Below, piece by piece: positions 1 through 64,000 of a stretch of DNA of 64,000 nucleotides (position 1 is its first letter; each line of letters opens with the position of its first letter). The notes beneath the pieces are model-generated. The model was not told the origin of the DNA. It ran no database searches and saw only the letters and a list, made by a program, of their open reading frames with translations. The position numbers and the translations under genes were made by a program. Origin of the DNA: Bacilli bacterium (lineage in GTDB: Bacteria; Bacillota_I; Bacilli_A; RF39; UBA660); contig JAFSEY010000010.1 of assembly GCA_017435485.1 (NCBI GenBank), positions 62,001 through 126,000 on the forward strand, in the 5' to 3' direction.

Positions 1-383
1 AACACTTCTAATAATTCTTTATTTTGTTTTATATCTTCTAAGTTTTTGATTGTGGTAGTATCAATATTTTTATCATTTCTTAATTCTACATTATCACCTA
101 AATCAGTGAATATATTTAGTGTATTAAGAGAAAAAGAAAAAGTTTTCTTTTTTATTTGTTTTACGATACTTTTAGTTTTGAAAAAATCAAAATCTAATTG
201 TTCATTATTATGAATATAATTTGAATTAATTCTAATTATTTTATAAGCAGCATTATTATTTTCTAACCATATTTCATCTTTAACCCCTTTTACAACAATA
301 GGAGTATAGTTTTTCACAGTTACAAAATAATGAACTAATGCCATAATCATTTCGTCTTTTTTATCTATAACGATTGTACTCAT
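1..383 (-). CDS. Rhomboid-family intramembrane protease, N-terminal part (cut by window edge)
   Basis: Only the first ~127 codons are present; the 3' end lies before position 1. The ATG at 381-383 follows a good ribosome binding site (GGAGGT). The visible part is a soluble domain with the pattern MALVHYF, then DEIWLEN about 35 residues in, then YKIIRIN. This resembles the N-terminal cytoplasmic domain of GluP/YqgP-type rhomboid proteases, which begins with a similar DEIWLE motif. No membrane segment or catalytic GxSG/His can be seen because they would lie beyond the edge. The rhomboid call is by family resemblance of this domain only. It is transcribed divergently from the small membrane protein at 446. 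Confidence 0.5.
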   Translation of the reverse strand, partial: MSTIVIDKKDEMIMALVHYFVTVKNYTPIVVKGVKDEIWLENNNAAYKIIRINSNYIHNNEQLDFDFFKTKSIVKQIKKKTFSFSLNTLNIFTDLGDNVELRNDKNIDTTTIKNLEDIKQNKELLEV

Positions 384-445
384 AAATACCTCCGTGTAAT
401 AATATTTTATCTTAATTCATAAATTTAGTAAAGAGGTGATGCAAA

Positions 446-787
446 TTGCTACCAGCATTTAACATCGTTTATTTTTTATTTTTAATGTTAATGACAATGT
501 GTATAAGTAAAATTTTATTACATAGTAATTATACTAATAATATTATTTTTTATTTGTTAGCTATTATAATTCTAAATTGTAGTTTAGTAATTTTTTGGTA
601 TTATTTTCATAATTTAGCAGTTTGCTTAATTTTTAGTCTTATATTAATCATAGTGACATTTGCATTTTTATTAGAATTAAAAATAGAATATGAACAATCT
701 ATTAAATTATGTTTACCCTACTTTATTTTAACAATTTATGTATTTGCCTATATTATTAATCAATTTCTTTGTCTAACTCATCAATAA
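446..787 (+). CDS. Small TspO/MBR-like membrane protein
   Basis: A 113-residue, very hydrophobic protein with about four membrane spans. The TTG start at 446 lies 7 nt after AGAGGTG; the overlapping ATG at 439 is out of frame. The last third (spacing FWYYFHN ... PYFILTIYVFAYIINQF) has the layout of the TspO/tryptophan-rich sensory protein family, whose last helices carry a PYxxW...FA..LN motif. Most of the usual tryptophans are missing and an N-terminal span may be lost, so it would be a degenerate or short TspO. Its 3' end overlaps the end of the convergent rluD gene by 32 bp. It could also be an unrelated small membrane protein. Confidence 0.42.
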   Translation: MLPAFNIVYFLFLMLMTMCISKILLHSNYTNNIIFYLLAIIILNCSLVIFWYYFHNLAVCLIFSLILIIVTFAFLLELKIEYEQSIKLCLPYFILTIYVFAYIINQFLCLTHQ

Positions 788-1661
788 ATTCTTGAAATTC
801 ATTAGGTAAAGGACATTCAAAATGCATCTTTTCTTTAGTAATCGGATGAATTAAATCCATTTTTGCTGAATGAAGAAATTGTCCAAACTCAGTTACCTCA
901 TCGTTTGTATAAATTGGATCATTGTAAATAGGATGATTAATATAATTCAAGTGTACTCTTATTTGATGAGTTCTTCCAGTATCTAAAATTAAACTTAATA
1001 AAGTATACTTTTGATATCTTTTTAATACTTTAAAATGGGTAATAGCTGTTTTAGAGTTTTTTTCTGTTACAGCCATTTTTAATCTATTTTTTTCATCTCG
1101 ACCAATTGGTGCATCAATTGTTCCGGTATTAGGTCCAATTACGCCTTTAGCTAAAGCAATGTATTCACGTCGAATAGTTTTATTTTTGAAATTATTCGCT
1201 AGAATTTCATGTGTTTTATTATCTTTTGCGAGGATAATTAAACCACTTGTATCTTTATCAATTCGATGGACAACACCAGGACGCTCTAAGCCACCAATAT
1301 CACTTAAGTTTTTACCATAATAAAGCAAAGCATTTACTAGAGTATTATCATTATTACCTGCTCCAGGATGAACGGTAAGTCCTGATTGTTTGTTTACTAT
1401 AATTAGATATTCATCTTCATAAATTATATCTAAAGGAATATTTGTTTCTTCTAAATTAGATGATTCTTTTTCAATTTGATCAAAAGTTATAATATCATCC
1501 TCTTTAGCTAAATAACTAGATTTTACTGGTTTATCATTTACTAAAATTAAACCATCTTTAATCATCTTGATAATAGTTTGTCTGCTATACGAAGTATTAT
1601 CTGCTAAATACTTATCAATTCTTACATTACAAAACTCTTTTGTTACTACTATTTTTTCCAT
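756..1661 (-). CDS. rluD: Large-subunit rRNA pseudouridine synthase, RluD/RluA family
   Basis: Isomerises uridine to pseudouridine in rRNA, most likely 23S. An S4 RNA-binding domain occupies about residues 1-75 (RIDKYLADN), followed by the RluA catalytic domain with the signature GVVHRIDKDTSGL, whose aspartate is the catalytic residue, and RTHQIRVHL further on. Length (301 aa) is normal for the family. It lies directly after lspA with a 35-bp overlap, as in Bacillus, where lspA and rluD are adjacent. The start is preceded by AAGAAG. The exact uridine targets cannot be read from sequence. Confidence 0.93.
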   Translation of the reverse strand: MEKIVVTKEFCNVRIDKYLADNTSYSRQTIIKMIKDGLILVNDKPVKSSYLAKEDDIITFDQIEKESSNLEETNIPLDIIYEDEYLIIVNKQSGLTVHPGAGNNDNTLVNALLYYGKNLSDIGGLERPGVVHRIDKDTSGLIILAKDNKTHEILANNFKNKTIRREYIALAKGVIGPNTGTIDAPIGRDEKNRLKMAVTEKNSKTAITHFKVLKRYQKYTLLSLILDTGRTHQIRVHLNYINHPIYNDPIYTNDEVTEFGQFLHSAKMDLIHPITKEKMHFECPLPNEFQEFIDELDKEID

Positions 1662-2112
1662 ACATATCTTCTTTCTTTAAAACCGCAATCAAAATTAAAA
1701 TCATTCCGACAACAATCGCTATATCAGCTATATTAAATACTGGAAAATGATAATTAAATATAATTACACTAATAAAATCTTTAACAAAGCCATGGATAAT
1801 TCGATCAATTAAATTGCCAAATAATCCCCCAAAGACTAAACCAAAAGCAATTTTATTTCTAATATTTAATAAAAATGATTGCTTATATTTTATTAAAAAT
1901 ATTAAAATAACTATACTAATCAATATTAATCCTGATACTCTATTATTAAACAAACTCCAAGCTGCTCCATAATTTTCACAATAATTAATACTAAATAAAT
2001 CTTTTATAATAATTATTCTTTCATTAGTAAAAAGAAATTTAGTTAATTGATCCAAAAATAAGATTAGGATAGTTACTAGTTTTATTAAATGATTATTAAT
2101 CTTTTCTTTCAT
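1627..2112 (-). CDS. lspA: Lipoprotein signal peptidase (signal peptidase II)
   Basis: Membrane aspartyl protease that removes signal peptides from prolipoproteins after lipidation. Four membrane spans are visible in 161 residues. The two catalytic aspartates are in GNLIDRI and FNIADIAI, and the conserved FLDQLTK and NYGAAWSLF motifs are present. It starts after AGTGAT with an ATG and runs into rluD. The genome therefore uses lipoproteins, although none is evident in this window. Confidence 0.95.
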   Translation of the reverse strand: MKEKINNHLIKLVTILILFLDQLTKFLFTNERIIIIKDLFSINYCENYGAAWSLFNNRVSGLILISIVILIFLIKYKQSFLLNIRNKIAFGLVFGGLFGNLIDRIIHGFVKDFISVIIFNYHFPVFNIADIAIVVGMILILIAVLKKEDMYGKNSSNKRVL

Positions 2113-2145
2113 TTATATCACTTTTTTATTATACCTTATTTTTTA

Positions 2146-2373
2146 TTAAAGTTCTACCAGTATTACATCTTCACCAATTTTTTTAATTTGGTTAACTTTT
2201 ATAGTTATATCAGGTTCAGAAGATGAAAATATCCGCCAGAAAAATCTTTTTTTCTCAACAACAAAATAATCAATTGCTCCAATTTCACTTAATTCTACAT
2301 CTATGATTCTTCCTAAATTCTTACCATCAGCCATATTAACGACCTCTTTATTTTGTAAATCTGATAACCTCAA
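2146..2373 (-). CDS. ylmC: YlmC/YmxH-family PRC-barrel sporulation protein
   Basis: A 75-residue protein with a single PRC-barrel fold. The opening MRLSDLQNKEVVNMADGKNLG matches the YlmC/YmxH family almost word for word, which fixes the TTG start at 2373 (GGTGAT, 4 nt, TTG) rather than the upstream GTG. In Bacillus ylmC also lies right after sigG. The family is associated with sporulation but its biochemical role is not established. Confidence 0.85.
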   Translation of the reverse strand: MRLSDLQNKEVVNMADGKNLGRIIDVELSEIGAIDYFVVEKKRFFWRIFSSSEPDITIKVNQIKKIGEDVILVEL

Positions 2374-2406
2374 CTTTATCACCTATTAATATTTAGTCTA
2401 AAAAAA

Positions 2407-3183
2407 TTATTTTATTAATTTTTTAACGTGTTCTATAGCATTTTTTTCAATTCTTGATACTTGAGCTTGACTAATACCTAGACTTTGCGCTATTTCCATT
2501 TGCGTTTTACCTATCATAAATCTTTCTAGTAATATTTTTCTTTCTCTTTCTTTTATCATATTAAGTGCTTTGCGCAAAGAAATTGACATATCCTTATCTT
2601 GATTTGATTCTTTTTTATCAGCTATTTGATCTTCCAAATAAATAGTGTCTCCTCCATCATTATATATCGGTTCAAAAATACTCATTGGATCTTTTAAAGA
2701 GTCTAACGCATAAGCTATTTTATATTCTTCTATTTCTAATATTCTAGCTATATCTTCATTAGATGGTTCATGTCCATTTTTAATCGTTAACTCTTCCTTT
2801 AGTTTAATTATCTTGTACGCTAAATCTTTAATACTTCTACTTACTCTTAAAGATGTGTTATCTCTAATACTTCTTTTGCACTCTCCTACTATTAAAGGAA
2901 CAGCATAAGTTGACAATTTTAAGTTATATGATAAATCAAAATTCTCAATAGCTTTAATAAGTCCAATAACTCCAACTTGAAATAAATCATCTAAGTTTTC
3001 TACTTTACTTGCAAATCCTTTAACAATCGATAAAACTAACTTTAAGTTTCCCTCTATTAATTTGTCCTTAGCTTTTAAATCTCCGCTTTGATATTTTTTA
3101 AATAAATCAATAGTTTCCTCATGTGTTAAGACTTTTAAATTACTCGTATTAATTCCAGTAATTTCTACTTTATGTTTTGCCAT
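2407..3183 (-). CDS. sigG: RNA polymerase sigma factor SigG (late forespore)
   Basis: A sigma-70 family factor of 258 residues that directs late forespore transcription. The N-terminus KVEITGINTS is the diagnostic SigG leader. Region 2 contains DDLFQVGVIGLIKAI and LSTYAVPLI, region 3 follows RVSRSIKDLAYK, and region 4 ends with the helix-turn-helix MEIAQSLGISQAQVSRIEK. It is separated from sigE by a secreted repeat-protein gene, whereas in Bacillus the two sigma genes are adjacent. Its ribosome binding site lies inside a long hairpin (3185-3229), suggesting translational control. Confidence 0.95.
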   Translation of the reverse strand: MAKHKVEITGINTSNLKVLTHEETIDLFKKYQSGDLKAKDKLIEGNLKLVLSIVKGFASKVENLDDLFQVGVIGLIKAIENFDLSYNLKLSTYAVPLIVGECKRSIRDNTSLRVSRSIKDLAYKIIKLKEELTIKNGHEPSNEDIARILEIEEYKIAYALDSLKDPMSIFEPIYNDGGDTIYLEDQIADKKESNQDKDMSISLRKALNMIKERERKILLERFMIGKTQMEIAQSLGISQAQVSRIEKNAIEHVKKLIK

Positions 3184-3184
3184 A

Positions 3185-3229
3185 AAAAAAGCTCCTTTCG
3201 TATGTTTATGATACGAAAAGAACCTTTTT
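3185..3229 (-). promoter_or_regulatory. Long hairpin sequestering the sigG ribosome binding site; possible terminator
   Basis: On the minus strand two arms form a 19-bp stem (16 Watson-Crick pairs, 3 G-U) around a 7-nt loop at 3204-3210. The arms are 3211-3229 and 3185-3203. The Shine-Dalgarno AAAGGAG of sigG (3192-3198) lies wholly inside the stem, and seven Ts follow before the ATG. The structure could act as terminator for the upstream gene and as a block to translation of read-through sigG mRNA. In Bacillus subtilis an RBS-occluding leader hairpin is known to restrain sigG expression. Confidence 0.75.
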
Positions 3230-4679
3230 ATTCACTAAATTCTGCAGTAGCTGCTACAAAATCTTCAAGTGTATTATTAGAAAAGTATCCTATATATATA
3301 TTATCTGATGTAAGATTAGGGTTGCCACTAAATACACTTTCTCCTAAAACTATTGTATTATTTATTGTTATTTTATTAATATTATTATTTCGAAATGCTC
3401 CTTTATCTAACGTTAGTTCAGAATTAAATTCTATTTCTTCTAATTTGTTACCTACAAAAACAGATGATTCTATTTTTTCTAAAGTAGTTGGCAAATATAA
3501 TTTTTCAATACTATTATAAGCAAATGATTCAGATATACTCTCTAATCCTTCAGGAAGTTCTAATTTAGCAAGATTTAAATTGTAGTCACTTAAACCGCTT
3601 CGAATATATTTTAAATTTTTTAAACGACTTAAATCAAGTGATTTAATTGAAAAATTATATTTATTGTCAGCAATTAAATCTTGATTTGTAAGCATATTTG
3701 AATAAATTAGGTCTTGCTGAGTTACTGATCCATTATAATAACTTATATCTACACCAAGTGGTACTTTTAACCAAAAATAATCCGAATTTCTTAATCCGCT
3801 TAAAGCTATATCCCAATCTTCCATGTCACTGACTTTAACATATCTTATTCCATCAGTCCATAGTTCATTAGGATCAATATTTTCTAATATATATTTTATC
3901 GAATCATAATTTTCTTCATCAAAAATAACAAATACCGTTTCAAATGTATCCCAATCTACATACCATAATACATTTGCATCTATAAAAGCATCCACTTCAA
4001 TATTGGTTATTTCTACTTCGTTAATATATTGTGGAACTACTACATCACCAGAACACATATAATTTTTATATTTTAGAAGAGTGTTGCCATTAGTAACAAA
4101 ACATTCTTCAGGAGAAACTTCTGTAGATGCTATATTTTGACCAACTATGACAAATATTTGGCTTTTAAATTGGGATTTTTGAACTTCATTACCAGCATTT
4201 ACATCAACCCACATTTTGATGTTATGAGTATATTCTTCATTAGCAGCTAACACTCCACTATATATTTTTTTTGCATAACTAGCAGTATTATTATAAATGT
4301 CAGCATCCTCATAATTGTTTAAAGTTCTTGCTACTCGACTATCAATTCCAAGATTAACATCCTCCTGAGAAAGATTTATTACATTCGGATCATTAAATAC
4401 ATCTAGATTAACAACATAAGATACTTTTTCATCACATTTATTTTTTAGTGTGAATGAATATCCTTCTTGGGACTGTCCCTCAATATCAGTAATAGGGTAT
4501 GCTTTATCCAAAGAAATTGTTCCAGTTTCATTTTCATAAGCAACACTTAAACAACCAGAAGTAAACATATTATTGTTTTGTTGTTTTTTGGTAGTAGTCC
4601 ACCAAGCAAAAGAAGTACCTATTACTAGGCAGCAAAGTAATATTATAGAAATAATTAACGTACATTTGTTACTTTTCAT
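3228..4679 (-). CDS. Secreted protein: TasA/camelysin-like domain plus BspA-type leucine-rich repeats
   Basis: A 483-residue exported protein. Residues 1-30 are a signal or anchor segment ending TSFAWW, the SipW-substrate style seen in TasA/camelysin proteins. Residues ~35-175 look like the TasA-type beta-sandwich (FTSGCLSV, KAYPITD, YSFTLKNKC), with two cysteines shared with the paralogue at 14736. Residues ~180-480 are BspA-type leucine-rich repeats, for example LPTTLEKIESSVF and NNINKITINN. No LPxTG or C-terminal anchor is seen. It has its own SigA-type promoter (4703-4731) and ends at the sigG hairpin. Probably a surface or matrix protein; function unproven. Confidence 0.72.
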   Translation of the reverse strand: MKSNKCTLIISIILLCCLVIGTSFAWWTTTKKQQNNNMFTSGCLSVAYENETGTISLDKAYPITDIEGQSQEGYSFTLKNKCDEKVSYVVNLDVFNDPNVINLSQEDVNLGIDSRVARTLNNYEDADIYNNTASYAKKIYSGVLAANEEYTHNIKMWVDVNAGNEVQKSQFKSQIFVIVGQNIASTEVSPEECFVTNGNTLLKYKNYMCSGDVVVPQYINEVEITNIEVDAFIDANVLWYVDWDTFETVFVIFDEENYDSIKYILENIDPNELWTDGIRYVKVSDMEDWDIALSGLRNSDYFWLKVPLGVDISYYNGSVTQQDLIYSNMLTNQDLIADNKYNFSIKSLDLSRLKNLKYIRSGLSDYNLNLAKLELPEGLESISESFAYNSIEKLYLPTTLEKIESSVFVGNKLEEIEFNSELTLDKGAFRNNNINKITINNTIVLGESVFSGNPNLTSDNIYIGYFSNNTLEDFVAATAEFSE

Positions 4680-4702
4680 AAGAACCTTCCTTATCTTATT
4701 TA

Positions 4703-4731
4703 ATTATAACGTAATTGAAGTTTCTCGTCAA
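4703..4731 (-). promoter_or_regulatory. SigA-type promoter of the repeat protein at 3228
   Basis: Minus strand: -35 TTGACG (4726-4731), 17-bp spacer, -10 TATAAT (4703-4708). It lies in the short gap after sigE, so the repeat gene need not depend on spoIIGA-sigE transcription. Confidence 0.75.
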
Positions 4732-4733
4732 TC

Positions 4734-5417
4734 TTAAGACTTCATATAACTTTGTAGTTTTTTAATAACTTTTTTCTCTATTCTTGATATATATGACTGA
4801 CTAATCCCTAATATTTCAGCAACTTCTTTTTGCGTGTATTCATCGGTATTATTAAGACCATAACGCATTATCATAATCTGTTTGTCACGAGGTGGTAATT
4901 TAGTTATTTCTTGAGCTAAAAATTGTTTATCAATTTTTTGTTCAAATTCTTTATGAACAATATCATCATCAGTTCCTAATATATCTTCTAAATGTAATTC
5001 ATTTCCTTCAGCATCATAATTTAAAGCATCTTCTAGACTTATTTCCCCTCTACGCCGTTTATTTTTTCTTAAAAACATTAATATTTCATTAGATATGCAT
5101 CTTGAAGCATAAGTAGCCAGCTTAATATTTTTATCTATTTTATAAGTATTAATTCCTTTTATAAGACCAATTGAACCGATACTTACTAAATCTTCAACAT
5201 CATAACCAGTATTTTCATATTTTTTTGCTAAGAAAACAACTAAACGTAAATTATGTTCAATCAAAATATTTTTTGCTTCTTCATCCCCTTTTTTTGCTTT
5301 AATTAAATAATCCAATTCTTCTTCTTTACTTAAAGGCGGCGGTAATTTATCTGTACTTCCAACAAAAAAACATTCACGATATTTATTTTTTAAAAATTCA
5401 ATTAATTTTCTTATCAT
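4734..5417 (-). CDS. sigE: RNA polymerase sigma factor SigE precursor (early mother cell)
   Basis: A sigma-70 factor of 227 residues that controls early mother-cell genes in sporulation. The stretch FFVGSTDKLPPPLS aligns with the region just after the processing site of Bacillus pro-SigE, so the pro-peptide is about 16 residues here, shorter than the ~27 in Bacillus. Region 2 has DLVSIGSIGLIKGI and LATYASRCISNEI; region 4 ends with KEVAEILGISQSYISRIEKK. Its ATG overlaps the stop of spoIIGA (ATGA), with a strong GGAGGA site inside that gene, indicating translational coupling to its processing protease. Confidence 0.96.
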   Translation of the reverse strand: MIRKLIEFLKNKYRECFFVGSTDKLPPPLSKEEELDYLIKAKKGDEEAKNILIEHNLRLVVFLAKKYENTGYDVEDLVSIGSIGLIKGINTYKIDKNIKLATYASRCISNEILMFLRKNKRRRGEISLEDALNYDAEGNELHLEDILGTDDDIVHKEFEQKIDKQFLAQEITKLPPRDKQIMIMRYGLNNTDEYTQKEVAEILGISQSYISRIEKKVIKKLQSYMKS

Positions 5418-6175
5418 AATTCCTCCATCAATTTATTATTTAATAAACAATTAATACCATCATTAAATAAATTATTTTCACATGCACCAACTAAATAATT
5501 AGTAAACTTTTTATTATTAATAATTATATGCTCAGGTTTAAAACATTCAATTAAACTATTTTTATTAACGGTTTTAATAGGTACATACATTGGACTTCTT
5601 ATGTTATAAACGCCTTTTAAGCACTTTTTTTCAACTAAAATGATTGGTTTATTGGTAATTGGATCGATAAGTTTATTACCTGTATCTAAAAAAGCACTTA
5701 AATTAATCTCTTTTAGATTCGTAAAGATAATTTTTACTTGATAATATAATGAATAGTTCTTTTTGAATTTTTTATTTTGATTAACAAAACCAAATAACAC
5801 AAACGGAGTTATAAATATAACAAATAAAAAATATAGAAAATTATTATGATCTAAATAAGGTTTAATTAAATTAATAGCTCCACCTAAAATAATTCCTGAC
5901 ATAATTAAATAAATTAAGTTATTTATTGTATAAGAGATACTTTTAAAATTAAAGGCTATAATACACATTATTATTCCTAGCAACAATTTTGTTATTAAAA
6001 GGTTAATGTAATTAATATTTAAAAAAAGAAATATTATACTTAGAGCTCCAATAAAACTAGCAACTATAATTTTAATTATTTTGGTCATTCTTTTTAAGGT
6101 TAATTTAACTACTATTAATAAAAAGAAATCTATCCACCAATTAAAAAGAAATAATAAATCTAAATATATCGTCAT
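5414..6175 (-). CDS. spoIIGA: SpoIIGA, pro-SigE processing aspartic protease
   Basis: Membrane-embedded aspartic protease that activates pro-SigE in the mother cell. The first ~140 residues contain about five membrane spans; the C-terminal cytosolic domain carries the catalytic motif FLDTGNKL. The start at 6175 (MTIYLDLLFLFNW) matches the family N-terminus and follows GGTGAT by 4 nt; a longer in-frame extension upstream to 6211 is rejected. The protein (253 aa) is somewhat shorter than in Bacillus. It overlaps sigE by 4 bp, the classical spoIIG pair. Confidence 0.92.
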   Translation of the reverse strand: MTIYLDLLFLFNWWIDFFLLIVVKLTLKRMTKIIKIIVASFIGALSIIFLFLNINYINLLITKLLLGIIMCIIAFNFKSISYTINNLIYLIMSGIILGGAINLIKPYLDHNNFLYFLFVIFITPFVLFGFVNQNKKFKKNYSLYYQVKIIFTNLKEINLSAFLDTGNKLIDPITNKPIILVEKKCLKGVYNIRSPMYVPIKTVNKNSLIECFKPEHIIINNKKFTNYLVGACENNLFNDGINCLLNNKLMEEL

Positions 6176-6231
6176 ATTATCACCAAAAAAATTATAAAAA
6201 AAAAACAACAAATTAATTGTCGTTTTAATGG

Positions 6232-7305
6232 TTAATTATTATAATCGCGACTGCTTCTTAAAAATGGCGGTATTTCTAAATCAGTATCTTCAGCTTCTTC
6301 AATAATACGACGACGAGGCGGTTCATTAGTATTGTTAAATAATTGATCATCAACATCACTATTTTCAAAACCAGTTGCAATAACTGTTACTATCACTTCA
6401 TCAGTTAAATTTTCATTTTTAATAGCACCGAAGATAATGTTTACATCACTATTAGCAGCTTCTCTTACTGTTTCTACGGCATCTTCAATTTCGAATAACG
6501 TTAAATTCTTACCACCAGTTACGTTTACGATAGCATTTGTTGCCCCTTCAATAGTAGCTTCTAATAAAGAGTTTGCTACAGCTTGACGAGCCGCTTCAAT
6601 TGCTCTATTTTCACCAGCATTACATCCAATACCGATAATAGCACTTCCGCTTTTTTCCATTACGGCTTTTACATCAGCAAAGTCTAAGTTGATAACTCCG
6701 GTAACAGCAATCAAATCTGATATTGATTGAACACCACGATGCAATACATTATCAACTTCTTTAAAAGCATCTTCAAAACTTGTTGTTTTGTCAATTATAT
6801 CTCTTAATCTATCATTAGGAATGATAATTAATGTATCTACATGTTTCTTTAATTCTTCTAATCCAACTAAAGCATTTTCCATTCTTCTTTTACCTTCAAA
6901 TTTAAATGGTTTAGTTACAATTCCTACAGTTAAAGCGCCTTGTTCTTCTGCTATTTCGGCAATAATCGGTGCAGCACCAGTTCCAGTACCTCCACCAAGA
7001 CCACAAGCAACAAAAACCATATCAGCGCCTTTTAAAGCTTCTTCTAATTCTACTTTGCTTTCTAAAGCTGCAGCTCTTCCTATTTCAGGATTAGCTCCAG
7101 CGCCAAGTCCATCAGTTATATTAGCCCCTATTTGAATCTTATTTTCAGCACTAGAAGCGTTTAACACTTGTAAATCGGTATTTACAACGATAAATTCTAC
7201 TCCTTTAACTCCTTCTTCAATCATGCGATTTACGGCATTACATCCGCCTCCGCCAACACCTACAACTTTTATTTTAGCTATTTGATCCATTTGTAATCCA
7301 TTCAT
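6232..7305 (-). CDS. ftsZ: Cell division tubulin FtsZ
   Basis: GTPase that polymerises into the division ring. The nucleotide-binding motif [15 protein letters not shown] lies near the N-terminus and the tubulin signature [10 protein letters not shown] about 100 residues in; the T7-loop residues NLDFADVK follow. The C-terminus ends [10 protein letters not shown], the short peptide that binds FtsA and SepF. The linker before it is short. The start at 7305 (MNGLQMDQ) is preceded by AAAGAGAG and gives the family-typical length (357 aa); an in-frame ATG at 7344 would run into ftsA. Confidence 0.98.
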
Positions 7306-7321
7306 ATAAACACTCTCTTTT

Positions 7322-8563
7322 CTAATTGTCGAAAAAATATCCAAATAATTTTCCTAATAAGGAATTATCAGATAAATTTGTTTTCTTTGTTAACCCACTT
7401 AATTCTTCTTGTTCTTCGAGATTAAATATGGAAAAATCTTTATTCCGCAATTTTAACCTACTATTATAATATTTAATCATCCCTACTGCAGTTGAGTATT
7501 TATTATCGCGTACACCGATCTCATAAACTCTTTTTACTTCTGCTTTAGTTCCAAATATTTCTTCTAAGACTAACTCAAAATCAGTAATTTCCGTTAATCC
7601 TCCTGTTAGTATTATATAACTTATTTCCTTTTTTGTTAAGAGGTTAATTTGTTTTTTTGCTAAATTTAAGATTTCTTCAATTCGACTTTTAACAATCTCA
7701 GATGCATTATATTGATTTATTTTAACATCAGATCCAGTTTTATCGGTGAAAATCATAAATTCATTTGGCTGAGCTAGCCTATCATGTGCCAAAGCTAACT
7801 TTTCTTTAACTGTTTTAGCATCCGCTTTAGTAAGTTTATAAACATATGATAAATCATTATCTATACTCGACCCACCAATTTCTAAAACTTCACACTTTGT
7901 CAAAACACCTCGATTTATAATTGAAACGGTTGTAGTTGCATCTCCTATATTAATAATTGCCCCTACTTGTTTACTATAATCTTTAATTTTATATTCATAA
8001 TAATCTCCTAAAGGGCTTATAGTTATATCAATTACTTCTACTCCTATTTTTTGTAAGCAGTAGTCTATTCCAGCAATGTTTTTTTTGGGAATGGTAATTA
8101 TAACCGCCTTAACAAAAAGATTATCCCCTATCATATTTAAAGGATTTTTAGTTATGTCTCCATTTACGTTAAATATTGTTGGTATTACACTAACTAATTC
8201 TTTATTTGGGGCTATTTGATTATAAACACAGGCTTGCATACAACTAATTATATCTGATGATTTTATAACTTTATTTTCGTTTGTAATAGTAGTTTTCCCT
8301 TCACTCATAAAACATTCTGCATTAAACGCCGGAACATTTACAATTATTTTTCTAATTTTTATGCCAATCATATCATAAGCTTTATCAAACAATTCTTTTA
8401 AAGCTTCAATTGTACTTTCGGGATTTACCACATATCCTTTTTTTATTCCTCGAGAAGGCACTTCCAATGCGGATAATATATTTAATTTTCCTTTAAATAT
8501 TTCGCCAATTACTAATTTAATAGAGTTGGAACCAACATCTAATGTTGCAATAATTCTGCGCAT
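7322..8563 (-). CDS. ftsA: Cell division actin-like protein FtsA
   Basis: Actin/HSP70-fold ATPase that tethers FtsZ to the membrane. The phosphate-1 motif [17 protein letters not shown] is at the start, the phosphate-2 region is [16 protein letters not shown] and the adenosine motif is [11 protein letters not shown]. The C-terminus ends in an amphipathic, phenylalanine-rich tail ([10 protein letters not shown]), the expected membrane-targeting sequence. It forms a pair with ftsZ and has its own promoter (8594-8622) and a strong GGAGG site. Confidence 0.95.
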
Positions 8564-8593
8564 AATATTCGCCTCCTACTATTACTACATATT

Positions 8594-8622
8594 ATTATAT
8601 CGAAATTAACTATAAACTTCAA
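8594..8622 (-). promoter_or_regulatory. SigA-type promoter of ftsA-ftsZ
   Basis: Minus strand: -35 TTGAAG (8617-8622), 17-bp spacer, -10 TATAAT (8594-8599), about 30 bp before the ftsA start. Confidence 0.7.
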
Positions 8623-8650
8623 GAAAATGATTTAACAATTAATGCTTCTA

Positions 8651-8683
8651 AAAAAATAAAAAAAATACAAATTGCTTTGTATT
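8651..8683 (-). terminator. Terminator of yceD-rpmF
   Basis: Minus strand: 8-bp stem with a GCAA tetraloop (8664-8683), followed by a T-rich run down to 8651. The hairpin overlaps the rpmF stop codon. Confidence 0.75.
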
Positions 8684-8867
8684 AATTATTTTCTTCTACT
8701 TTGATAACTTCGCTATTTTTATAGTTTCCACATTTAGTACAAGCTCTGTGTGGTCTAATTGTAGCTCCGCATTTAGTACATTTAGTTAATGCTCCTACTT
8801 CTTTCTTTAAATGAGTACGACGCATTCTCTTTTTTGTTTTACTAGTTCTTCTAAAAGGAACAGCCAT
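8682..8867 (-). CDS. rpmF: Ribosomal protein bL32
   Basis: Small basic protein of the large ribosomal subunit. It opens with MAVPFRRTSKTKKRMRRTH, typical of L32, and has the zinc-ribbon pair CTKC ... CTKC, so this is the zinc-binding form. The start at 8867 follows AAGGAG by 8 nt; an upstream GTG would sit on the binding site. It follows yceD by 5 bp, the usual yceD-rpmF arrangement. The acidic C-terminal tail is longer than in Bacillus L32. Confidence 0.95.
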   Translation of the reverse strand: MAVPFRRTSKTKKRMRRTHLKKEVGALTKCTKCGATIRPHRACTKCGNYKNSEVIKVEENN

Positions 8868-8872
8868 TTTTT

Positions 8873-9349
8873 TCACTCCTTCCTTTGATCAAGTAGTTCT
8901 TGTAACTTCGCCAATCTTGGATCAATTTCTTCTTCATCTTTTTTATTCAGTTGCCAACCTTCACCTTCTAATGTGATGTCTTCTTCATCCTGGCGAATAC
9001 GAATTGGAACTTCCAGTACAATATTTTGCCATAAAATCTCACTAATATCAAGTGTATTTTGCAAATTATTGAAATATTCTTTAAAATTATCATCTTCTTG
9101 ACTTAATGTTTCTTCTATTTTAATTTCAAAATCTTTTTCAATTTCATTTAACGTAATTGAATCTATTAAAATCATCTTACCAGTTAATAATAAATCCAAT
9201 TCGATGTTTTCATCTTCATTTAGTTTAATTGTTCCACTATAATGAGCTTCCTTAACATCTTTAAGTCCATTAATTAAGCTTTTATTTTCAAATATAATAT
9301 CTTCATCAATTATTAAATCTTTTATTATTAATTTATTTAAATCGATCAT
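8873..9349 (-). CDS. yceD: YceD-family (DUF177) protein
   Basis: A 158-residue acidic protein of the DUF177/YceD family, which almost always precedes rpmF and is implicated in 23S rRNA or large-subunit maturation. Seen here: the pattern SGTIKLNEDENIELDLLLTG and the C-terminal DPRLAKLQELLDQRK. The usual cysteine-rich zinc motif is absent, as in many Firmicutes members. It is the first gene of the yceD-rpmF operon with a clear promoter at 9367-9395. Confidence 0.85.
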   Translation of the reverse strand: MIDLNKLIIKDLIIDEDIIFENKSLINGLKDVKEAHYSGTIKLNEDENIELDLLLTGKMILIDSITLNEIEKDFEIKIEETLSQEDDNFKEYFNNLQNTLDISEILWQNIVLEVPIRIRQDEEDITLEGEGWQLNKKDEEEIDPRLAKLQELLDQRKE

Positions 9350-9366
9350 AAGCTTTCACCTCTTTA

Positions 9367-9395
9367 AGTATAATCGAAAAACAAAAATTTCTCAA
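9367..9395 (-). promoter_or_regulatory. SigA-type promoter of yceD-rpmF
   Basis: Minus strand: -35 TTGAGA (9390-9395), 17-bp spacer, -10 TATACT (9367-9372). Confidence 0.7.
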
Positions 9396-9398
9396 TAC

Positions 9399-9427
9399 TT
9401 TACGGATTTAATTTTTTTTGGTATATT
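9399..9427 (+). promoter_or_regulatory. Probable promoter of tmcAL
   Basis: Plus strand: -35 TTTACG (9399-9404), 17-bp spacer, -10 TATATT (9422-9427). It is divergent from the yceD promoter and the two nearly abut. Confidence 0.5.
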
Positions 9428-9444
9428 ATGAGCCGGTGATAACT

Positions 9445-10542
9445 ATGCAAATAATTGGAATAATTGCGGAATATAATCCATTTCATAATGGCCATTTATA
9501 TCAAATAGAAGAAGTAAAAAGATTATATCCAGATTCTTTAATTATAGTAGTTTTAAACGGATATTTTTTAGAACGTGGAGAATTAAGTGTTTTAACTAAA
9601 GAAGATAAAGTAAAATTATGTTTAGAATATGGTGTTGATTTAGTAGTTGAGTTACCATCTCTTTTTGGAACTCAAGCAGCTGATATATTTGCTGAAAAAG
9701 CTATTTTACTTTTAAATGAATTAAAAGTTGAAAAATTAGTTTTTGGTAGCGAAACCAATAATATAAATAAATTAAAAGAAATAGCAAAAAAACAACTGGA
9801 AGAAAATTTGGATGATAAAATAAAAATTTATTTAAAAAATGGATATAATTATCCAACTGCTTTAAAAAAAGCTTTAAATATTGATTTTGATTATAATAAT
9901 CCAAATGATTTATTAGGCATTAGTTATATTAAAGCTATCTTGAAAAATAATTTAGATATTGAACCAACTTCAATTCAAAGAACCAATAATTATCATGATA
10001 TATCTAGTAATGATAATATTGTGAGCGCTTCAAACATTCGAAATCGTTTATATAATAATGAAGATATATATAAATTTATTCCTTATAAAGATATAAATTT
10101 TTATTTAAATGACTATTTTAGTTATTTGAAATATGCTATTTTAAATAATGATTTAACCAAGATTCTATCTGTCGATGAGGGATTAGATAATTTACTAAAA
10201 AAATATATTTTAGCCGTTAGTTCAGTTAAAGAATTGATTAATAAATTAAAATCAAAAAGATATACTTATAATCGTTTACAAAGAATGCTTGTTCATATCT
10301 TATTAAATATTTTAAAAGAAGATAGTAATCTATCTTTAGAGTATATAAAAATACTAGGATTTAATAAAAAAGGAAGATCCTATTTAAATAAAGTTAAAAA
10401 AGATTTTTCTATTCCTCTATATAATAATAAGTTAGTTTCTAAAGTAAAAGATTATGAATTAAAAGCAAGTTTAATATATGATTTAATTAATCATACTGAC
10501 ACTTATAATTTTGAATTAAAAAATAAGCCGTTAATTAAATAA
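9445..10542 (+). CDS. tmcAL: tRNA(Met) cytidine acetate ligase TmcAL
   Basis: Nucleotidyltransferase-fold enzyme that uses acetate and ATP to make N4-acetylcytidine at the wobble position of elongator tRNA-Met. The HxGH-type motif NPFHNGH is near the N-terminus and the family motif SASNIRNRL is present. The start at 9445 (MQIIGIIAEYNPF) follows GGTGAT by 4 nt; the track upstream to 9418 lacks a binding site. Length (365 aa) is close to the Bacillus YlbM protein. Its substrate tRNA is encoded at 36392. Confidence 0.88.
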   Translation: MQIIGIIAEYNPFHNGHLYQIEEVKRLYPDSLIIVVLNGYFLERGELSVLTKEDKVKLCLEYGVDLVVELPSLFGTQAADIFAEKAILLLNELKVEKLVFGSETNNINKLKEIAKKQLEENLDDKIKIYLKNGYNYPTALKKALNIDFDYNNPNDLLGISYIKAILKNNLDIEPTSIQRTNNYHDISSNDNIVSASNIRNRLYNNEDIYKFIPYKDINFYLNDYFSYLKYAILNNDLTKILSVDEGLDNLLKKYILAVSSVKELINKLKSKRYTYNRLQRMLVHILLNILKEDSNLSLEYIKILGFNKKGRSYLNKVKKDFSIPLYNNKLVSKVKDYELKASLIYDLINHTDTYNFELKNKPLIK

Positions 10543-10556
10543 CGACTTATTTTATT
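10522..10556. terminator. Bidirectional terminator between tmcAL and mutM
   Basis: Arms 10522-10532 and 10541-10551 form an 11-bp stem with one mismatch, with T-rich runs on the plus side and A-rich on the other. It serves the convergent tmcAL (+) and mutM (-). Confidence 0.7.
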
Positions 10557-11367
10557 TTTGACATTTATCACAATAGTAAGTACTTCTTCCATTAACTTTT
10601 AAAACTTTAATAGAATTGCCACAAATCAAACATTTTTCATCTTTTCTTTTGTGAACTTTTAGTTCTTGTTGGAATCTACCTGTAACTCCTAAACTTGAAG
10701 TATAACTTTTGATAGTAGTTCCACCTAGTTCTATCGCTTTAGGAATTATTTTGTTAGCAGCATCAATAATATTTTGAGCATCAATTAAAGAAAGTTCGTT
10801 CCCCTTTTTTAAAGGATTTATTTTGGCTTCAAATAAAACTTCATTAGCATAGATATTTCCTAAGCCACTAATGATGGTTTGATCTAATAGAAGAGTTTTA
10901 ATGGCTATATTACTACTTTTTATTTTTTCATATAAATATTCTTTAGTTAGATTTTTATCTAACGGTTCATATCCTTGTTTTTTTATTTCTTCTAAAGAGT
11001 AGGCATCTTCTTTTAAACAAAGAATCATTCTACCAAATTTTCTTGTGTCGTGATATCTTAAATCGCTAGCATCAGCAAAAGTAAAAATAACATGTTCATG
11101 TTTTTCTACCTTTTCTTCTTTGTTTTTTAAGAAAAACTTCCCTTCCATTCTTAAATGACTTAATAAAGCATACTTTTCTGTTTCAAAAATAAGCCATTTA
11201 CCTACTCTTTTTATATCTTTAAATGTTTCATTAATAAGTAAATTTATATCTAACGATTTAGAAGATATAATATTTTTATATAAAACATCTATTTTTTTGA
11301 TTTTTTTATTTATAATTTTCTTTAACAAAGTTCGTTTTACAGTTTCTACTTCTGCTATTTCTGGCAT
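10552..11367 (-). CDS. mutM: Formamidopyrimidine-DNA glycosylase
   Basis: Base-excision repair glycosylase/AP lyase that removes oxidised purines such as 8-oxoguanine. The catalytic N-terminal Pro-Glu is present (MPEIAEVETV), as are LSHLRMEGKF and the helix-two-turn-helix with GLGNIYANEVLFEA. The C-terminal zinc finger is CLICG ... YYCDKCQK. Length 271 aa is normal. It sits 4 bp after the amidotransferase gene and downstream of polA, so repair glycosylase and repair polymerase are probably cotranscribed, as in Bacillus. Confidence 0.96.
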   Translation of the reverse strand: MPEIAEVETVKRTLLKKIINKKIKKIDVLYKNIISSKSLDINLLINETFKDIKRVGKWLIFETEKYALLSHLRMEGKFFLKNKEEKVEKHEHVIFTFADASDLRYHDTRKFGRMILCLKEDAYSLEEIKKQGYEPLDKNLTKEYLYEKIKSSNIAIKTLLLDQTIISGLGNIYANEVLFEAKINPLKKGNELSLIDAQNIIDAANKIIPKAIELGGTTIKSYTSSLGVTGRFQQELKVHKRKDEKCLICGNSIKVLKVNGRSTYYCDKCQK

Positions 11368-11371
11368 TTTA

Positions 11372-12097
11372 TCACTCCTTGTTACAATTAGAAATTAACC
11401 ACGCAAATATTTTTTTATCATCCAAGAGTTCCGGATGAAATTGAACTCCTAATATTTTATTATTATGTTGATGATATTCAATTGCTTCAATAACATCTTC
11501 ATGTTTAGCGGTTATTATTAAATCATTACAAACACGATTTATACAATGTTTATGAAGACTTGGCATCTTAAGGTTTTTAGTTTGATAAATCTCGTATATA
11601 AAACTATCTTCTGAAATAATCTCAATCTCATGTTTTGAATTATTTATCGACTCTTCATTTCTAGTAACACATTTTTTATGTTTATCAACATTATTAACTT
11701 CTTTTAAATAAGGATTTTCTATTTTATATAAATCATATACTTCTTGAAGAGTCTTATCAGCGTGGTTTAATTTATCACTTAACAAATTAAAATAAACCGA
11801 AATTGCTTGAGCCCCTAAACATATTCCTAAAACGGGCTTTTTATTTAAAATAGCATCCTCTAGCAAGGGAAAGTATTCGTAATTTATTTTAGTCCCTCCT
11901 GGCCATAAATAGCCATCACAAATATCAGTATAAATATCGGCACTTGATGTTGTTAATCCGATAGGAATTCCGCCACTTTCGGCAACTTTATCAGCATATA
12001 ATCTTACAAAAAATGCTGTATCTAAATAGGGATCTTCATTAGGATAACCTTTATTAAAAGTGGGAATTATACCAATAATAGGTTTCTTATTCATCAT
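11372..12097 (-). CDS. Class I glutamine-amidotransferase-like hydrolase (peptidase C26, PuuD-like)
   Basis: A 241-residue protein with the nucleophile-elbow motif GICLGAQAISV (catalytic cysteine) and the His-Glu pair in GVQFHPELL. The N-terminus IGIIPTF and the glycine-rich segment GYLWPGGTKINYEYF fit the gamma-glutamyl-GABA hydrolase group. Likely cleaves gamma-glutamyl amide bonds; the substrate cannot be told. Its ATG overlaps the polA stop (ATGA), so it is translationally coupled to polA, an unusual partner. Confidence 0.8.
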   Translation of the reverse strand: MMNKKPIIGIIPTFNKGYPNEDPYLDTAFFVRLYADKVAESGGIPIGLTTSSADIYTDICDGYLWPGGTKINYEYFPLLEDAILNKKPVLGICLGAQAISVYFNLLSDKLNHADKTLQEVYDLYKIENPYLKEVNNVDKHKKCVTRNEESINNSKHEIEIISEDSFIYEIYQTKNLKMPSLHKHCINRVCNDLIITAKHEDVIEAIEYHQHNNKILGVQFHPELLDDKKIFAWLISNCNKE

Positions 12098-14664
12098 TTT
12101 GCCTCATACCAATTATAGCCAAAGTCAGCTTCAGCTTTGATTGGAACATCTAATGTAATAACATTTTCCATAATGTCCTTGGCTATATTGATAACCATTT
12201 CTTTTTCATCTTCATAACAATCAAATACTAATTCATCATGAATTTGTAAAATCATTTTACTTTTAATATTTTGTTTTTTAAATTCTTCAGCTATTCTTAC
12301 CATAGCTAATTTTAAAATATCGGCACAAGTTCCTTGAATCGGGGTATTTAGAGCAATTCTTTCCCCTTGGCTTCTTATCATATAATTTTTATTTGTTAAT
12401 TCTTCTATCGTTCTTTTACGATTAAATAAAGTTTTGACAACACCATTTTGGTAAGCTTCTTTAATGATATTGTCCATATAATTTTTAACGCTAGGATAAA
12501 GTTCATAGTATTTATCAATAAACATTTTTGCTTCTTTAGGACTTATTTCTAAGTTTTCTCCTAAACCAAATCCACTTATGCCATATATAATTCCAAAGAT
12601 GACAGCTTTAGCATAAGAACGCATTTTTTTGGTAACTTGTTCTTCTCTTACGCCATTTATATCAGCTGCTACTTTTGTATGAATATCACTATTAGTTTTA
12701 AATGCTTCAATTAATTCTTCAGAATGAGCAATATGCGCAAGCAAGCGAAGTTCTATTTGCGAATAATCGATACTAACAAATAAATCATTACTAGGAATAA
12801 AGGCTTTTCTAATTTTCTTTCCCTCTTCTTGACGAGTCGGAATGTTTTGTAAATTTGGTTCAACTGAAGACAACCTTCCTGTTCTAGTTAATGTCTGTTT
12901 ATAAATGGTGTGAATTTTTCCATCTTCTTTTATGTATGGTTCTAAGCCATCTAAATAAGTTGTATATAATTTATTTAGATTACGATATTCTAAAATTTTT
13001 GTAATAATTTCATGAGTATCAATAATTTTATGCAAACTTGATGCATCTGTTTTATACCCTGTTTTATTTCCTTTACCATGAGGAAGATTAAGCTTTTCAA
13101 ATAGAATTACTCCTAATTGTTTAGGGCTATTTATATTAAATGATTCTCCCGCTAAGTTATATATATCATCACTTAAAATATCTATTTTAGCTTTGACACT
13201 TAACTTCATATCATTTAGTTTTGCTTTATCCACTTTAATACCATTTATTTCCATGTCAGCTAACACTTTAGCTAAAGGAAGTTCGATTTCACTATATAAC
13301 TTAGTCATTTCTTCTTTGGCTAAAAGATTTAAAATATCATCTTTTTTATCAAAAATATAACGCGATTTTAAACAAACTATTTTATCTAGATCACTATTTT
13401 CAAAATTTTGTTTTTTTAGCTGATCATACAAAGGAACATCATAATTATCAGGAAGCATTAAATATGTTATATCATCTTTTACATTCATTTCTAAAAGGTA
13501 AGCACCAATCATCAAATCGAAATCGATTCTGTCTAAACTAATATCTAAATGTTCTAAAGCAACATAAATTTTTTTACTATCATAGGTATATAATTTTTTG
13601 TTTTTTAAAACTTCTAGTACTTCTTTTAGTATCTCTAGTGGAATTATATAATTATTATTTTTATCAGATATACTAAACTTGATTATTTTTGCTTCATGAT
13701 AATTTTCATTATCAAGTTCAAGGTAAATAGCATACTCATCACTGATTAGTTTACTTATATCATCTAAAATGCTAAAACTTATTTCTTTAGACTGAGCTGG
13801 TTTTATGTCAATATTTTTCAAAAGAGAATAAAATTCTAAATCTTCATAAATACTTTTAATTTTTTCTAAATTTGGTTCTTTAACTTTTAATTCTTCAAAA
13901 GATATATCTAAGGGAACTTCTTTATAAATAGTTGCAAGCTCTTTACTAAAAAAAGCATTTTCTTTATCAGTTATTAACTTATCTTTTAATTTACCAGAAA
14001 TATTTTCAATATTTTTATATATTTCTTCTAAATTTCCATATTGTTGAATTAGTTTTAAAGCTGTTTTTTCGCCTACTCCCTTTACTCCAGGAATATTATC
14101 AGATGCATCTCCTGCTAATGCTTTTAAGTCAATTATTTTAATTGGATCTATCCCGTAATCAGCCATAAAACTTTCTGGATTATAGCGAATATAATCTTTC
14201 ATTTTTAAAAGCTTTATTTCAGTTTCATGAGATATTAATTGGATTAAGTCTTTATCACTCGAAACAATTGTACAAGCAAATTCCGGGTCTTGTTCCGCCC
14301 AATTTACTAATGTTCCTATAATATCATCAGCTTCATACATTTCTTTTTCTAAATAAACGATTCCCATAGCATTTAACAATTCTTTTGCGACCGGCATTTG
14401 CATTTTTAACTCTTCAGGTGTAGCAATTCTACCAGCTTTATAATCATGATATTTTTCAAATCTAAAGTTTTTTCCTATATCAAACGCTACGGCCATATAT
14501 TCTGGTTTTTCTTCAGCAATAATTTTGTTAATCATCGATAAAAAGCCATAAACAGCATTAGTAGGAAATCCTTTAGAATTTTTCATGGTATTTCCTGAAT
14601 ATGCCGTTGCATAATAACTCCTAAATATTAAATTATTCCCATCTACTAACACTACCTTTTTCAC
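12094..14664 (-). CDS. polA: DNA polymerase I
   Basis: Repair and Okazaki-fragment polymerase. Residues 1-~290 are the 5'-3' exonuclease (VVLVDGNNLIFRS, VSSDKDLIQLI, SDNIPGVKGVGEKTA). The middle 3'-5' exonuclease-like domain lacks the acidic catalytic residues (ELDNENY where a DxE would be), as in Bacillus, so proofreading is probably absent. The polymerase domain has motif A DYSQIELRLLAH, motif B RSYAKAVIFGIIYG and motif C QIHDELVFD. I place the start at the GTG at 14664 (GGTGAT, 4 nt, GTG), three codons inside the longest frame. Confidence 0.96.
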   Translation of the reverse strand: MKKVVLVDGNNLIFRSYYATAYSGNTMKNSKGFPTNAVYGFLSMINKIIAEEKPEYMAVAFDIGKNFRFEKYHDYKAGRIATPEELKMQMPVAKELLNAMGIVYLEKEMYEADDIIGTLVNWAEQDPEFACTIVSSDKDLIQLISHETEIKLLKMKDYIRYNPESFMADYGIDPIKIIDLKALAGDASDNIPGVKGVGEKTALKLIQQYGNLEEIYKNIENISGKLKDKLITDKENAFFSKELATIYKEVPLDISFEELKVKEPNLEKIKSIYEDLEFYSLLKNIDIKPAQSKEISFSILDDISKLISDEYAIYLELDNENYHEAKIIKFSISDKNNNYIIPLEILKEVLEVLKNKKLYTYDSKKIYVALEHLDISLDRIDFDLMIGAYLLEMNVKDDITYLMLPDNYDVPLYDQLKKQNFENSDLDKIVCLKSRYIFDKKDDILNLLAKEEMTKLYSEIELPLAKVLADMEINGIKVDKAKLNDMKLSVKAKIDILSDDIYNLAGESFNINSPKQLGVILFEKLNLPHGKGNKTGYKTDASSLHKIIDTHEIITKILEYRNLNKLYTTYLDGLEPYIKEDGKIHTIYKQTLTRTGRLSSVEPNLQNIPTRQEEGKKIRKAFIPSNDLFVSIDYSQIELRLLAHIAHSEELIEAFKTNSDIHTKVAADINGVREEQVTKKMRSYAKAVIFGIIYGISGFGLGENLEISPKEAKMFIDKYYELYPSVKNYMDNIIKEAYQNGVVKTLFNRKRTIEELTNKNYMIRSQGERIALNTPIQGTCADILKLAMVRIAEEFKKQNIKSKMILQIHDELVFDCYEDEKEMVINIAKDIMENVITLDVPIKAEADFGYNWYEAK

Positions 14665-14689
14665 GTTTATCACCTAATAAAATTATACA

Positions 14690-14719
14690 ATAAAAAAACA
14701 TTATTTTAAAGTAATGTTT
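14690..14719 (-). terminator. Terminator of the repeat protein at 14736
   Basis: Minus strand: 8-bp stem (arms 14712-14719 and 14696-14703) and a T-rich tail. A TATAAT for polA overlaps the region just downstream. Confidence 0.7.
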
Positions 14720-14735
14720 CTTTATCTTTTATAAC

Positions 14736-16697
14736 TTAAGGTATGTAAGTAACAGTAGCATTTCCGCTCCAATTTAATGGATCTTCAAATGTTATCGCAT
14801 CTTGAGCTTTATTTATTGTTATTGTACTACCAGAAGTCATACTATGAAATGAATATCGTCCGATAAACTCAATAGAGCTTGGAATAGTAATATCTTTTAT
14901 TAAAGAATTCCCATGAAATGCTTCTGTTTCAATTCTTTGTAATTGACTAGGGTTTGTTGTAGTATCTTCGAACACAACTTTTTGTAAGTTTTTAACTTCT
15001 TTAAAAGCACGATCTTTTATTATAGTTACACTTGCTGGAATGTTAATATTTTTTATGTTTGCTTGATAGAATGTCACTCTAGGGATCTCAGTTATACCAT
15101 TACCTAAGTTTAATGTTTCAATACTATTAGCGCTATTTAGACCTGTATAGTTTAAATCTACACTTCCCGGTACATTTACGGTACCTAAAGTAGAATTACC
15201 AAATGGAGTTACCCCATCTTTTTGAAAAATTGCAGTTATTCCTTCATGAATATTTAAAGTTTCTACATTAATTCCTTGAAAAACACTATCAGTGACTAAA
15301 TAATTTGTTTCAGTTAATTCTAAAGTCTCATACCCTATGGCAGTATCTTCAACCGTTGGGATAATATTTAACTGTTTTATCGTTGAGTTTCCAAATGGTT
15401 TATCCCAATTAATATCATCATCTCCAAAATCCGTTGAATTATATTTTGTAATATATGTAGAATATAAAGTCAAATTATCTAATTCAGTATTAGCAAATGA
15501 ATTATGCCCGAATATTATTTCTTTGTTATTATTACCAAAATTTAATTGTGTTAACCCAGTTTCATAATTTTCATATTCCGTTAAATCTGTTACATTTGCA
15601 GGAACATTACTAAATGCACTGGTTTCAATTGTTTCTAAATATATCGTTTGGCTTAAATCTAACTCTGAAATGGAAATCTTTGCTTGCGATGTTATTAATG
15701 CAGATTCATCAAACGAAGAGGCAATATCACAAACTGGTTGATTATCTACTAGATTGCAATATTGAAATTGATGATTATCATCTATAACTATATTATTATT
15801 ATACACATCAATAGCTATGTCGCTGTATCCGTTTTCATTAGCCCATTGTCTTATATTTGCTTCTTCTGTTGGATCTATAACAAGTGTATTTTGGATATTC
15901 CACGAAGAATCAAAGACATTAACAAAACTATAATTATATACTGCACTTTCAACTTTAAAAGCATTTGAATCAATTGTTTTAACTTCATCTCCATTTATTC
16001 TAGCCGGGATTACAACATTAGTTCCGCAACTAGCATTATATCCGATGATTTCACCTTTTCCTTCTTCATCTAATGTAAAGCATGATGCCTCTGTTGGTTG
16101 TGGTTTAGGATTTTGGATCCCTTGTCCTCCGGTTATCATTACTCTACTTTTAAATGTTCTATTTTGTTGATTTAATGGAGCTTCTTCTGCTAACCATAGT
16201 CTTATTTTATGAGTATTCATTTTATTAGCTGTTACTGTGGCTGTTGTTACTTCTTTCGTTTCTCTTATTGTTTCTGTATCATTTTCTAATATTATATTAT
16301 CGATCGTCGTTAAACCTTCATAATTTGATATTTGTTCATCATCTATTACTAATTTAACATACTGATTATCTAAATAAGTTGCTCCTTCTACTTCTAATGA
16401 CTCTAAACCGATTACATAGTTTACATCAAACGGGCATTTATTTTCTACTGTAAATGTGTATCCCTCTAAATTTCTTCCTTCTTCATCGCTTATTGGCCAC
16501 GCATCTCCTAATGTTATTCCTGTATTTTCTTCATCAGCATTTGCTAATTCTAAGTTTAAACATGCTGATACCATTTCATTAGGGTTTTTCTGTTTTCTAG
16601 TTAATTGCCAATATGCATATGATGACATTATGACAAATAAACTAATTAATATACCTCCCCCAGCTATTATTAATGGCGTTAGTTTCTTTTTGTTCAT
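14736..16697 (-). CDS. Secreted protein: TasA/camelysin-like domain plus BspA-type leucine-rich repeats (paralogue of 3228)
   Basis: A 653-residue exported protein with the same plan as the one at 3228. The signal/anchor segment ends SSYAYW; the TasA-like domain has VSACLNLEL, DAWPISDEEG and YTFTVENKC with the same two cysteines. Then comes CFTLDEE...NASCGTNVVIPARI, matching the paralogue's linker, and BspA-type repeats to the end (for example IPSSIEFIGRYSF). A threonine-rich loop sits near residue 140. There is no sorting motif. A strong promoter (16725-16753), AAGGAG site and terminator make it a single-gene unit. Confidence 0.73.
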   Translation of the reverse strand: MNKKKLTPLIIAGGGILISLFVIMSSYAYWQLTRKQKNPNEMVSACLNLELANADEENTGITLGDAWPISDEEGRNLEGYTFTVENKCPFDVNYVIGLESLEVEGATYLDNQYVKLVIDDEQISNYEGLTTIDNIILENDTETIRETKEVTTATVTANKMNTHKIRLWLAEEAPLNQQNRTFKSRVMITGGQGIQNPKPQPTEASCFTLDEEGKGEIIGYNASCGTNVVIPARINGDEVKTIDSNAFKVESAVYNYSFVNVFDSSWNIQNTLVIDPTEEANIRQWANENGYSDIAIDVYNNNIVIDDNHQFQYCNLVDNQPVCDIASSFDESALITSQAKISISELDLSQTIYLETIETSAFSNVPANVTDLTEYENYETGLTQLNFGNNNKEIIFGHNSFANTELDNLTLYSTYITKYNSTDFGDDDINWDKPFGNSTIKQLNIIPTVEDTAIGYETLELTETNYLVTDSVFQGINVETLNIHEGITAIFQKDGVTPFGNSTLGTVNVPGSVDLNYTGLNSANSIETLNLGNGITEIPRVTFYQANIKNINIPASVTIIKDRAFKEVKNLQKVVFEDTTTNPSQLQRIETEAFHGNSLIKDITIPSSIEFIGRYSFHSMTSGSTITINKAQDAITFEDPLNWSGNATVTYIP

Positions 16698-16724
16698 AAT
16701 AATTCTCCTTCTATTTTCACATCT

Positions 16725-16753
16725 ATTATAAACTCTATATTTTTTTTATTCAA
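16725..16753 (-). promoter_or_regulatory. SigA-type promoter of the repeat protein at 14736
   Basis: Minus strand: -35 TTGAAT (16748-16753), 17-bp spacer, -10 TATAAT (16725-16730). Confidence 0.75.
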
Positions 16754-16772
16754 GCGTTTTAAATTTTAATTT

Positions 16773-16803
16773 ACAAAAAAAGGTAAGTTGAAAACTTACC
16801 TTT
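16773..16803 (-). terminator. Terminator of the transporter gene at 16817
   Basis: Minus strand: 11-bp perfect stem (arms 16793-16803 and 16779-16789) with a 3-nt loop and a run of Ts. One of the strongest terminators in the window. Confidence 0.85.
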
Positions 16804-16816
16804 AAATGCTTAAGGT

Positions 16817-18532
16817 TTATAAATAAAACAATAATAAATAAACAGCTAATAAGCATACTAACATTCCTATTAAGAATTTCCAAATATATTTTATCCAGTT
16901 CTTGTATTCAACGTTTGTGTAAGTTAATCCAATAATTAAAATAGCACTTGTTGGTACAATTATTTGTGTAAATCCATACATAGTTAGGAAGATTATAAAT
17001 AATAAGCTTAAGTTAGTTCCAAATCCAGTAACCATATAACTAGCTAATGAATAAGCCGTATAGTTTAAATCTAAATGAAAGACACTTGAAACAAATGACG
17101 CTAATACTGCTCCAGCAATACTGAAATCAGTATCAATATTGATATCAGGAATCCCATCTCCATCTACATCTAAATTAGTTGTTGATTCTCCTGTAAATGA
17201 ATCCATTACATTTTCATCATTTTCATCTACTTTTCCATTGCCATCGAAGTCTAGATTTTTATCTGGATATCCATCATTGTTTGTATCACAATTTACTTTG
17301 CAATTATTTCCAGTGTTAACTAAATTTTTATCAGCTTTTCCATCCTCATTTGTATCAATATTAAAGTAAGCTATTCCACTTCCATTATAATCGATATTAA
17401 CATTTGGTTTTCCATCAACTGGCATTAAATTACTTACAATTGTATTCATCATTGGCGATAAATAAAATACTGTAAATATTGTATAAGCTACTGATAACAC
17501 TAATATTGGTTTACTGATTCTTTTAATTCCTTCAATTATACTTGAAATTATTTTTCCAAAATCAAAGCGAGACATAATGGCTATTATTAACCCAAAGAAT
17601 AGTAACACCGAAATCATAGTAAATAAGCTAAAATCAGTAGAACCTAAAGCCGCAGCGCTACTTCCTAAAATATAGGAGAATATTGTTGCATCTTTACCGA
17701 TTGTTAACTCTGTTAACCAAGTATGAAATTTATCAAAAATTTCAATTCCAAAACTTTCATTCCATCTAATAAATCCTAAAATTGTAAATAAAGCTACAAT
17801 AGATAAGATTATAATCATTGGCCAAGTTCTAACTTTTCCTTTTACTTCACTTACTTCATAAACATCTTCAATCACTTCATTGTTTTTAGATTTCAATGTT
17901 TTTTTCATGTGAGTTATCGTAAAGAAATTAAATAATACAATTCCTACAACTAAGATGATGATACGATAGATTATTCCATCTTTCATAAAATCAACAGCAG
18001 CATTACTAGATAAATAGTAATTTAACCAATATAACCCTTCAGTTCCTACTGTAGCACCTATCATACCAATTAGAATTGAACCGAATGTTGAAACTAGCGC
18101 AGTTAATTTATCTAATTTCATACTTGACAAAATATTAATTATAAATGGCACAAATATTAAACTAGCATAAACGGATGAACTAATTGAAGTAAATACTGTT
18201 AAAAACAATGATATTAAAACAGTAAATAGTATTTCCTTTCCTTTTAATTTCTTAGATATTGTTGTTACTATTTTTTGATATGCTGGAATTTTAGTTAATA
18301 GTCCATAAAATGCTCCCAAAGATAATAAGAATAAAATCTTATCTATAGCCATAGCGATAACATAATATAGCATATTTCCTACATCAGCGATACCAATTCT
18401 TAATATGTCTTGACTAACAAATTCAGAACCATTAAAACTTCCAACTGGAATAACCCAAGAAAGAATCAGTGCTAATACTAACAAAATACTAAGTATTTTT
18501 CCTAAACTATGTTTTTCCCAAAACTTTTTCAT
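16817..18532 (-). CDS. YfcC/DcuC-family membrane transporter with an inserted calcium-binding-like loop
   Basis: A 571-residue polytopic membrane protein. The N-terminal SWVIPVGSF is typical of the YfcC/C4-dicarboxylate-uptake C group, and about ten spans can be drawn. At residues ~370-472 (DNA ~17110-17425), between two late spans, lies a hydrophilic insert with four Asp/Asn-rich repeats: DTNEDGKADKN, DTNNDGYPDKN, DFDGNGKVDEND and DVDGDGIPDIN. These look like EF-hand or thrombospondin-3 type calcium loops. Two close cysteines (NCKVNC) also lie there. I know no transporter of this family with such a loop. The substrate is unknown. Confidence 0.68.
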   Translation of the reverse strand: MKKFWEKHSLGKILSILLVLALILSWVIPVGSFNGSEFVSQDILRIGIADVGNMLYYVIAMAIDKILFLLSLGAFYGLLTKIPAYQKIVTTISKKLKGKEILFTVLISLFLTVFTSISSSVYASLIFVPFIINILSSMKLDKLTALVSTFGSILIGMIGATVGTEGLYWLNYYLSSNAAVDFMKDGIIYRIIILVVGIVLFNFFTITHMKKTLKSKNNEVIEDVYEVSEVKGKVRTWPMIIILSIVALFTILGFIRWNESFGIEIFDKFHTWLTELTIGKDATIFSYILGSSAAALGSTDFSLFTMISVLLFFGLIIAIMSRFDFGKIISSIIEGIKRISKPILVLSVAYTIFTVFYLSPMMNTIVSNLMPVDGKPNVNIDYNGSGIAYFNIDTNEDGKADKNLVNTGNNCKVNCDTNNDGYPDKNLDFDGNGKVDENDENVMDSFTGESTTNLDVDGDGIPDINIDTDFSIAGAVLASFVSSVFHLDLNYTAYSLASYMVTGFGTNLSLLFIIFLTMYGFTQIIVPTSAILIIGLTYTNVEYKNWIKYIWKFLIGMLVCLLAVYLLLFYL

Positions 18533-18569
18533 TTTCCTACCTCCTTTTCATATTATAACACTATAAAAA

Positions 18570-18618
18570 CGCAAAAAAAAGACTTTTATGTCAATTTATG
18601 GTAAACATAAAAAGTCTT
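18570..18618 (-). terminator. Terminator after the broken zeta-toxin gene
   Basis: Minus strand: a 13-bp stem with one bulged T (arms 18605-18618 and 18579-18591) and a run of eight Ts. Confidence 0.75.
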
Positions 18619-18656
18619 AAATTCTATATAAAGCTTTTTTGTATTCTCCGTTAAAT

Positions 18657-19226
18657 TTATGTTCTCGTTCCCAAACTTTCATTTTTTATCCGATAAAACC
18701 AATCGGGAACATTTTCAGCAATATAGATACGTTGACCATTTTCGAAGGTAGCAAAACATTTTAACACATCCGTATTATCATACAACATTAATAAATCAAT
18801 TTCTGAAAAAACCAGCTTTAAATTTTCTATAGATTCAATGTAACGTCTTTCTATTTTTTCGACAGATATTCCGTGCCCACCGGATATTACTCTATTTTGA
18901 ACTCTTTGCTTTACAATATCAACATTATCAACTCCTATATAATGCATTTCTATTATATATCCTTTACTTTTGGCTTTCTTTAAATTGTTAATTATTCCTT
19001 TACCACATAATGTTGCTTCTTGATTAAAAGATATTTCATTTTCCATAAATTCATTTATTTTATTAATAGCAATTTTTCAAGATTTTATTACTGCTCTTGG
19101 ATCCTCTGTTTCATCAACAAATTCATCGCTATTAACTCTAGGGATATTTCTTAATTGTTCTAGTGTATAAAATAACGTTGTTTTACCCGCACCATTAACA
19201 CCAGCAATTATAACATATTTTTTCAC
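18657..19226 (-). pseudogene. Zeta-toxin-like kinase gene with an in-frame TGA
   Basis: Two halves lie in one reading frame, interrupted only by TGA at 19077-19079. The first half (from a GTG at 19226 after AGGAAAGG) has the P-loop AGVNGAGKTTL and VNSDEFVDETEDPRAVIKS. The second has INKINEF, SFNQEATLCG, GGHGISVEKIERRYIES and YDNTDVL, the order found in zeta-type UDP-N-acetylglucosamine kinases. The stop falls where family members commonly have glycine in an A-G-R motif, so one GGA-to-TGA change explains it. No antitoxin is beside it. A sequencing error is the main alternative. Confidence 0.7.
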
Positions 19227-19286
19227 TAAAACATTCCTTTCCTGAATATATAAAGACATTTTACCAAATCCTGAAAAATATTACAA

Positions 19287-19664
19287 TTATTCTTCATAAT
19301 TCCACAAACCTAGTTTGCCTTTAACATAAATAGGTTCTGCATATTTTTTTATATTAGATAATTTCCAAGCATAAACTCCAACATGATTATTTCCGTAAAC
19401 TAGAGGATTTTTTAAATATAGTTCTTGATTAAAATTTTCATCTACCAAAATGCAATCATCTAAAACAGCTTCTCCAATAATTGCTCCCTTTTGATATGTT
19501 AGAGCATAATCTTCAACTTTCTTTGCATAAGAACTTTCCATGCCTAGACCAGCGTGAATTAATATCTTGCCACGATAATTAGTTTTCCAAGTGCGAAATT
19601 CATATTCTTTATATCCATTTATTATTAAACTAGCCCAAGGATTTTTTATTGTCAATGCTTTCAT
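19287..19664 (-). CDS. ASCH-domain protein
   Basis: A 125-residue cytosolic protein. The opening MKALTIKNPWASLIINGYKEYEFRTWKT has the ASCH signature (Q/N-P-W-A-x-L-I-x-x-G-x-K-x-x-E-x-R), and RGKILIHAG plus IIGEAVL follow in order. ASCH folds are PUA-like and thought to bind RNA or hydrolyse modified nucleosides. Length matches stand-alone ASCH proteins. It lies between ldh and the zeta pseudogene, with no obvious functional link. Confidence 0.85.
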   Translation of the reverse strand: MKALTIKNPWASLIINGYKEYEFRTWKTNYRGKILIHAGLGMESSYAKKVEDYALTYQKGAIIGEAVLDDCILVDENFNQELYLKNPLVYGNNHVGVYAWKLSNIKKYAEPIYVKGKLGLWNYEE

Positions 19665-19679
19665 TTTTTCATACCTTCT

Positions 19680-20627
19680 TTAGTTGTTATTTTGAGAAAA
19701 GATAAAAGGTTGAGAATCAGATTCTAAATTATTTATATTGTCTTTAATAACACCAATAGAATTTTGCAGTTTTTCGCTTTCTTCTTCAGTTAACTTTAAA
19801 TGCACTCTTCGTTCAGCGCCCTCTTTATTTAAAATAGCTGGCATACCAATATAACAATCATTTACTTCATCATATACAGATAAAGCAATAATGGTATTTT
19901 CGTTTCCTAAAATAGCATTGGTAATTCTAACTAAAGCCATACCAATCCCATAATATGTTGCTCCTTTTTTCTTAATTATTTCATAAGCAGCATTTCTTAC
20001 GTCTTCTTCAATTGCTCGCATTTCTTCTTCGGTTAAAAATTCTTTAATATTTTGCAAGCTTATACTAGCATTACTCCAAGGAATAAATTCAGAATCTCCA
20101 TGTTCTCCAATAACATAGGCATGAATGTTTTTGGGATTAATGCATAATTTTTTGCCAATCATTAATTGTAAGCGAGCAGTATCTAAGCTTGTACCACTAC
20201 CAATTACTCTACTGGCCGGAAGTCCCGAATACTTATATGTTAAATATGTCATGACATCTAGTGGATTCGTTGCGACTAAAAAAATCCCATTAAAACCGGA
20301 AGCCATAACATTTACAATTATATCTTTAAAGATACTAGCATTTTTATGAATCAAATCCATTCTGGTTTCTCCTGGCTTTTGATTAGCACCAGCTGCAATA
20401 ACAACAATTCTGGCATCAGCACAATCTTTATAATCTCCCACATTAATACTGATTTTAGAAGGAGCATAAGAAAGACAGTGATTTAAATCCATTACTTCCC
20501 CTTCTATTCTTTCTTCGTTAATATCAATTAATGTTAATCTATTAACATAAGTTCTTTGATTTAACAAGGCGTAAGCATAGCTCATTCCTACATTTCCGCA
20601 ACCAATAATAACAACTTTATTATTCAT
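19680..20627 (-). CDS. ldh: L-lactate dehydrogenase
   Basis: NAD-dependent enzyme reducing pyruvate to lactate, for redox balance in fermentation. The NAD site is IIGCGNVGMSYAYAL, the mobile loop AAGANQKPGETRMDL carries the Gln that marks lactate rather than malate dehydrogenase, and the active site is IGEHGDSEFIPWS with the catalytic histidine. The start at 20627 (MNNKVV) follows AAGGAG; a longer frame to 20645 would overlap that site. Length 315 aa is normal. It overlaps the preceding membrane-protein gene by 8 bp. Confidence 0.93.
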   Translation of the reverse strand: MNNKVVIIGCGNVGMSYAYALLNQRTYVNRLTLIDINEERIEGEVMDLNHCLSYAPSKISINVGDYKDCADARIVVIAAGANQKPGETRMDLIHKNASIFKDIIVNVMASGFNGIFLVATNPLDVMTYLTYKYSGLPASRVIGSGTSLDTARLQLMIGKKLCINPKNIHAYVIGEHGDSEFIPWSNASISLQNIKEFLTEEEMRAIEEDVRNAAYEIIKKKGATYYGIGMALVRITNAILGNENTIIALSVYDEVNDCYIGMPAILNKEGAERRVHLKLTEEESEKLQNSIGVIKDNINNLESDSQPFIFSQNNN

Positions 20628-21084
20628 TTTTATTCTCCTTTTCAAACGTTATTTTACAATTAGATAATTTTACATAAAGATATTTTTTTCTTTTCCTTTT
20701 AACATTAGTAAATAATATGTCATATATTACTTCCCATATTATAACCCAACCCGCAATTAAGATTACTTCACTAATAATATTTTGAAAAAAATAAGATAAT
20801 ATTATTAAAATAGCCCCTATTAAAAATAAAATAAATCTAAAAACATGATCATATTTATCTATGCCATCATAATAATTAGCTTTTTCTTTGTAATAATTGT
20901 GTATTTTTTTTATTAATTCTCTCTTTTCAGTTTCATTAAACTTTCCTTCAATAATTATACCTACATTATTTAAAGGAACTAATCTTACTTCTCTAATAAT
21001 ATAATTATCTAGTGATTCAGATAATCTATCTATGTTATATTCATTAAAAGCTTTTTGGTAATTATTTAATCTTATTTTTATCAT
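20620..21084 (-). CDS. Hypothetical protein with two membrane spans
   Basis: Not recognised. A 154-residue protein: residues 1-75 are soluble and charged, followed by a helical hairpin of two membrane spans (~80-122), then a basic segment (KRKRKKYL) and a short tail. The basic stretch after the second span suggests both ends are cytosolic. It is preceded by a TGCTATAAT extended -10 and AGGAG, and overlaps ldh by 8 bp, so the two are probably cotranscribed. Confidence 0.6.
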   Translation of the reverse strand: MIKIRLNNYQKAFNEYNIDRLSESLDNYIIREVRLVPLNNVGIIIEGKFNETEKRELIKKIHNYYKEKANYYDGIDKYDHVFRFILFLIGAILIILSYFFQNIISEVILIAGWVIIWEVIYDILFTNVKRKRKKYLYVKLSNCKITFEKENKNE

Positions 21085-21153
21085 TTTTTATTCTCCTATA
21101 ATTTCATTATAGCATTAAATTTAAATAAAACAAAAAGATAATTAAATTCATAA

Positions 21154-21519
21154 TTATCTTAACACGTAATTAGCTATTAGTTTGTCAAACTTTCTTACAT
21201 CAACACCTTTAGCTAATTTAATTTTAAAATTACCTAACTTTGTCCATAGACATACTTCAGAATTAATATCTAACATTCCCGCATTTTCAGTTGACCATAT
21301 TAAAATTGAATCATACGGAATAGAATAAACTTCTGCTTTTTTACCAGTCATACCTTGAGCATCTCGCATAATTATTCTTTTATTAGTGAATATAGCTGTA
21401 TCTCTAAAAGTTTTGTAAGCCGCAATAGCTTCTTCTGTATCAGTTAATAAGTTACTTATATCTGTTGGAACTTTGCATTCAGCAAATAAAGTCCATTCTA
21501 ATAATGATTTTATTTCCAT
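21154..21519 (-). CDS. Bacterial PH-domain protein
   Basis: A 121-residue cytosolic protein resembling the bacterial pleckstrin-homology family (PF08000 type). The core pattern is AIFTNKRIIMRDAQGMTGKKAEVYSIPY, which matches the typical FTNKRLI...G.tGkk...SIPY segment, then SEVCLWTKLGNFKIKLAKG. Function of this family is unclear. It follows the HD-domain gene by 3 bp. Confidence 0.8.
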   Translation of the reverse strand: MEIKSLLEWTLFAECKVPTDISNLLTDTEEAIAAYKTFRDTAIFTNKRIIMRDAQGMTGKKAEVYSIPYDSILIWSTENAGMLDINSEVCLWTKLGNFKIKLAKGVDVRKFDKLIANYVLR

Positions 21520-21522
21520 ATA

Positions 21523-22509
21523 TTATTTCCTTTCTTTTCTTCTAATATAAATACTATTTTTATTTTCTTTTATTTTTTCTTCTATCAATTTACTTTCAGC
21601 AAAAGTAAATATTTCATTTATTATTGGATGAAAATTAGACGGATATTGTTCGTATATTTTATCTAATATTTTTTGTGATTCAATTATTTGTATGCTTGCA
21701 GTAAAATTTAAATTTCTCAATAATTTAGTGATAGACCACCAAAGATTATAAATAAAATTATAATTTTCATAATTTTTTAATTGATCTAAAGTCATGTCAT
21801 CGACAAATATTTTTTCTTTAAATTCTATATTTACTTTTAAACTTTCAATATCACTTATTTTATTAATTTTTATGTATTTTCTTTGTTTTATAGCAAATTG
21901 ATATAAGTTATCAATTCTATCAATATCAGTTAGCATTTGAAGCAGCAATGTGATTAAATTTATTTCTTCTTGAGTAAAATCATAACTTCCTTTAATAATC
22001 TTTTCAAAATCCTTATTTTGTAATAAACTAACTACTTCATTTGTAAATATACTGGGCATTTCTTCTTTATGATGAAATGCTATACATGTCCCAATTACTG
22101 GGTGATATTTTTCTTCTATACCTAACCTCTGAAAACCATGTTGCTCTTCTAATAAAACAAATCCATATTCAGCATGATTTTTAAATGACTTATTTGCAAA
22201 AACTTTATGATCATTAAAACTAGTATGAATTATTGCTTGTTTATATCTACCATAATCATGAATTAGACCAATTGTTTTTATTAAATCTTTGTTATATTCT
22301 GGAATTTTTAACATTCTAGATAACTCTAATAATCCCCTAACCACCCTAAGAGAATGTTGAAAACTAGATGACATAAGTGAGATTTTCTTTTCATATAAGC
22401 AAGCGTTCTTTTTATTAATCTCACTATAACCGCAAAAATCTCTAGCTTGTTGAAAACAAGAAGATACATAATTATTAAATTTATTTTCTACATAATTGTA
22501 ATCTAACAT
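21523..22509 (-). CDS. HD-domain phosphohydrolase
   Basis: A 328-residue protein with an HD-type metal site: an early histidine in SFQHSLRVVRG, the HD pair in GLIHDYGRYKQ, HAEYGFVLLEE and FHHKEEM. A conserved aspartate later in MLTDIDRIDNLYQF completes the pattern. Such proteins hydrolyse nucleotides or phosphoesters; the substrate cannot be told. The C-terminal ~110 residues are helical and lysine-rich. It forms a likely operon with the PH-domain gene. Confidence 0.8.
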   Translation of the reverse strand: MLDYNYVENKFNNYVSSCFQQARDFCGYSEINKKNACLYEKKISLMSSSFQHSLRVVRGLLELSRMLKIPEYNKDLIKTIGLIHDYGRYKQAIIHTSFNDHKVFANKSFKNHAEYGFVLLEEQHGFQRLGIEEKYHPVIGTCIAFHHKEEMPSIFTNEVVSLLQNKDFEKIIKGSYDFTQEEINLITLLLQMLTDIDRIDNLYQFAIKQRKYIKINKISDIESLKVNIEFKEKIFVDDMTLDQLKNYENYNFIYNLWWSITKLLRNLNFTASIQIIESQKILDKIYEQYPSNFHPIINEIFTFAESKLIEEKIKENKNSIYIRRKERK

Positions 22510-22556
22510 AAATAATCCTTTCTATGGCTATTATAGCACGTAAAACAATTTTTTCC

Positions 22557-22769
22557 CTAATTACTTGAAAGATTATTTAAAAGTTTACGATTAGGATTTT
22601 GCTTAAATGATCTTAATTTTTTTAAATTATTCAATAAAATAAATAATTGATTTAATTCCTTTCCAGCCATAAAATCATGTTTGGAGATTGCCAGAAGTTT
22701 CATTAAACTCAAATATATATTTTTTTCTAAAGCTTCCGTGCTTTCAATAAGGAGCCTGAATAGCACCAT
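22557..22769 (-). CDS. Doubtful 70-residue open frame
   Basis: Not recognised. A leucine-rich, helical 70-residue frame without a visible ribosome binding site before its ATG. It lies between the CotD terminator and the HD gene. It may be a remnant of a decayed gene or chance. The preceding gap (22770-22870) shows a short palindrome but no gene. Confidence 0.2.
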   Translation of the reverse strand: MVLFRLLIESTEALEKNIYLSLMKLLAISKHDFMAGKELNQLFILLNNLKKLRSFKQNPNRKLLNNLSSN

Positions 22770-22837
22770 ATTGTAGCACGAGAGATGTCATTTTGCTATA
22801 AGCAATGTAACTCCACTTGTATAACGAGTTTTTTTGA

Positions 22838-22856
22838 TTGTTTGTTACGCAAACAA
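22838..22856. repeat. Short perfect palindrome
   Basis: Arms TTGTTTG and CAAACAA (7 bp) with a TTACG loop. No U-run follows on either strand, so it is not a clear terminator. It lies downstream of the CotD terminator and may be an operator or a remnant. Confidence 0.4.
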
Positions 22857-22870
22857 CAATATAAAAGGTT

Positions 22871-22897
22871 AATTAAAAAAAGACATTTCTGTCTTTT
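22871..22897 (-). terminator. Terminator of cotD
   Basis: Minus strand: 8-bp stem with a GAAA tetraloop (22878-22897) and a T run. Confidence 0.85.
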
Positions 22898-22898
22898 C

Positions 22899-23231
22899 TT
22901 AACAACATTTTCTATCGTATACGTTTGATATTACATTTTCTTCACAGCAAGAATAGCAAGGTGTAAACGTATGTCGATAAACATGATGATTTACTATTTT
23001 AGTGTTACAAGGTTGAATATGGGGTACTTCATGACAAATATATCTATGGCACACTCTTTCTTGTGGGCATTCATAAACAGGAGGACAAACTACTCCAGGA
23101 TAAGAATTATCGAAACATCCCATATCGCCATATCCCATTGGCATCATTGATGCTTGTTCATATTTTTGTTCTTTACCCATTTCATAATAGTTTTCCATTT
23201 TCCCACCACAATCACGATTATTTTTAAACAT
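22899..23231 (-). CDS. cotD: CotD-like spore coat protein
   Basis: A 110-residue His/Cys/Tyr-rich protein. The middle section (CPPVYECPQ, HRYICHEVPHIQPCNT, NHHVYRHTF, CYSCCEE) resembles the CotD coat family, which has clustered histidines and cysteines around an HHH-Y/HKH core. Twelve or so cysteines suggest cross-linking in the coat. A candidate SigK-type promoter lies upstream (23254-23281) and a terminator follows directly. An internal ATG at residue 12 also has a usable binding site, so the start is not certain. Confidence 0.72.
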   Translation of the reverse strand: MFKNNRDCGGKMENYYEMGKEQKYEQASMMPMGYGDMGCFDNSYPGVVCPPVYECPQERVCHRYICHEVPHIQPCNTKIVNHHVYRHTFTPCYSCCEENVISNVYDRKCC

Positions 23232-23253
23232 TTCTAAACATTCCTTTCTAGTT

Positions 23254-23281
23254 TATCTTATGTCTAAAAATTAACTATGGT
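23254..23281 (-). promoter_or_regulatory. Candidate SigK-type promoter of cotD
   Basis: Minus strand: AC (23280-23281), 17 bp, then CATAAGATA (23254-23262), matching the SigK pattern AC...CATAnnnTA. No SigA-like boxes are seen here. The match is short, so this is tentative, but it agrees with late mother-cell expression of coat genes. Confidence 0.45.
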
Positions 23282-23294
23282 TAGGACAAATTAA

Positions 23295-24602
23295 TTAAAA
23301 GGGCATTTTAAAGTTTCCACTAGTCATTTGTTTCATCATTTTTTTCATTGAATCAAATTGATTTAATAAGCGATTTACTTCTTCAACACTTCTTCCACTT
23401 CCTTTGGCTATTCTTTGTTTACGGGATGCTTTTATTATGTCAGGATTTTTTCTTTCCTTTGGAGTCATCGATAAAATGATTGCTTCGATATGAGCCATTT
23501 CTTTTGGATCAATTGAAACATTATTTAATCCCATCTTTCTAGCTTGGGGAATCATTTTTAAAATATTTTCTAATGGTCCTAATTTTTTGATTTGTTTAAG
23601 ATTAGCTAAAAAGTCTTCTAAATCATATTTACCAGAACGCATTTTTTTAGCTTGATCTTTAGCTTCTTGTTCATCAATAATTCCTTCTACTTTTTCCGCA
23701 ATAGACATGATATCGCCCATATCTAAAATTCTTTGCGCCATTCTTTCAGGATAAAATTCTGATAGTCCATCTAGTTTTTCACTATCTCCAACAAACTTAA
23801 TTGGAATATTCGTTAAATGTCTTATTGATAGTGCTACTCCGCCTTTAGTATTACCATCTAACTTTGTTAAGATTGATCCCGTTAAATTTAATGCTTCATT
23901 AAAACCAGTGATGACATTGATTGCATCTTGTCCCATCATAGCATCAATTACTAACAATGTTTCATGCGGATTAAAAGTACTAGATATATCTTTTAATTCT
24001 TGCATTAATTCTTCATCAATTTGTAATCTACCAGCTGTATCAATAATTATATAATCTAAATGATTTTCTTTAGCATAATCTAAAGCTTCAGAAATTATTT
24101 CTATTGGATTTATTTGACCTCTAGTAAATACTGGTATATTTAACTCTTTTCCAATAACTTGCAATTGATCAATAGCTGCCGGTCTATAAATATCGCAAGC
24201 AACTAATAATGGTTTTTTATTATATTTTTTACGAACATAGTTAGCAATTTTACCAGCAGTTGTAGTTTTTCCACTACCTTGTAATCCAGCCATCATAATA
24301 ATAGTAGGATTTTTACTAGTTTCTAAACCAGTATAATTTTCTCCTAGTAAACTTACCAATTCATCTTTAATAATTTTGATAAATAATTCATCAGGTCTTA
24401 GACTCTTTTCAACTTCAGTTCCCAAGGCTTTTTCTTTTACTTTTGTAATGAATTCCTTAACAACTTGATAGTTTACATCAGCTTCTAATAAAGCCATTCT
24501 AATTTCACGCATAGCTTCATTAATATTTTCTTCCGTAATTCTACCCATTCCTTTAATATTCTTTATTGCATTTGATAATCTATCGCCTAAGTATTCAAAC
24601 AT
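23295..24602 (-). CDS. ffh: Signal recognition particle GTPase Ffh
   Basis: Binds signal sequences on nascent chains and the SRP RNA, delivering them to FtsY. The N domain comes first, then the G domain with GLQGSGKTTTAGKIA, DTAGRLQIDEELM and TKLDGNTKGG, then a methionine-rich M domain with GSGRSVEEVNRLL and a MKKMMKQM tail. The start at 24602 (MFEYLGDRL) follows GGTGAT by 4 nt. Length 435 aa is typical. It is transcribed alone from a good promoter; no ylxM precedes it as in Bacillus. Confidence 0.97.
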   Translation of the reverse strand: MFEYLGDRLSNAIKNIKGMGRITEENINEAMREIRMALLEADVNYQVVKEFITKVKEKALGTEVEKSLRPDELFIKIIKDELVSLLGENYTGLETSKNPTIIMMAGLQGSGKTTTAGKIANYVRKKYNKKPLLVACDIYRPAAIDQLQVIGKELNIPVFTRGQINPIEIISEALDYAKENHLDYIIIDTAGRLQIDEELMQELKDISSTFNPHETLLVIDAMMGQDAINVITGFNEALNLTGSILTKLDGNTKGGVALSIRHLTNIPIKFVGDSEKLDGLSEFYPERMAQRILDMGDIMSIAEKVEGIIDEQEAKDQAKKMRSGKYDLEDFLANLKQIKKLGPLENILKMIPQARKMGLNNVSIDPKEMAHIEAIILSMTPKERKNPDIIKASRKQRIAKGSGRSVEEVNRLLNQFDSMKKMMKQMTSGNFKMPF

Positions 24603-24619
24603 TTCTATCACCAACAATT

Positions 24620-24648
24620 ATTATACCAAAAAAATCGACATATGTCAG
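24620..24648 (-). promoter_or_regulatory. SigA-type promoter of ffh
   Basis: Minus strand: -35 CTGACA (24643-24648), 17-bp spacer, -10 TATAAT (24620-24625). Confidence 0.75.
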
Positions 24649-24752
24649 TTTTCTTTTTAACGAGCTTATTTCTAAGGTTATGGGTTTCAGATATAAACAA
24701 CAATTGCGATTTATGTTTCAAATGTGCAAATTATTTAGTTTACATATTATAT

Positions 24753-25775
24753 TTAATATTCTCTTTCTAACAAGTAATTAGCAAATCCAATTAATTTTTC
24801 TTGATTAGCAAAAGAACTTTGTTTAAGCAAATTAATACTTTTATTAATACATTCTTTTAATAAATTTTCAGCATTTTCTTTTGCCCCTAATTTTATAAAA
24901 ATATTAATAATTTTTTTTGTATTTATTTCGTCTATTAAAGGATTGCCATAATATCTATTTATAAACTTCAAGTCATATTCACTGGCTTTATCAATAGCAT
25001 ATTTATAAATAATTGTTTGCTTTCCTTCTTTAATATCATTTATAGTTTTTCCTAAAGTTGTTTGGTCAGAAAACATTCCTAATAGATCATCTTTAATTTG
25101 AAAAGCAATTCCTAGATTAATGCCAATCTCAATCAATTGTTTTTTTTCTTTTTCAGTAATATTTATTGCGGCCCCTCCCATTAAAAGTGGCCCAATTATA
25201 GTATACCAAGCTGTTTTATTTACATAAATATCATAGATAATATCTTCTTGTATTGTTTTATGGTAATCCTTAGTTTTATAAGGCAGTTCAACATCAGTAA
25301 TTTCTCCTAAAACTGTATTATAAATTGTATCGGTAAAAATTTTTAAAACTTCTCCTTTTGTTTTGGCATTTAAGTTAGTTTCGTTTATAAGTCGATAAGC
25401 TAAGAAAAAGCCTAAATCTCCAATACATATTGCTTTTGATAGTCCTAAATGGTCAGGGTATTTACTTGTAATAGTCTTCATTCCTCTTCTTGTATCAGCA
25501 TTATCAATAATATCATCATGAATAAGTACTGCCGTTTGAAATATTTCCATAGCAACAGCTAAATCTAAATAAGAATTATCATCTACCCCCTTTAAAAGTT
25601 GTCCTACTTTAACTAAAAATCCCCTAACTCGTTTACCATTTTGACTTAATCTTTTTAGTTCCAATAACGCATCTACAATAAATTCATTATTCCTATATTT
25701 AGCAATTTCCTGATCTAAGACTTCATTTAATCTATTATCAATATCTTGCTTACATTTTTCAAATATCTTTTTCAT
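24753..25775 (-). CDS. Polyprenyl (heptaprenyl-type) diphosphate synthase
   Basis: Trans-prenyltransferase that elongates allylic diphosphates with isopentenyl diphosphate. The first aspartate motif is HDDIIDNADTRRG and the second FQIKDDLLGMF; KRVRGFLV near the N-terminus binds diphosphate. Product length cannot be told; a quinone side chain or undecaprenyl precursor role is possible. The start at 25775 (MKKIFEK) follows AGGAGAT; an upstream TTG overlaps the binding site. 340 aa. Confidence 0.88.
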   Translation of the reverse strand: MKKIFEKCKQDIDNRLNEVLDQEIAKYRNNEFIVDALLELKRLSQNGKRVRGFLVKVGQLLKGVDDNSYLDLAVAMEIFQTAVLIHDDIIDNADTRRGMKTITSKYPDHLGLSKAICIGDLGFFLAYRLINETNLNAKTKGEVLKIFTDTIYNTVLGEITDVELPYKTKDYHKTIQEDIIYDIYVNKTAWYTIIGPLLMGGAAINITEKEKKQLIEIGINLGIAFQIKDDLLGMFSDQTTLGKTINDIKEGKQTIIYKYAIDKASEYDLKFINRYYGNPLIDEINTKKIINIFIKLGAKENAENLLKECINKSINLLKQSSFANQEKLIGFANYLLEREY

Positions 25776-25803
25776 ATCTATCTCCTGCAAAAAAAATTAT
25801 AGC

Positions 25804-25829
25804 ACAAAAAAAGTCAAGTTTCCTTGACT
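25804..25829 (-). terminator. Terminator of infC-rpmI-rplT
   Basis: Minus strand: 7-bp perfect stem with a GAAA loop (25812-25829) and seven Ts. It overlaps the rplT stop codon. Confidence 0.85.
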
Positions 25830-26358
25830 ATTTTAAATTACTTAATAATTCATCTTTTTTCATAGTAGAATAACCTTTAACACCTTGTTCTTTAGCAACC
25901 GCTTTTAACTCAGCTAAAGTCATTTTACTATAATCATTTGTAGTTTCTTTAACTTCTTCTTTTTTAGCTTCTGCTACTTTAGTTTCTTTTTTTGCAACTT
26001 TTCCTTCTAATGCACTTTTAGCAATATTTACTAAATTTGCAAAAGCTTCTTTGTTATCGATAGCTAATTCAGATAACATTTTACGATTAATTTCAATACC
26101 AGCTTTTGCTAAACCATTAATAAATTTAGAATAACTAATACCATTTTCACGGCATCCAGCATTGATACGTGTAATCCAAAGCTTTCTAAAGTTTCTCTTA
26201 TTTTGACGACGATCACGGAAAGCATAAGCACCACTATGGAATACTTGTTCTTGTGCAGTTTTATATAATCTATGTTTACTTCCAAAATAACCTTTCGCAG
26301 CTTTTAAAACTTTTCTACGACGATTTTTTGAAACTGTTCCACCTTTAACTCTTGTCAT
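25828..26358 (-). CDS. rplT: Ribosomal protein bL20 with a C-terminal SAP/Rho-N-like extension
   Basis: Residues 1-~118 are a normal L20 ([45 protein letters not shown]). L20 binds 23S rRNA early in assembly and, in Bacillus, represses its own operon. Here a further ~58 residues follow: a lysine/glutamate linker, then [20 protein letters not shown] with [10 protein letters not shown], the pattern of a SAP-like or Rho N-terminal helical motif that binds nucleic acid. Last gene of infC-rpmI-rplT. Confidence 0.95.
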
Positions 26359-26370
26359 ATTTTCACCTCA

Positions 26371-26565
26371 CTATAAAACAGATTTGATTCTGCTTGTATC
26401 TCCTTTACTTAATGTTCCCTTATTTCTTCTTTGTCTAACTTGTTTTGCACTATCTTTACTTGTTTTATGATTTCCGTTTGATTTTTTGTAAACTAAAGTT
26501 CCATTTTTCTTTTTCTTTAACACTTTACTTGAAGCTTTATGTGTTTTTTGTTTTCCATTTGCCAT
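26371..26565 (-). CDS. rpmI: Ribosomal protein bL35
   Basis: A 64-residue, lysine-rich protein of the large subunit. It has the L35 spacing (KQKTHKASSKV, KRQRRNKG-like RQRRNKGTLSKGDTSRIKSVL ending). The N-terminus MANGKQKTHK departs from the common MPKMKTH. It lies between infC and rplT as in nearly all Firmicutes, 12 bp from rplT. Confidence 0.93.
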   Translation of the reverse strand: MANGKQKTHKASSKVLKKKKNGTLVYKKSNGNHKTSKDSAKQVRQRRNKGTLSKGDTSRIKSVL

Positions 26566-26585
26566 AAATAAATCCTTCTTTCTAC

Positions 26586-27110
26586 TTACTTTTTAGGTGC
26601 TAGCAATATTGACATTTGACGACCTTCTAATTTAGGTTGCAACTCAATGTCAGAATATTCACTAAGACTATCAGCAAAACGTAATAATACATCTTTTCCT
26701 AATTCTGGATGAGCCATTTGACGACCTTTAAAACGAATAAACGCTTTAATCTTATGTCCTTTTTTCAAATAATCTAAAGCATTTCTCTTACGAGTTTCAA
26801 AATCCCCAACATCGATAGTAACTGATAAACGATATTCTTTAATATCTTTATTAGTTTCACGTTGTTTCTTTTGCGCTTCTTTTAGCTTTTTTTGTTTTTC
26901 ATAACGGTATTTATTATAATCCATTATTTTTCCTACTGCCGGTGTAGAGTTTTCACTCATTAAGACTAAATCTAATCCAGCATAGTTAGCTAACGTAAGA
27001 GCATCCTTAATATTTTTCACACCCATTTGTTCCCCATTAGGACCAATAACCATAAGTTCTGCAACTCTTATTTGTTCATTGATTTGTAAATCATTACTTT
27101 TATTTGCTAT
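26586..27110 (-). CDS. infC: Translation initiation factor IF-3, starting at ATA
   Basis: IF-3 binds the 30S subunit and checks start-codon pairing. Family members begin with a segment like NKSNDLQINEQIRVAELMVIG, which is encoded here upstream of the first ATG (27053). The only codon that can start it is ATA at 27108-27110, placed after GGAGGTG. infC genes are known for rare start codons (AUU in E. coli and Bacillus), used for feedback by IF-3 itself. The full protein is then 174 residues. Both IF-3 domains are intact (GKIMDYNKYRYEKQKK; IKAFIRFKGRQMAHPELG). Confidence 0.95.
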   Translation of the reverse strand: MANKSNDLQINEQIRVAELMVIGPNGEQMGVKNIKDALTLANYAGLDLVLMSENSTPAVGKIMDYNKYRYEKQKKLKEAQKKQRETNKDIKEYRLSVTIDVGDFETRKRNALDYLKKGHKIKAFIRFKGRQMAHPELGKDVLLRFADSLSEYSDIELQPKLEGRQMSILLAPKK

Positions 27111-27120
27111 TGTAAAGCAC

Positions 27121-27245
27121 CTCCATAAAATTAAAAAGGTAGATAATTAAACATTATCCACCTAAATAGTCTGTAAATTTATTATAAAATTACTGGCTGT
27201 TTACCTATCGCTATTTTGCAATCAGGTGGATATAAATCTCTTTCC
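27121..27245 (-). promoter_or_regulatory. L20-type leader with attenuator
   Basis: Minus strand. Arms 27153-27162 and 27138-27147 form a 10-bp stem (one G-U) with a short loop and a T run, an intrinsic terminator just before the infC binding site. An upstream segment ATCCACCT (27224-27231) is exactly complementary to AGGTGGAT (27156-27163) in the terminator's 5' arm, so it could form an antiterminator. This fits L20-dependent attenuation known for the Bacillus infC operon. Confidence 0.7.
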
Positions 27246-27263
27246 TCTTCAATATCGCTTTTA

Positions 27264-27292
27264 ATTATATGTTAAAACTTATTCATTGTCAA
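27264..27292 (-). promoter_or_regulatory. Consensus SigA promoter of infC-rpmI-rplT
   Basis: Minus strand: perfect -35 TTGACA (27287-27292), 17-bp spacer, perfect -10 TATAAT (27264-27269). The long leader starts just after it. Confidence 0.85.
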
Positions 27293-27303
27293 GCTTTTTT
27301 ATA

Positions 27304-28185
27304 CTAAATAATTTTATATTCTTTAGCGATTATTCTCCTATCACTGCAATATTCCATGATATATTTGTCATTTTTCTTAACTATTATTATTCCAATAGTT
27401 TTATCTTCATCAATTGTTTTAATATTTTTATCAATATAATTCATATATATTTCTATTTGTCCAGTATGTTCTTTCTTTAATTCAGTTATTTTAAATTCTA
27501 TAACTACATAACATCTAAATTTTATATTATATAAAAACAAATCTATATAATTATATTTATCTCCTATCTTTATTTTATATTCACTACCAATAAAACAAAA
27601 TGAATTGCCAAGTTCTTTCATAAAATTTTCTATATCTTCTAATATTAATTTTTGTAATATCTTTTCAGATATAATTTCATAATTATGTTTATTCTTAATT
27701 ATAATTGGATTCTTAATTAAATCTTTAACTTTAATAATTTCTTTATTCTGCAATTTTTTCTTTGTACTTTTTGGCAACCTGTTATAGTCATTATTTTTAA
27801 TTTTATCTCGGAGCTGTCTTACAGATAAATTTTGTTGCTCAACTATATCTATATAGTAACTTATTTCTTCCTGTTTTAATGATAACAATTCACAATAATG
27901 TGACCACGATAATTGTGCAGACAGTGTCTGCATTTTTTTGGTTAATTCATAAAATCTTATCATTAGCCACAAATTTCTTTTACTATAACCCCTACCTAAA
28001 TCTTTTGTTAATTTTAAAGAGTACTCATTTATTATTCCTTCACCATAATGTTTGCCAGCTTCTAATAACAACTTCCCTACGTTTAAATACTTTTGTAATT
28101 CATACTTATTTTTACTATAATCCTTTATTCTTTTATTTATCTCATTATCTATCAGCTCTTTTTTTATTTCGTAATAATAATTCAT
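27304..28185 (-). CDS. YhcG-family (DUF1016) PD-(D/E)xK nuclease, copy A
   Basis: A 293-residue protein. The N-terminal helical DUF1016 domain (~1-140) has VGKLLLEAGKHYGEGII and LSVRQLRDKI; the C-terminal nuclease domain has YNYIDLFLY, VVIEFK and GQIEIYMNYID, giving the D...ExK...Q active-site pattern intact. Such proteins are scattered widely and their role is uncertain (possible restriction or mobile-element defence). A paralogue lies at 47519, closely similar in the nuclease half but not in the middle recognition-like part. Both have the same 20-bp block upstream. Confidence 0.85.
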   Translation of the reverse strand: MNYYYEIKKELIDNEINKRIKDYSKNKYELQKYLNVGKLLLEAGKHYGEGIINEYSLKLTKDLGRGYSKRNLWLMIRFYELTKKMQTLSAQLSWSHYCELLSLKQEEISYYIDIVEQQNLSVRQLRDKIKNNDYNRLPKSTKKKLQNKEIIKVKDLIKNPIIIKNKHNYEIISEKILQKLILEDIENFMKELGNSFCFIGSEYKIKIGDKYNYIDLFLYNIKFRCYVVIEFKITELKKEHTGQIEIYMNYIDKNIKTIDEDKTIGIIIVKKNDKYIMEYCSDRRIIAKEYKII

Positions 28186-28202
28186 GACATATTGTTCCTT
28201 TC

Positions 28203-28222
28203 ACTAGTTATATTGCCAAAAA
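28203..28222 (-). promoter_or_regulatory. Conserved block upstream of YhcG copy A
   Basis: A 20-bp sequence identical to 48425-48444 upstream of copy B, and containing the core CAATATAACTAG on the minus strand. TATAAC could be the -10 box. The identity amid diverged surroundings suggests a shared promoter or operator. Confidence 0.55.
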
Positions 28223-28245
28223 AAGAAGACATTTCCTTTTAAAAC

Positions 28246-28271
28246 ACAAAAAAACAGCTTTTTCAAACTGT
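28246..28271 (-). terminator. Terminator of thrS
   Basis: Minus strand: 7-bp stem with a GAAA tetraloop (28254-28271) and a T run. Confidence 0.8.
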
Positions 28272-28274
28272 CTT

Positions 28275-30032
28275 TTACATAACTTTATTTAAAATACTTT
28301 CTTTTAGTAAAGTAACAAATTCATCTTGTGAAACAGTAATAGTTTCTTCACTACCATGTTTACGATAACTTATCATTTTTTCATCTACTTCTTTTTGCCC
28401 TAGAATTACAGTTATAGGTATTTTACGCATTACTGATTCTCTCATTCTATAACCAACTTTTTCTTCTCGATCATCAAGTTCAACTCTGATATCCTCATCA
28501 TGTAACATTTTATAAATATTTTCAGCATATTCCAAATGATAATTGTTATTGACTGGTAAAACATTTACTTGAGTTGGAGCAAGCCATAAAGGTAATGCCC
28601 CTTTTGTTTCTTCTAAATAGTAAGCAATAAAACGATCGATACTTCCGAATACTGCTCTATGTAATACTACTGGAGTTTTCTTGCTTCCATCACGATCAAC
28701 ATATGTTAAATTAAATTTAGCTGGTAAGCAAAAATCTAATTGACAAGTAGATAATGTGATTTCATTTCCTACTGCTGGTTTTACTTGAACATCTAATTTA
28801 GGGCCATAAAATGCTGCTTCACCAATTTTTTCAACATAATCAATTCCTATATCATCCAATACCTTTCTTAAAGTATTTTCGGCATCATCCCACATTTTAT
28901 CATCTGGGTGATATTTTACTTTATCTTCTGGATCACGTAATGATAATTCAAAGTGATAATCTGTAATATGAAGTTCATTATATACTTCTAAAATTAAATC
29001 AACAACACTTTTAAATTCTTCAGCTATTTGTTCTGGTGTAACAAATAAATGAGCATCATTTTGACAGAAAGATCTAACTCTTTCAATTCCTTTTAAAGCT
29101 CCACTAGCCTCAAAACGACAATCACGAGCTATTTCTCCAATTCTAATAGGTAAATCTCTATACGAATGGATATCATTAGCATAAATCATCATATGATGAG
29201 GACAATTCATTGGACGTAGAACAAATTCTTCTCCTTCAACTTCCATTTTTGGAAACATACTATCTTGATAATGATCCCAATGTCCACTAGTTTTATATAA
29301 TTCAACATTACCAAGCGGTGGAGTTAAGACATGCTTATAACCAATCTTTCTTTCTTTTCCTTTGATATAAGTTTCTAAAGCATCCCAAACTACATATCCG
29401 TTAGGTAAATACATTGGTAAACCTTTTCCTACTAAATCATGAGTCATAAAGATCCCTAAATCTTTACCCAATTTACGATGATCTCTTAATTTAGCATCTT
29501 CTAACTCTTGTATATGAGCATTTAACTCTTCCTCTGTTGGAAAACATACTCCATAAATTCTTTGTAACATTTTATTATTAGCATCACCTTTAAAATAAGC
29601 TCCACTGAATTTAATTAATTTAAAATTTTTACATTCTTTAACTGTATCAACATGGGGTCCCCGACATAAATCAGTAAAATCTCCTTGCGTATAAGTTGAA
29701 ATAATTGTACTATCTTCATCCATTCTTTCAATTAAATCAATTTTATATGGATCATCAGCAAATTGTTTTAATGCTTCTTCTTTTGTTATTTCATTACGTA
29801 CAATTCTTTTTCCGTCTTTACTAATCTTCTTCATTTCTTTTGAGATAGCTTCAATATCTTCTTCATTAATTACTTTATCCCCTAAATCAATATCATAGTA
29901 AAAACCACTTTCAACTACTGGTCCTACCCAAAACTTAGCCTCTGGCCATAAATGTTTCACTGCTTGAGCCATCATATGAGCACAACTATGATTTAATTTA
30001 TTTAATTTTTCATCTTCTTTAAAATTTACCAT
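28275..30032 (-). CDS. thrS: Threonyl-tRNA synthetase lacking the TGS domain
   Basis: Charges tRNA-Thr. The protein begins about 60 residues later than usual, directly in the editing (SAD) domain with NHSCAHMMAQAV and the zinc/editing residues; FTDLCRGPHV follows. The class II core has motif 2 (FEASGALKGIERVRSF), the zinc-binding cysteine in RPMNCPHHMMIY, and motif 3, and then the anticodon-binding domain. The missing TGS domain is seen also in some mycoplasma-type ThrRS. No alternative upstream start is possible since a small gene abuts it. Controlled by the T-box at 30241. Confidence 0.94.
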   Translation of the reverse strand: MVNFKEDEKLNKLNHSCAHMMAQAVKHLWPEAKFWVGPVVESGFYYDIDLGDKVINEEDIEAISKEMKKISKDGKRIVRNEITKEEALKQFADDPYKIDLIERMDEDSTIISTYTQGDFTDLCRGPHVDTVKECKNFKLIKFSGAYFKGDANNKMLQRIYGVCFPTEEELNAHIQELEDAKLRDHRKLGKDLGIFMTHDLVGKGLPMYLPNGYVVWDALETYIKGKERKIGYKHVLTPPLGNVELYKTSGHWDHYQDSMFPKMEVEGEEFVLRPMNCPHHMMIYANDIHSYRDLPIRIGEIARDCRFEASGALKGIERVRSFCQNDAHLFVTPEQIAEEFKSVVDLILEVYNELHITDYHFELSLRDPEDKVKYHPDDKMWDDAENTLRKVLDDIGIDYVEKIGEAAFYGPKLDVQVKPAVGNEITLSTCQLDFCLPAKFNLTYVDRDGSKKTPVVLHRAVFGSIDRFIAYYLEETKGALPLWLAPTQVNVLPVNNNYHLEYAENIYKMLHDEDIRVELDDREEKVGYRMRESVMRKIPITVILGQKEVDEKMISYRKHGSEETITVSQDEFVTLLKESILNKVM

Positions 30033-30214
30033 TATCTATTCCTTCTTTCTTCTAATTTTAATTTCATTAATTCTTTTTTTACTTTAGCATATTCTTCTTT
30101 TAATTTTTCTATGCTTTCTTTGGCATCAACATATTGACTATGATGATCATATTCATATTTAGCAATTTCCAAACGTAATTCATACATTTTGTTTTTCAAT
30201 TCTTCTTGAGTCAA
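30032..30214 (-). CDS. Small coiled-coil protein in the thrS operon
   Basis: Not recognised. A 60-residue, highly charged helical protein with heptad-like leucine spacing (MYELRLEIAKYEY ... IEKLKEEYAKVKKELMKLK). Its TTG start at 30214 follows AAGGAGTG with good spacing, right after the T-box terminator, and its stop overlaps the thrS start. It is therefore translated in the threonine-controlled unit. It contains almost no threonine, so it is not a leader attenuator peptide. Confidence 0.65.
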   Translation of the reverse strand: MTQEELKNKMYELRLEIAKYEYDHHSQYVDAKESIEKLKEEYAKVKKELMKLKLEERRNR

Positions 30215-30240
30215 ACTATCACTCCTTCATAAAATAAAAA

Positions 30241-30425
30241 ACCACACACTTGCCAGGAGCAAAGTATGCGGTACCATCCTTATTTTTACTTAATTAACAG
30301 CTAACGGTTTTAACCGGGTTTTATTAAACCTCTTGAAAAGTAGTAACTAATAAATATTTGGTTAATTTTCACCATCCATTAACTCTCTAATTCAAATTAA
30401 TTATTAATCGTGTCTTTTCGCTTTG
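30241..30425 (-). promoter_or_regulatory. T-box riboswitch of the thrS operon
   Basis: Minus strand. The T-box core AGGATGGTACCGCAT (30266-30280) is followed by a terminator (30241-30272) of 11 bp and six Ts. Upstream lies ~140 nt of structured leader with GGTGAAAATTAACC near 30360-30375 and ACT-containing sequence near 30340, compatible with a Thr specifier. Uncharged tRNA-Thr would stabilise the antiterminator. I could not fold stem I fully, so the specifier codon is inferred from the downstream gene. Confidence 0.88.
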
Positions 30426-30435
30426 ATTTAACAAG

Positions 30436-30464
30436 ATTCTAACACTATTTTATTTTTTCGTCAA
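30436..30464 (-). promoter_or_regulatory. SigA promoter of the T-box thrS operon
   Basis: Minus strand: -35 TTGACG (30459-30464), 17-bp spacer, -10 TAGAAT (30436-30441). It overlaps the 3' end of the membrane-protein gene. Confidence 0.75.
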
Positions 30465-30890
30465 CACTAATGCATCTTTTATTTTATACTTTATATATAA
30501 ACTTTTCCCTAATAGTAAACTTGCCAAAACAAATAATAGACTAACATAATTTTTTATTATATAAAAAAACGAAAAAACATATTCAGGACACCCTTCTGCG
30601 ATAAATAAAAATAAAAAACAACCACAAAATATAACAGTAATTTTAAAAAGAAATATAAGCCCTACTAAAGTTACAATAATTAACGTTAGTTGAATAATAT
30701 TTAAAACTTTTAAAACAATATCTTTTTGTTGTTTTTGGCTTTTCAGCTTTTCCTTATATTTTTCTTTACTACCACATATAGCAATAATTTCTTTTTTTAA
30801 TTGACAATTTAAAATTATCAAAAGAATTATAAGAGGAACAAAAAACATAAAATAATCAAGAAGAGTATTTAAATAAATTTCTACATCCAT
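30450..30890 (-). CDS. Hypothetical membrane protein
   Basis: Not recognised. A 146-residue protein with about four membrane spans and a basic cytosolic loop (KEKYKEKLKSQKQQK). The start at 30890 (MDVEIYL) follows AGGTGAG by ~8 nt; a GTG three codons upstream sits on the binding site. It lies between clpB and the thrS operon on the same strand. Confidence 0.6.
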   Translation of the reverse strand: MDVEIYLNTLLDYFMFFVPLIILLIILNCQLKKEIIAICGSKEKYKEKLKSQKQQKDIVLKVLNIIQLTLIIVTLVGLIFLFKITVIFCGCFLFLFIAEGCPEYVFSFFYIIKNYVSLLFVLASLLLGKSLYIKYKIKDALVLTKK

Positions 30891-30971
30891 ATGTACCACT
30901 CACCTATTATTTTTAGTATATCATATTCTTTATTATATAAAAACAAAAGTTTACGTAGTGAAACGTAAGCT

Positions 30972-33065
30972 TTACAATATTACAAATTTATCATTTATTA
31001 CATCAATATTTATAGTTGTATTTGCTTTAATTTCATTCCTTATAATAGCATTAGCAAGTAGAGTTTCAATATTTTTAGCAACATAACGTTTTATCGGTCT
31101 TGCCCCAAAACTTGGTTCAAAAGAATTTTCAATGATATAATCTTTAGCTTTATCAGATAAATTAATTTTAATATTTAAATCATTCAAACGCATCTCTAAT
31201 TCTAAAATAATTTTTTCTAATATTTCATAAATAACTTCTTTATTTAACGAATTAAAAGTAATTATTTCATCAATACGATTAATAAATTCTGGACGGAAAT
31301 GTTTTTTTAATTCTTCAAAGACAATCATTTCATAATTATCTTGATTATTTAAAATATATTCACTTCCAATATTACTTGTCATAATAATAATTGTGTTTTT
31401 AAAATCAACTAACCGACCTTGTGAATCAGTAATTCTTCCATCATCTAATATTTGTAATAAAATATTAAACACATCTGGATGCGCTTTTTCGATTTCATCA
31501 AATAAAACTATACTATATGGATTTCTTCTAACTGCTTCTGTTAACTGGCCACCTTCATCATAACCAACATACCCTGGAGGAGCTCCAACTAATCTAGATA
31601 CATTAAATGCTTCCATATATTCAGAACAATCAATTCTAATCATATGTCTTTCATCATCAAATAGTTCATAAGCTAAGCTTTTAGCTACTTCTGTTTTACC
31701 TACACCAGTAGGTCCTAAAAAGATAAATGAACCAATTGGACGATTAGGGTCTTTAATTCCACTACGACTTCTAATAATGGCATCTGAAATTACTTCTAAA
31801 GCCTTATCTTGACCTTTTACTCTTAATTTTAAATTATCTTTTAAATTAAGTAATTTTTCTTTTTCACCACCAATTAATTTACTAATTGGAATATTAGTCC
31901 ATTTCGAAATAACTTTAGCAATATCTTCTTCATCTACTATATCACTTAAAATATGAGAAGTATTATTTTGTTTCATTTGTTCTAATTCTTTTTCTAACTT
32001 TGGAATTAAACCATGGCGTAATTTAGCAGCGTTTTCTAAATCATAATTATTTTCCGCTGTTTTTAAATCAAACTTAGCTTTTTCTAGTTCTTCTTTTTTA
32101 CTATTAATTTGTTCATTTAAATTCTTTTCATTTTCCCATAAAGTTCTAGCTTCATTTTCTTCTTTTTTTAGATTATTAAGTTCTTCTTCTATTTTCTCTA
32201 ATCTTTTTAAAGACATTTCATCTTTTTCTTTTTTTAATGCTTGCTTTTCTATTTCTAAACGCATTATAGATCTAGTTAAATTATCCAATTCAACTGGAAC
32301 AGAATCAAGTTGAATTTTAATTGTTGCACAAGCTTCATCAATTAAATCAATAGCTTTATCTGGTAAAAAACGATCCGTAATATATCGATCCGATAAAGAA
32401 GCTGCTGCTACTAATGCATTATCTTTAATATTAACTTTATGATATAATTCAAATCTTTCTTTTAAACCTCTTAAGATAGTTATTGTATCCATCACATTTG
32501 GAGCTTTAACAATTATTTTTTGTAAACGTCGTTCCAAAGCTCCATCTTTTTCAATATACTTACGATATTCATTTAAGGTAGTTGCTCCAATTAAACGAAT
32601 TTCACCACGGGCAAGCATTGGTTTTAACATATTGCCAGCATCCATAGCACCTTCCGCTCCAGCTCCAACTATCATATGAATTTCATCAATGAATAAAATA
32701 ATTTCTCCATCACTATCTTTAATCGCTTTTAATACTTTCTTTAAACGTTCTTCAAATTCTCCACGATATTTAGCGCCAGCAATCAAAGCTCCCATATCTA
32801 ATTCCCAAATTCTTTTGTTTTTTAAAGAATCGGGAACATCTTTTTTGATTATACGTTCAGCTAAACCTTCCACAATTGCAGTTTTACCAACACCCGGTTC
32901 ACCAATTAAAACGGGATTATTTTTCGTTTTACGTGACAATATTCTTGTAATACTTCTAATCTCATCATCTCTTCCAATAATAGGATCAACTTTATTATTT
33001 AAAACATTTTGCGTAATATCTCTCCCATATTTTTCTAAGACATTTTCTTCATTTTCCATATTCAT
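30972..33065 (-). CDS. clpB: ATP-dependent disaggregase ClpB without the N-terminal domain
   Basis: AAA+ disaggregase that works with DnaK to rescue aggregates. It starts at the linker before NBD1 and lacks the ~150-residue Clp N domain. NBD1 has GEPGVGKTA and LFIDEIHMI; the coiled-coil M domain (~residues 270-380) marks it as ClpB; NBD2 has GPTGVGKTE and [13 protein letters not shown] 697-aa form resembles the short ClpB made by internal start in other bacteria, but here it is the only form. Transcription is under a CIRCE-covered promoter. Confidence 0.93.
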
Positions 33066-33091
33066 AAATATTCCCTCCTTTTTACAAATCC

Positions 33092-33120
33092 ATTATAATA
33101 CGCGAATTAGCACTTGTCAA
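33092..33120 (-). promoter_or_regulatory. Consensus SigA promoter of clpB
   Basis: Minus strand: -35 TTGACA (33115-33120), 17-bp spacer, -10 TATAAT (33092-33097). The -35 is inside the CIRCE operator. Confidence 0.85.
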
Positions 33121-33133
33121 CCACAAGTGCTAA
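33107..33133. promoter_or_regulatory. CIRCE operator (HrcA site) upstream of clpB
   Basis: Perfect 9-bp inverted repeat TTAGCACTT-N9-AAGTGCTAA. It differs from the consensus TTAGCACTC-N9-GAGTGCTAA at the innermost pair only. Binding of HrcA would cover the -35 box, so clpB should be heat-inducible. hrcA is not in the window. Confidence 0.92.
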
Positions 33134-33139
33134 TTTATG

Positions 33140-33171
33140 ACTTTTAAAAAATTGGGATTTCTCTCAATTTT
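33140..33171 (-). terminator. Terminator of dnaB-dnaI
   Basis: Minus strand: 7-bp stem (arms 33165-33171 and 33148-33154) followed by TTTTTT-like run. It isolates clpB from dnaI. Confidence 0.6.
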
Positions 33172-34057
33172 ATTTCCTTCTATTTTCACTTAACATTTCA
33201 ACATCTTCAGTTAAATGTTTAATTCTTTCAATAATTCTTCTTGCTTTAACTTGATCAACACTGTTCGAAGCAGTTGCTAAATGTTTTTCTAATTCCTCAA
33301 TACTTAGATTCGATGTAAAAAATGTTGGAAGACTATTATTCATTCTTGATTGAAGTATAGTTCCTAATACTTCATCCCTTCCCCATTCAGTAACTTTTTC
33401 AGCCCCAATATCATCAATTAATAATAAATCAACATTTTGATAATAATCCATCTTAGTCCCAAAAAAATCCCAATCATCTTTTAAAGTTCTTAAAATTTGA
33501 GGAAAATAAACTATCGCTGTAGTAACTTTTTTATTTAACTTTAATTCATTAAATAAAGCTGAAACTAAATAAGTTTTTCCGCATCCAAAATTACCATGCA
33601 AATATAACCCCTTTAAAACTGATGATTTAGAATAATTATCATAAAATTTTTTTAACCACTTAATAACTTCCACTCTATTTTTATCAGTTATATCTATATC
33701 TTTCATTCTAGCATTTTCAATTTGCTTTTCGGCACTCGGACGATTTTCCAAATCACGCTCTAACTCTTTTTGATACTTACAAGGAGCATAATCAAATTTT
33801 ATTTTATCGCAGTAAACATTAGGAAAATAAACATGTCCAGCTAACCTATTTTGGCATTCATATAGCCCCTTACATTCTCTACAGCATTTCAATTCATTTG
33901 CACACTCTTGTAATTTAGAAGTGTTTTTTTCTAATTCTTCTTTAGATGCATCTAATCTTTTTGTTAAATTAACAAAATCTTTATCTTTTAACGCTTCCTT
34001 GTACTCATTACCTAATACTTCTAATGTGTCACGAACATCCATTTTTAACTTTTCCAT
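33170..34057 (-). CDS. dnaI: Primosomal helicase loader DnaI
   Basis: AAA+ ATPase that loads the replicative helicase at oriC or restart sites. The N-terminal ~135 residues hold the cysteine cluster (CANELKCCRECKGLYEC ... YCDKIKFDYAPC), consistent with the zinc-binding helicase-interaction domain of DnaI. The ATPase domain has GNFGCGKTYLVSALF and LLIDDIGAE. It follows dnaB by 4 bp, the same pair as in Bacillus. Confidence 0.93.
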   Translation of the reverse strand: MEKLKMDVRDTLEVLGNEYKEALKDKDFVNLTKRLDASKEELEKNTSKLQECANELKCCRECKGLYECQNRLAGHVYFPNVYCDKIKFDYAPCKYQKELERDLENRPSAEKQIENARMKDIDITDKNRVEVIKWLKKFYDNYSKSSVLKGLYLHGNFGCGKTYLVSALFNELKLNKKVTTAIVYFPQILRTLKDDWDFFGTKMDYYQNVDLLLIDDIGAEKVTEWGRDEVLGTILQSRMNNSLPTFFTSNLSIEELEKHLATASNSVDQVKARRIIERIKHLTEDVEMLSENRRK

Positions 34058-34061
34058 GTAA

Positions 34062-35327
34062 TCACCTAAATTCTTTTAACAAATCTTTCAATTCTTGTTC
34101 TTCGGTTTCACTAATTTCTTGTTTTTTATTTTCTTTATCAAACCATTCTGGATTTGCTTGATTAGTTCCTTTTATTACTTTTTTAGTAGTCTTTTTATGT
34201 TCTTTTTCAGCAAATTCCATCGCTTCTTTCGCTGTTGTTATTTTAGCTCTTTTCCATTGTCCTGCAATTGTTTCAACTAACGCAGTCGTCAGTTTATTAT
34301 TATTCTTCTTTAAAACATAGTCGATTAAAACATTAACTACAGCTGGATTTAATTCAACATCGATAAGCAAATTTTCTAACAACCTTAAATCTCTTTGCGT
34401 TGGAGTTGTCCCATTATATTTACTTTTTAAGAAGTCATATGGCGAAGTATTTTCAAACACTGCAATAATTTTACCTCTTTTAGTATTATCTCCTGTCGGA
34501 CTTTTCAAATATTCTGGCTGACTACGATAAATTAAAGTTGGAAGTCCTCCATTATTATATTGATAATATTTACGACAAGTTTTTCTTAATTCTTCCTTAT
34601 CCAAACAACCTTTTCCATTAATAACAATTCTTAATAATTCACACATTTTTAAAGTATCTATATTATATACATAAGACAAATTATTTAATAATGCTCTAGT
34701 CTTTTTATTTAACATTCTTTCACTAATTAAGGATGATGGAATTGTTTCTAAAAGCAAATCAAAATCAATTTGACCTTCCGCATCAACTAACGCTGTTGTT
34801 CTTTCTTTTACATCAAAGCTTGCTATGTGACTAGTCGTTTCAAAAGTATCTTTAATTTTCTTAGTAATATCTTCATAATCCTTTAAATCCACTTTTATTT
34901 TTTCATATTGTTTTTTTAAAAGTTCATACTCAAATTTACCAACATTATTATACAAAACAATATTAAATATTGGATGATTAAAAAATTCAGCAGCACTTAA
35001 AGGGGAATATAATTCATAAACATACTCATTTATATCACTTTGTTTAATATAAGTTTTTAATAACCCTACAGCTTCTAAACATTCTCTACTTTTTCGAATA
35101 TTATCTAAATCTTTTTTTAAAATAGTCATTAAATGATGATGAGAAAAATCGATGCTCATCGTTTCAGTTTTATCTAAGTCACTCCACAATGTTAAATATA
35201 AACTTACTGCTCCATCGCCAATGATCGGTTCGTAAAGATTAATCAAGTTCTTTTTATCTATCTCTGTTAAAATAGTTTTATTTATTACAACATATTTATC
35301 CGCTGGCAACAAACTAATAACTTTCAT
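34062..35327 (-). CDS. dnaB: Replication initiation/membrane attachment protein DnaB (DnaD-like)
   Basis: Gram-positive DnaB, a helicase-loading cofactor and not the helicase. The N-terminal winged-helix (LLPADKYVVINKTILTE; LINLYEPIIGDGAVSLYLTLW) and the C-terminal DnaD-like domain (SPYDFLKSKYNGTTPTQRDLRLLENLL) are seen. The lysine-rich C-terminus follows. The start at 35327 (MKVISLL) follows GGTGAAG. Length 421 aa is slightly below Bacillus DnaB. Works with DnaI and DnaD. Confidence 0.9.
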   Translation of the reverse strand: MKVISLLPADKYVVINKTILTEIDKKNLINLYEPIIGDGAVSLYLTLWSDLDKTETMSIDFSHHHLMTILKKDLDNIRKSRECLEAVGLLKTYIKQSDINEYVYELYSPLSAAEFFNHPIFNIVLYNNVGKFEYELLKKQYEKIKVDLKDYEDITKKIKDTFETTSHIASFDVKERTTALVDAEGQIDFDLLLETIPSSLISERMLNKKTRALLNNLSYVYNIDTLKMCELLRIVINGKGCLDKEELRKTCRKYYQYNNGGLPTLIYRSQPEYLKSPTGDNTKRGKIIAVFENTSPYDFLKSKYNGTTPTQRDLRLLENLLIDVELNPAVVNVLIDYVLKKNNNKLTTALVETIAGQWKRAKITTAKEAMEFAEKEHKKTTKKVIKGTNQANPEWFDKENKKQEISETEEQELKDLLKEFR

Positions 35328-35376
35328 AATCTTCACCTTCTTTAACTCATATTATAACTAATAAAATATTAGTAAA

Positions 35377-35411
35377 CAAGAAAAAAACACTTAATCTTAG
35401 ATTAAATGTTT
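35377..35411 (-). terminator. Terminator after the thioredoxin-like gene
   Basis: Minus strand: 12-bp stem (one G-U) with arms 35400-35411 and 35385-35396, followed by Ts. Confidence 0.8.
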
Positions 35412-36126
35412 AACAACCTTTTGAAGTACACATATCACTATTCATTTCATCTATCATCGTTTGATAAATATCTTTTAATTGGCTTGCTTCTTCTTTAGTT
35501 AAATGTTTACCTTTAACAGCAGTATCAACAGTAACTTCATGAAAACCAACTATTTGGCCATCTTTAACTGCAACAACAGTCGGAGCATATAACCTTTTTA
35601 CTCCGGTAGGATAAGATTTACCATCTTTATCACTAATTTCATAATCAGTCAAATATTTTTTTAATATATCTAAAATTTTATAATAGTTTTCGGTACCACT
35701 TGATATTTTAACTGCTTGACCATTTATAACTTCATAAGTATCTCTACTATTTAAAATATCAACATAATAAATATTTTTTATTTCATTTTCTTTTGCTACA
35801 TCGTTTAAAATATTTATCATACTACGACAATATGGACATGGAGCAAATCCAAAATAAATTAAAGCTGTATCATTTTTTAATAGTTTTAACGCTTCTTCTT
35901 CACTTGCATATTTAAATAAATTATCTTTGTCCACTTTAACTTCTAAATACTCAATATCAGTACCTTCATAAGTTTTTCCATTTAATGATTCATACTCTTT
36001 TTTAAATTTAGCTGCATCACTTAACGATTTATCATCTCTCTCTATAAATAGATATACTCCAATTCCAATTACAACAGCAAATATAAATGCTATTATTCCT
36101 AATAAAATTTTTTGATTTTTTTCCAT
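35410..36126 (-). CDS. Membrane-anchored thioredoxin-like protein
   Basis: A 238-residue protein with an N-terminal membrane anchor (~7-29) and an extracytoplasmic thioredoxin-like domain. The active site is FAPCPYCRSM (CxxC) and a cis-proline is likely in RLYAPTVVAV. About 45 residues between strands (NSRDTYEVIN ... YPTG) form an insert. It ends in DMCTSKGC with two more cysteines. Likely acts in disulfide exchange outside the membrane; partner unknown. It is preceded by a tiny membrane protein gene. Confidence 0.78.
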   Translation of the reverse strand: MEKNQKILLGIIAFIFAVVIGIGVYLFIERDDKSLSDAAKFKKEYESLNGKTYEGTDIEYLEVKVDKDNLFKYASEEEALKLLKNDTALIYFGFAPCPYCRSMINILNDVAKENEIKNIYYVDILNSRDTYEVINGQAVKISSGTENYYKILDILKKYLTDYEISDKDGKSYPTGVKRLYAPTVVAVKDGQIVGFHEVTVDTAVKGKHLTKEEASQLKDIYQTMIDEMNSDMCTSKGC

Positions 36127-36138
36127 AATACAACTTCC

Positions 36139-36285
36139 TTACAAAACTAATTTATAAATTACATATAATATTAACATTAACAAAACAATAAGTAATATAA
36201 TTATTAAAGTGTTTTTTAAATTATTATTTTTTTTATGTTTTATAATTGAAACTTGAATATCTTCAATTTTATCTCTATTTTTCAT
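36139..36285 (-). CDS. Tiny single-span membrane protein
   Basis: A 48-residue protein too short for routine calling. ATG at 36283-36285 follows GGTGGT with good spacing. The first 26 residues are polar and basic (KHKKNNNLKN) and the rest is one hydrophobic helix. It ends 12 bp before the thioredoxin-like gene, so the two are probably cotranscribed. Function unknown. Confidence 0.55.
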   Translation of the reverse strand: MKNRDKIEDIQVSIIKHKKNNNLKNTLIIILLIVLLMLILYVIYKLVL

Positions 36286-36342
36286 TAATACCACCATTAA
36301 AATTATAAATAAATTTATTATTAAAGTAAAGCTAAAAAATGC

Positions 36343-36371
36343 TAGACAAAGAAATTTTGTTGTGTTATTAT
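36343..36371 (+). promoter_or_regulatory. Promoter of tRNA-Met
   Basis: Plus strand: -35 TAGACA (36343-36348), 17-bp spacer, -10 TATTAT (36366-36371), about 20 bp before the tRNA. Confidence 0.7.
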
Positions 36372-36391
36372 ATTATTGCTTAAGCAAAGAT

Positions 36392-36468
36392 GGCGATGTA
36401 GCTCAGCTGGCTAGAGCGACCGGTTCATACCCGGTAGGTCGGGGGTTCGATCCCCTCCGTCGCTACCA
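36392..36468 (+). tRNA. tRNA-Met (CAT), elongator type
   Basis: A 77-nt cloverleaf with encoded CCA. The acceptor stem is GGCGATG/CGTCGCT (G1-U72 wobble), the D arm GCTC/GAGC, and the anticodon stem ACCGG/CCGGT around the loop TTCATAC. The T arm is GGGGG-TTCGATC-CCCTC. The anticodon stem lacks the three consecutive G-C pairs of initiator tRNA, and the sequence is close to Bacillus elongator tRNA-Met. It is the expected TmcAL substrate. Confidence 0.95.
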
Positions 36469-36479
36469 TAAAAAAAGCA

Positions 36480-36506
36480 AACGACATTAAAGTCGTTTTT
36501 TATTTT
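36480..36506 (+). terminator. Terminator of tRNA-Met
   Basis: 6-bp stem AACGAC/GTCGTT with a 6-nt loop and a T-rich tail. It overlaps the 3' end of the convergent S1-protein gene and may serve both. Confidence 0.75.
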
Positions 36507-36859
36507 TCTATATCTTTATATTCAGTTAGCTTTTCTTTTGTCCATATAATTAGATTTTCTTTTAAAGGTTTAAAACCATTTTTAGACTCTAAACTGTTAA
36601 TCTCTTCCCCATTCGACTTATAATTTATATTTTTTATTGATAATTTAAGTTGTTTGTTATTCTCATCCTGTTCAATAACTTTACAATATATTTCTTCTCC
36701 TATAGTTACATAATCATTCACACTTCTTACAAAATGAACTGTAATTTCCGAAATATGAATTAAACCACTATATTCATCATCCACTTTAACAAAGATACCA
36801 TAATTTTCTATTCCAGTTACTAAACACTTAACTATTTTTCCTACTTCATACTTCTTCAT
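36500..36859 (-). CDS. S1 RNA-binding-domain protein (YugI/CvfD-like)
   Basis: A 119-residue protein with one S1 domain at the N-terminus (YEVGKIVKCLVTGIENYGIFVKV ... GLIHISEI), as in the general stress protein 13/CvfD group, which binds RNA or ribosomes. The C-terminal ~40 residues are polar and less conserved. The start at 36859 (MKKYEVG) follows GGTGAC by 4 nt. Confidence 0.85.
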   Translation of the reverse strand: MKKYEVGKIVKCLVTGIENYGIFVKVDDEYSGLIHISEITVHFVRSVNDYVTIGEEIYCKVIEQDENNKQLKLSIKNINYKSNGEEINSLESKNGFKPLKENLIIWTKEKLTEYKDIEK

Positions 36860-36931
36860 AAACGTCACCTAGTAATATTATAACATTTTTTTCTTATTTA
36901 AGATATGGTATAATTAGGTAGGTGACCAATG

Positions 36932-37156
36932 ATGGAAGAAAAAATAAAAAAATTAATCGATGACTTAAGAATCTATTTAAATATTGATGGCGGAGATATC
37001 GAGTTTATTAAATATGAAGATAATATTTTATATGTTAAATTAATAGGTAATTGTGCTAATTGCATGTTACAAGATCAAACATTAAATGAAAATCTTTTAC
37101 AAGCTATTAAAGAAGAAGTTCCCGAAATCAAAGAAATTATAAATGTTGAATTATAA
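36932..37156 (+). CDS. NifU C-terminal-domain (Nfu) iron-sulfur protein
   Basis: A 74-residue Fe-S scaffold or carrier. The domain starts IKKLIDDLRIYLNIDGGDIEFI and has the cluster-binding CANC motif. It matches the stand-alone YutI-type Nfu of Bacillus. Two adjacent ATGs (36929, 36932) are possible; I prefer the second for its spacing from AGGTGA. A TGGTATAAT extended -10 lies at 36906-36914. Confidence 0.9.
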   Translation: MEEKIKKLIDDLRIYLNIDGGDIEFIKYEDNILYVKLIGNCANCMLQDQTLNENLLQAIKEEVPEIKEIINVEL

Positions 37157-37164
37157 TTTCTTTT

Positions 37165-38094
37165 TTATTTTACCAACCAAGGTATTTTTTCAATCTCCAT
37201 ATACTTAGTAATCTCTAAATAAACTTTTTTTAAATAACGTTCATAGTCATCTACTTTATCTATAATATCTATTAAAGAATCTTCTTGTTCTTCTTCATTC
37301 ATAATTTTTTCATATGTATCAAAATAGTATGACGGAAATAATAATCTAGCATAGAACATTTGATAAGAATATTTACTTAATCTTTTTATTTTCAAATATG
37401 CTCTTGTCTCTTCTAAAGTTTCTTTAATCCCCTCTTTAAAAAACATTGATTTTAAATATTCCGCAATATCTCTTACTTCTAAATCAAATATAAAAGACAA
37501 TGGATTAGCATAATTTAGCCATATATTTGGATAAAATATTCTTCGATGTGATAATACTATTTTATCAACATTATAATCCATTTTTTCTGCTTTTTGCGTA
37601 GAATTATAATATATTAAAGCTGTTTCTGCTAAACCAATATAATAAGAAAAACTATTTATAATACCAGTTTTATTTTTTCCTAATTGTCTTATCTGATTTT
37701 CAAAATAATCTATTTTAGAAGACCATAAACTCCCCCATTCATTACGATATAAATTAAATTTATTACCGCTTAGATTTAATTTTTCGCTATAATTAACTAA
37801 CTCAAATATATCTATTTTATATAGTTCATTTCGATTTGTTTTCAATAATATGTATTTATCATCTCCAAAAGAAGATATTACCTCATTGAATTTATTATAA
37901 ATAATATCATGGCAATCAACGCCCCTTTTTTTCATTTCCCTACTACATTCAATAATATCTTTTAATTCTTTAGGATTACGTGGCAAAAATACATAATAGT
38001 ATTTACTATTATTATAAAAAAAAGTTGCATAATTTTTATATTTTTCTAAATCTTCTAAATAAATATTATAATAATATTCAATCGATTGTTTCAT
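37165..38094 (-). CDS. YutH/CotS-like spore coat protein (kinase fold)
   Basis: A 309-residue protein. It reads like the YutH/CotS group, whose fold is that of aminoglycoside kinases but with degraded active sites: LSHRRIFYP, then RDIAEYLKSMFF and YARLLFPSYYFDTYEKIM near the end. The classic HxDxxxxN kinase loop is replaced, so catalysis is doubtful. It lies next to the nfu gene and near yutD and yunB, as yutH does in Bacillus, which supports the call. The start at 38094 follows AGTGAT. Confidence 0.65.
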   Translation of the reverse strand: MKQSIEYYYNIYLEDLEKYKNYATFFYNNSKYYYVFLPRNPKELKDIIECSREMKKRGVDCHDIIYNKFNEVISSFGDDKYILLKTNRNELYKIDIFELVNYSEKLNLSGNKFNLYRNEWGSLWSSKIDYFENQIRQLGKNKTGIINSFSYYIGLAETALIYYNSTQKAEKMDYNVDKIVLSHRRIFYPNIWLNYANPLSFIFDLEVRDIAEYLKSMFFKEGIKETLEETRAYLKIKRLSKYSYQMFYARLLFPSYYFDTYEKIMNEEEQEDSLIDIIDKVDDYERYLKKVYLEITKYMEIEKIPWLVK

Positions 38095-38130
38095 AAATAT
38101 CACTATTAAATTTTATGCAGATTTTATTAT

Positions 38131-38154
38131 AAAAAAACCACATTTTCATGTGGT
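38131..38154 (-). terminator. Terminator of the 38156 gene
   Basis: Minus strand: 7-bp perfect stem with a GAAA loop (38137-38154) and seven Ts. Confidence 0.85.
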
Positions 38155-38155
38155 A

Positions 38156-39094
38156 TTATTTATTTTTTAATTCAGCTTCAATTTTAGCTGCTAGAGCATC
38201 AAACATGTTTTCACAAGCTTGCATAAACATTGTTTTGCAATCACTAAAATCCATTTTTGATTTTGCCGCTTCTTGAACCGGTTCTACAGCAGCAAACGGA
38301 GTTTCTTCTATTACTGGAGTATTATTCACAATTGGTTCAACAACTGGCTCTGGTGTTTCAATTACTTGAGCTGGTGCAATAACTGTTTCAGAAACTATAG
38401 GTTCTGCCATAATTGGAGCTACATCGGGAGTTTCAGAAGAATTTAATCCCTCATTCATTAATGGTGATGTCATATCAATATTATTTTCAGATATTGGTGC
38501 AGTTTCCAACGGGGTATCAACCACTGCTGCACTTTCTACTGGTGCTATCATATCATTAGCTAATGGTTCATCTGGGCTTGATACCGGCATTGTAATTTCC
38601 GCCATCATTGGGGCGTCGTTAGTAATATCTGTCGCCATATTTATAGGTTGTTCTCCTACCACTGGTTCTTCTACTGCAGGTATCACAGGAGCCACCTCTG
38701 CTACTACATTATCAGCTATTGGAGCAGCCACTTCACTTGTGAGATTTTCCACCATATATGATCTTTTTAAAATATCAAATGATGCAACTGGCAATGTTAG
38801 TTGAGTATAATAAACTTCATCTGCCGGCAAACTAATTGGAGCAGCAATATAATCCATTTTCTCACCAGATATAATCGATTTTAAATAAGTTTTAACTTGT
38901 TGCCACTCATTTTGATCAACAATTTTAATAACTTTATCTCCCATTACTTTACATACTAAAATAATAGGCAACCCCATTGATCCAACGCTTTCTGCGTCTA
39001 AAATTAAATAATTTGTCTCATTACTTTTAAAATAACTTATGACTGTTTTTTCTACTTCACTACCAGAAGGTAAAGAAAGTTTTAGCTTCGCCAT
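38156..39094 (-). CDS. Hypothetical protein with a Pro/Val/Glu/Ala-rich middle
   Basis: Not recognised. Residues 1-~115 look folded (KLKLSLPSGSEVEK; YLILDAESVGSMGLPIILVCKV). Residues ~118-280 are a low-complexity, acidic, proline- and valine-rich segment (EVAPVIPAVEEPVVG; EPIVSETVIAPA). The last ~35 residues (DCKTMFMQACENMFDALAAKI) form a helix. There is no signal peptide or span. The middle part has codon and residue use unlike its neighbours. A flexible tether joining two small domains is plausible. It is a single-gene unit with its own terminator. Confidence 0.6.
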   Translation of the reverse strand: MAKLKLSLPSGSEVEKTVISYFKSNETNYLILDAESVGSMGLPIILVCKVMGDKVIKIVDQNEWQQVKTYLKSIISGEKMDYIAAPISLPADEVYYTQLTLPVASFDILKRSYMVENLTSEVAAPIADNVVAEVAPVIPAVEEPVVGEQPINMATDITNDAPMMAEITMPVSSPDEPLANDMIAPVESAAVVDTPLETAPISENNIDMTSPLMNEGLNSSETPDVAPIMAEPIVSETVIAPAQVIETPEPVVEPIVNNTPVIEETPFAAVEPVQEAAKSKMDFSDCKTMFMQACENMFDALAAKIEAELKNK

Positions 39095-39170
39095 TTCAAA
39101 TCCCTCTCTATTCTACAAATAATTATAACAAATGGTTTTTAACATTTCAATAAGATAATTAAATTTTTAA

Positions 39171-39200
39171 AACAAAAAAACAATAAATTAAATTATTGTT
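39171..39200 (-). terminator. Terminator of yutD
   Basis: Minus strand: 8-bp stem (39179-39186 with 39193-39200) followed by a run of seven Ts. Confidence 0.8.
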
Positions 39201-39492
39201 ATTTTTTAATATCTTTAACCTTTTCTAATATAAACCATCTGCACCCATAAGCGCAGAAACTATTTATATAATTTTCAACATTATCGATATCATTTAGCTT
39301 TTTAAAGTTCTTATTAGTTTGGTTATTAAATCCTTTCAAACGCAACTTTCCATAAGCCCAATCTCCAACTATATAATCAAAGTTATCAAAATAATCGGTT
39401 ATTTTTTCCTCTAACAAAGCATTTTCTAAGGCATCTTTAACATTCTTTTTTATCTGATAAGTAACATTATTTATAACAATTTCTTTTTTCAT
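39199..39492 (-). CDS. yutD: YutD-family protein
   Basis: A 97-residue member of the YutD/DUF1027 family. The diagnostic core FDYIVGDWAYGKLRLKGF is present and the end has CAYGCRWFILEK, matching the family's CNFGC.YFVL. Function of the family is unknown. It lies 32 bp after yunB on the same strand, as part of the yut/yun-like sporulation neighbourhood. Confidence 0.88.
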   Translation of the reverse strand: MKKEIVINNVTYQIKKNVKDALENALLEEKITDYFDNFDYIVGDWAYGKLRLKGFNNQTNKNFKKLNDIDNVENYINSFCAYGCRWFILEKVKDIKK

Positions 39493-39524
39493 ATTTATTC
39501 CTCATTTACAAAATAATTATATCA

Positions 39525-40211
39525 TTAATCTTCCAAATTCACATCATAAATTTTACTACTGGTTTCATAAGTAGAACCATAAAAACTAGGTACTTTGCCA
39601 TTTATAAAAAAAGTTGATATTAATATTTCATAATTAGTTTTTAGTTTATCATAAGTCATTGGAACAATAACTTGCTCTGTTATATCGAGGGTAACATATA
39701 CTTCTGCTAAAACATTGTTTATTCCATAATTAGTCATTTTGGTTTTTATATTAGTTAAAACATTACCAACCGCCGAAACTTTTACAGGAATCTTTGGGCC
39801 TAAATTATTTAAAAACATTGAGCTACTAGCCATTCCCACCGGAATATTTAAAATAATGCCTTCGCTATGCATTATATTATCTTCTTCAAAAACATTAGTA
39901 ATTTCATCAACGATAGTATAAATAGCATTTAGATCATACTCAGCAAAAACTATTTCATTATTAGCATTTTTCGTTAACTTAAGCAAATTAGTTAAATCCA
40001 CTTTTCTTAATCTTTCCCCAACATTATTATTTATAAGTGAATAAACCTCATCATTTGCTTCTATTTTTGCTATTTCCATCATCTTAGGAGTTATCTTTTC
40101 AGAAAAATAATACAACAAAAAAACAGCATTTACGACAACAATTAAAAATATAATAAACATTATATTAAATTTCTTCTTAGTTTTTTTCGCAACAAACTGT
40201 TTTCTTTTCAT
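39525..40211 (-). CDS. yunB: Sporulation protein YunB
   Basis: A 228-residue protein with one N-terminal membrane span (~16-36) and an extracytoplasmic domain. The family features are visible: SEKITPKMMEIAKIEAN, GIILNIPVGMASSSMFLNNLGPKIPV and INNVLAEVYV. YunB is a SigE-controlled protein needed for efficient sporulation in Bacillus. I see no Shine-Dalgarno before the ATG at 40211, so it may be a weakly translated or leaderless start. Confidence 0.88.
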   Translation of the reverse strand: MKRKQFVAKKTKKKFNIMFIIFLIVVVNAVFLLYYFSEKITPKMMEIAKIEANDEVYSLINNNVGERLRKVDLTNLLKLTKNANNEIVFAEYDLNAIYTIVDEITNVFEEDNIMHSEGIILNIPVGMASSSMFLNNLGPKIPVKVSAVGNVLTNIKTKMTNYGINNVLAEVYVTLDITEQVIVPMTYDKLKTNYEILISTFFINGKVPSFYGSTYETSSKIYDVNLED

Positions 40212-40224
40212 AGTAATATATATG

Positions 40225-40247
40225 AAAAAAAATCATATAAATGATTT
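40225..40247 (-). terminator. Terminator of the 40250 gene
   Basis: Minus strand: 7-bp stem (40230-40236 with 40241-40247) and eight Ts. It lies immediately before yunB. Confidence 0.7.
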
Positions 40248-40249
40248 TT

Positions 40250-41047
40250 CTAAAATAATCCTAAATCTAAGAAATGATTAAGTCCAAAAATTAAGCCTAA
40301 TACAATAAGGATAGTTAAAATTACAACAACAATAATTATGATTGATTTATGAGAATTAACTTCCGCTTTTAAATCATTGAAATCATCAAAGTCACTTTCG
40401 GTAAAATTAACTGAACTAGTATAAAAAGATTTATCTAAATCATTGTTTACTTCATTTTTTTCTAATGCTGATTCTGCTTTGATTTCTTCTTTTTCAATTG
40501 GACTAGTAAGTTCACCATCGCCTTTTAAATCAGTTAAAATATCTAATGGATCAATATTTCCTTCTTTATTTTGAAGTTCCATCGCTGTAATCGTATTGAT
40601 TAAATTCATTAAATTTTGTTCTGGTGTTTCTTCTTTTTCCTCTTTATCAGCATCAATTTTTAAATTCTTTAAAATATCAAATTGTGTATCTCTAATCTTT
40701 TTTAATCTTTCTTTTTCATAATCGACTTCTTTTTGTTCTTTTGCTTTTTCTAAAATAGCATTTATATCATACTCTTTCGTTTCATCAAAAGATTTTTCTT
40801 CTTCCGGTTCTGTTTCAATTCTAATTGAACGTCTTTTAGGAGCTTCCTTATATTTTGTATCTAAAATCTTTTTTATTTTTTCAATATCAATGTTATTTTT
40901 AGCTTCTGATAAAACAGTTGCATTACTAGATATTTCAAATTTATCTATTTCACTATTAGCAATTTCTTTATAAAGCTCTTGATTTCTTTCTGTTCGAGAT
41001 TGACATTCTTCATGGTCATCATAATATTTTTGCATTCTAGTAGCCAT
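40250..41047 (-). CDS. Hypothetical tail-anchored acidic protein
   Basis: Not recognised. A 265-residue protein, charged and mostly helical, with one hydrophobic segment near the C-terminus (SIIIIVVVILTILIVLGLIFG) leaving about 10 residues outside. It has no N-terminal signal, so it would be inserted from the C-terminus with the bulk in the cytosol. Acidic patches such as DADKEEKEETPE recur. The start at 41047 follows AAGGAGTGAT; an upstream in-frame ATG at 41089 lacks a site. It is divergent from the ferredoxin gene. Confidence 0.6.
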   Translation of the reverse strand: MATRMQKYYDDHEECQSRTERNQELYKEIANSEIDKFEISSNATVLSEAKNNIDIEKIKKILDTKYKEAPKRRSIRIETEPEEEKSFDETKEYDINAILEKAKEQKEVDYEKERLKKIRDTQFDILKNLKIDADKEEKEETPEQNLMNLINTITAMELQNKEGNIDPLDILTDLKGDGELTSPIEKEEIKAESALEKNEVNNDLDKSFYTSSVNFTESDFDDFNDLKAEVNSHKSIIIIVVVILTILIVLGLIFGLNHFLDLGLF

Positions 41048-41107
41048 GATATCACTCCTTATATTAAATATAATAACATAGTTTGACATTTTTTTAAACT
41101 AATTTAA

Positions 41108-41137
41108 TTGCTTTTTAAAAGTATTATAGTATATAAT
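41108..41137 (+). promoter_or_regulatory. Promoter of the ferredoxin gene
   Basis: Plus strand: -35 TTGCTT (41108-41113), 18-bp spacer, -10 TATAAT (41132-41137). Confidence 0.65.
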
Positions 41138-41156
41138 TAATTTGGAGATGAAAAAA

Positions 41157-41471
41157 ATGAAAAATGTAATAGTTGATAAAGAAAAATGTATTGGATGTGG
41201 AGCTTGTATTGCTATTGACCCAGCTCACTTTGATTTTAGTGACGAAGGTTATTCAGAAGTAATTAATAATGATAATTTAAATACTGATGAATTAAAAAAT
41301 GCCATTGATTCTTGCCCTACTAATGCTATTTATGGTAGCGATAAAGCATGTAGTTGTGATGAAAGTTGCAATTGTGGATGTCAAGACGGTGAACCTTGTA
41401 CTTGCGATAACAATTGCGAATGTGGCGAAGAATGCAATTGCGAAGGCTGCGATTGTTGTAAACACGAATAA
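41157..41471 (+). CDS. 4Fe-4S ferredoxin fused to a metallothionein-like cysteine-rich tail
   Basis: Residues 1-~63 are a small ferredoxin with one cluster motif, CIGCGAC ... SCPTNAI, like the Bacillus Fer group. From 41346 onward (~41 residues) the protein has about 14 cysteines in CxC, CxxC and CxxxC spacing (SCNCGC; CECGEECNCEGCDCC), ending KHE. This composition resembles metallothioneins. The start at 41157 follows GGAG by 9 nt; an earlier TTG overlaps the site. The tail may bind zinc, copper or iron, or serve as a metal store for the cluster. Confidence 0.85.
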   Translation: MKNVIVDKEKCIGCGACIAIDPAHFDFSDEGYSEVINNDNLNTDELKNAIDSCPTNAIYGSDKACSCDESCNCGCQDGEPCTCDNNCECGEECNCEGCDCCKHE

Positions 41472-41483
41472 CTTAGCAAACTA

Positions 41484-41509
41484 AAAGAGAAAATCATTTC
41501 TCTTTTTTT
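41484..41509. terminator. Terminator of the ferredoxin gene
   Basis: 9-bp perfect stem AAAGAGAAA/TTTCTCTTT with a 4-nt loop and a T tail on the plus strand. The A-rich flank could also serve the convergent gene at 41494. Confidence 0.8.
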
Positions 41510-42090
41510 GTTGACGTATATTTTCTACTTAACCTAATTAAATCTTTAGTTGTATTAACATATTTAGAATTAGGATTTTTAAGACGATCTAACTTTTTTA
41601 ACTTTTCATAATAACTTAATATATTCTTTAAAGCTAACAATAAAGAAATTTTACCAGTTATAGAAATAAACTGAGGATTAGACAAGATTGTTTCGTAATT
41701 ATCTAGTACAATTTGTTTATTATCTTCATATATCAAAGAAGATATAAGCACAGCAAAGACAGCATATAATCCGCATAATACGGCCCAACCCTTGGTATTT
41801 TCTACATCATTTTCTAAATCATCAAAAATAAAATTTGTTTTTATATTACTATCTTGAAATTTTTCTAAAGGTTCCACTTTTATTTTTATTAAAGTCAAAT
41901 TATCATCCATATAAAATTTATTTAAAATCACTTCATTATCAATTATAAAATCATCTGGCAAAATTAATTCAAACAATGGACAATCACAATAAATAGTTTT
42001 TAGATCACTTTCATCATTTTCTAAATTAGTAATTATTTTTATATTAGGATTCAAGCATTGTAAATTATCTATAAATTCTCGTAAATCCAT
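41494..42090 (-). CDS. LNPG-motif membrane protein, short paralogue
   Basis: Not recognised. A 198-residue protein: one N-terminal repeat of ~75 residues (LQCLNPNIKIITNL ... FELILPDDF ... KVEPLEKF), then two membrane segments (WAVLCGLYAVFAVLISSLIY; a second around IISITGKISLLLALKNILS region) and a basic tail TTKDLIRLSRKYTSTKKEK. It is the third and most reduced member of a family with 42098 and 43358, and follows 42098 by 7 bp. Confidence 0.65.
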   Translation of the reverse strand: MDLREFIDNLQCLNPNIKIITNLENDESDLKTIYCDCPLFELILPDDFIIDNEVILNKFYMDDNLTLIKIKVEPLEKFQDSNIKTNFIFDDLENDVENTKGWAVLCGLYAVFAVLISSLIYEDNKQIVLDNYETILSNPQFISITGKISLLLALKNILSYYEKLKKLDRLKNPNSKYVNTTKDLIRLSRKYTSTKKEK

Positions 42091-42097
42091 TATAGTC

Positions 42098-43066
42098 CTA
42101 TTTAATTTGAGTGTTTTTCCTACTTAACTTTTGTAAATCTTTTGATGTCAAAGCGTCCTGTTTTTTAAGATCGCTCAACTCAATATCTTTGAATTGCCAT
42201 TTGAAAAAGCTTATAAATCCTAAAATAATTGCAGCGTATCTAGCATGCAAACAAAGTATTGAAGCAGGTTCTAGCTGAACAATATAATTCATAAAATCAG
42301 GCCAAGAATCTAATTGATGTCTCTCTAAATCATATACTTTTAAAATATTAGATATCTCTAAATTCGTAGCAGATCCTAAGTAGCCAAACTCAGCCACAAT
42401 TAATCCCCATAGTGAAGCAATAAAAGTAGTTTTCCAACTTTCTTTTTTCGTTTCCAATTCTTTGATTTTGCTTCTTCTTTCCCAAGATTCTAGCATATTT
42501 TTATCAATGACATATTGTTGTGCATTATTAAAAGCTAAATCATACATACTTTCTAAAGAATTATAGTCTTTATACTCAATATAATTTTTTAATTGTACAT
42601 TTTTAACTTCACCATTATCAGCACAAGAAAATTGCAGATTATCATTTGAATAATTAACAAAGTCAGGTAAAACTATATTTCCAAGATCACCTTGTAAAAG
42701 TTGACGATAATATATATTATTATCTGCAAAATAAATAATTAAATCTGGATTTAGTTTTTGTATAATTATTGCTAAATCTTTAGAATTATTAATTGTAACA
42801 TTAGGACTTATTTCAGAATTAGGAAGTACATGCCCTACATTAATATTTTTTAATGGTTCAACACAAGCTACTACAATATCATTATATTTAATTGTACCTA
42901 AATCATCTGCGGTGTAGCCTTCAGGTAATACTATCTTTCTAGGGTCACCAGAACTAAAAATTCTTTTATTTGCATTTGGGTCATATTTAGGATCACCAAA
43001 TCGAAGTTCTATTCCAGGGTTTAATTTATATAATTCATAAACTAAGTATTTTAAATTTTTTTGCAT
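42098..43066 (-). CDS. LNPG-motif membrane protein, two-repeat paralogue
   Basis: Not recognised. A 322-residue protein with two N-terminal repeats: LNPGIELRFGDPKYD ... RKIVLPEGYT ... CVEPLKNINVG, then IIQKLNPDLIIYFAD ... GNIVLPDFV. Next come a charged helix, two membrane segments (near 215-235 and 275-295) and the tail TSKDLQKLSRKNTQ, shared with the 41494 protein. It has its own promoter at 43097-43125 and starts after AAAGGT. Confidence 0.65.
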   Translation of the reverse strand: MQKNLKYLVYELYKLNPGIELRFGDPKYDPNANKRIFSSGDPRKIVLPEGYTADDLGTIKYNDIVVACVEPLKNINVGHVLPNSEISPNVTINNSKDLAIIIQKLNPDLIIYFADNNIYYRQLLQGDLGNIVLPDFVNYSNDNLQFSCADNGEVKNVQLKNYIEYKDYNSLESMYDLAFNNAQQYVIDKNMLESWERRSKIKELETKKESWKTTFIASLWGLIVAEFGYLGSATNLEISNILKVYDLERHQLDSWPDFMNYIVQLEPASILCLHARYAAIILGFISFFKWQFKDIELSDLKKQDALTSKDLQKLSRKNTQIK

Positions 43067-43096
43067 AATATCGACCTTTCACAAAATATTGTCATT

Positions 43097-43125
43097 ATTA
43101 TCGCATAAATAAAAATGCATATCAA
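43097..43125 (-). promoter_or_regulatory. Promoter of the 42098-41494 unit
   Basis: Minus strand: -35 TTGATA (43120-43125), 17-bp spacer, -10 GATAAT (43097-43102). Confidence 0.6.
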
Positions 43126-43127
43126 CA

Positions 43128-43152
43128 AAAAAATCCTATTCGATTAGGATTT
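43128..43152 (-). terminator. Terminator of the 43358-43144 unit
   Basis: Minus strand: 8-bp perfect stem (43131-43138 with 43145-43152), then a T run overlapping the next promoter's -35. Confidence 0.75.
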
Positions 43153-43374
43153 CTTCGTTTTTTCTATTTCATATAGTTTTAATAATTCAACAATTATATT
43201 TTCATCAACTACTTCATCTAATCCATTTTCATTATCATAAGAGCAAAACATGGTATTAGTATAATCACTTTGATCAATTAATAAAATATAATTAATATTT
43301 TCAAGCAGCGTAGAAAAAACAACAGAATATTTTTTATTATCATCTAATGTTAATACATTACCTACTTCTAGCAT
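43144..43374 (-). CDS. Small DUF1292-like protein
   Basis: A 76-residue acidic protein resembling the DUF1292/YrzB group in layout: GNVLTLDDNKKYSVVFSTLLENINYILLID, then DNENGLDEVVDENIIVELLKLY. Function of that group is unknown. It overlaps the end of the 43358 gene by 17 bp and is followed by a terminator, so it is the last gene of that unit. Confidence 0.6.
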   Translation of the reverse strand: MLEVGNVLTLDDNKKYSVVFSTLLENINYILLIDQSDYTNTMFCSYDNENGLDEVVDENIIVELLKLYEIEKTKKS

Positions 43375-44455
43375 CGTTATCTTCTCCTTTTATTAAACTT
43401 TCATCATATGCATCATTTAAATTTTGAATTTGATTTTCTATTTTATGATATTCTCTTGTTCTTCTAAAATATCTTGCCATAAATAATGATGCACTTGCAG
43501 TTAAAACGTTTGAGACTGGTCCCATATCTATAAATGTTTGAGCAAATCCTTCCCAAGAAGATAACATTTGTTCAACCGAAACCATTATATTAGCATCATG
43601 TAATAAAGCTGCACCAGCGGCTGCCATAATACATGCACCAGCCATAACAGCATTACGCCCTCTTCTACTAGCCGCTTGGTCTAATTCTTTTTCCTTAGCT
43701 ACAATCGTAAAGTGTCTACCTTTTATTCTATCCGGATTCGATCTATGTTGATCAGCAATATTATGAATTCCAGCCTTGATATGATTACTCATTTCTTCGT
43801 AACGCTCATCAATTACTTCAAAAATAGCTGGTCTTGATTTTTTTTCTTCAACTTTTTCTTCGTATCCAATTCCGCGCATTCTATCTAACTCCGCTTGTTG
43901 TCTTAACTCATACTCAGTATCATAACCAATTAATACAACCGGGTCAACATCTAAAGAATATATATTAACACGACACATAGAAGTTGTAGAAATATTACCT
44001 TGTCCCCAATGAGTATGTTTTTCTATATATCCTCGTCTACTATTATAAGAATACCCTTCCGGTAAAACAAGTTCTTCAGCAGGTATTGGAATACGAATAT
44101 CATTCGGATATTTAACATCATAAGCAATTTGAACTCCTGGATTTAACTCTTGTAATGCTATCGCAAAATCTTCAACATTTAAAAACTTTTTAGTTTCATA
44201 AACATCTATCGGTGGATATGTTATACCTAATTTCATTTCTTTTAACGGACTTACTCTAATTTCTAATTCTTTTGATTCATTTACAATATTTTCACCTATA
44301 AGAGAACAATTTTCTGGTAAATTAAGTTCATTAATATCCTTTTCGCAAAAAATACGTTCTTTTGCTAGTTCGTCATATAAAAAACAACCTACTCTTATTT
44401 CAACACCTGGATTTAATTTTCGTAATTCATTAATAAATATATTAAATTCATTCAT
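43358..44455 (-). CDS. LNPG-motif membrane protein, long paralogue
   Basis: Not recognised. A 365-residue protein with two N-terminal repeats: LRKLNPGVEIRVGC ... INELNLPENCS ... RVSPLKEMKLG and ALQELNPGVQIAYDV ... EELVLPEGYS. Each repeat has LNPG followed by a strand, then LPEGY-like, then a strand and a proline. A charged region (~190-265) leads to two membrane segments (VMAGACIMAAAGAALL; VLTASASLFMARYF) and a helical tail. An extended TGGTATAAT -10 lies upstream. It is the founding gene of the cluster by length. Confidence 0.68.
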   Translation of the reverse strand: MNEFNIFINELRKLNPGVEIRVGCFLYDELAKERIFCEKDINELNLPENCSLIGENIVNESKELEIRVSPLKEMKLGITYPPIDVYETKKFLNVEDFAIALQELNPGVQIAYDVKYPNDIRIPIPAEELVLPEGYSYNSRRGYIEKHTHWGQGNISTTSMCRVNIYSLDVDPVVLIGYDTEYELRQQAELDRMRGIGYEEKVEEKKSRPAIFEVIDERYEEMSNHIKAGIHNIADQHRSNPDRIKGRHFTIVAKEKELDQAASRRGRNAVMAGACIMAAAGAALLHDANIMVSVEQMLSSWEGFAQTFIDMGPVSNVLTASASLFMARYFRRTREYHKIENQIQNLNDAYDESLIKGEDNDARSR

Positions 44456-44540
44456 AATATCTTTCTCCTTATATTTTTATTATACCAAATTGTATTAGAT
44501 TCAACATTTTTATTTACACATATATACAATTATTTACATC

Positions 44541-44562
44541 AAAAAAAGATGACTAATCATCT
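44541..44562 (-). terminator. Terminator of dacB-spmA-spmB-rluB
   Basis: Minus strand: 6-bp stem AGATGA/TCATCT with a TTAG loop (44547-44562), followed by a T run. Confidence 0.75.
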
Positions 44563-45274
44563 ATTTTAAACTATATAACTTCTTTACTTCTTTTAAAGAA
44601 AGCATTCTATATTCACCACTTTTTAAATTATCAAGTGTTAAAAATGCATAGGTAGTTCTTGTAAGTTTAATAACCTCATGCCCAATAGCTGAAAATATTT
44701 TTTTGACAATATGATTTCTTCCTTCAACAATAGTTATTTCAATTAAAGTTGTTTCTTTTGTAAAATCTTTTTTACGTACTTTTAAATTTTTAATAACTAC
44801 TGGTCTATCTTCTATAACTAACTTTCTTTTTAACTTTAAAATATCTTCTTTGGTAATTAAACCTTCTACTTTAGCTAAATAAGTTTTTTCTATTTCATTT
44901 TTCGGATGCATTAGTCTATTAGCTAACTCACCATCATTAGTAAGCAAAATAAGTCCAGTCGTATCATAGTCTAATCTACCAATTGGATATATTCTTAAAT
45001 CGCATTTAATTAAATCAACAACTGTTTTACGTTCCTTATCATCAGTAACACTACTAATTACTTCTCTTGGTTTGTTAAGTAGATAGTAAACTTTCTTTTC
45101 GACTAAATCTAACTTTTTACCTTCGACAACAATCACATCTTCATCAGTAACTTGATATCCCATTTGGGTAATCACTTCGCCATTTACCTTTACTTTTCCT
45201 AAAGCTATTTTTTCTTCCGCTTTTCTTCTTGAACAATATCCACTATCCGCTATTGCTTTTTGTAAACGTTTCAT
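44561..45274 (-). CDS. rluB: rRNA pseudouridine synthase, RsuA/RluB family
   Basis: A 237-residue enzyme that makes pseudouridine in rRNA, probably 23S. An N-terminal S4 domain (RLQKAIADSGYCSRRKAEEKI) is followed by the catalytic motif GRLDYDTTGLILLTNDG, whose aspartate is the nucleophile, and GRNHIVKKIF. In Bacillus rluB also lies after spmB. Starts after GGTGAT. Confidence 0.93.
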   Translation of the reverse strand: MKRLQKAIADSGYCSRRKAEEKIALGKVKVNGEVITQMGYQVTDEDVIVVEGKKLDLVEKKVYYLLNKPREVISSVTDDKERKTVVDLIKCDLRIYPIGRLDYDTTGLILLTNDGELANRLMHPKNEIEKTYLAKVEGLITKEDILKLKRKLVIEDRPVVIKNLKVRKKDFTKETTLIEITIVEGRNHIVKKIFSAIGHEVIKLTRTTYAFLTLDNLKSGEYRMLSLKEVKKLYSLK

Positions 45275-45310
45275 AACATCACCAAAAACATTTTATCATA
45301 ATTATATAAA

Positions 45311-45832
45311 TTAGCCAAAAAATATTTTCGTTAAAACAAAAGCAGCTAAGATTCCCATTAAATCAGCAAATAATCCTACTGGTAAGGCATGTTTAGTTTT
45401 GCTAATTCTAACCGAGCTAAAATATAAGGCAATAACATAGACAGTCGTATCTGTACATCCTTGTAAAATACTTGCTAATCTTCCGGCATATGAATCTGGA
45501 CCTAAAGTTCTTAAAATATCATTTAAGATGGCTAAAGATGCATTGCCAGATATTGGTCTTAATATAGCCATTGGTAAAACACTAAAAGGAATATTTAAAG
45601 TATCAAATATCGATTCAAAACTACCTAACAAAAAATTAATAATTCCACTGTTTAAAAAAATATTAATTGCAAATATCATAGCTAACATTGCCGGAAAAAT
45701 ATTAAAACATGTAATTAATCCTTCTTTTGCACCTTTTAAAAAACTATCATAAACATCTATTTTCTTTTTTAAACCGCAATATATTATAAATACCACAAAA
45801 AGAGGAATTATAATCTTTGAAATAATATTCAT
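45311..45832 (-). CDS. spmB: Spore maturation protein SpmB
   Basis: A 173-residue membrane protein of the nucleoside-recognition (Gate) family with about five spans and the family motif RPISGNASLAILNDIL and QGCTDTTVYVIALYF. With SpmA it is needed for full core dehydration and heat resistance of spores. Its start overlaps the spmA stop by 4 bp. Confidence 0.93.
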   Translation of the reverse strand: MNIISKIIIPLFVVFIIYCGLKKKIDVYDSFLKGAKEGLITCFNIFPAMLAMIFAINIFLNSGIINFLLGSFESIFDTLNIPFSVLPMAILRPISGNASLAILNDILRTLGPDSYAGRLASILQGCTDTTVYVIALYFSSVRISKTKHALPVGLFADLMGILAAFVLTKIFFG

Positions 45833-46407
45833 TTTTTCTTCCTCCTTATAAAGTAATCTAAAGTAAGTCCTGATATACTAGAAATTCCTGTAGCTAAAAT
45901 GGCCGGTAAAATAATTTCTTCGGGATTAGCACTATTATACATAACTCGCATAGCTAAAATTGTTGTTGGAATAATCGTTACTCCCGCTGTATTTAAAACT
46001 AAAAAAGTAATCATCGGCGTTGACGCTTCTTTCTTATTTGGATTTTCTTTTTGAAGTTCATCCATGGCTTTAAGTCCAAAAGGAGTAGCAGCACTACCTA
46101 ACCCTAACATATTGGCAGCAATATTGGATGCAATATATCCTAAAGCTAAGCTATCTTTTTTTACTTCTGGAAAAAGTTTTCTTAAAAATGGACTAAGAAA
46201 CTTTGCAAACTTAAATAATAATCCACTGTCTTCTGCTATTTTCATTAAACCGGTCCACAAAACAATAACTGGCATTAATTCCAACATTAATTCTAAAGCT
46301 TTTTTAGAATTAGTTAAAACTTCATTATTTAAAGCTTCAATATTACCCGTAAAAAGATAATAAAAAACGCCAAGAAAAATTAATACAGCCCAAATAACAC
46401 TAACCAT
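45829..46407 (-). CDS. spmA: Spore maturation protein SpmA
   Basis: A 192-residue Gate-family membrane protein: NSKKALELMLELMPVIVLWTGLMKIAEDSGL, NIAANMLGLGSAATPFGLKAMDEL and a C-terminal membrane hairpin. The pair SpmA-SpmB acts in spore core dehydration. It overlaps dacB by 8 bp, giving the same dacB-spmA-spmB operon as in Bacillus. Confidence 0.95.
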   Translation of the reverse strand: MVSVIWAVLIFLGVFYYLFTGNIEALNNEVLTNSKKALELMLELMPVIVLWTGLMKIAEDSGLLFKFAKFLSPFLRKLFPEVKKDSLALGYIASNIAANMLGLGSAATPFGLKAMDELQKENPNKKEASTPMITFLVLNTAGVTIIPTTILAMRVMYNSANPEEIILPAILATGISSISGLTLDYFIRRKKK

Positions 46408-47476
46408 TTAACCACCCAAATAATTTTTCTAACCAGCTTTTCTTTTCTGGCTTTTCATCTAAAACTATAAATATATTTTCTTGATGGACTAATTCGTCAT
46501 CTAAATAAACATCTGCTGTTCCTATAAATTGATTATTACTTACTTTTTTTTCTTTTAATAAAGAATATTTAATTTTAACATCTTGTTTGTTATTCTTCTT
46601 TAATGTTAAAGAAAAATCATTATATATTTTAAACGTTGCATCTTTATAAAGTTTTTGATTTTCAATATTAAAATTATCTTTATCTAAAACTGGTAAACTA
46701 TAATAATTATTAAATATTTCATTATATAAGGTAATATGATCATTAAAATCATTTCCGTCATTTAAGGTAACTACAACTAAATCAATATTATCTTTTGATG
46801 CAGTCGTTACTAACGTTCTTCTAGCTTTTTCGGTAAATCCTGTTTTTCCTCCTGTTATATAATCATAGCTATGTAATAATTTATTTTTATTCGTCCAACT
46901 ATAAGTTTTATAATTAGTTTTTACGATATGCTTTTTAGTAGCAAATATTTCTTGAAACGTTTTGTTATTCATTGCATAACTAGTAAGTAACGCCATATCA
47001 TAAGAGGTTGAAGTATTACCATTACCATTATTTTCTTCTAAACCATGACTATTATAAAAAATTGTGTTAGTCATCCCTATTTTACTTGCCATATCATTCA
47101 TTAAATATACAAATGATTCCATACTTCCAGCAACTTCATTTGAAATAGCGATAGCAGCATCATTTCCACTGCGAAGCATCAACCCATATAACAAATCTTT
47201 AAGAGTCATTTCTTCTCCTACTTCGATATATATGGCACTTCCATATGCTTTTAAAATATTATCATCAATCTTAACAACTTTATCTAAATCACCATAATTA
47301 ATTGCTACTAAACAAGTCATGATTTTACTGATACTTGCAATTAATCTTTGATCATTTATATTATTTGCATACAAAACTTGTTTCGAATTTTGATCCATTA
47401 CAATTGCACTACTTGCTGATATAGCATTTACTTTAAAAGGAATTAACAACATTAAAACTAGTAACACTTTTTTCAT
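46400..47476 (-). CDS. dacB: D-alanyl-D-alanine carboxypeptidase (DacB/PBP5*-type)
   Basis: Penicillin-binding protein that trims D-alanine from peptidoglycan, here probably of the spore cortex. The signal peptide ends around KVNA|ISAS. The serine motif SISK, the SGND motif (SxN) and KTGFT are in order. A beta-rich C-terminal domain follows, and the end (KKSWLEKLFGWLNG) is an amphipathic membrane anchor. The operon with spmA-spmB identifies the sporulation type rather than DacA. Confidence 0.92.
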   Translation of the reverse strand: MKKVLLVLMLLIPFKVNAISASSAIVMDQNSKQVLYANNINDQRLIASISKIMTCLVAINYGDLDKVVKIDDNILKAYGSAIYIEVGEEMTLKDLLYGLMLRSGNDAAIAISNEVAGSMESFVYLMNDMASKIGMTNTIFYNSHGLEENNGNGNTSTSYDMALLTSYAMNNKTFQEIFATKKHIVKTNYKTYSWTNKNKLLHSYDYITGGKTGFTEKARRTLVTTASKDNIDLVVVTLNDGNDFNDHITLYNEIFNNYYSLPVLDKDNFNIENQKLYKDATFKIYNDFSLTLKKNNKQDVKIKYSLLKEKKVSNNQFIGTADVYLDDELVHQENIFIVLDEKPEKKSWLEKLFGWLNG

Positions 47477-47518
47477 TAGATTTCACCTAATTAATAATAT
47501 GATTTATTAGCTTTTTTA

Positions 47519-48409
47519 TTATTGAATTATCTTGAATTCTTTTGCTATTATTCTTTTATCACTACAATACTCAATAATATAGTTATTTTCCTTTTTGCAA
47601 ATAATAATTCCAATTGTTTGAGATTGATTATCTTTTTTTAAATTTAAATCTAGATAATTCATATAAACCTGTATTTGACCTATATGTTCTTTTTTTAATG
47701 CAGTTACTTTTAATTCTATAACAACGTAACAATTAAAATCTATATTATATAAAAGTAAATCTATATAGTTATATCTATCACCAACTTTAATTGGATATTC
47801 ACTTTTAACAAAAGTAAATCCGCCTCCTAGTTCTTCTAAAAAATTTTCTATATCTTCCATTATTATTTTTTGTAAAACTTTTTCAGTTATAGTAATATAT
47901 TTATTATTTCGAACTATTATAGGGCTTTTTACAAAATCTAGAATTTGAGAATTATCTTTATTAATATTCTTTTTCCTAGTTTCTTCAGGTAATCTTTCAT
48001 ATTCATTATTTTTAATGATTAACGCTAATTCTCTTTTTGAAAGATTTCTTTTTGTTATTTGATCAACATAATACTTAATTTTATTATTATCTTTCAAGCA
48101 GAACAATTCTCTAATATGACTAATAGATAATTTGGTCCCCACTGGGGACCATTTTTGTTCTTCAAAAAACATATATAATTGTCTCATTCTTCTCAACGTT
48201 CTAGGATTATACTTTTTGGCAACCTCAATTACTAACTTTTTTGAATAATTACCTATTATATTTTCGCCGTAAGCCCTGCCCGCCTTAAAAAGCAATTTAC
48301 CAACTTCATAATATGTAATAAGTGTATGATTTTCCTTTGAATAATCTTTTAACGCAATATACACTTCGTTATCTATTAATTTATTTTTTATATCATTATA
48401 ATAATTCAT
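47519..48409 (-). CDS. YhcG-family (DUF1016) PD-(D/E)xK nuclease, copy B
   Basis: A 296-residue paralogue of the protein at 27304. The nuclease half is well conserved (YNYIDLLLY, VVIELK, GQIQVYMNYLD) with the active-site D-ExK-Q intact. The part at about residues 75-130 differs strongly from copy A (PRTLRRMRQLY; LSISHIRELF), as if the two recognise different targets. A GAGGAG binding site precedes the ATG, and the shared 20-bp block lies at 48425-48444. Confidence 0.85.
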   Translation of the reverse strand: MNYYNDIKNKLIDNEVYIALKDYSKENHTLITYYEVGKLLFKAGRAYGENIIGNYSKKLVIEVAKKYNPRTLRRMRQLYMFFEEQKWSPVGTKLSISHIRELFCLKDNNKIKYYVDQITKRNLSKRELALIIKNNEYERLPEETRKKNINKDNSQILDFVKSPIIVRNNKYITITEKVLQKIIMEDIENFLEELGGGFTFVKSEYPIKVGDRYNYIDLLLYNIDFNCYVVIELKVTALKKEHIGQIQVYMNYLDLNLKKDNQSQTIGIIICKKENNYIIEYCSDKRIIAKEFKIIQ

Positions 48410-48424
48410 AAAATCTTCTCCTCT

Positions 48425-48444
48425 ACTAGTTATATTGCCAAAAA
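48425..48444 (-). promoter_or_regulatory. Conserved block upstream of YhcG copy B
   Basis: Identical over 20 bp to 28203-28222 upstream of copy A, with further patchy matches beyond. It probably contains the -10 box (TATAAC) and perhaps an operator. Confidence 0.55.
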
Positions 48445-48472
48445 GATTATTATTTCCTTTATTTCAAAGCAC

Positions 48473-48494
48473 AAAAAAACAAGCATTATGCTTG
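48473..48494 (-). terminator. Terminator of the surface-protein operon
   Basis: Minus strand: 5-bp core CAAGC/GCTTG stem (48480-48494) and seven Ts. The same type of hairpin lies at 55446-55460. Confidence 0.7.
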
Positions 48495-48503
48495 CTTTGT
48501 TAT

Positions 48504-49415
48504 TTATAAGTTTTCGTCATTTTTCTTATTATCAGGATCATTTAGCCCTTCTTTGATACCTTTACTAATTTCCTTAGCAATATCTTTATAAATAGGCGCC
48601 ATTTCTTTAGCAATATCTTTATAAACAGGAACTGTTTCTTTAGCAATCTTTGCGGTTGCTTTCCCTATTGTTGGAGCCATTTTATCAATTCCTTCTTGGG
48701 CTATAGGCATAATTTGTTGAGCCGAAAACGCTAGCATTTCCCTTCTTTTTGTAATCATAAATATTGAACCCGAAATCATACAACTAACAATTATTATAAA
48801 ACCACCAATTATATAAAATGGTATATATTTATTTGTATCAAAACTTTTATTAAAATCAGAAAACTCAGTATCTAAATTTGCTATTTCAGCATTTTTAGTT
48901 TTTATTTGGGCTTTTATCGAACAATATTTTGAAGTATAAGTATTATTTTTTGCTTCATTAAAATTACAATGTTCAAAACTTTCATCAAGCACATCATCAA
49001 TTACTTTAATTGAATTTTTATCGTTTTCTATACTTTTTTCTAGTTCTTCAATTTTATCTTTTCTGGCATAATAATCATCATCGAAGCCATTAAAAGCCAC
49101 TCTTTCTAAACCCTTTATTTGATCTTCAATAGGTTTAATTTTATTTTCAATTTCTGTTTTAGAATTAATTATTTTTTGTTTCTCAACAGAAAGATCTTCA
49201 ATAAATATTTGCTTTTCCCCTTCTAATTTTTCTAATGCTGCAGCTTTGTTTTCCTCTGAATAACGAGAATTAATCTTAGAATGATTAATTATTCCCAAAG
49301 CTATCAAAAATCCTCCAATTAGAAAACCTATTATAAGGACTATTAAAGCAACTTTAGAAACTTTTTCCTTTGTATTTTGGTAATTTTCTTCATTTAAATA
49401 TTCTTTTTTACTCAT
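48504..49415 (-). CDS. Hypothetical coiled-coil membrane protein with 11-residue repeats
   Basis: Not recognised. A 303-residue protein: a membrane span at ~22-45, a long coiled coil (~60-180), a second span (~186-210), and a helical tail. The tail contains tandem 11-residue units, KETVPVYKDIA, KEMAPIYKDIA and KEISKGI..., encoded by a 33-bp repeat. Such 11-mers are typical of amphipathic, membrane-surface helices. The start at 49415 follows GGTGAAG. It is the last gene after the Ig-like protein and the dockerin protease, and may be part of the same surface assembly. Confidence 0.62.
   Translation of the reverse strand: MSKKEYLNEENYQNTKEKVSKVALIVLIIGFLIGGFLIALGIINHSKINSRYSEENKAAALEKLEGEKQIFIEDLSVEKQKIINSKTEIENKIKPIEDQIKGLERVAFNGFDDDYYARKDKIEELEKSIENDKNSIKVIDDVLDESFEHCNFNEAKNNTYTSKYCSIKAQIKTKNAEIANLDTEFSDFNKSFDTNKYIPFYIIGGFIIIVSCMISGSIFMITKRREMLAFSAQQIMPIAQEGIDKMAPTIGKATAKIAKETVPVYKDIAKEMAPIYKDIAKEISKGIKEGLNDPDNKKNDENL
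48568..48660. repeat. Tandem 33-bp direct repeat inside the 48504 gene
   Basis: Units begin at 48568, 48601 and 48634 (period 33 bp). The first two share almost all of TTAGCAATATCTTTATAAA. The third is partial. They encode 11-residue units. Confidence 0.85.
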
Positions 49416-49435
49416 TATCTTCACCTTATTTTTTA

Positions 49436-50758
49436 TTATTCTAAATTAGTATATATATTGTCGGAGATATCTACATCCTTTTTCTTTGATTTTAACTTTA
49501 TAAATATAAATATTCCTAAAGAAATTATAACAATTAATTCTATTATTGCAATTATCATGAAAACATTTATAGAAGATTCTTCCTCTTTATTTGAAGATTC
49601 TATATTTGACATAGTTACAAAATATTCAGAATCACTTTCTCCATTAAATTCTATATATCCACCACTAACTGATATCTTATCATTTTTTAATAAAAACTGT
49701 TCTTTTTTATTATAAGTATATAAATTAACAACATTGCCATCTTCAAATTTATCTCCTACATATATTTTAATTATGGTCTCAGCTGGTAAACTATTTTTAT
49801 TTTTTAAATTAATAAATATTCCATCTGCATAGTTTGATAACTTAGCTATTTCATTAGAATTTTCTGATGTGTAAGATATCGTAGTAAGAATTTCTTCTGA
49901 ATTTTTTATTTTATTTCCATTGACTGACCAGCTATATATTAATTTTTTTGATTCATCATAATAATTAAATTTAACAATTTTACCACTGTCTTTAATTTTA
50001 TTAATTTGTTCTGATGATATTATACTATCTGTTACAATAATTATATTTATATCTTCAATATCAGAATTATTTAGCAATGAATCCAAGTCTTCTAAGTAAT
50101 ATCCATCTTTTCTAATCACTTTAATATTAATCTTATTCTTAGCTCCAGATTCAGAAGTTACAATAACTTCAATATTATTTTCGCCAATAATTAATTCATG
50201 AAATCCTGTACCACTTATTTTAGCCTTAGAATCTTCTGGAGTACCATTTACAACTATATTAGATATAGAATTATTTACCGTTAAGGTATAATTTTTATTA
50301 TCGATCTTATTTAAATTAAATCCTTCTACTTCTAAATGTTTAATATTATTATTTTTTGATAAATTATTAGTTACGACATTATTGGTCGCTGGATCTTTTA
50401 CATTTACATTAATTGTATAAGTTTTTCCGGATAAATCTTCATCGTCATAAGTTGTAGCATCTGTAACGTATATTTTTATTGTTGCAGTTCCTTCAGTATT
50501 ACCAGTAACATTAACTGTTGCACTTTGCATATCTAAAAACAAACTTGACGATGATAGACTTGCCACACTAGAATTGGACGTTGAAATGTCAATTTTTCCG
50601 GCCGAGTTACTAGCAGTTATTTTAAATGATGCAGTTTTACCCTTTGTTATATTTAAATTTGTTGTAGATACGGAAATGTTCCCCGCAGCACTAACAAAAT
50701 TAGGAAAAATACAAACACCCAATAATATTACCAATATAAGCTGTCTTATTATTTTCAT
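49436..50758 (-). CDS. Surface protein with Ig-like domains and a C-terminal membrane anchor
   Basis: A 440-residue exported protein: signal peptide ending VSAAGN; a BIG2-like Ig domain (~25-118; TTNLNITKGKTASFKI); a cadherin-like beta-sandwich (~140-220; KHLEVEGFNLNKIDNKNYTLTV, typical of the PF12733 group); then a ~160-residue domain with no family I can name; and a span near 405-428 with a short charged tail. There is no LPxTG motif. Its ATG overlaps the TGA of the dockerin protease gene, so the two are translationally coupled. It could be a membrane receptor for that protease. Confidence 0.7.
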   Translation of the reverse strand: MKIIRQLILVILLGVCIFPNFVSAAGNISVSTTNLNITKGKTASFKITASNSAGKIDISTSNSSVASLSSSSLFLDMQSATVNVTGNTEGTATIKIYVTDATTYDDEDLSGKTYTINVNVKDPATNNVVTNNLSKNNNIKHLEVEGFNLNKIDNKNYTLTVNNSISNIVVNGTPEDSKAKISGTGFHELIIGENNIEVIVTSESGAKNKINIKVIRKDGYYLEDLDSLLNNSDIEDINIIIVTDSIISSEQINKIKDSGKIVKFNYYDESKKLIYSWSVNGNKIKNSEEILTTISYTSENSNEIAKLSNYADGIFINLKNKNSLPAETIIKIYVGDKFEDGNVVNLYTYNKKEQFLLKNDKISVSGGYIEFNGESDSEYFVTMSNIESSNKEEESSINVFMIIAIIELIVIISLGIFIFIKLKSKKKDVDISDNIYTNLE

Positions 50759-53700
50759 AAACTATCTCCATTCATAATATATTTTCTTATTTTTACATAA
50801 TCAGCTGATGATATTTTATTATCGCTATTAACATCTGATGCATAAAAATATACATTTTCTTTTATTAATTCAGTTTGCATAATATGTTTTCTTATTTTTA
50901 CATAATCAGCTGACGAAATTTTACCATCAGCATTAACGTCACCTAATAAAGATAAAGTATACGAATAATCTTTTGTGTTATTTACTGTGATTTTAATTAT
51001 ATCACTTGTTTTGATATTACCAGAAGTTATATTAGACCAATTTCTATCATAATGATTAAAGCTAGTTGATTTTGCAAATGTTTTGATCTTATAACTTATA
51101 TCCGCTAAACTACTATTTTTTATAATTAAAACATTTTCTCTCATTACTAAATTAGAATCAATACTTTCGATACCATAAATTTTAACTTTATTACTTCCAA
51201 ACAAATCGTCATAATTATCTGATGTAATTTTATAATTTATCGTATATTCTCCAACTTCTTTGAATTTTGGTAATTCATTCAAATTATAATCATAATTATT
51301 AATTGAATATTTAATATTATAATTTTCTAAGTCAACTTTTATATTAATAGTATGTTCTTTACCATCATATATTGTTTCAAAATCAGTTGTATTATTTTTT
51401 AGCGTATTATTTGTAATTATTAAAACTTCCTCATCAAATATCTCGATATAATTATCATCAACAAAAAGTTTAAACTTAATGGGATAAGAACCTATTTCAG
51501 TATACTTAGGCATTTCATCAAGAGTATATTCTCCGCTACCATCCATATATTTTATTTTTGTATTATTTGGATTTTCTATTTCTAAATTTATTCCATACAA
51601 TTTTCCATCATATTTAACATTTTGTCCAGATGATAAATATTTTATATTTGGGTCTGCTTTATCAATCTTAAATTTTAAAATCACATCATCACTAGAATTA
51701 TCATTCCATACATAATTATTACTTTTTAGTGAAATTGTAACATCTTGCTCTCCGGCATTCGTTCTTGTATTTCCACTTATATTCATTTTATCTTTTTGAT
51801 AATCATTAAGTTCAACTGATTGTTCTACTCCATTATAAGTATATTCAGTTATTTTTAAGGTTGGCTTTTTAAGTTTTTCAGGAACTAGTTTAAAATCTAT
51901 AATAAATTCCTTTTCTTGAGTTCCGTCAGCAAATGTATAGTTTTTAAACTTTTCATCAGTTAATTTTATTTTTATTGTAGCTATTCTATCACCCACATCA
52001 GCACTTGATGAAATAACACTTTCTATACTATATTCTGATTTTTCTAAATTGGAAATTGTAATATTATTAACAGAAATATCTGTTGATCCATCATAAGTTT
52101 TATCACCTATAACAATATTAGGCTCTATTATTTCTTTTGGATTTTTTACAGAAACACTAATTTCAATATTTTCTACAATTTTATAATTTTCAGCATCAGA
52201 AGGAGTATATTTCGCTTTGAATATTATATTTCCTTCTTCTTCAACAATTTCATCAGGATTCATCCATTCAAACCCTTCTGGCAATATTATCTCAGATAAT
52301 TTTTGATTAAGATTGGCCCTTAAATTGGTTGGAATAGTATATTTTGGATTTGCCTTTGATATTGTAACAGTGACTTGTTTTTCAAATGATTCTCCATACA
52401 TATCTTTTCCACTTACAATATAATAAGCATCTCCATACCTAAAGCTATCATTGTTGTTTATATAATTTACATTAATTCCATCAGAAACATCTTTAAATAT
52501 CCTACTTTCTCTATATGAAGAATCTGTTGTTTTACCAATATTATATTGTAACATAACATTCGTGATATCTTCATTATTATTAACTTTATCAAAAGCTTGA
52601 TATTCCCTTTTTGAAACTTGAACAATTACAGCTGTATAATCCAACGTTTCATAATTAATTTCATTTGCAACAGCATATGTTTTTGCATAGGCATCATTAT
52701 AAGTAAGTACTGTAAGAGGGATTTGTTGAAAATCCATATCTTGTCTTTCAGCCGGATGATTAAGTAAAGCATAATTTCCAATTATTTGAACACTTCTTGG
52801 AATTTTTATCTTTGTAAGATAATTACAATCATAAAATGCCGAATTACCAATCTCAATAATGTTATTTGGTATTTCAATCTCTTCTATTCTTAAATCATAA
52901 CTATAGGCATTGTCTCCAATTTTTGTTATAGTATTTGGTATTTTTGTAGAAGAAATACCTTTTAAAAGAGTATTTGTTTCCGTGTCTATTAAAGCATTAC
53001 AGTTTTCTCTACTATCATAAACAGGATTTTCTTCATCTACTACAATACTTTCTAAGGAAGAACATCCTAAAAATGCATTTTCACCAATTGATGTTAAATT
53101 TTTAGATATAGATAAATTTCTAATATTAGAATCCGAAAATGCCCTTTCACCTATTTGTTCTAATGAATCTGGTAAAGTAATATTTTCGATATTTGTATAC
53201 CAAAATGCATAATTTCCAATTGTTTTTAATCCTTCTGGTAAAGTAATATTGTTTAATTTAAAATCACCAGTAAAAACACTATCACCAATTGAAACCAACT
53301 TACTTGGTATATTAATATTTTCTAAATTAGAACAATGGTAGAAGGCTCCATTTGGTAACTCAGTAATATTATCAGATAAAGTTACTTTTTGTAATGAAAT
53401 GTTATCATCAAATGTATATGTTCCTAATGATTCAATAGTACCAGCAACTTCAACTAAACTTGAGTTATCTGCAAATATATAATAACCACTTATTTTTAAA
53501 GAATTTGATAAAGCAGTTATTTTTTTAACATAATTAAATCCTGATAAAGTATATTTTCCTTTTATTTCAGTTAAACTAGACGGTAATACAATTTCTTCAT
53601 ATGAAGCCTTACTAGCATTACCAAAAATACCAGTGTTGCTACTTTCTTTACCAATAGCAACTACATTATGTCCATCTATAGTTTCAGGAATAAATAATTT

Positions 53701-55341
53701 TTTTGCAGGGGTGGTAGATAAATTAAAATCAGTAAATCCTGTAATTATAATGTCATTATTCTCGATGATTTTATAAGTCCAACCACTATTCCAATCAGTT
53801 GGATTTGTAAAATTAAATGATGTTTCTAATCCTTGCCATTTTACTGTAACAACTTGTTCATTAGGGCTATACGCATCATAGCCAGTAATTTCTACCCCAC
53901 TAAGATTCCCCAATGATGTTGTAGTATAACTTCCCGTTGAATCATAAACTCTAACTTGTGAAGGGTTAAAATTATTAGGGGTTCCATAATTATATGTTGT
54001 TCTCAATACATATTGAATTTCAATACCTGTAGGAACAATTTCTGAAGATTCTTTAAATACATTATATTCATCGCAATCAGTTCCATCACAAAACTCAGCA
54101 TTTTCAAAAGATACTAATCCATATCCATAGTATTTATCCCAGCCCATATCACCTAAATCAACTGCTCTTGATTGCAATAATTTAACCGTATTATCTAACG
54201 TTAAATCTTTATTAAAGCTTTTTAATATAGCCACTGCAGCAACTGCATGAGGAGTAGCCATTGAAGTTCCACTTATTGTTTCATGATCGTTATCACCATC
54301 AACATTTCCATTTTTCTTTGAAATTGATGCTTCACTACTCATTATACTTTTTATATTAGTACCTGGTGCAGTAAAATCAATTTTACTGCCGTGGTTTGAA
54401 AAAGATGATTTATTTAAACTTGAATCAACTGATGCTATTGAAATAGTATTATCTAAAGCTGATGGATAATGATTAGCAGAAGTATTATTATTCCCAGCAG
54501 CTGCTACACTAATAATATTATTTTGTTTTGCGGATTCAATGGCTACTTCTAGCGCTTGATTATATCCATAACCGCCAAAACTCATATTTATAACATCGGC
54601 TTTTTCATAAGATACAATATAGTCTATCGCTGCAATAATATCAGTATAATACATTTTTCCATCTTCACTAACTTTAATAGGTAATATTCTTACATTTGAT
54701 GGTGTTCCTTCAGCAATAGTCCCGAATACATGAGTACCATGTCCATTTTCATCAGTCATTTTTGTAGTAGATTTTTCTAAAACATTATATGTTTCAGCAA
54801 TTTTACCACTATAATATTTATTTGCAAGTTCCAAGTCTAATCCAGTGTCTATTATAGCAACTGTAACCTCATTTAAATTTTCACCATTTAAAGATGTCAT
54901 TGCATAATCTAATGCCATTGATGAAACACCCCATGAATTATAAGTTGTTTCCTCTATTGTATAAAAACCATTTTCTTCAGCACTAATTATTGATTCATCA
55001 AAGCTAAACTCTGATAATGCTTTATTTTTATTTTCTTCATTAGCATATTGCAATATATATTGATGGTTAGGCGCTTCAATAACCTTTGTAGCACCATAAG
55101 TTTCTTCTATATTTTCTTTTGAAGTGATTATTAAAATATTATCTTTATCTTCCTTTTTAATCTCTTTATATTCTTCTAAATAATTATCTACAAATTCTTC
55201 GGATAAATATGCGATATTGATTAAACTATCATTTCTTTGTTCTTCAGAAAACTTTTTTGCAACAAAAAATACACTTGATACCAGAAAAGCAAAAAGCAAT
55301 CCTAAAGAAATGATCTTTTTAAAATTTTTCTTACTTCTCAT
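50755..55341 (-). CDS. Giant subtilisin-family protease with LRR, MBG-like and dockerin domains
   Basis: A 1528-residue exported protein. The signal/anchor is at ~9-28. A subtilase S8 domain follows with catalytic Asp165 (AIIDTGLD), His201 (NGHGTH), oxyanion Asn284 and Ser360 (GTSMATP). After a linker come BspA-type leucine-rich repeats (~590-900), several MBG/Ig-like beta units (~930-1440), and a C-terminal type I dockerin with two Ca loops (DVNADGKISSADYVKIRK and DVNSDNKISSADYVKIRK). The start at 55341 (MRSKKNFKK) follows GAGGTG by ~12 nt; a longer upstream frame is rejected. A dockerin implies a cohesin partner; none is recognisable in the window. Confidence 0.85.
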   Translation of the reverse strand: MRSKKNFKKIISLGLLFAFLVSSVFFVAKKFSEEQRNDSLINIAYLSEEFVDNYLEEYKEIKKEDKDNILIITSKENIEETYGATKVIEAPNHQYILQYANEENKNKALSEFSFDESIISAEENGFYTIEETTYNSWGVSSMALDYAMTSLNGENLNEVTVAIIDTGLDLELANKYYSGKIAETYNVLEKSTTKMTDENGHGTHVFGTIAEGTPSNVRILPIKVSEDGKMYYTDIIAAIDYIVSYEKADVINMSFGGYGYNQALEVAIESAKQNNIISVAAAGNNNTSANHYPSALDNTISIASVDSSLNKSSFSNHGSKIDFTAPGTNIKSIMSSEASISKKNGNVDGDNDHETISGTSMATPHAVAAVAILKSFNKDLTLDNTVKLLQSRAVDLGDMGWDKYYGYGLVSFENAEFCDGTDCDEYNVFKESSEIVPTGIEIQYVLRTTYNYGTPNNFNPSQVRVYDSTGSYTTTSLGNLSGVEITGYDAYSPNEQVVTVKWQGLETSFNFTNPTDWNSGWTYKIIENNDIIITGFTDFNLSTTPAKKLFIPETIDGHNVVAIGKESSNTGIFGNASKASYEEIVLPSSLTEIKGKYTLSGFNYVKKITALSNSLKISGYYIFADNSSLVEVAGTIESLGTYTFDDNISLQKVTLSDNITELPNGAFYHCSNLENINIPSKLVSIGDSVFTGDFKLNNITLPEGLKTIGNYAFWYTNIENITLPDSLEQIGERAFSDSNIRNLSISKNLTSIGENAFLGCSSLESIVVDEENPVYDSRENCNALIDTETNTLLKGISSTKIPNTITKIGDNAYSYDLRIEEIEIPNNIIEIGNSAFYDCNYLTKIKIPRSVQIIGNYALLNHPAERQDMDFQQIPLTVLTYNDAYAKTYAVANEINYETLDYTAVIVQVSKREYQAFDKVNNNEDITNVMLQYNIGKTTDSSYRESRIFKDVSDGINVNYINNNDSFRYGDAYYIVSGKDMYGESFEKQVTVTISKANPKYTIPTNLRANLNQKLSEIILPEGFEWMNPDEIVEEEGNIIFKAKYTPSDAENYKIVENIEISVSVKNPKEIIEPNIVIGDKTYDGSTDISVNNITISNLEKSEYSIESVISSSADVGDRIATIKIKLTDEKFKNYTFADGTQEKEFIIDFKLVPEKLKKPTLKITEYTYNGVEQSVELNDYQKDKMNISGNTRTNAGEQDVTISLKSNNYVWNDNSSDDVILKFKIDKADPNIKYLSSGQNVKYDGKLYGINLEIENPNNTKIKYMDGSGEYTLDEMPKYTEIGSYPIKFKLFVDDNYIEIFDEEVLIITNNTLKNNTTDFETIYDGKEHTINIKVDLENYNIKYSINNYDYNLNELPKFKEVGEYTINYKITSDNYDDLFGSNKVKIYGIESIDSNLVMRENVLIIKNSSLADISYKIKTFAKSTSFNHYDRNWSNITSGNIKTSDIIKITVNNTKDYSYTLSLLGDVNADGKISSADYVKIRKHIMQTELIKENVYFYASDVNSDNKISSADYVKIRKYIMNGDSL

Positions 55342-55372
55342 ACTGCTAAAAGACACCTCTATTCTATGCTTA

Positions 55373-55401
55373 ATTATAACATATAAATTCATATTGGTTA
55401 A
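55373..55401 (-). promoter_or_regulatory. Promoter of the dockerin protease operon
   Basis: Minus strand: -35 TTAACC (55396-55401), 17-bp spacer, -10 TATAAT (55373-55378). Confidence 0.6.
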
Positions 55402-55438
55402 TATATTTTTCAGTAAACGTACCTTTAATTCAAAACAC

Positions 55439-55460
55439 AAAAAAACAAGCATTACGCTTG
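55439..55460 (-). terminator. Terminator of the DUF368 gene
   Basis: Minus strand: 5-bp stem CAAGC/GCTTG (55446-55460) with a 5-nt loop and seven Ts. Confidence 0.7.
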
Positions 55461-55475
55461 CCATGTCATTATCTT

Positions 55476-56339
55476 TTATTTTTCTCCTAGTTTATAAGCA
55501 ATTATTCCTCCAACAATCAAGGTAACTATGGAAATAATCACATGACTTACAGAAAAAGATGCTTTAATTAGTTCAAGTGAAGAAATAGGAATAGAAATTA
55601 TTGAGGCAAAGATAAATCCTAATACTCCACAATAAGTTACTTTAGAATGTTTAGCAAATAAGTATTCAAGCAATTTAGAAATCAAAACCATTCCTAGTAA
55701 TACTCCTACTCCAAAAACTCCAGCCACAATTAAATTACTAAACAAATCATTAAAATGAACAATTTCTTTAATTAATTTAATAATTGGATAATAGTACCCT
55801 AATAACATCAACACTAATGAACCACTAACACCAGGAATAATCATTGTAGCAGCAGCGATTGATCCAACTCCAAGAACTTTTAGATAACCAAATGCATTTA
55901 AACCACTAAAAACAACTTCTTGGCTTCCTCCAAATATTCTATCAGACAAGGCCATAAATAATACTAATCCAAAAGTCAAAATAAACGCTACTACATTTGC
56001 TACCTTACTTTTTGTTTTTTCGTTCTTTGTCTTATTCCATAAAAGAGGAATACCTCCAATCACTAATCCAACAAAGAAGATTGAGGTAGGCATCGGATAA
56101 TGTTCATAAGAATAGTCAATTACACTACTCATTGTCACTAATGCTAAAGCTATTCCAATAATAATCGGCAATAAAAATTTAATGTTTTCTTTGAAATTAC
56201 TAAAGAAATGACTAATAGCACCAATAAATCTTTCATAGATTCCTAAAATAATAGCTAATGTTCCACCACTTACTCCAGGAATTATATTTGCTATTCCCAT
56301 CACAAACCCTTTTAAGATTAATAATATATTATTTTTCAA
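55476..56339 (-). CDS. popT: DUF368-family polyprenyl-phosphate transporter (PopT)
   Basis: A 287-residue membrane protein with about eight spans. The family signature near the N-terminus, GIANIIPGVSGGTLAIILGIYERFI, recurs as IIPGVSGSLVLMLLGYY in the second half, showing the internal duplication. DUF368 proteins were shown to recycle undecaprenyl phosphate across the membrane in Gram-positive bacteria, so a role in cell-wall lipid carrier recycling is likely. It is divergent from the radical-SAM gene. Confidence 0.85.
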   Translation of the reverse strand: MKNNILLILKGFVMGIANIIPGVSGGTLAIILGIYERFIGAISHFFSNFKENIKFLLPIIIGIALALVTMSSVIDYSYEHYPMPTSIFFVGLVIGGIPLLWNKTKNEKTKSKVANVVAFILTFGLVLFMALSDRIFGGSQEVVFSGLNAFGYLKVLGVGSIAAATMIIPGVSGSLVLMLLGYYYPIIKLIKEIVHFNDLFSNLIVAGVFGVGVLLGMVLISKLLEYLFAKHSKVTYCGVLGFIFASIISIPISSLELIKASFSVSHVIISIVTLIVGGIIAYKLGEK

Positions 56340-56441
56340 TCAAAACACTTCCTTAATTTCTTATTTATTATATCTTAAAATTAAGTATTTGTTAATATAT
56401 AAGTTGGTTGAAATTTCCAAAACAATTATGCAAACAAATGT

Positions 56442-56470
56442 TTGACATATCTTTTTTGATGTTTTATAAT
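56442..56470 (+). promoter_or_regulatory. Perfect-consensus SigA promoter of the repair/GroEL-like operon
   Basis: Plus strand: TTGACA (56442-56447), 17-bp spacer, TATAAT (56465-56470). No CIRCE or other heat-shock operator is near it. Confidence 0.9.
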
Positions 56471-56487
56471 CAAAACTGGTGATGGTT

Positions 56488-57699
56488 ATGAATATTAAAG
56501 AAAAATTGCAAATACTAGCAGATAGCGCTAAATACGATGCATCATGTTCTTCAAGCGGAAGTAGAAGAAAAAATAATAATGGAATTGGTAATGCTGCCTA
56601 TGCTGGCATATGTCACTCTTTTTCAGCTGACGGAAGATGTATTTCTTTATTAAAAATTTTAATGACTAACTGCTGTATATTTGATTGTAAATATTGTTTA
56701 AACAGAAAAAGCAATAATATAAAAAGAGCTATTTTTACTCCAGAAGAAATTTGTTATATAACCCTTAATTTTTATAAAAGAAATTATATCGAAGGATTAT
56801 TTTTAAGTTCTGGTATCATAAAAAGTCCTGATTATACAATGGAACTAATGATCAAAACGATTACTCTTCTACGTCAAAAATATCACTTTGGTGGTTACAT
56901 TCATGCTAAGGCAATTCCTGGAGCTAGTGAAATTTTATTAAAAAAACTAGGGAGTTTAGTTGATCGACTTAGCGCTAATATTGAACTGCCTACCGAGAGC
57001 GGGCTTAAATTATTAGCGCCTAATAAAGAAACTAATAAAGTCGATAAGATAATGGGATATATCAAAGAAAATCGCAACAATAATTTTGTTCCAGCTGGTC
57101 AAAGTACCCAAATGATTATTGGGGCAACTAATGAAACTGATTTAGATATAATGAATAAAAGCGAAAATCTTTATAATAGATTTAATCTAAAAAGAGTTTT
57201 CTACTCAGCCTATGTTCCGGTAAATACTGACAAATTGTTGCCGGCTTTAGCTACTCCACCCTTAAAAAGAGAAAACAGATTATATCAAGCCGACTGGTTA
57301 CTGCGTTATTATGGTTTTAAAACCAAAGATATTTTAAATGAAGAAAACCCGAATTTTAATTTGTTAGTAGATCCAAAAGCTAACTGGGCTATTAATCATT
57401 TAGATGAGTTTCCTAAAGAAGTTAATAGCTGTTCTTACCCTGAATTATTAAAAATCCCTGGCATCGGAGTTAAATCAGCCAAAGAAATCATTAAATCCCG
57501 GAAATATTTTCAACTAACTTTTAAAGATTTAAAGAAAATGGGAGTTGTCTTAAAAAGAGCTCAATATTTTATAACTTGTGGAGGAAAATATAATTTAAAC
57601 AAAGAATTTTTCAAAAAGGATTTTATTTTATCAAATTTAGTTATCGAAGAAGCTACTACCCCAATGTCTAATAAACAACAATTAAGTTTATTTTCATGA
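56488..57699 (+). CDS. Putative DNA modification/repair radical SAM protein
   Basis: A 403-residue protein. The radical-SAM cluster motif is CCIFDCKYC (CxxxCxxC). A family-specific start KLQILADSAKYDASCSSSGSRR is present, plus the active-site region LFLSSGI. A C-terminal helix-hairpin-helix LLKIPGIGVKSAKEII suggests DNA binding. It matches the group linked to uracil-DNA glycosylase-type proteins (TIGR03916 type). The start at 56488 follows GGTGAT by 4 nt. The next gene overlaps its stop by 4 bp. Confidence 0.9.
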   Translation: MNIKEKLQILADSAKYDASCSSSGSRRKNNNGIGNAAYAGICHSFSADGRCISLLKILMTNCCIFDCKYCLNRKSNNIKRAIFTPEEICYITLNFYKRNYIEGLFLSSGIIKSPDYTMELMIKTITLLRQKYHFGGYIHAKAIPGASEILLKKLGSLVDRLSANIELPTESGLKLLAPNKETNKVDKIMGYIKENRNNNFVPAGQSTQMIIGATNETDLDIMNKSENLYNRFNLKRVFYSAYVPVNTDKLLPALATPPLKRENRLYQADWLLRYYGFKTKDILNEENPNFNLLVDPKANWAINHLDEFPKEVNSCSYPELLKIPGIGVKSAKEIIKSRKYFQLTFKDLKKMGVVLKRAQYFITCGGKYNLNKEFFKKDFILSNLVIEEATTPMSNKQQLSLFS

Positions 57700-58427
57700 A
57701 CAATATTTATATTTATGATGGTAGCTTTTCTAATCTACTAAACTTAATATCTTACTTACTAGAAAATAAAATAAAACCTTTTAATATTAAAATAACAACT
57801 TATAATCCTTCCCTATTTGAACAAATTATAAATATAAAACTAAAAAAAAATTTTATAAATGAAGACATTTTCCAAAATCATCATTTATTAAAAACTATAT
57901 ATTATGTTTATTTATCAGATAACGAAAACAAAGAAATAACTATTTATTATTTTCTTCTAAACTACTTTAAGTTTGGAAATAAAGTATTTTATTTAAAAAA
58001 CTTAAAATGCGTCGATAAAACTTTAAAAATTGCCCATCTAGTCAGCCATGAAGCCCATCGTTTTAAAGGTTTTACTAGATTTAAAGAACTAAAAAATAAA
58101 GTTTTGTATGCCACTATTGCTCCTGATAACAATATCCTACCCATTATTTCTAAACATTTTCAAAAAAGATTAAAAAATGAACTTTGGATTATAAAAGATG
58201 AAAACAGAAACATCATCAGTTTATATGATAAAAAGAAATATTATATTGTTAGTTGCGATCAATTTAAATTACTCGACACTACGTTATCAGAAAATGAAAT
58301 AAACTTAGAAATTTTATGGAAAACATTCTTTAAAACAGTTGCTATTAAAGAAAGAGAAAACAAACGCTGTCAAATGAATTTTATGCCTAAGAAATATTGG
58401 CAAAATATTATAGAAATGAGTGATTAA
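57696..58427 (+). CDS. Partner DNA metabolism protein of the radical-SAM enzyme (TIGR03915/DUF4130-like)
   Basis: A 243-residue protein that belongs with the radical-SAM gene as a conserved pair. Seen: IYIYDGSFSNLLNLISYLLENK at the start, then KIAHLVSHEAHRFKGFTRFKELKN and APDNNILPIISKHFQKRLKNELWIIKDE, which match the DUF4130 layout. The fused uracil-DNA-glycosylase domain present in longer relatives is absent here. Function is inferred to be DNA repair; the reaction is unknown. Confidence 0.85.
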   Translation: MNNIYIYDGSFSNLLNLISYLLENKIKPFNIKITTYNPSLFEQIINIKLKKNFINEDIFQNHHLLKTIYYVYLSDNENKEITIYYFLLNYFKFGNKVFYLKNLKCVDKTLKIAHLVSHEAHRFKGFTRFKELKNKVLYATIAPDNNILPIISKHFQKRLKNELWIIKDENRNIISLYDKKKYYIVSCDQFKLLDTTLSENEINLEILWKTFFKTVAIKERENKRCQMNFMPKKYWQNIIEMSD

Positions 58428-58428
58428 A

Positions 58429-59967
58429 TTGAAAAAAGTAATTAATGGAAATGAATTAAAAGAAAAAATGATCGAAGCTATCGATATGTTATGTGATAAT
58501 GTCAAAATGACTTTAGGCCCTAAAGGCAATAACGTTATCATAGATCATTCTACTCTAAGTCCATTTATTACTAATGATGGAGTAACTATAGCCTCTAACA
58601 TAGAAAGTGAAGATCCTATCATTAACACTATTTTAGAAATAGCAAAAGAATCTTCTATTAAAACTAATGAAAAAGTTGGCGATGGAACAACCACTACGTT
58701 AGTTCTATTCCAAAGTATTTTTAAAAACGGAATCAAAGCCCTAAATGAAACTAATTCAATTATCTTAAAAAAAGAAATAGATAATGCCACAGAAAATGTT
58801 ATCAAGAAAATAAAAACAATAAGTCAAAAACCATCAAAAAAACAACTAACTAATATTGCATGTATTTCCGCAAACGATGAAGAAATCGGAAATAACATTG
58901 CCAAATGTTTTTTTAAAACAAAAAGTAAGAATGCTATATCCATAAAAGAAGGAGACTCAACTAAAACCACTATCAATTTATTAAAAGGTTACTCTATTCC
59001 TACAAACATAGCATCCCCCTACTTTTTCAAAGAAGAAAAAAATATTAAGATTATTAATCCATACATTTTATTATTAAATGGCATCTTATACGATTTAACC
59101 CCTTTGACTAATATTATTAATTATTTTACCAGTTACAATGAATCTTTAATTATCATAGCAAAAGATTACAATGAAGAATTAGTAAACGAAATTACATCAT
59201 TATATTTAGATGGTATTGCTAATATTATTCTTTTAAAAAATCCTGAATATGGCCTAAAAGAACAAATAATTATTGATGACTTAAGTTTAATTTCTAATTT
59301 TAATAATCAACTAGATTCAATTAAATTAAATAATCTAGGTCAAGTAAAAGAAATTCATATTAATAAAGATACTACTAATTTTATTTTTGAAAGCAATGAT
59401 AACATTAAAGAGAAGATTAAGAAAATTAAAAAATCATTAATTAATAACCAATTAGATTACGATTTTAATTTGCAAAGAATAGCAATGTTTAAAAATGGCT
59501 TAATTGAAATTTCAGTTGGAGCACCAACTAAAACAGAAAGGCGCGAAAAGAAAATGCGTTATGATGATGCGCTATGGGCAATTGATAGTGCAGCCAAAGG
59601 TATAGTGCCTGGCGGAGGAATTACTTTATTTAAAATAAGTAACGAAATTAATGATAAAATATTAGGTGACCAAATAATTAAAAGTACCTTACAAATTCCT
59701 TTTGAACAAATCATTAATAATGCTGGTTTAAATTTAGATGAGATTAAAAATGAAATAATAAAAAATAACTTTGAACTACTTTACAATATAAATACTAATG
59801 AATATGAAAAAATCCAAAACACTGAAGTTTTGGATTCTACCCTAGTTTTAATAAATGCTATTACTAGCGCTAGTTCAATAGCAACCATGCTATTAACAAC
59901 TAATTGTTTAGTAATAAATGAATATCAAAATAACCTAAATAAACAAGTTGACTATTTAGATATCTAG
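58429..59967 (+). CDS. Highly divergent GroEL-family chaperonin
   Basis: A 512-residue group I chaperonin. The ATP site is conserved: VKMTLGPKGNNVII, ITNDGVTIA, GDGTTTTLVL, and GAPTKTERREKKMRYDDALWAI with IVPGGGITL. The apical domain is far from normal GroEL in sequence but keeps its order (TNIASPYFF ... IIIAKDYNEELVNEI ... ILLKNPEYGLKEQIIIDDLSLI). The C-terminus lacks the GGM tail. There is no groES or CIRCE. It starts at TTG 58429 after AGTGAT and is the third gene of the DNA-repair operon. It could be the only GroEL or a specialised paralogue. Confidence 0.85.
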   Translation: MKKVINGNELKEKMIEAIDMLCDNVKMTLGPKGNNVIIDHSTLSPFITNDGVTIASNIESEDPIINTILEIAKESSIKTNEKVGDGTTTTLVLFQSIFKNGIKALNETNSIILKKEIDNATENVIKKIKTISQKPSKKQLTNIACISANDEEIGNNIAKCFFKTKSKNAISIKEGDSTKTTINLLKGYSIPTNIASPYFFKEEKNIKIINPYILLLNGILYDLTPLTNIINYFTSYNESLIIIAKDYNEELVNEITSLYLDGIANIILLKNPEYGLKEQIIIDDLSLISNFNNQLDSIKLNNLGQVKEIHINKDTTNFIFESNDNIKEKIKKIKKSLINNQLDYDFNLQRIAMFKNGLIEISVGAPTKTERREKKMRYDDALWAIDSAAKGIVPGGGITLFKISNEINDKILGDQIIKSTLQIPFEQIINNAGLNLDEIKNEIIKNNFELLYNINTNEYEKIQNTEVLDSTLVLINAITSASSIATMLLTTNCLVINEYQNNLNKQVDYLDI

Positions 59968-62190
59968 TTCTTTTAATAAATCAGCAATTTGCTCTATACT
60001 TTCATCATATAAATCCAACCTAAAATTAGTAATTCCTAAACTTTTATAATAATCTATTTTAGAAATTAAATTAATATTTTTACTATGTAATAATTTAGTT
60101 AAACAATTTCTGGTTATAACCGGGTATTGTTCATTACTTTGACTTTTTAAATAATATTTATTATTATGACAAATAAAACAATTCTTTTCATTTTGATTAA
60201 CAAAAGTATTTAAAGGACAATATTTCATTATCATTAACTCGGGACGTCCATAAATTAACAATTCAACATTTAAGATATTACCTTTATTTTTGGCATTATC
60301 TAATAAACACTTTAACATTGCATCAGTATGCTCAACAGATAAACCAATCTTTTTAACATTTAAATTTGCTAAAAGATTTAATGTATAATTATTAGCAACA
60401 TTTAAATAATAATCACTACATACATTATTATTTTCACTATATTTAGTAATTGCTCCTAATTCACTGGCAAGTAAATTTTCATTTTCTAACAAAGGGAAAT
60501 TACTACTTACACGATTAGTTTTATAAAAGACATTAGCTCTTTTATATTTTTTATATAAAAGAATATCTTCAACATAAATGCAAACCTCTTTATCAAGCAA
60601 ATATTCTAATTGTTCTTCATTTCGAACTAGAAAACTTATGTCATGTGAAATTTCCATCTTAACAGAATCAATTTGAGTATCTTCTATAATAACTTCCTTT
60701 TTATTGTTACTTCTTAAACATTCTATTTCTTCACACAATAATCTTCTTAAATTATTTACCTCTTTCATCGGCACAAAAACATTATCATCCATTAAGATAT
60801 TTAGATTACTCAAAGAAAAAACGGTATTACCAAGCTTACTTAATTTGTCTAATATCTCTGCTTTAGTTGTACTTATTTTAAAAGCTTCACTTAAAACATT
60901 TCCTTCCTTGGTAATTAAATTTAACCCATCAGATATTGAAATTGTAAGTGGACAATCCACTTTAGCTACAACCTCAAAAGTTACCGGAATTTTTCTATTA
61001 ACATCATTATTAATTTCATCAATTAATTTTATATCTAATGTTTTTAAAACATCACCTGTTTTATGAAGATTAACTTTATTGTCTAAATAAATAATTTCAT
61101 CTTTTAGAACTTTATTAACTAATAAACCTTGATCATTATAAATAAAGTTAGCGATCATTCCTTCATCATTCGGAAGTCTTACTCCATCCCCTTGATTAAG
61201 TTCTTTAGATAATTTTACTTTTATCTTTTTATCACAACTTAAAACTTTTCCAATCACAATTCCCTGATGATTAGGAGTCTTCGCGTTCACAATATTATTT
61301 TTATTTTCATCATTAATAAATCCTTTAGTAAATTCACGATTATATAAAACTTTTAAATTATCTATTTCCTCTTCTGTTAAAGAAATAGCACTACCAGCAT
61401 AGTACGCATCGATTAATTTACGATATATTTTAGTTACATAGCCAACGTACTCAGGACTTTTCATTCTTCCTTCTATTTTTAAACTATCAACTCCAGAATC
61501 TAATATATCTTTTAGATGATTAACACTACTTAATTCTTTCATACTTAATAGATAATTTCCATTTATATTTACTTTACTTTCATTTTCATATAGTTCATAC
61601 GGCAAGCGACATAATCCAGCACACTCACCTCTATTACCACTTCTATTTAATACCAAACTAGAGAAAAGACATTCTCCAGAATAAGACACACATAAAGCTC
61701 CATGAATAAATACTTCTTTTTCAATATCACAATCAATCTTTTTTATTTCGTTTAATGATAACTCTCTAGCTAAAACAACTCGTGAAACTCCTAAACTTTT
61801 CAAAAATGATATACCTGCATTATTATGATTATGAGCTTGCGTAGATGCATGTACTTCTAGATTTGGAAATTTTTTGGTAACAAGAGATATTAGTCCAACA
61901 TCTTGCATAATTACAGCATCTACCCCTAATTTATGAATTGTTTCAATATATACTAATAATTCATCTACTTCACTTTCATAAATCATGGTATTTACTGTAA
62001 CATAAATTTTTACACCATAAAGATGAGCAAACTTTACTGCTTCTTCTATTTCCTCTATACTAAAATTATCAGCAAACTTTCTCGCCCCATAATCTTTACC
62101 TGATAAATATACTGCATCAGCTCCATTATAAATGGCACTTTTAAGTGCCATCATATTTCCTGCTGGTGATAATAATTCAACTTTTTTCAT
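59956..62190 (-). CDS. U32-family peptidase-like protein (RlhA/TrhP group)
   Basis: A 744-residue protein. The U32 core at ~1-290 has VELLSPAGNMMALKSAI, VHASTQAHNHNNAG, the signature EVFIHGALCVSYSGECLFSS and the cysteine set ECAGLCRLPYEL. The C-terminal half fits the long RlhA-type layout and includes a late cysteine group (CPLNTF ... NCFICHNN). These proteins install hydroxyl groups on rRNA or tRNA rather than cut proteins; which target applies here is unclear. The start at 62190 follows AGGTGAAG. It converges on the GroEL-like gene with a 12-bp overlap. Confidence 0.82.
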   Translation of the reverse strand: MKKVELLSPAGNMMALKSAIYNGADAVYLSGKDYGARKFADNFSIEEIEEAVKFAHLYGVKIYVTVNTMIYESEVDELLVYIETIHKLGVDAVIMQDVGLISLVTKKFPNLEVHASTQAHNHNNAGISFLKSLGVSRVVLARELSLNEIKKIDCDIEKEVFIHGALCVSYSGECLFSSLVLNRSGNRGECAGLCRLPYELYENESKVNINGNYLLSMKELSSVNHLKDILDSGVDSLKIEGRMKSPEYVGYVTKIYRKLIDAYYAGSAISLTEEEIDNLKVLYNREFTKGFINDENKNNIVNAKTPNHQGIVIGKVLSCDKKIKVKLSKELNQGDGVRLPNDEGMIANFIYNDQGLLVNKVLKDEIIYLDNKVNLHKTGDVLKTLDIKLIDEINNDVNRKIPVTFEVVAKVDCPLTISISDGLNLITKEGNVLSEAFKISTTKAEILDKLSKLGNTVFSLSNLNILMDDNVFVPMKEVNNLRRLLCEEIECLRSNNKKEVIIEDTQIDSVKMEISHDISFLVRNEEQLEYLLDKEVCIYVEDILLYKKYKRANVFYKTNRVSSNFPLLENENLLASELGAITKYSENNNVCSDYYLNVANNYTLNLLANLNVKKIGLSVEHTDAMLKCLLDNAKNKGNILNVELLIYGRPELMIMKYCPLNTFVNQNEKNCFICHNNKYYLKSQSNEQYPVITRNCLTKLLHSKNINLISKIDYYKSLGITNFRLDLYDESIEQIADLLKELDI

Positions 62191-62209
62191 GTACTTCACC
62201 TATAATTAC

Positions 62210-62875
62210 TTAATGTTTATTTTTCTTTGCTTCCATATTCCAATTTATTACTCCATAAATATTTATTAACAAATATCCAATTGAGACTAATAACATCATT
62301 ACAGAACCATTTTTATTACCTATATCTATAACGGTCATAATCCAAATTACCAAATCAATAATATTATTTATTAACCATAACCACCAAGATTCTTTAAATC
62401 TTAAAATCATTAAAATAATTCCACATAGATTTATACAATTAGAACTAGCATCCATAAATGCTAATCTTTGACCAGGAATCAAACTCAATACATATCCAAG
62501 AACAAAACTGCCTATAACACATGATAGCGTAATAATTATAGAATTTCTTTTATTAAATTCTCTTACCTTTACATTTTTATCATCATTTAAATTTTTATTC
62601 CAAGTTAAATACCCATGTATTTGTAAAGGAGAAAATATAAAAATATAAAAGAAAAATATTCCAAATAAATTATTCTTAAATGCAACATATCCCATTAAAA
62701 GATAATTTATAAGCCCTAATATATAATTAATTCTTTTTCCTTCACCAGCAAAATAAGCACACAATAAACCTGTGGCTAAAATAGTTCCACCAACTAATAA
62801 ATCTTGTGTAATTATACCGGATATTGTTGATAACATTATACACACGAGAGTTATAAAAATATACTTCTTATTCAT
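62210..62875 (-). CDS. pnuC: Nicotinamide riboside transporter PnuC family
   Basis: A 221-residue polytopic membrane protein with about seven spans and the PnuC features NYILGLINYLLMGYVAFKNNLFG and ESWWLWLINNIIDLVIWI. PnuC proteins import nicotinamide riboside by facilitated diffusion; relatives carry thiamine or riboflavin, so the vitamin is not certain. The start at 62875 overlaps the cutA stop (TAATG), after GAGGAAAC. Confidence 0.85.
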   Translation of the reverse strand: MNKKYIFITLVCIMLSTISGIITQDLLVGGTILATGLLCAYFAGEGKRINYILGLINYLLMGYVAFKNNLFGIFFFYIFIFSPLQIHGYLTWNKNLNDDKNVKVREFNKRNSIIITLSCVIGSFVLGYVLSLIPGQRLAFMDASSNCINLCGIILMILRFKESWWLWLINNIIDLVIWIMTVIDIGNKNGSVMMLLVSIGYLLINIYGVINWNMEAKKNKH

Positions 62876-63189
62876 TATCTTGTTTCCTCTTCTATCCAAT
62901 TTAAGTATTCACTATACCCTAAAACAATATCATAAGCAATTATCTGGGGAATATCATAGCTATGATTAGCTAAAATTACTTTCTCTATTTCAGGATATAA
63001 TTCTTTTTTAGATTTCATTTGAAGTAAATACTCATTATTATGAATAATTTTTCCTTCCCAATGACCAGAACTAATAGTATCAATCAATTGGCAACAACTA
63101 ACTAATCTTTCTTTTAATAACAATTCAATTATTTTATTAGCTTCTTCTTTATTATTAAAAGTTGTTGAAATCATAATATATTTATTCAT
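62875..63189 (-). CDS. cutA: Divalent-cation tolerance protein CutA
   Basis: A 104-residue trimeric-fold protein related to PII regulators. Seen: YIMISTTFNNKEEANKIIELLLKERLVSCCQLI, then SGHWEGKI and YDIPQIIAYDI, all in the family order. Its function is unclear in most bacteria despite the copper-tolerance name. Upstream (63190-63322) is ~130 bp without a gene; it holds a short coding-like remnant only. Confidence 0.92.
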   Translation of the reverse strand: MNKYIMISTTFNNKEEANKIIELLLKERLVSCCQLIDTISSGHWEGKIIHNNEYLLQMKSKKELYPEIEKVILANHSYDIPQIIAYDIVLGYSEYLNWIEEETR

Positions 63190-63322
63190 AATGTATATCC
63201 TCCTATATTTTATATTGCAAAAATATTATTTGGTATATTCATTAATCTTTTCTAACATGATAGTTATATCTTCTGTTGTATAGTATCCTTCAATTTATAT
63301 AGATAAATTAATCAAAATTAAC

Positions 63323-63715
63323 TTATCCAATATACTCCTTACAATCTATAAGACTTGCAATAATTATTCCATTTACATAAAACCCTTCAGGAAGAACTTC
63401 AGTTTCTTCATAGCTTTTTACTTCTTCAAATAAATCTCCGCTTGTTTCAATTCTAGCTTTAGCATTTATTTTATATTGAATGTCTAATTCGGGATCATTT
63501 TTATCCTTTTTAAAAACATGAATAAAAATTTGTTCATTTTCTTCTATATTTTTTTTAGAAATTTCCATTTGTACAATAGGGATAACTATTTTATCTTCAT
63601 AATACCTAGATGGTTCTACAATAGTACAATGAGGTTGTCCTGATTTACTAGCAGTTGCCAGCATTATTATCCCTACACTTTTTATATTATCTAATTGTTC
63701 ATTGCTTAATTTCAT
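63323..63715 (-). CDS. Pyridoxamine-5'-phosphate-oxidase-like flavin-binding protein
   Basis: A 130-residue protein of the split-barrel PNPOx-like family. The opening QLDNIKSVGIIMLATASKSGQPHCTIVEPSRYYEDKIVIP is characteristic, and IFIHVFKK follows. It probably binds FMN or F420-like cofactors; the substrate is unknown. A TGATATAAT extended -10 lies just upstream. Confidence 0.82.
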   Translation of the reverse strand: MKLSNEQLDNIKSVGIIMLATASKSGQPHCTIVEPSRYYEDKIVIPIVQMEISKKNIEENEQIFIHVFKKDKNDPELDIQYKINAKARIETSGDLFEEVKSYEETEVLPEGFYVNGIIIASLIDCKEYIG

Positions 63716-63805
63716 AGTCGGTTCCTCTTTTCTTATTTAATTATATCACAACAACAATGATTTCAAAAACTATAAATTATGGTATACTTATTATGGTGAA
63801 AATAT

Positions 63806-64000
63806 ATGAATAAAGAGATCAAACTAGAAGATATTGAAATTTATCAAAATAACTATTTAGCTGATAAAAACAATGTAAAAATTCAAAAATTTATTTATAC
63901 CAGCGGCATTAATGAAACATGTTTTAATTATGATTTAGAAAGCAAAACTAAATTTGATTTTAATATTGAAATACCAAAAGTTAAAATGTATAACCAACGT
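63806..64000 (+). CDS. C1-family aminopeptidase (PepC/bleomycin-hydrolase type), 5' part
   Basis: Only the first 65 codons are present; the gene continues beyond the window. The ATG at 63806 follows GGTGAA and a TGGTATACT extended -10. The last residues FDFNIEIPKVKMYNQR match the segment just before the active-site cysteine of PepC proteins (...NQxSSGRCW). The cysteine itself is beyond the edge, so the call rests on this match. Confidence 0.55.
   Translation, partial: MNKEIKLEDIEIYQNNYLADKNNVKIQKFIYTSGINETCFNYDLESKTKFDFNIEIPKVKMYNQR

Follow-up and report, generated by a model that had tools for sequence, protein, structure and literature searches.

Analysis of a 64,000-nucleotide stretch of DNA (hereafter the window) from a Bacilli bacterium confirmed that one of its transporters carries a genuine insertion, restricted to one clade, of an acidic module rich in calcium-type loops. 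In the explanation that we favour, with about even chances of being right, an outer domain was captured once and, ordered by calcium, stabilises or tunes an elevator transporter that most likely imports a basic amino acid such as lysine. The insert is a surface-protein module that turns up inside a membrane transporter. The window belongs to a genome of 1.09 Mb in 14 contigs, whose named close relatives are metagenome assemblies of uncultured Bacilli or Mollicutes, for several of them from animal gut.

The transporter gene lies at positions 16817 to 18532 on the minus strand, as an intact reading frame of 571 amino acids with an ATG start. Directly past its stop codon is an intrinsic terminator (16779 to 16803, minus strand) with an 11-pair stem and a T-rich tail. 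A sequence-only reading had called the product a YfcC/DcuC-type transporter, and the curated Pfam model PF03606 (DcuC) bore this out with 47.4 bits against a cut-off of 23.1. The equivalog model of the E. coli basic amino acid antiporter YfcC (NF008611) reached 32 bits against a cut-off of 500. The AlphaFold2 model, built from 48 input sequences (pLDDT 85, pTM 0.86), has inverted repeats and two re-entrant hairpins, and its best Foldseek matches were the AbgT protein YdaH (4r0c, E 1.3e-5) and VcINDY (6ol0, E 5.4e-5), with significant E-values and modest TM-scores of 0.31 to 0.49. A solved-structure search with the full transporter protein gave no match. The product is a DcuC/YfcC-like secondary transporter of the ion-transporter (elevator) superfamily. 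It shares core sequence and the two-hairpin inverted-repeat architecture with DcuC/YfcC, YdaH and VcINDY, but differs from them in about 100 additional residues ahead of the outer hairpin.

Alignment to homologues lacking the loop set the limits of the insert at about residues 371 to 470 (17123 to 17422, minus strand), with the flanks aligned on both sides. One prominent feature was the set of four loops that fit the strict motif D-x-[ND]-x-[DN]-G-x-x-[DN], all of the transporter's strict loops being within the insert and on the minus strand: DTNEDGKAD at residues 393 to 401 (17330 to 17356), DTNNDGYPD at 416 to 424 (17261 to 17287), DFDGNGKVDEND at 428 to 439 (17216 to 17251) and DVDGDGIPD at 455 to 463 (17144 to 17170). 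In 20,000 shuffles of the insert four loops were never reached (mean 0.09), which rules out chance clustering. A cysteine pair, C411-x3-C415 (CKVNC, 17288 to 17302, minus strand), directly precedes the second motif and perhaps closes a disulfide. The sequence-only reading had placed about 100 inserted residues at roughly 17110 to 17425, with four D-x-N/D-x-D-G-x-x-D loops and two close cysteines; its limits are close to those of the alignment, and the loops and cysteines are confirmed.

The insert was located between a scaffold helix (338 to 358, followed by a short helix at 362 to 369; 17426 to 17521, minus strand) and a re-entrant hairpin (472 to 485/489 to 503; 17024 to 17119, minus strand) in the AlphaFold2 secondary structure. 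The earlier description, between late membrane spans, is made more exact by this site. The hairpin directly past the insert, the outer one by topology, carries a conserved F-H-x-D-L-x-Y-T-x-Y stretch. In VcINDY, a scaffold domain, a transport domain and two hairpins have been described, and the hairpins move with the transport domain, to which they belong, and help to form the substrate site (PMC7939474). By fold analogy, the hairpin here would have the same role.

Which side of the membrane the insert faces was assessed by the positive-inside rule. Per residue, Lys and Arg numbered 0.24 on the inner side and 0.04 on the outer side, and the insert falls outside in each of the 48 aligned rows. 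The analyst set the membrane sides from the helix order when the K/R-rich loops in the window protein were already known, so the other 47 rows are the fairer test. Together with the AlphaFold model, the topology predicts that the insert faces the outside of the cell, and a cytosolic loop, which would have spoken against the sequence-only reading, is ruled out by the 48 rows.

The insert is absent from 41 of the 48 aligned homologues, in which the alignment breaks off and restarts on either side of a clean insertion. The loop is thus not a normal feature of the family, the other possibility that the sequence-only reading had left to a comparison of homologues. Among 98 genomes of relatives, the full-length loop-bearing transporter was found only in the genus of the window, and the homologues of other genera were mostly 460 to 500 amino acids long. 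Four loop-less homologues (G057, G014, G029 and G051) have 550 to 575 codons, with an apparent expansion, judged by match positions, in a cytosolic linker near residue 225. A search of 386 genomes of the family with the insert alone revealed transporter-type matches in at least eight genomes, which belong to three genera (g1, g108 and g126); orthologues in all three have the insert at the identical site. These were identified by reading the open reading frames, and all other inspected matches were repeat proteins; eight is a minimum because not every lower-scoring match was opened. A tree of the 48 transporters from insert-free columns grouped the seven loop-bearing ones (SH-aLRT 94) and needed one change. 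A single gain, at the base of a small gut clade of Bacilli and Mollicutes, is favoured by these sequences rather than proven, since this was a quick tree made without bootstraps and with an arbitrary root. Neither a viral-contig scan nor a plasmid search found a relative of the module, which speaks against phage or plasmid carriage, and a defence system is ruled out by the lack of any PADLOC match.

We then compared the conservation of the insert with that of the transporter core. Between the window protein and the four orthologues L080 to L083, identity was 54 to 63% in the insert against 40 to 48% in the core, and was higher in the insert in every case (63 against 42% for L081, 61 against 40% for L083). 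In each pair, dN was lower than dS for all regions, many of the dS values being above 1 and saturated; in the closest pair, the window protein and L079, dN was 0.08 in every region and the dS of the insert 0.92. Among loop-bearing orthologues the ligand-type Asp/Asn and the Gly of the loops, as well as both cysteines, are invariant. Part of this conservation could reflect biased composition. These values bear on whether the insert is a passive decoration that the transporter tolerates and that has no role in transport. The core works without the loop, because loop-less homologues form nearly the whole family, and those relatives presumably transport without it. Retention across three genera, an insert that diverges less between genera than the core does, and a dN below dS all argue against mere tolerance, and we regard a passive insert as very unlikely. 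The place, conservation and composition of the insert are best accounted for by a cap at the link between scaffold and hairpin that is ordered by calcium and stabilises or tunes transport.

The other matches to the insert led to a group of apparently exported repeat proteins of the same bacterial family. A profile comparison (hhalign) of the insert with their module gave a probability of 99.9 and an E-value of 1.3e-34 over 82 columns with 54% identity; the E-value is inflated by biased composition, and since the compared modules were picked from matches to the insert, the result describes common features and is not an independent discovery. The order of the conserved features agrees, NIDY, FNID, C-x3-C and DG[WYH]P[DE] following one another in both; the cysteine pair is also present in the surface-protein modules, and the last element corresponds to the second motif. 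The insert thus belongs to this module by profile and by feature order. In some form the module is present in 80 of the 386 family genomes. The surface proteins, about 320 to nearly 1,500 codons long, often carry it repeated in tandem after a single membrane segment towards the N-terminus, whereas the transporter has a single copy in an extracellular loop, longer by about 15 residues and with a stretch like an EF-hand. A solved-structure search with the surface module gave one chance sybody match only.

Export of the repeat proteins is apparently of the SipW type, and their C-terminal domain appears TasA/CalY-like by eye; both are readings of the sequences, since the curated TasA/CalY models gave no match. 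A signal peptidase of the SipW/archaeal type, above the TIGR02228 cut-off, adjoins one repeat-protein gene (L145). The window genome has its own repeat protein of 440 amino acids (L033:2587-3909, on contig C13 of G000), upstream of which are two short exported-looking proteins with a TasA/CalY-type likeness by eye. In another repeat protein (L039:2248-4290) most units are Cys-rich, DDGSFGGxxxDGxCDRNC, where its relatives have NID-DGDGKPD units. Further families of the class also have related DGDGKPD tandem repeats, and one protein among these (L140:1-1941) is a long tandem DGDGKPD-NID repeat protein that ends in a membrane-anchor-like tail.

Kinship with surface proteins raises the alternative that the insert is a binding or docking domain, tethering the transporter to exported repeat proteins, cell-surface polymers, or host or food material. 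The tandem occurrence of the module in surface-type proteins of this family with an N-terminal membrane anchor, one of them in the window genome, is in keeping with this, as are matches of the latter protein, below the NCBIfam cut-offs, to adhesin Sdr/Clf repeat regions. However, genus g126 (four genomes, 83 to 93% complete) keeps the loop-bearing transporter with no repeat protein detected, so required homotypic pairing with repeat proteins is weakened and seems unlikely. Nor was a cohesin found in any of eight carrier genomes by a search whose control was positive, and the dockerin model stayed below its cut-off. Dockerin-cohesin docking is ruled out on these grounds, as dockerin-like docking would here be without a known partner. 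We consider a tethering role of any kind unlikely.

The sequence-only reading, whose interpretation is borne out in part, had also likened the loops to EF-hand, dockerin or thrombospondin-3 motifs, and membership in these domains did not hold up: none of the curated calcium-domain models scored over its cut-off with the transporter protein. The dockerin type I Pfam model, which comprises two 22-residue calcium repeats, reached 9.6 bits against a cut-off of 22.9. No Pfam EF-hand match was obtained; only one of the four loops, the third, has the 12-residue length of EF-hand and dockerin loops, and the short helix predicted after it (437 to 444) is in a low-confidence region. No thrombospondin type 3 family was listed among Pfam matches up to E 10. 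Dockerin, EF-hand, thrombospondin type 3 and FG-GAP calcium loops have in common with the insert the D-x-[ND]-x-[DN]-G-x-x-D loop, but differ in repeat order and in the C-x3-C pair. The best solved-structure match of the insert was weak, a dockerin (2jnk/2ozn) at E 0.18. With a metal-free predictor, the insert had a pLDDT mostly of 46 to 63 in the full model and a mean of 43 when folded alone. Given the curated domains below cut-off, the E-value of 0.18 and the low-confidence model, we infer calcium binding, strongly, from the loops themselves rather than report it as a result.

In the explanation that we favour, a calcium-loop module like those in the surface proteins would have entered, in a single event, the short extracellular link from the last scaffold helix to the outer re-entrant hairpin, in the ancestor of the small clade of gut Bacilli and Mollicutes. 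There it probably folds around several Ca2+ ions into a compact cap, which the C-x3-C pair may close as a disulfide. The insert links the scaffold, which stays fixed, to the transport domain, which moves; binding of Ca2+ would therefore most likely make the outer face more stable, and it may also tune transport. The uptake of nutrients might respond to calcium outside the cell, since the outer insert looks calcium-binding and matches the repeats of exported surface proteins. The stronger proposal, that extracellular Ca2+ directly switches or brakes uptake and that a captured piece of a surface protein has produced a calcium-gated amino acid importer, seems doubtful to us. Where scaffold and transport domain meet, a conserved module of calcium loops outside the cell would make gating of an elevator protein by environmental Ca2+ testable, and the close loop-less relatives are natural controls.

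Calcium-regulated solute carriers are, to our knowledge, known only from mitochondria. The mitochondrial aralar/citrin and ATP-Mg/Pi carriers are regulated by Ca2+ (PMC6283063, PMC4250520). They resemble the transporter in principle, a calcium-binding domain being joined to a solute transporter, but they have an unrelated fold and an N-terminal EF-hand domain, in contrast to an insertion within a loop of a bacterial elevator-type protein, for which regulation by calcium is a proposal. In the part of the literature that was searched, no bacterial transporter with a comparable insert was found.

Clues to the substrate came from the gene neighbourhood. The lysS gene precedes the transporter in the same orientation at 36 of 49 loci, with a gap mostly within about 160 bases and in a few cases above 1.4 kb. 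The linkage is missing in the genus pair of the window, whose transporter is not beside lysS. Six carrier genomes, two of them less than 90% complete, contained no dapA, no lysA-type decarboxylase and no arginine deiminase, the last of which rules out arginine-ornithine exchange via the deiminase pathway. Import of a basic amino acid such as lysine is plausible, because lysS is upstream at most loci and dapA and lysA were not found; lysS synteny alone is no proof of the substrate. A cationic substrate, to which this linkage and the missing lysine synthesis point, would also suit an insert that serves as an electrostatic antenna, its negative charge concentrating lysine at the outer mouth and calcium being secondary. 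The insert has 23 to 29 acidic and 6 to 11 basic residues. Charge alone, however, does not account for the conserved loop spacing, glycines and cysteine positions, and bound Ca2+ would cancel much of it, which leaves the antenna quite unlikely in our judgement.

Other genes recur around the transporter. A Clp-ATPase-like gene is often downstream, and L081:1352-2902 is an example of the upstream lysS. In the window, the neighbour at 14736 to 16697 (minus strand) encodes a protein of 653 amino acids with BspA-type leucine-rich repeats (PF13306, 66 bits), the N-terminal stretch of which resembles a SipW-type exported beta domain. Genes similar to it adjoin the transporter in several relatives.
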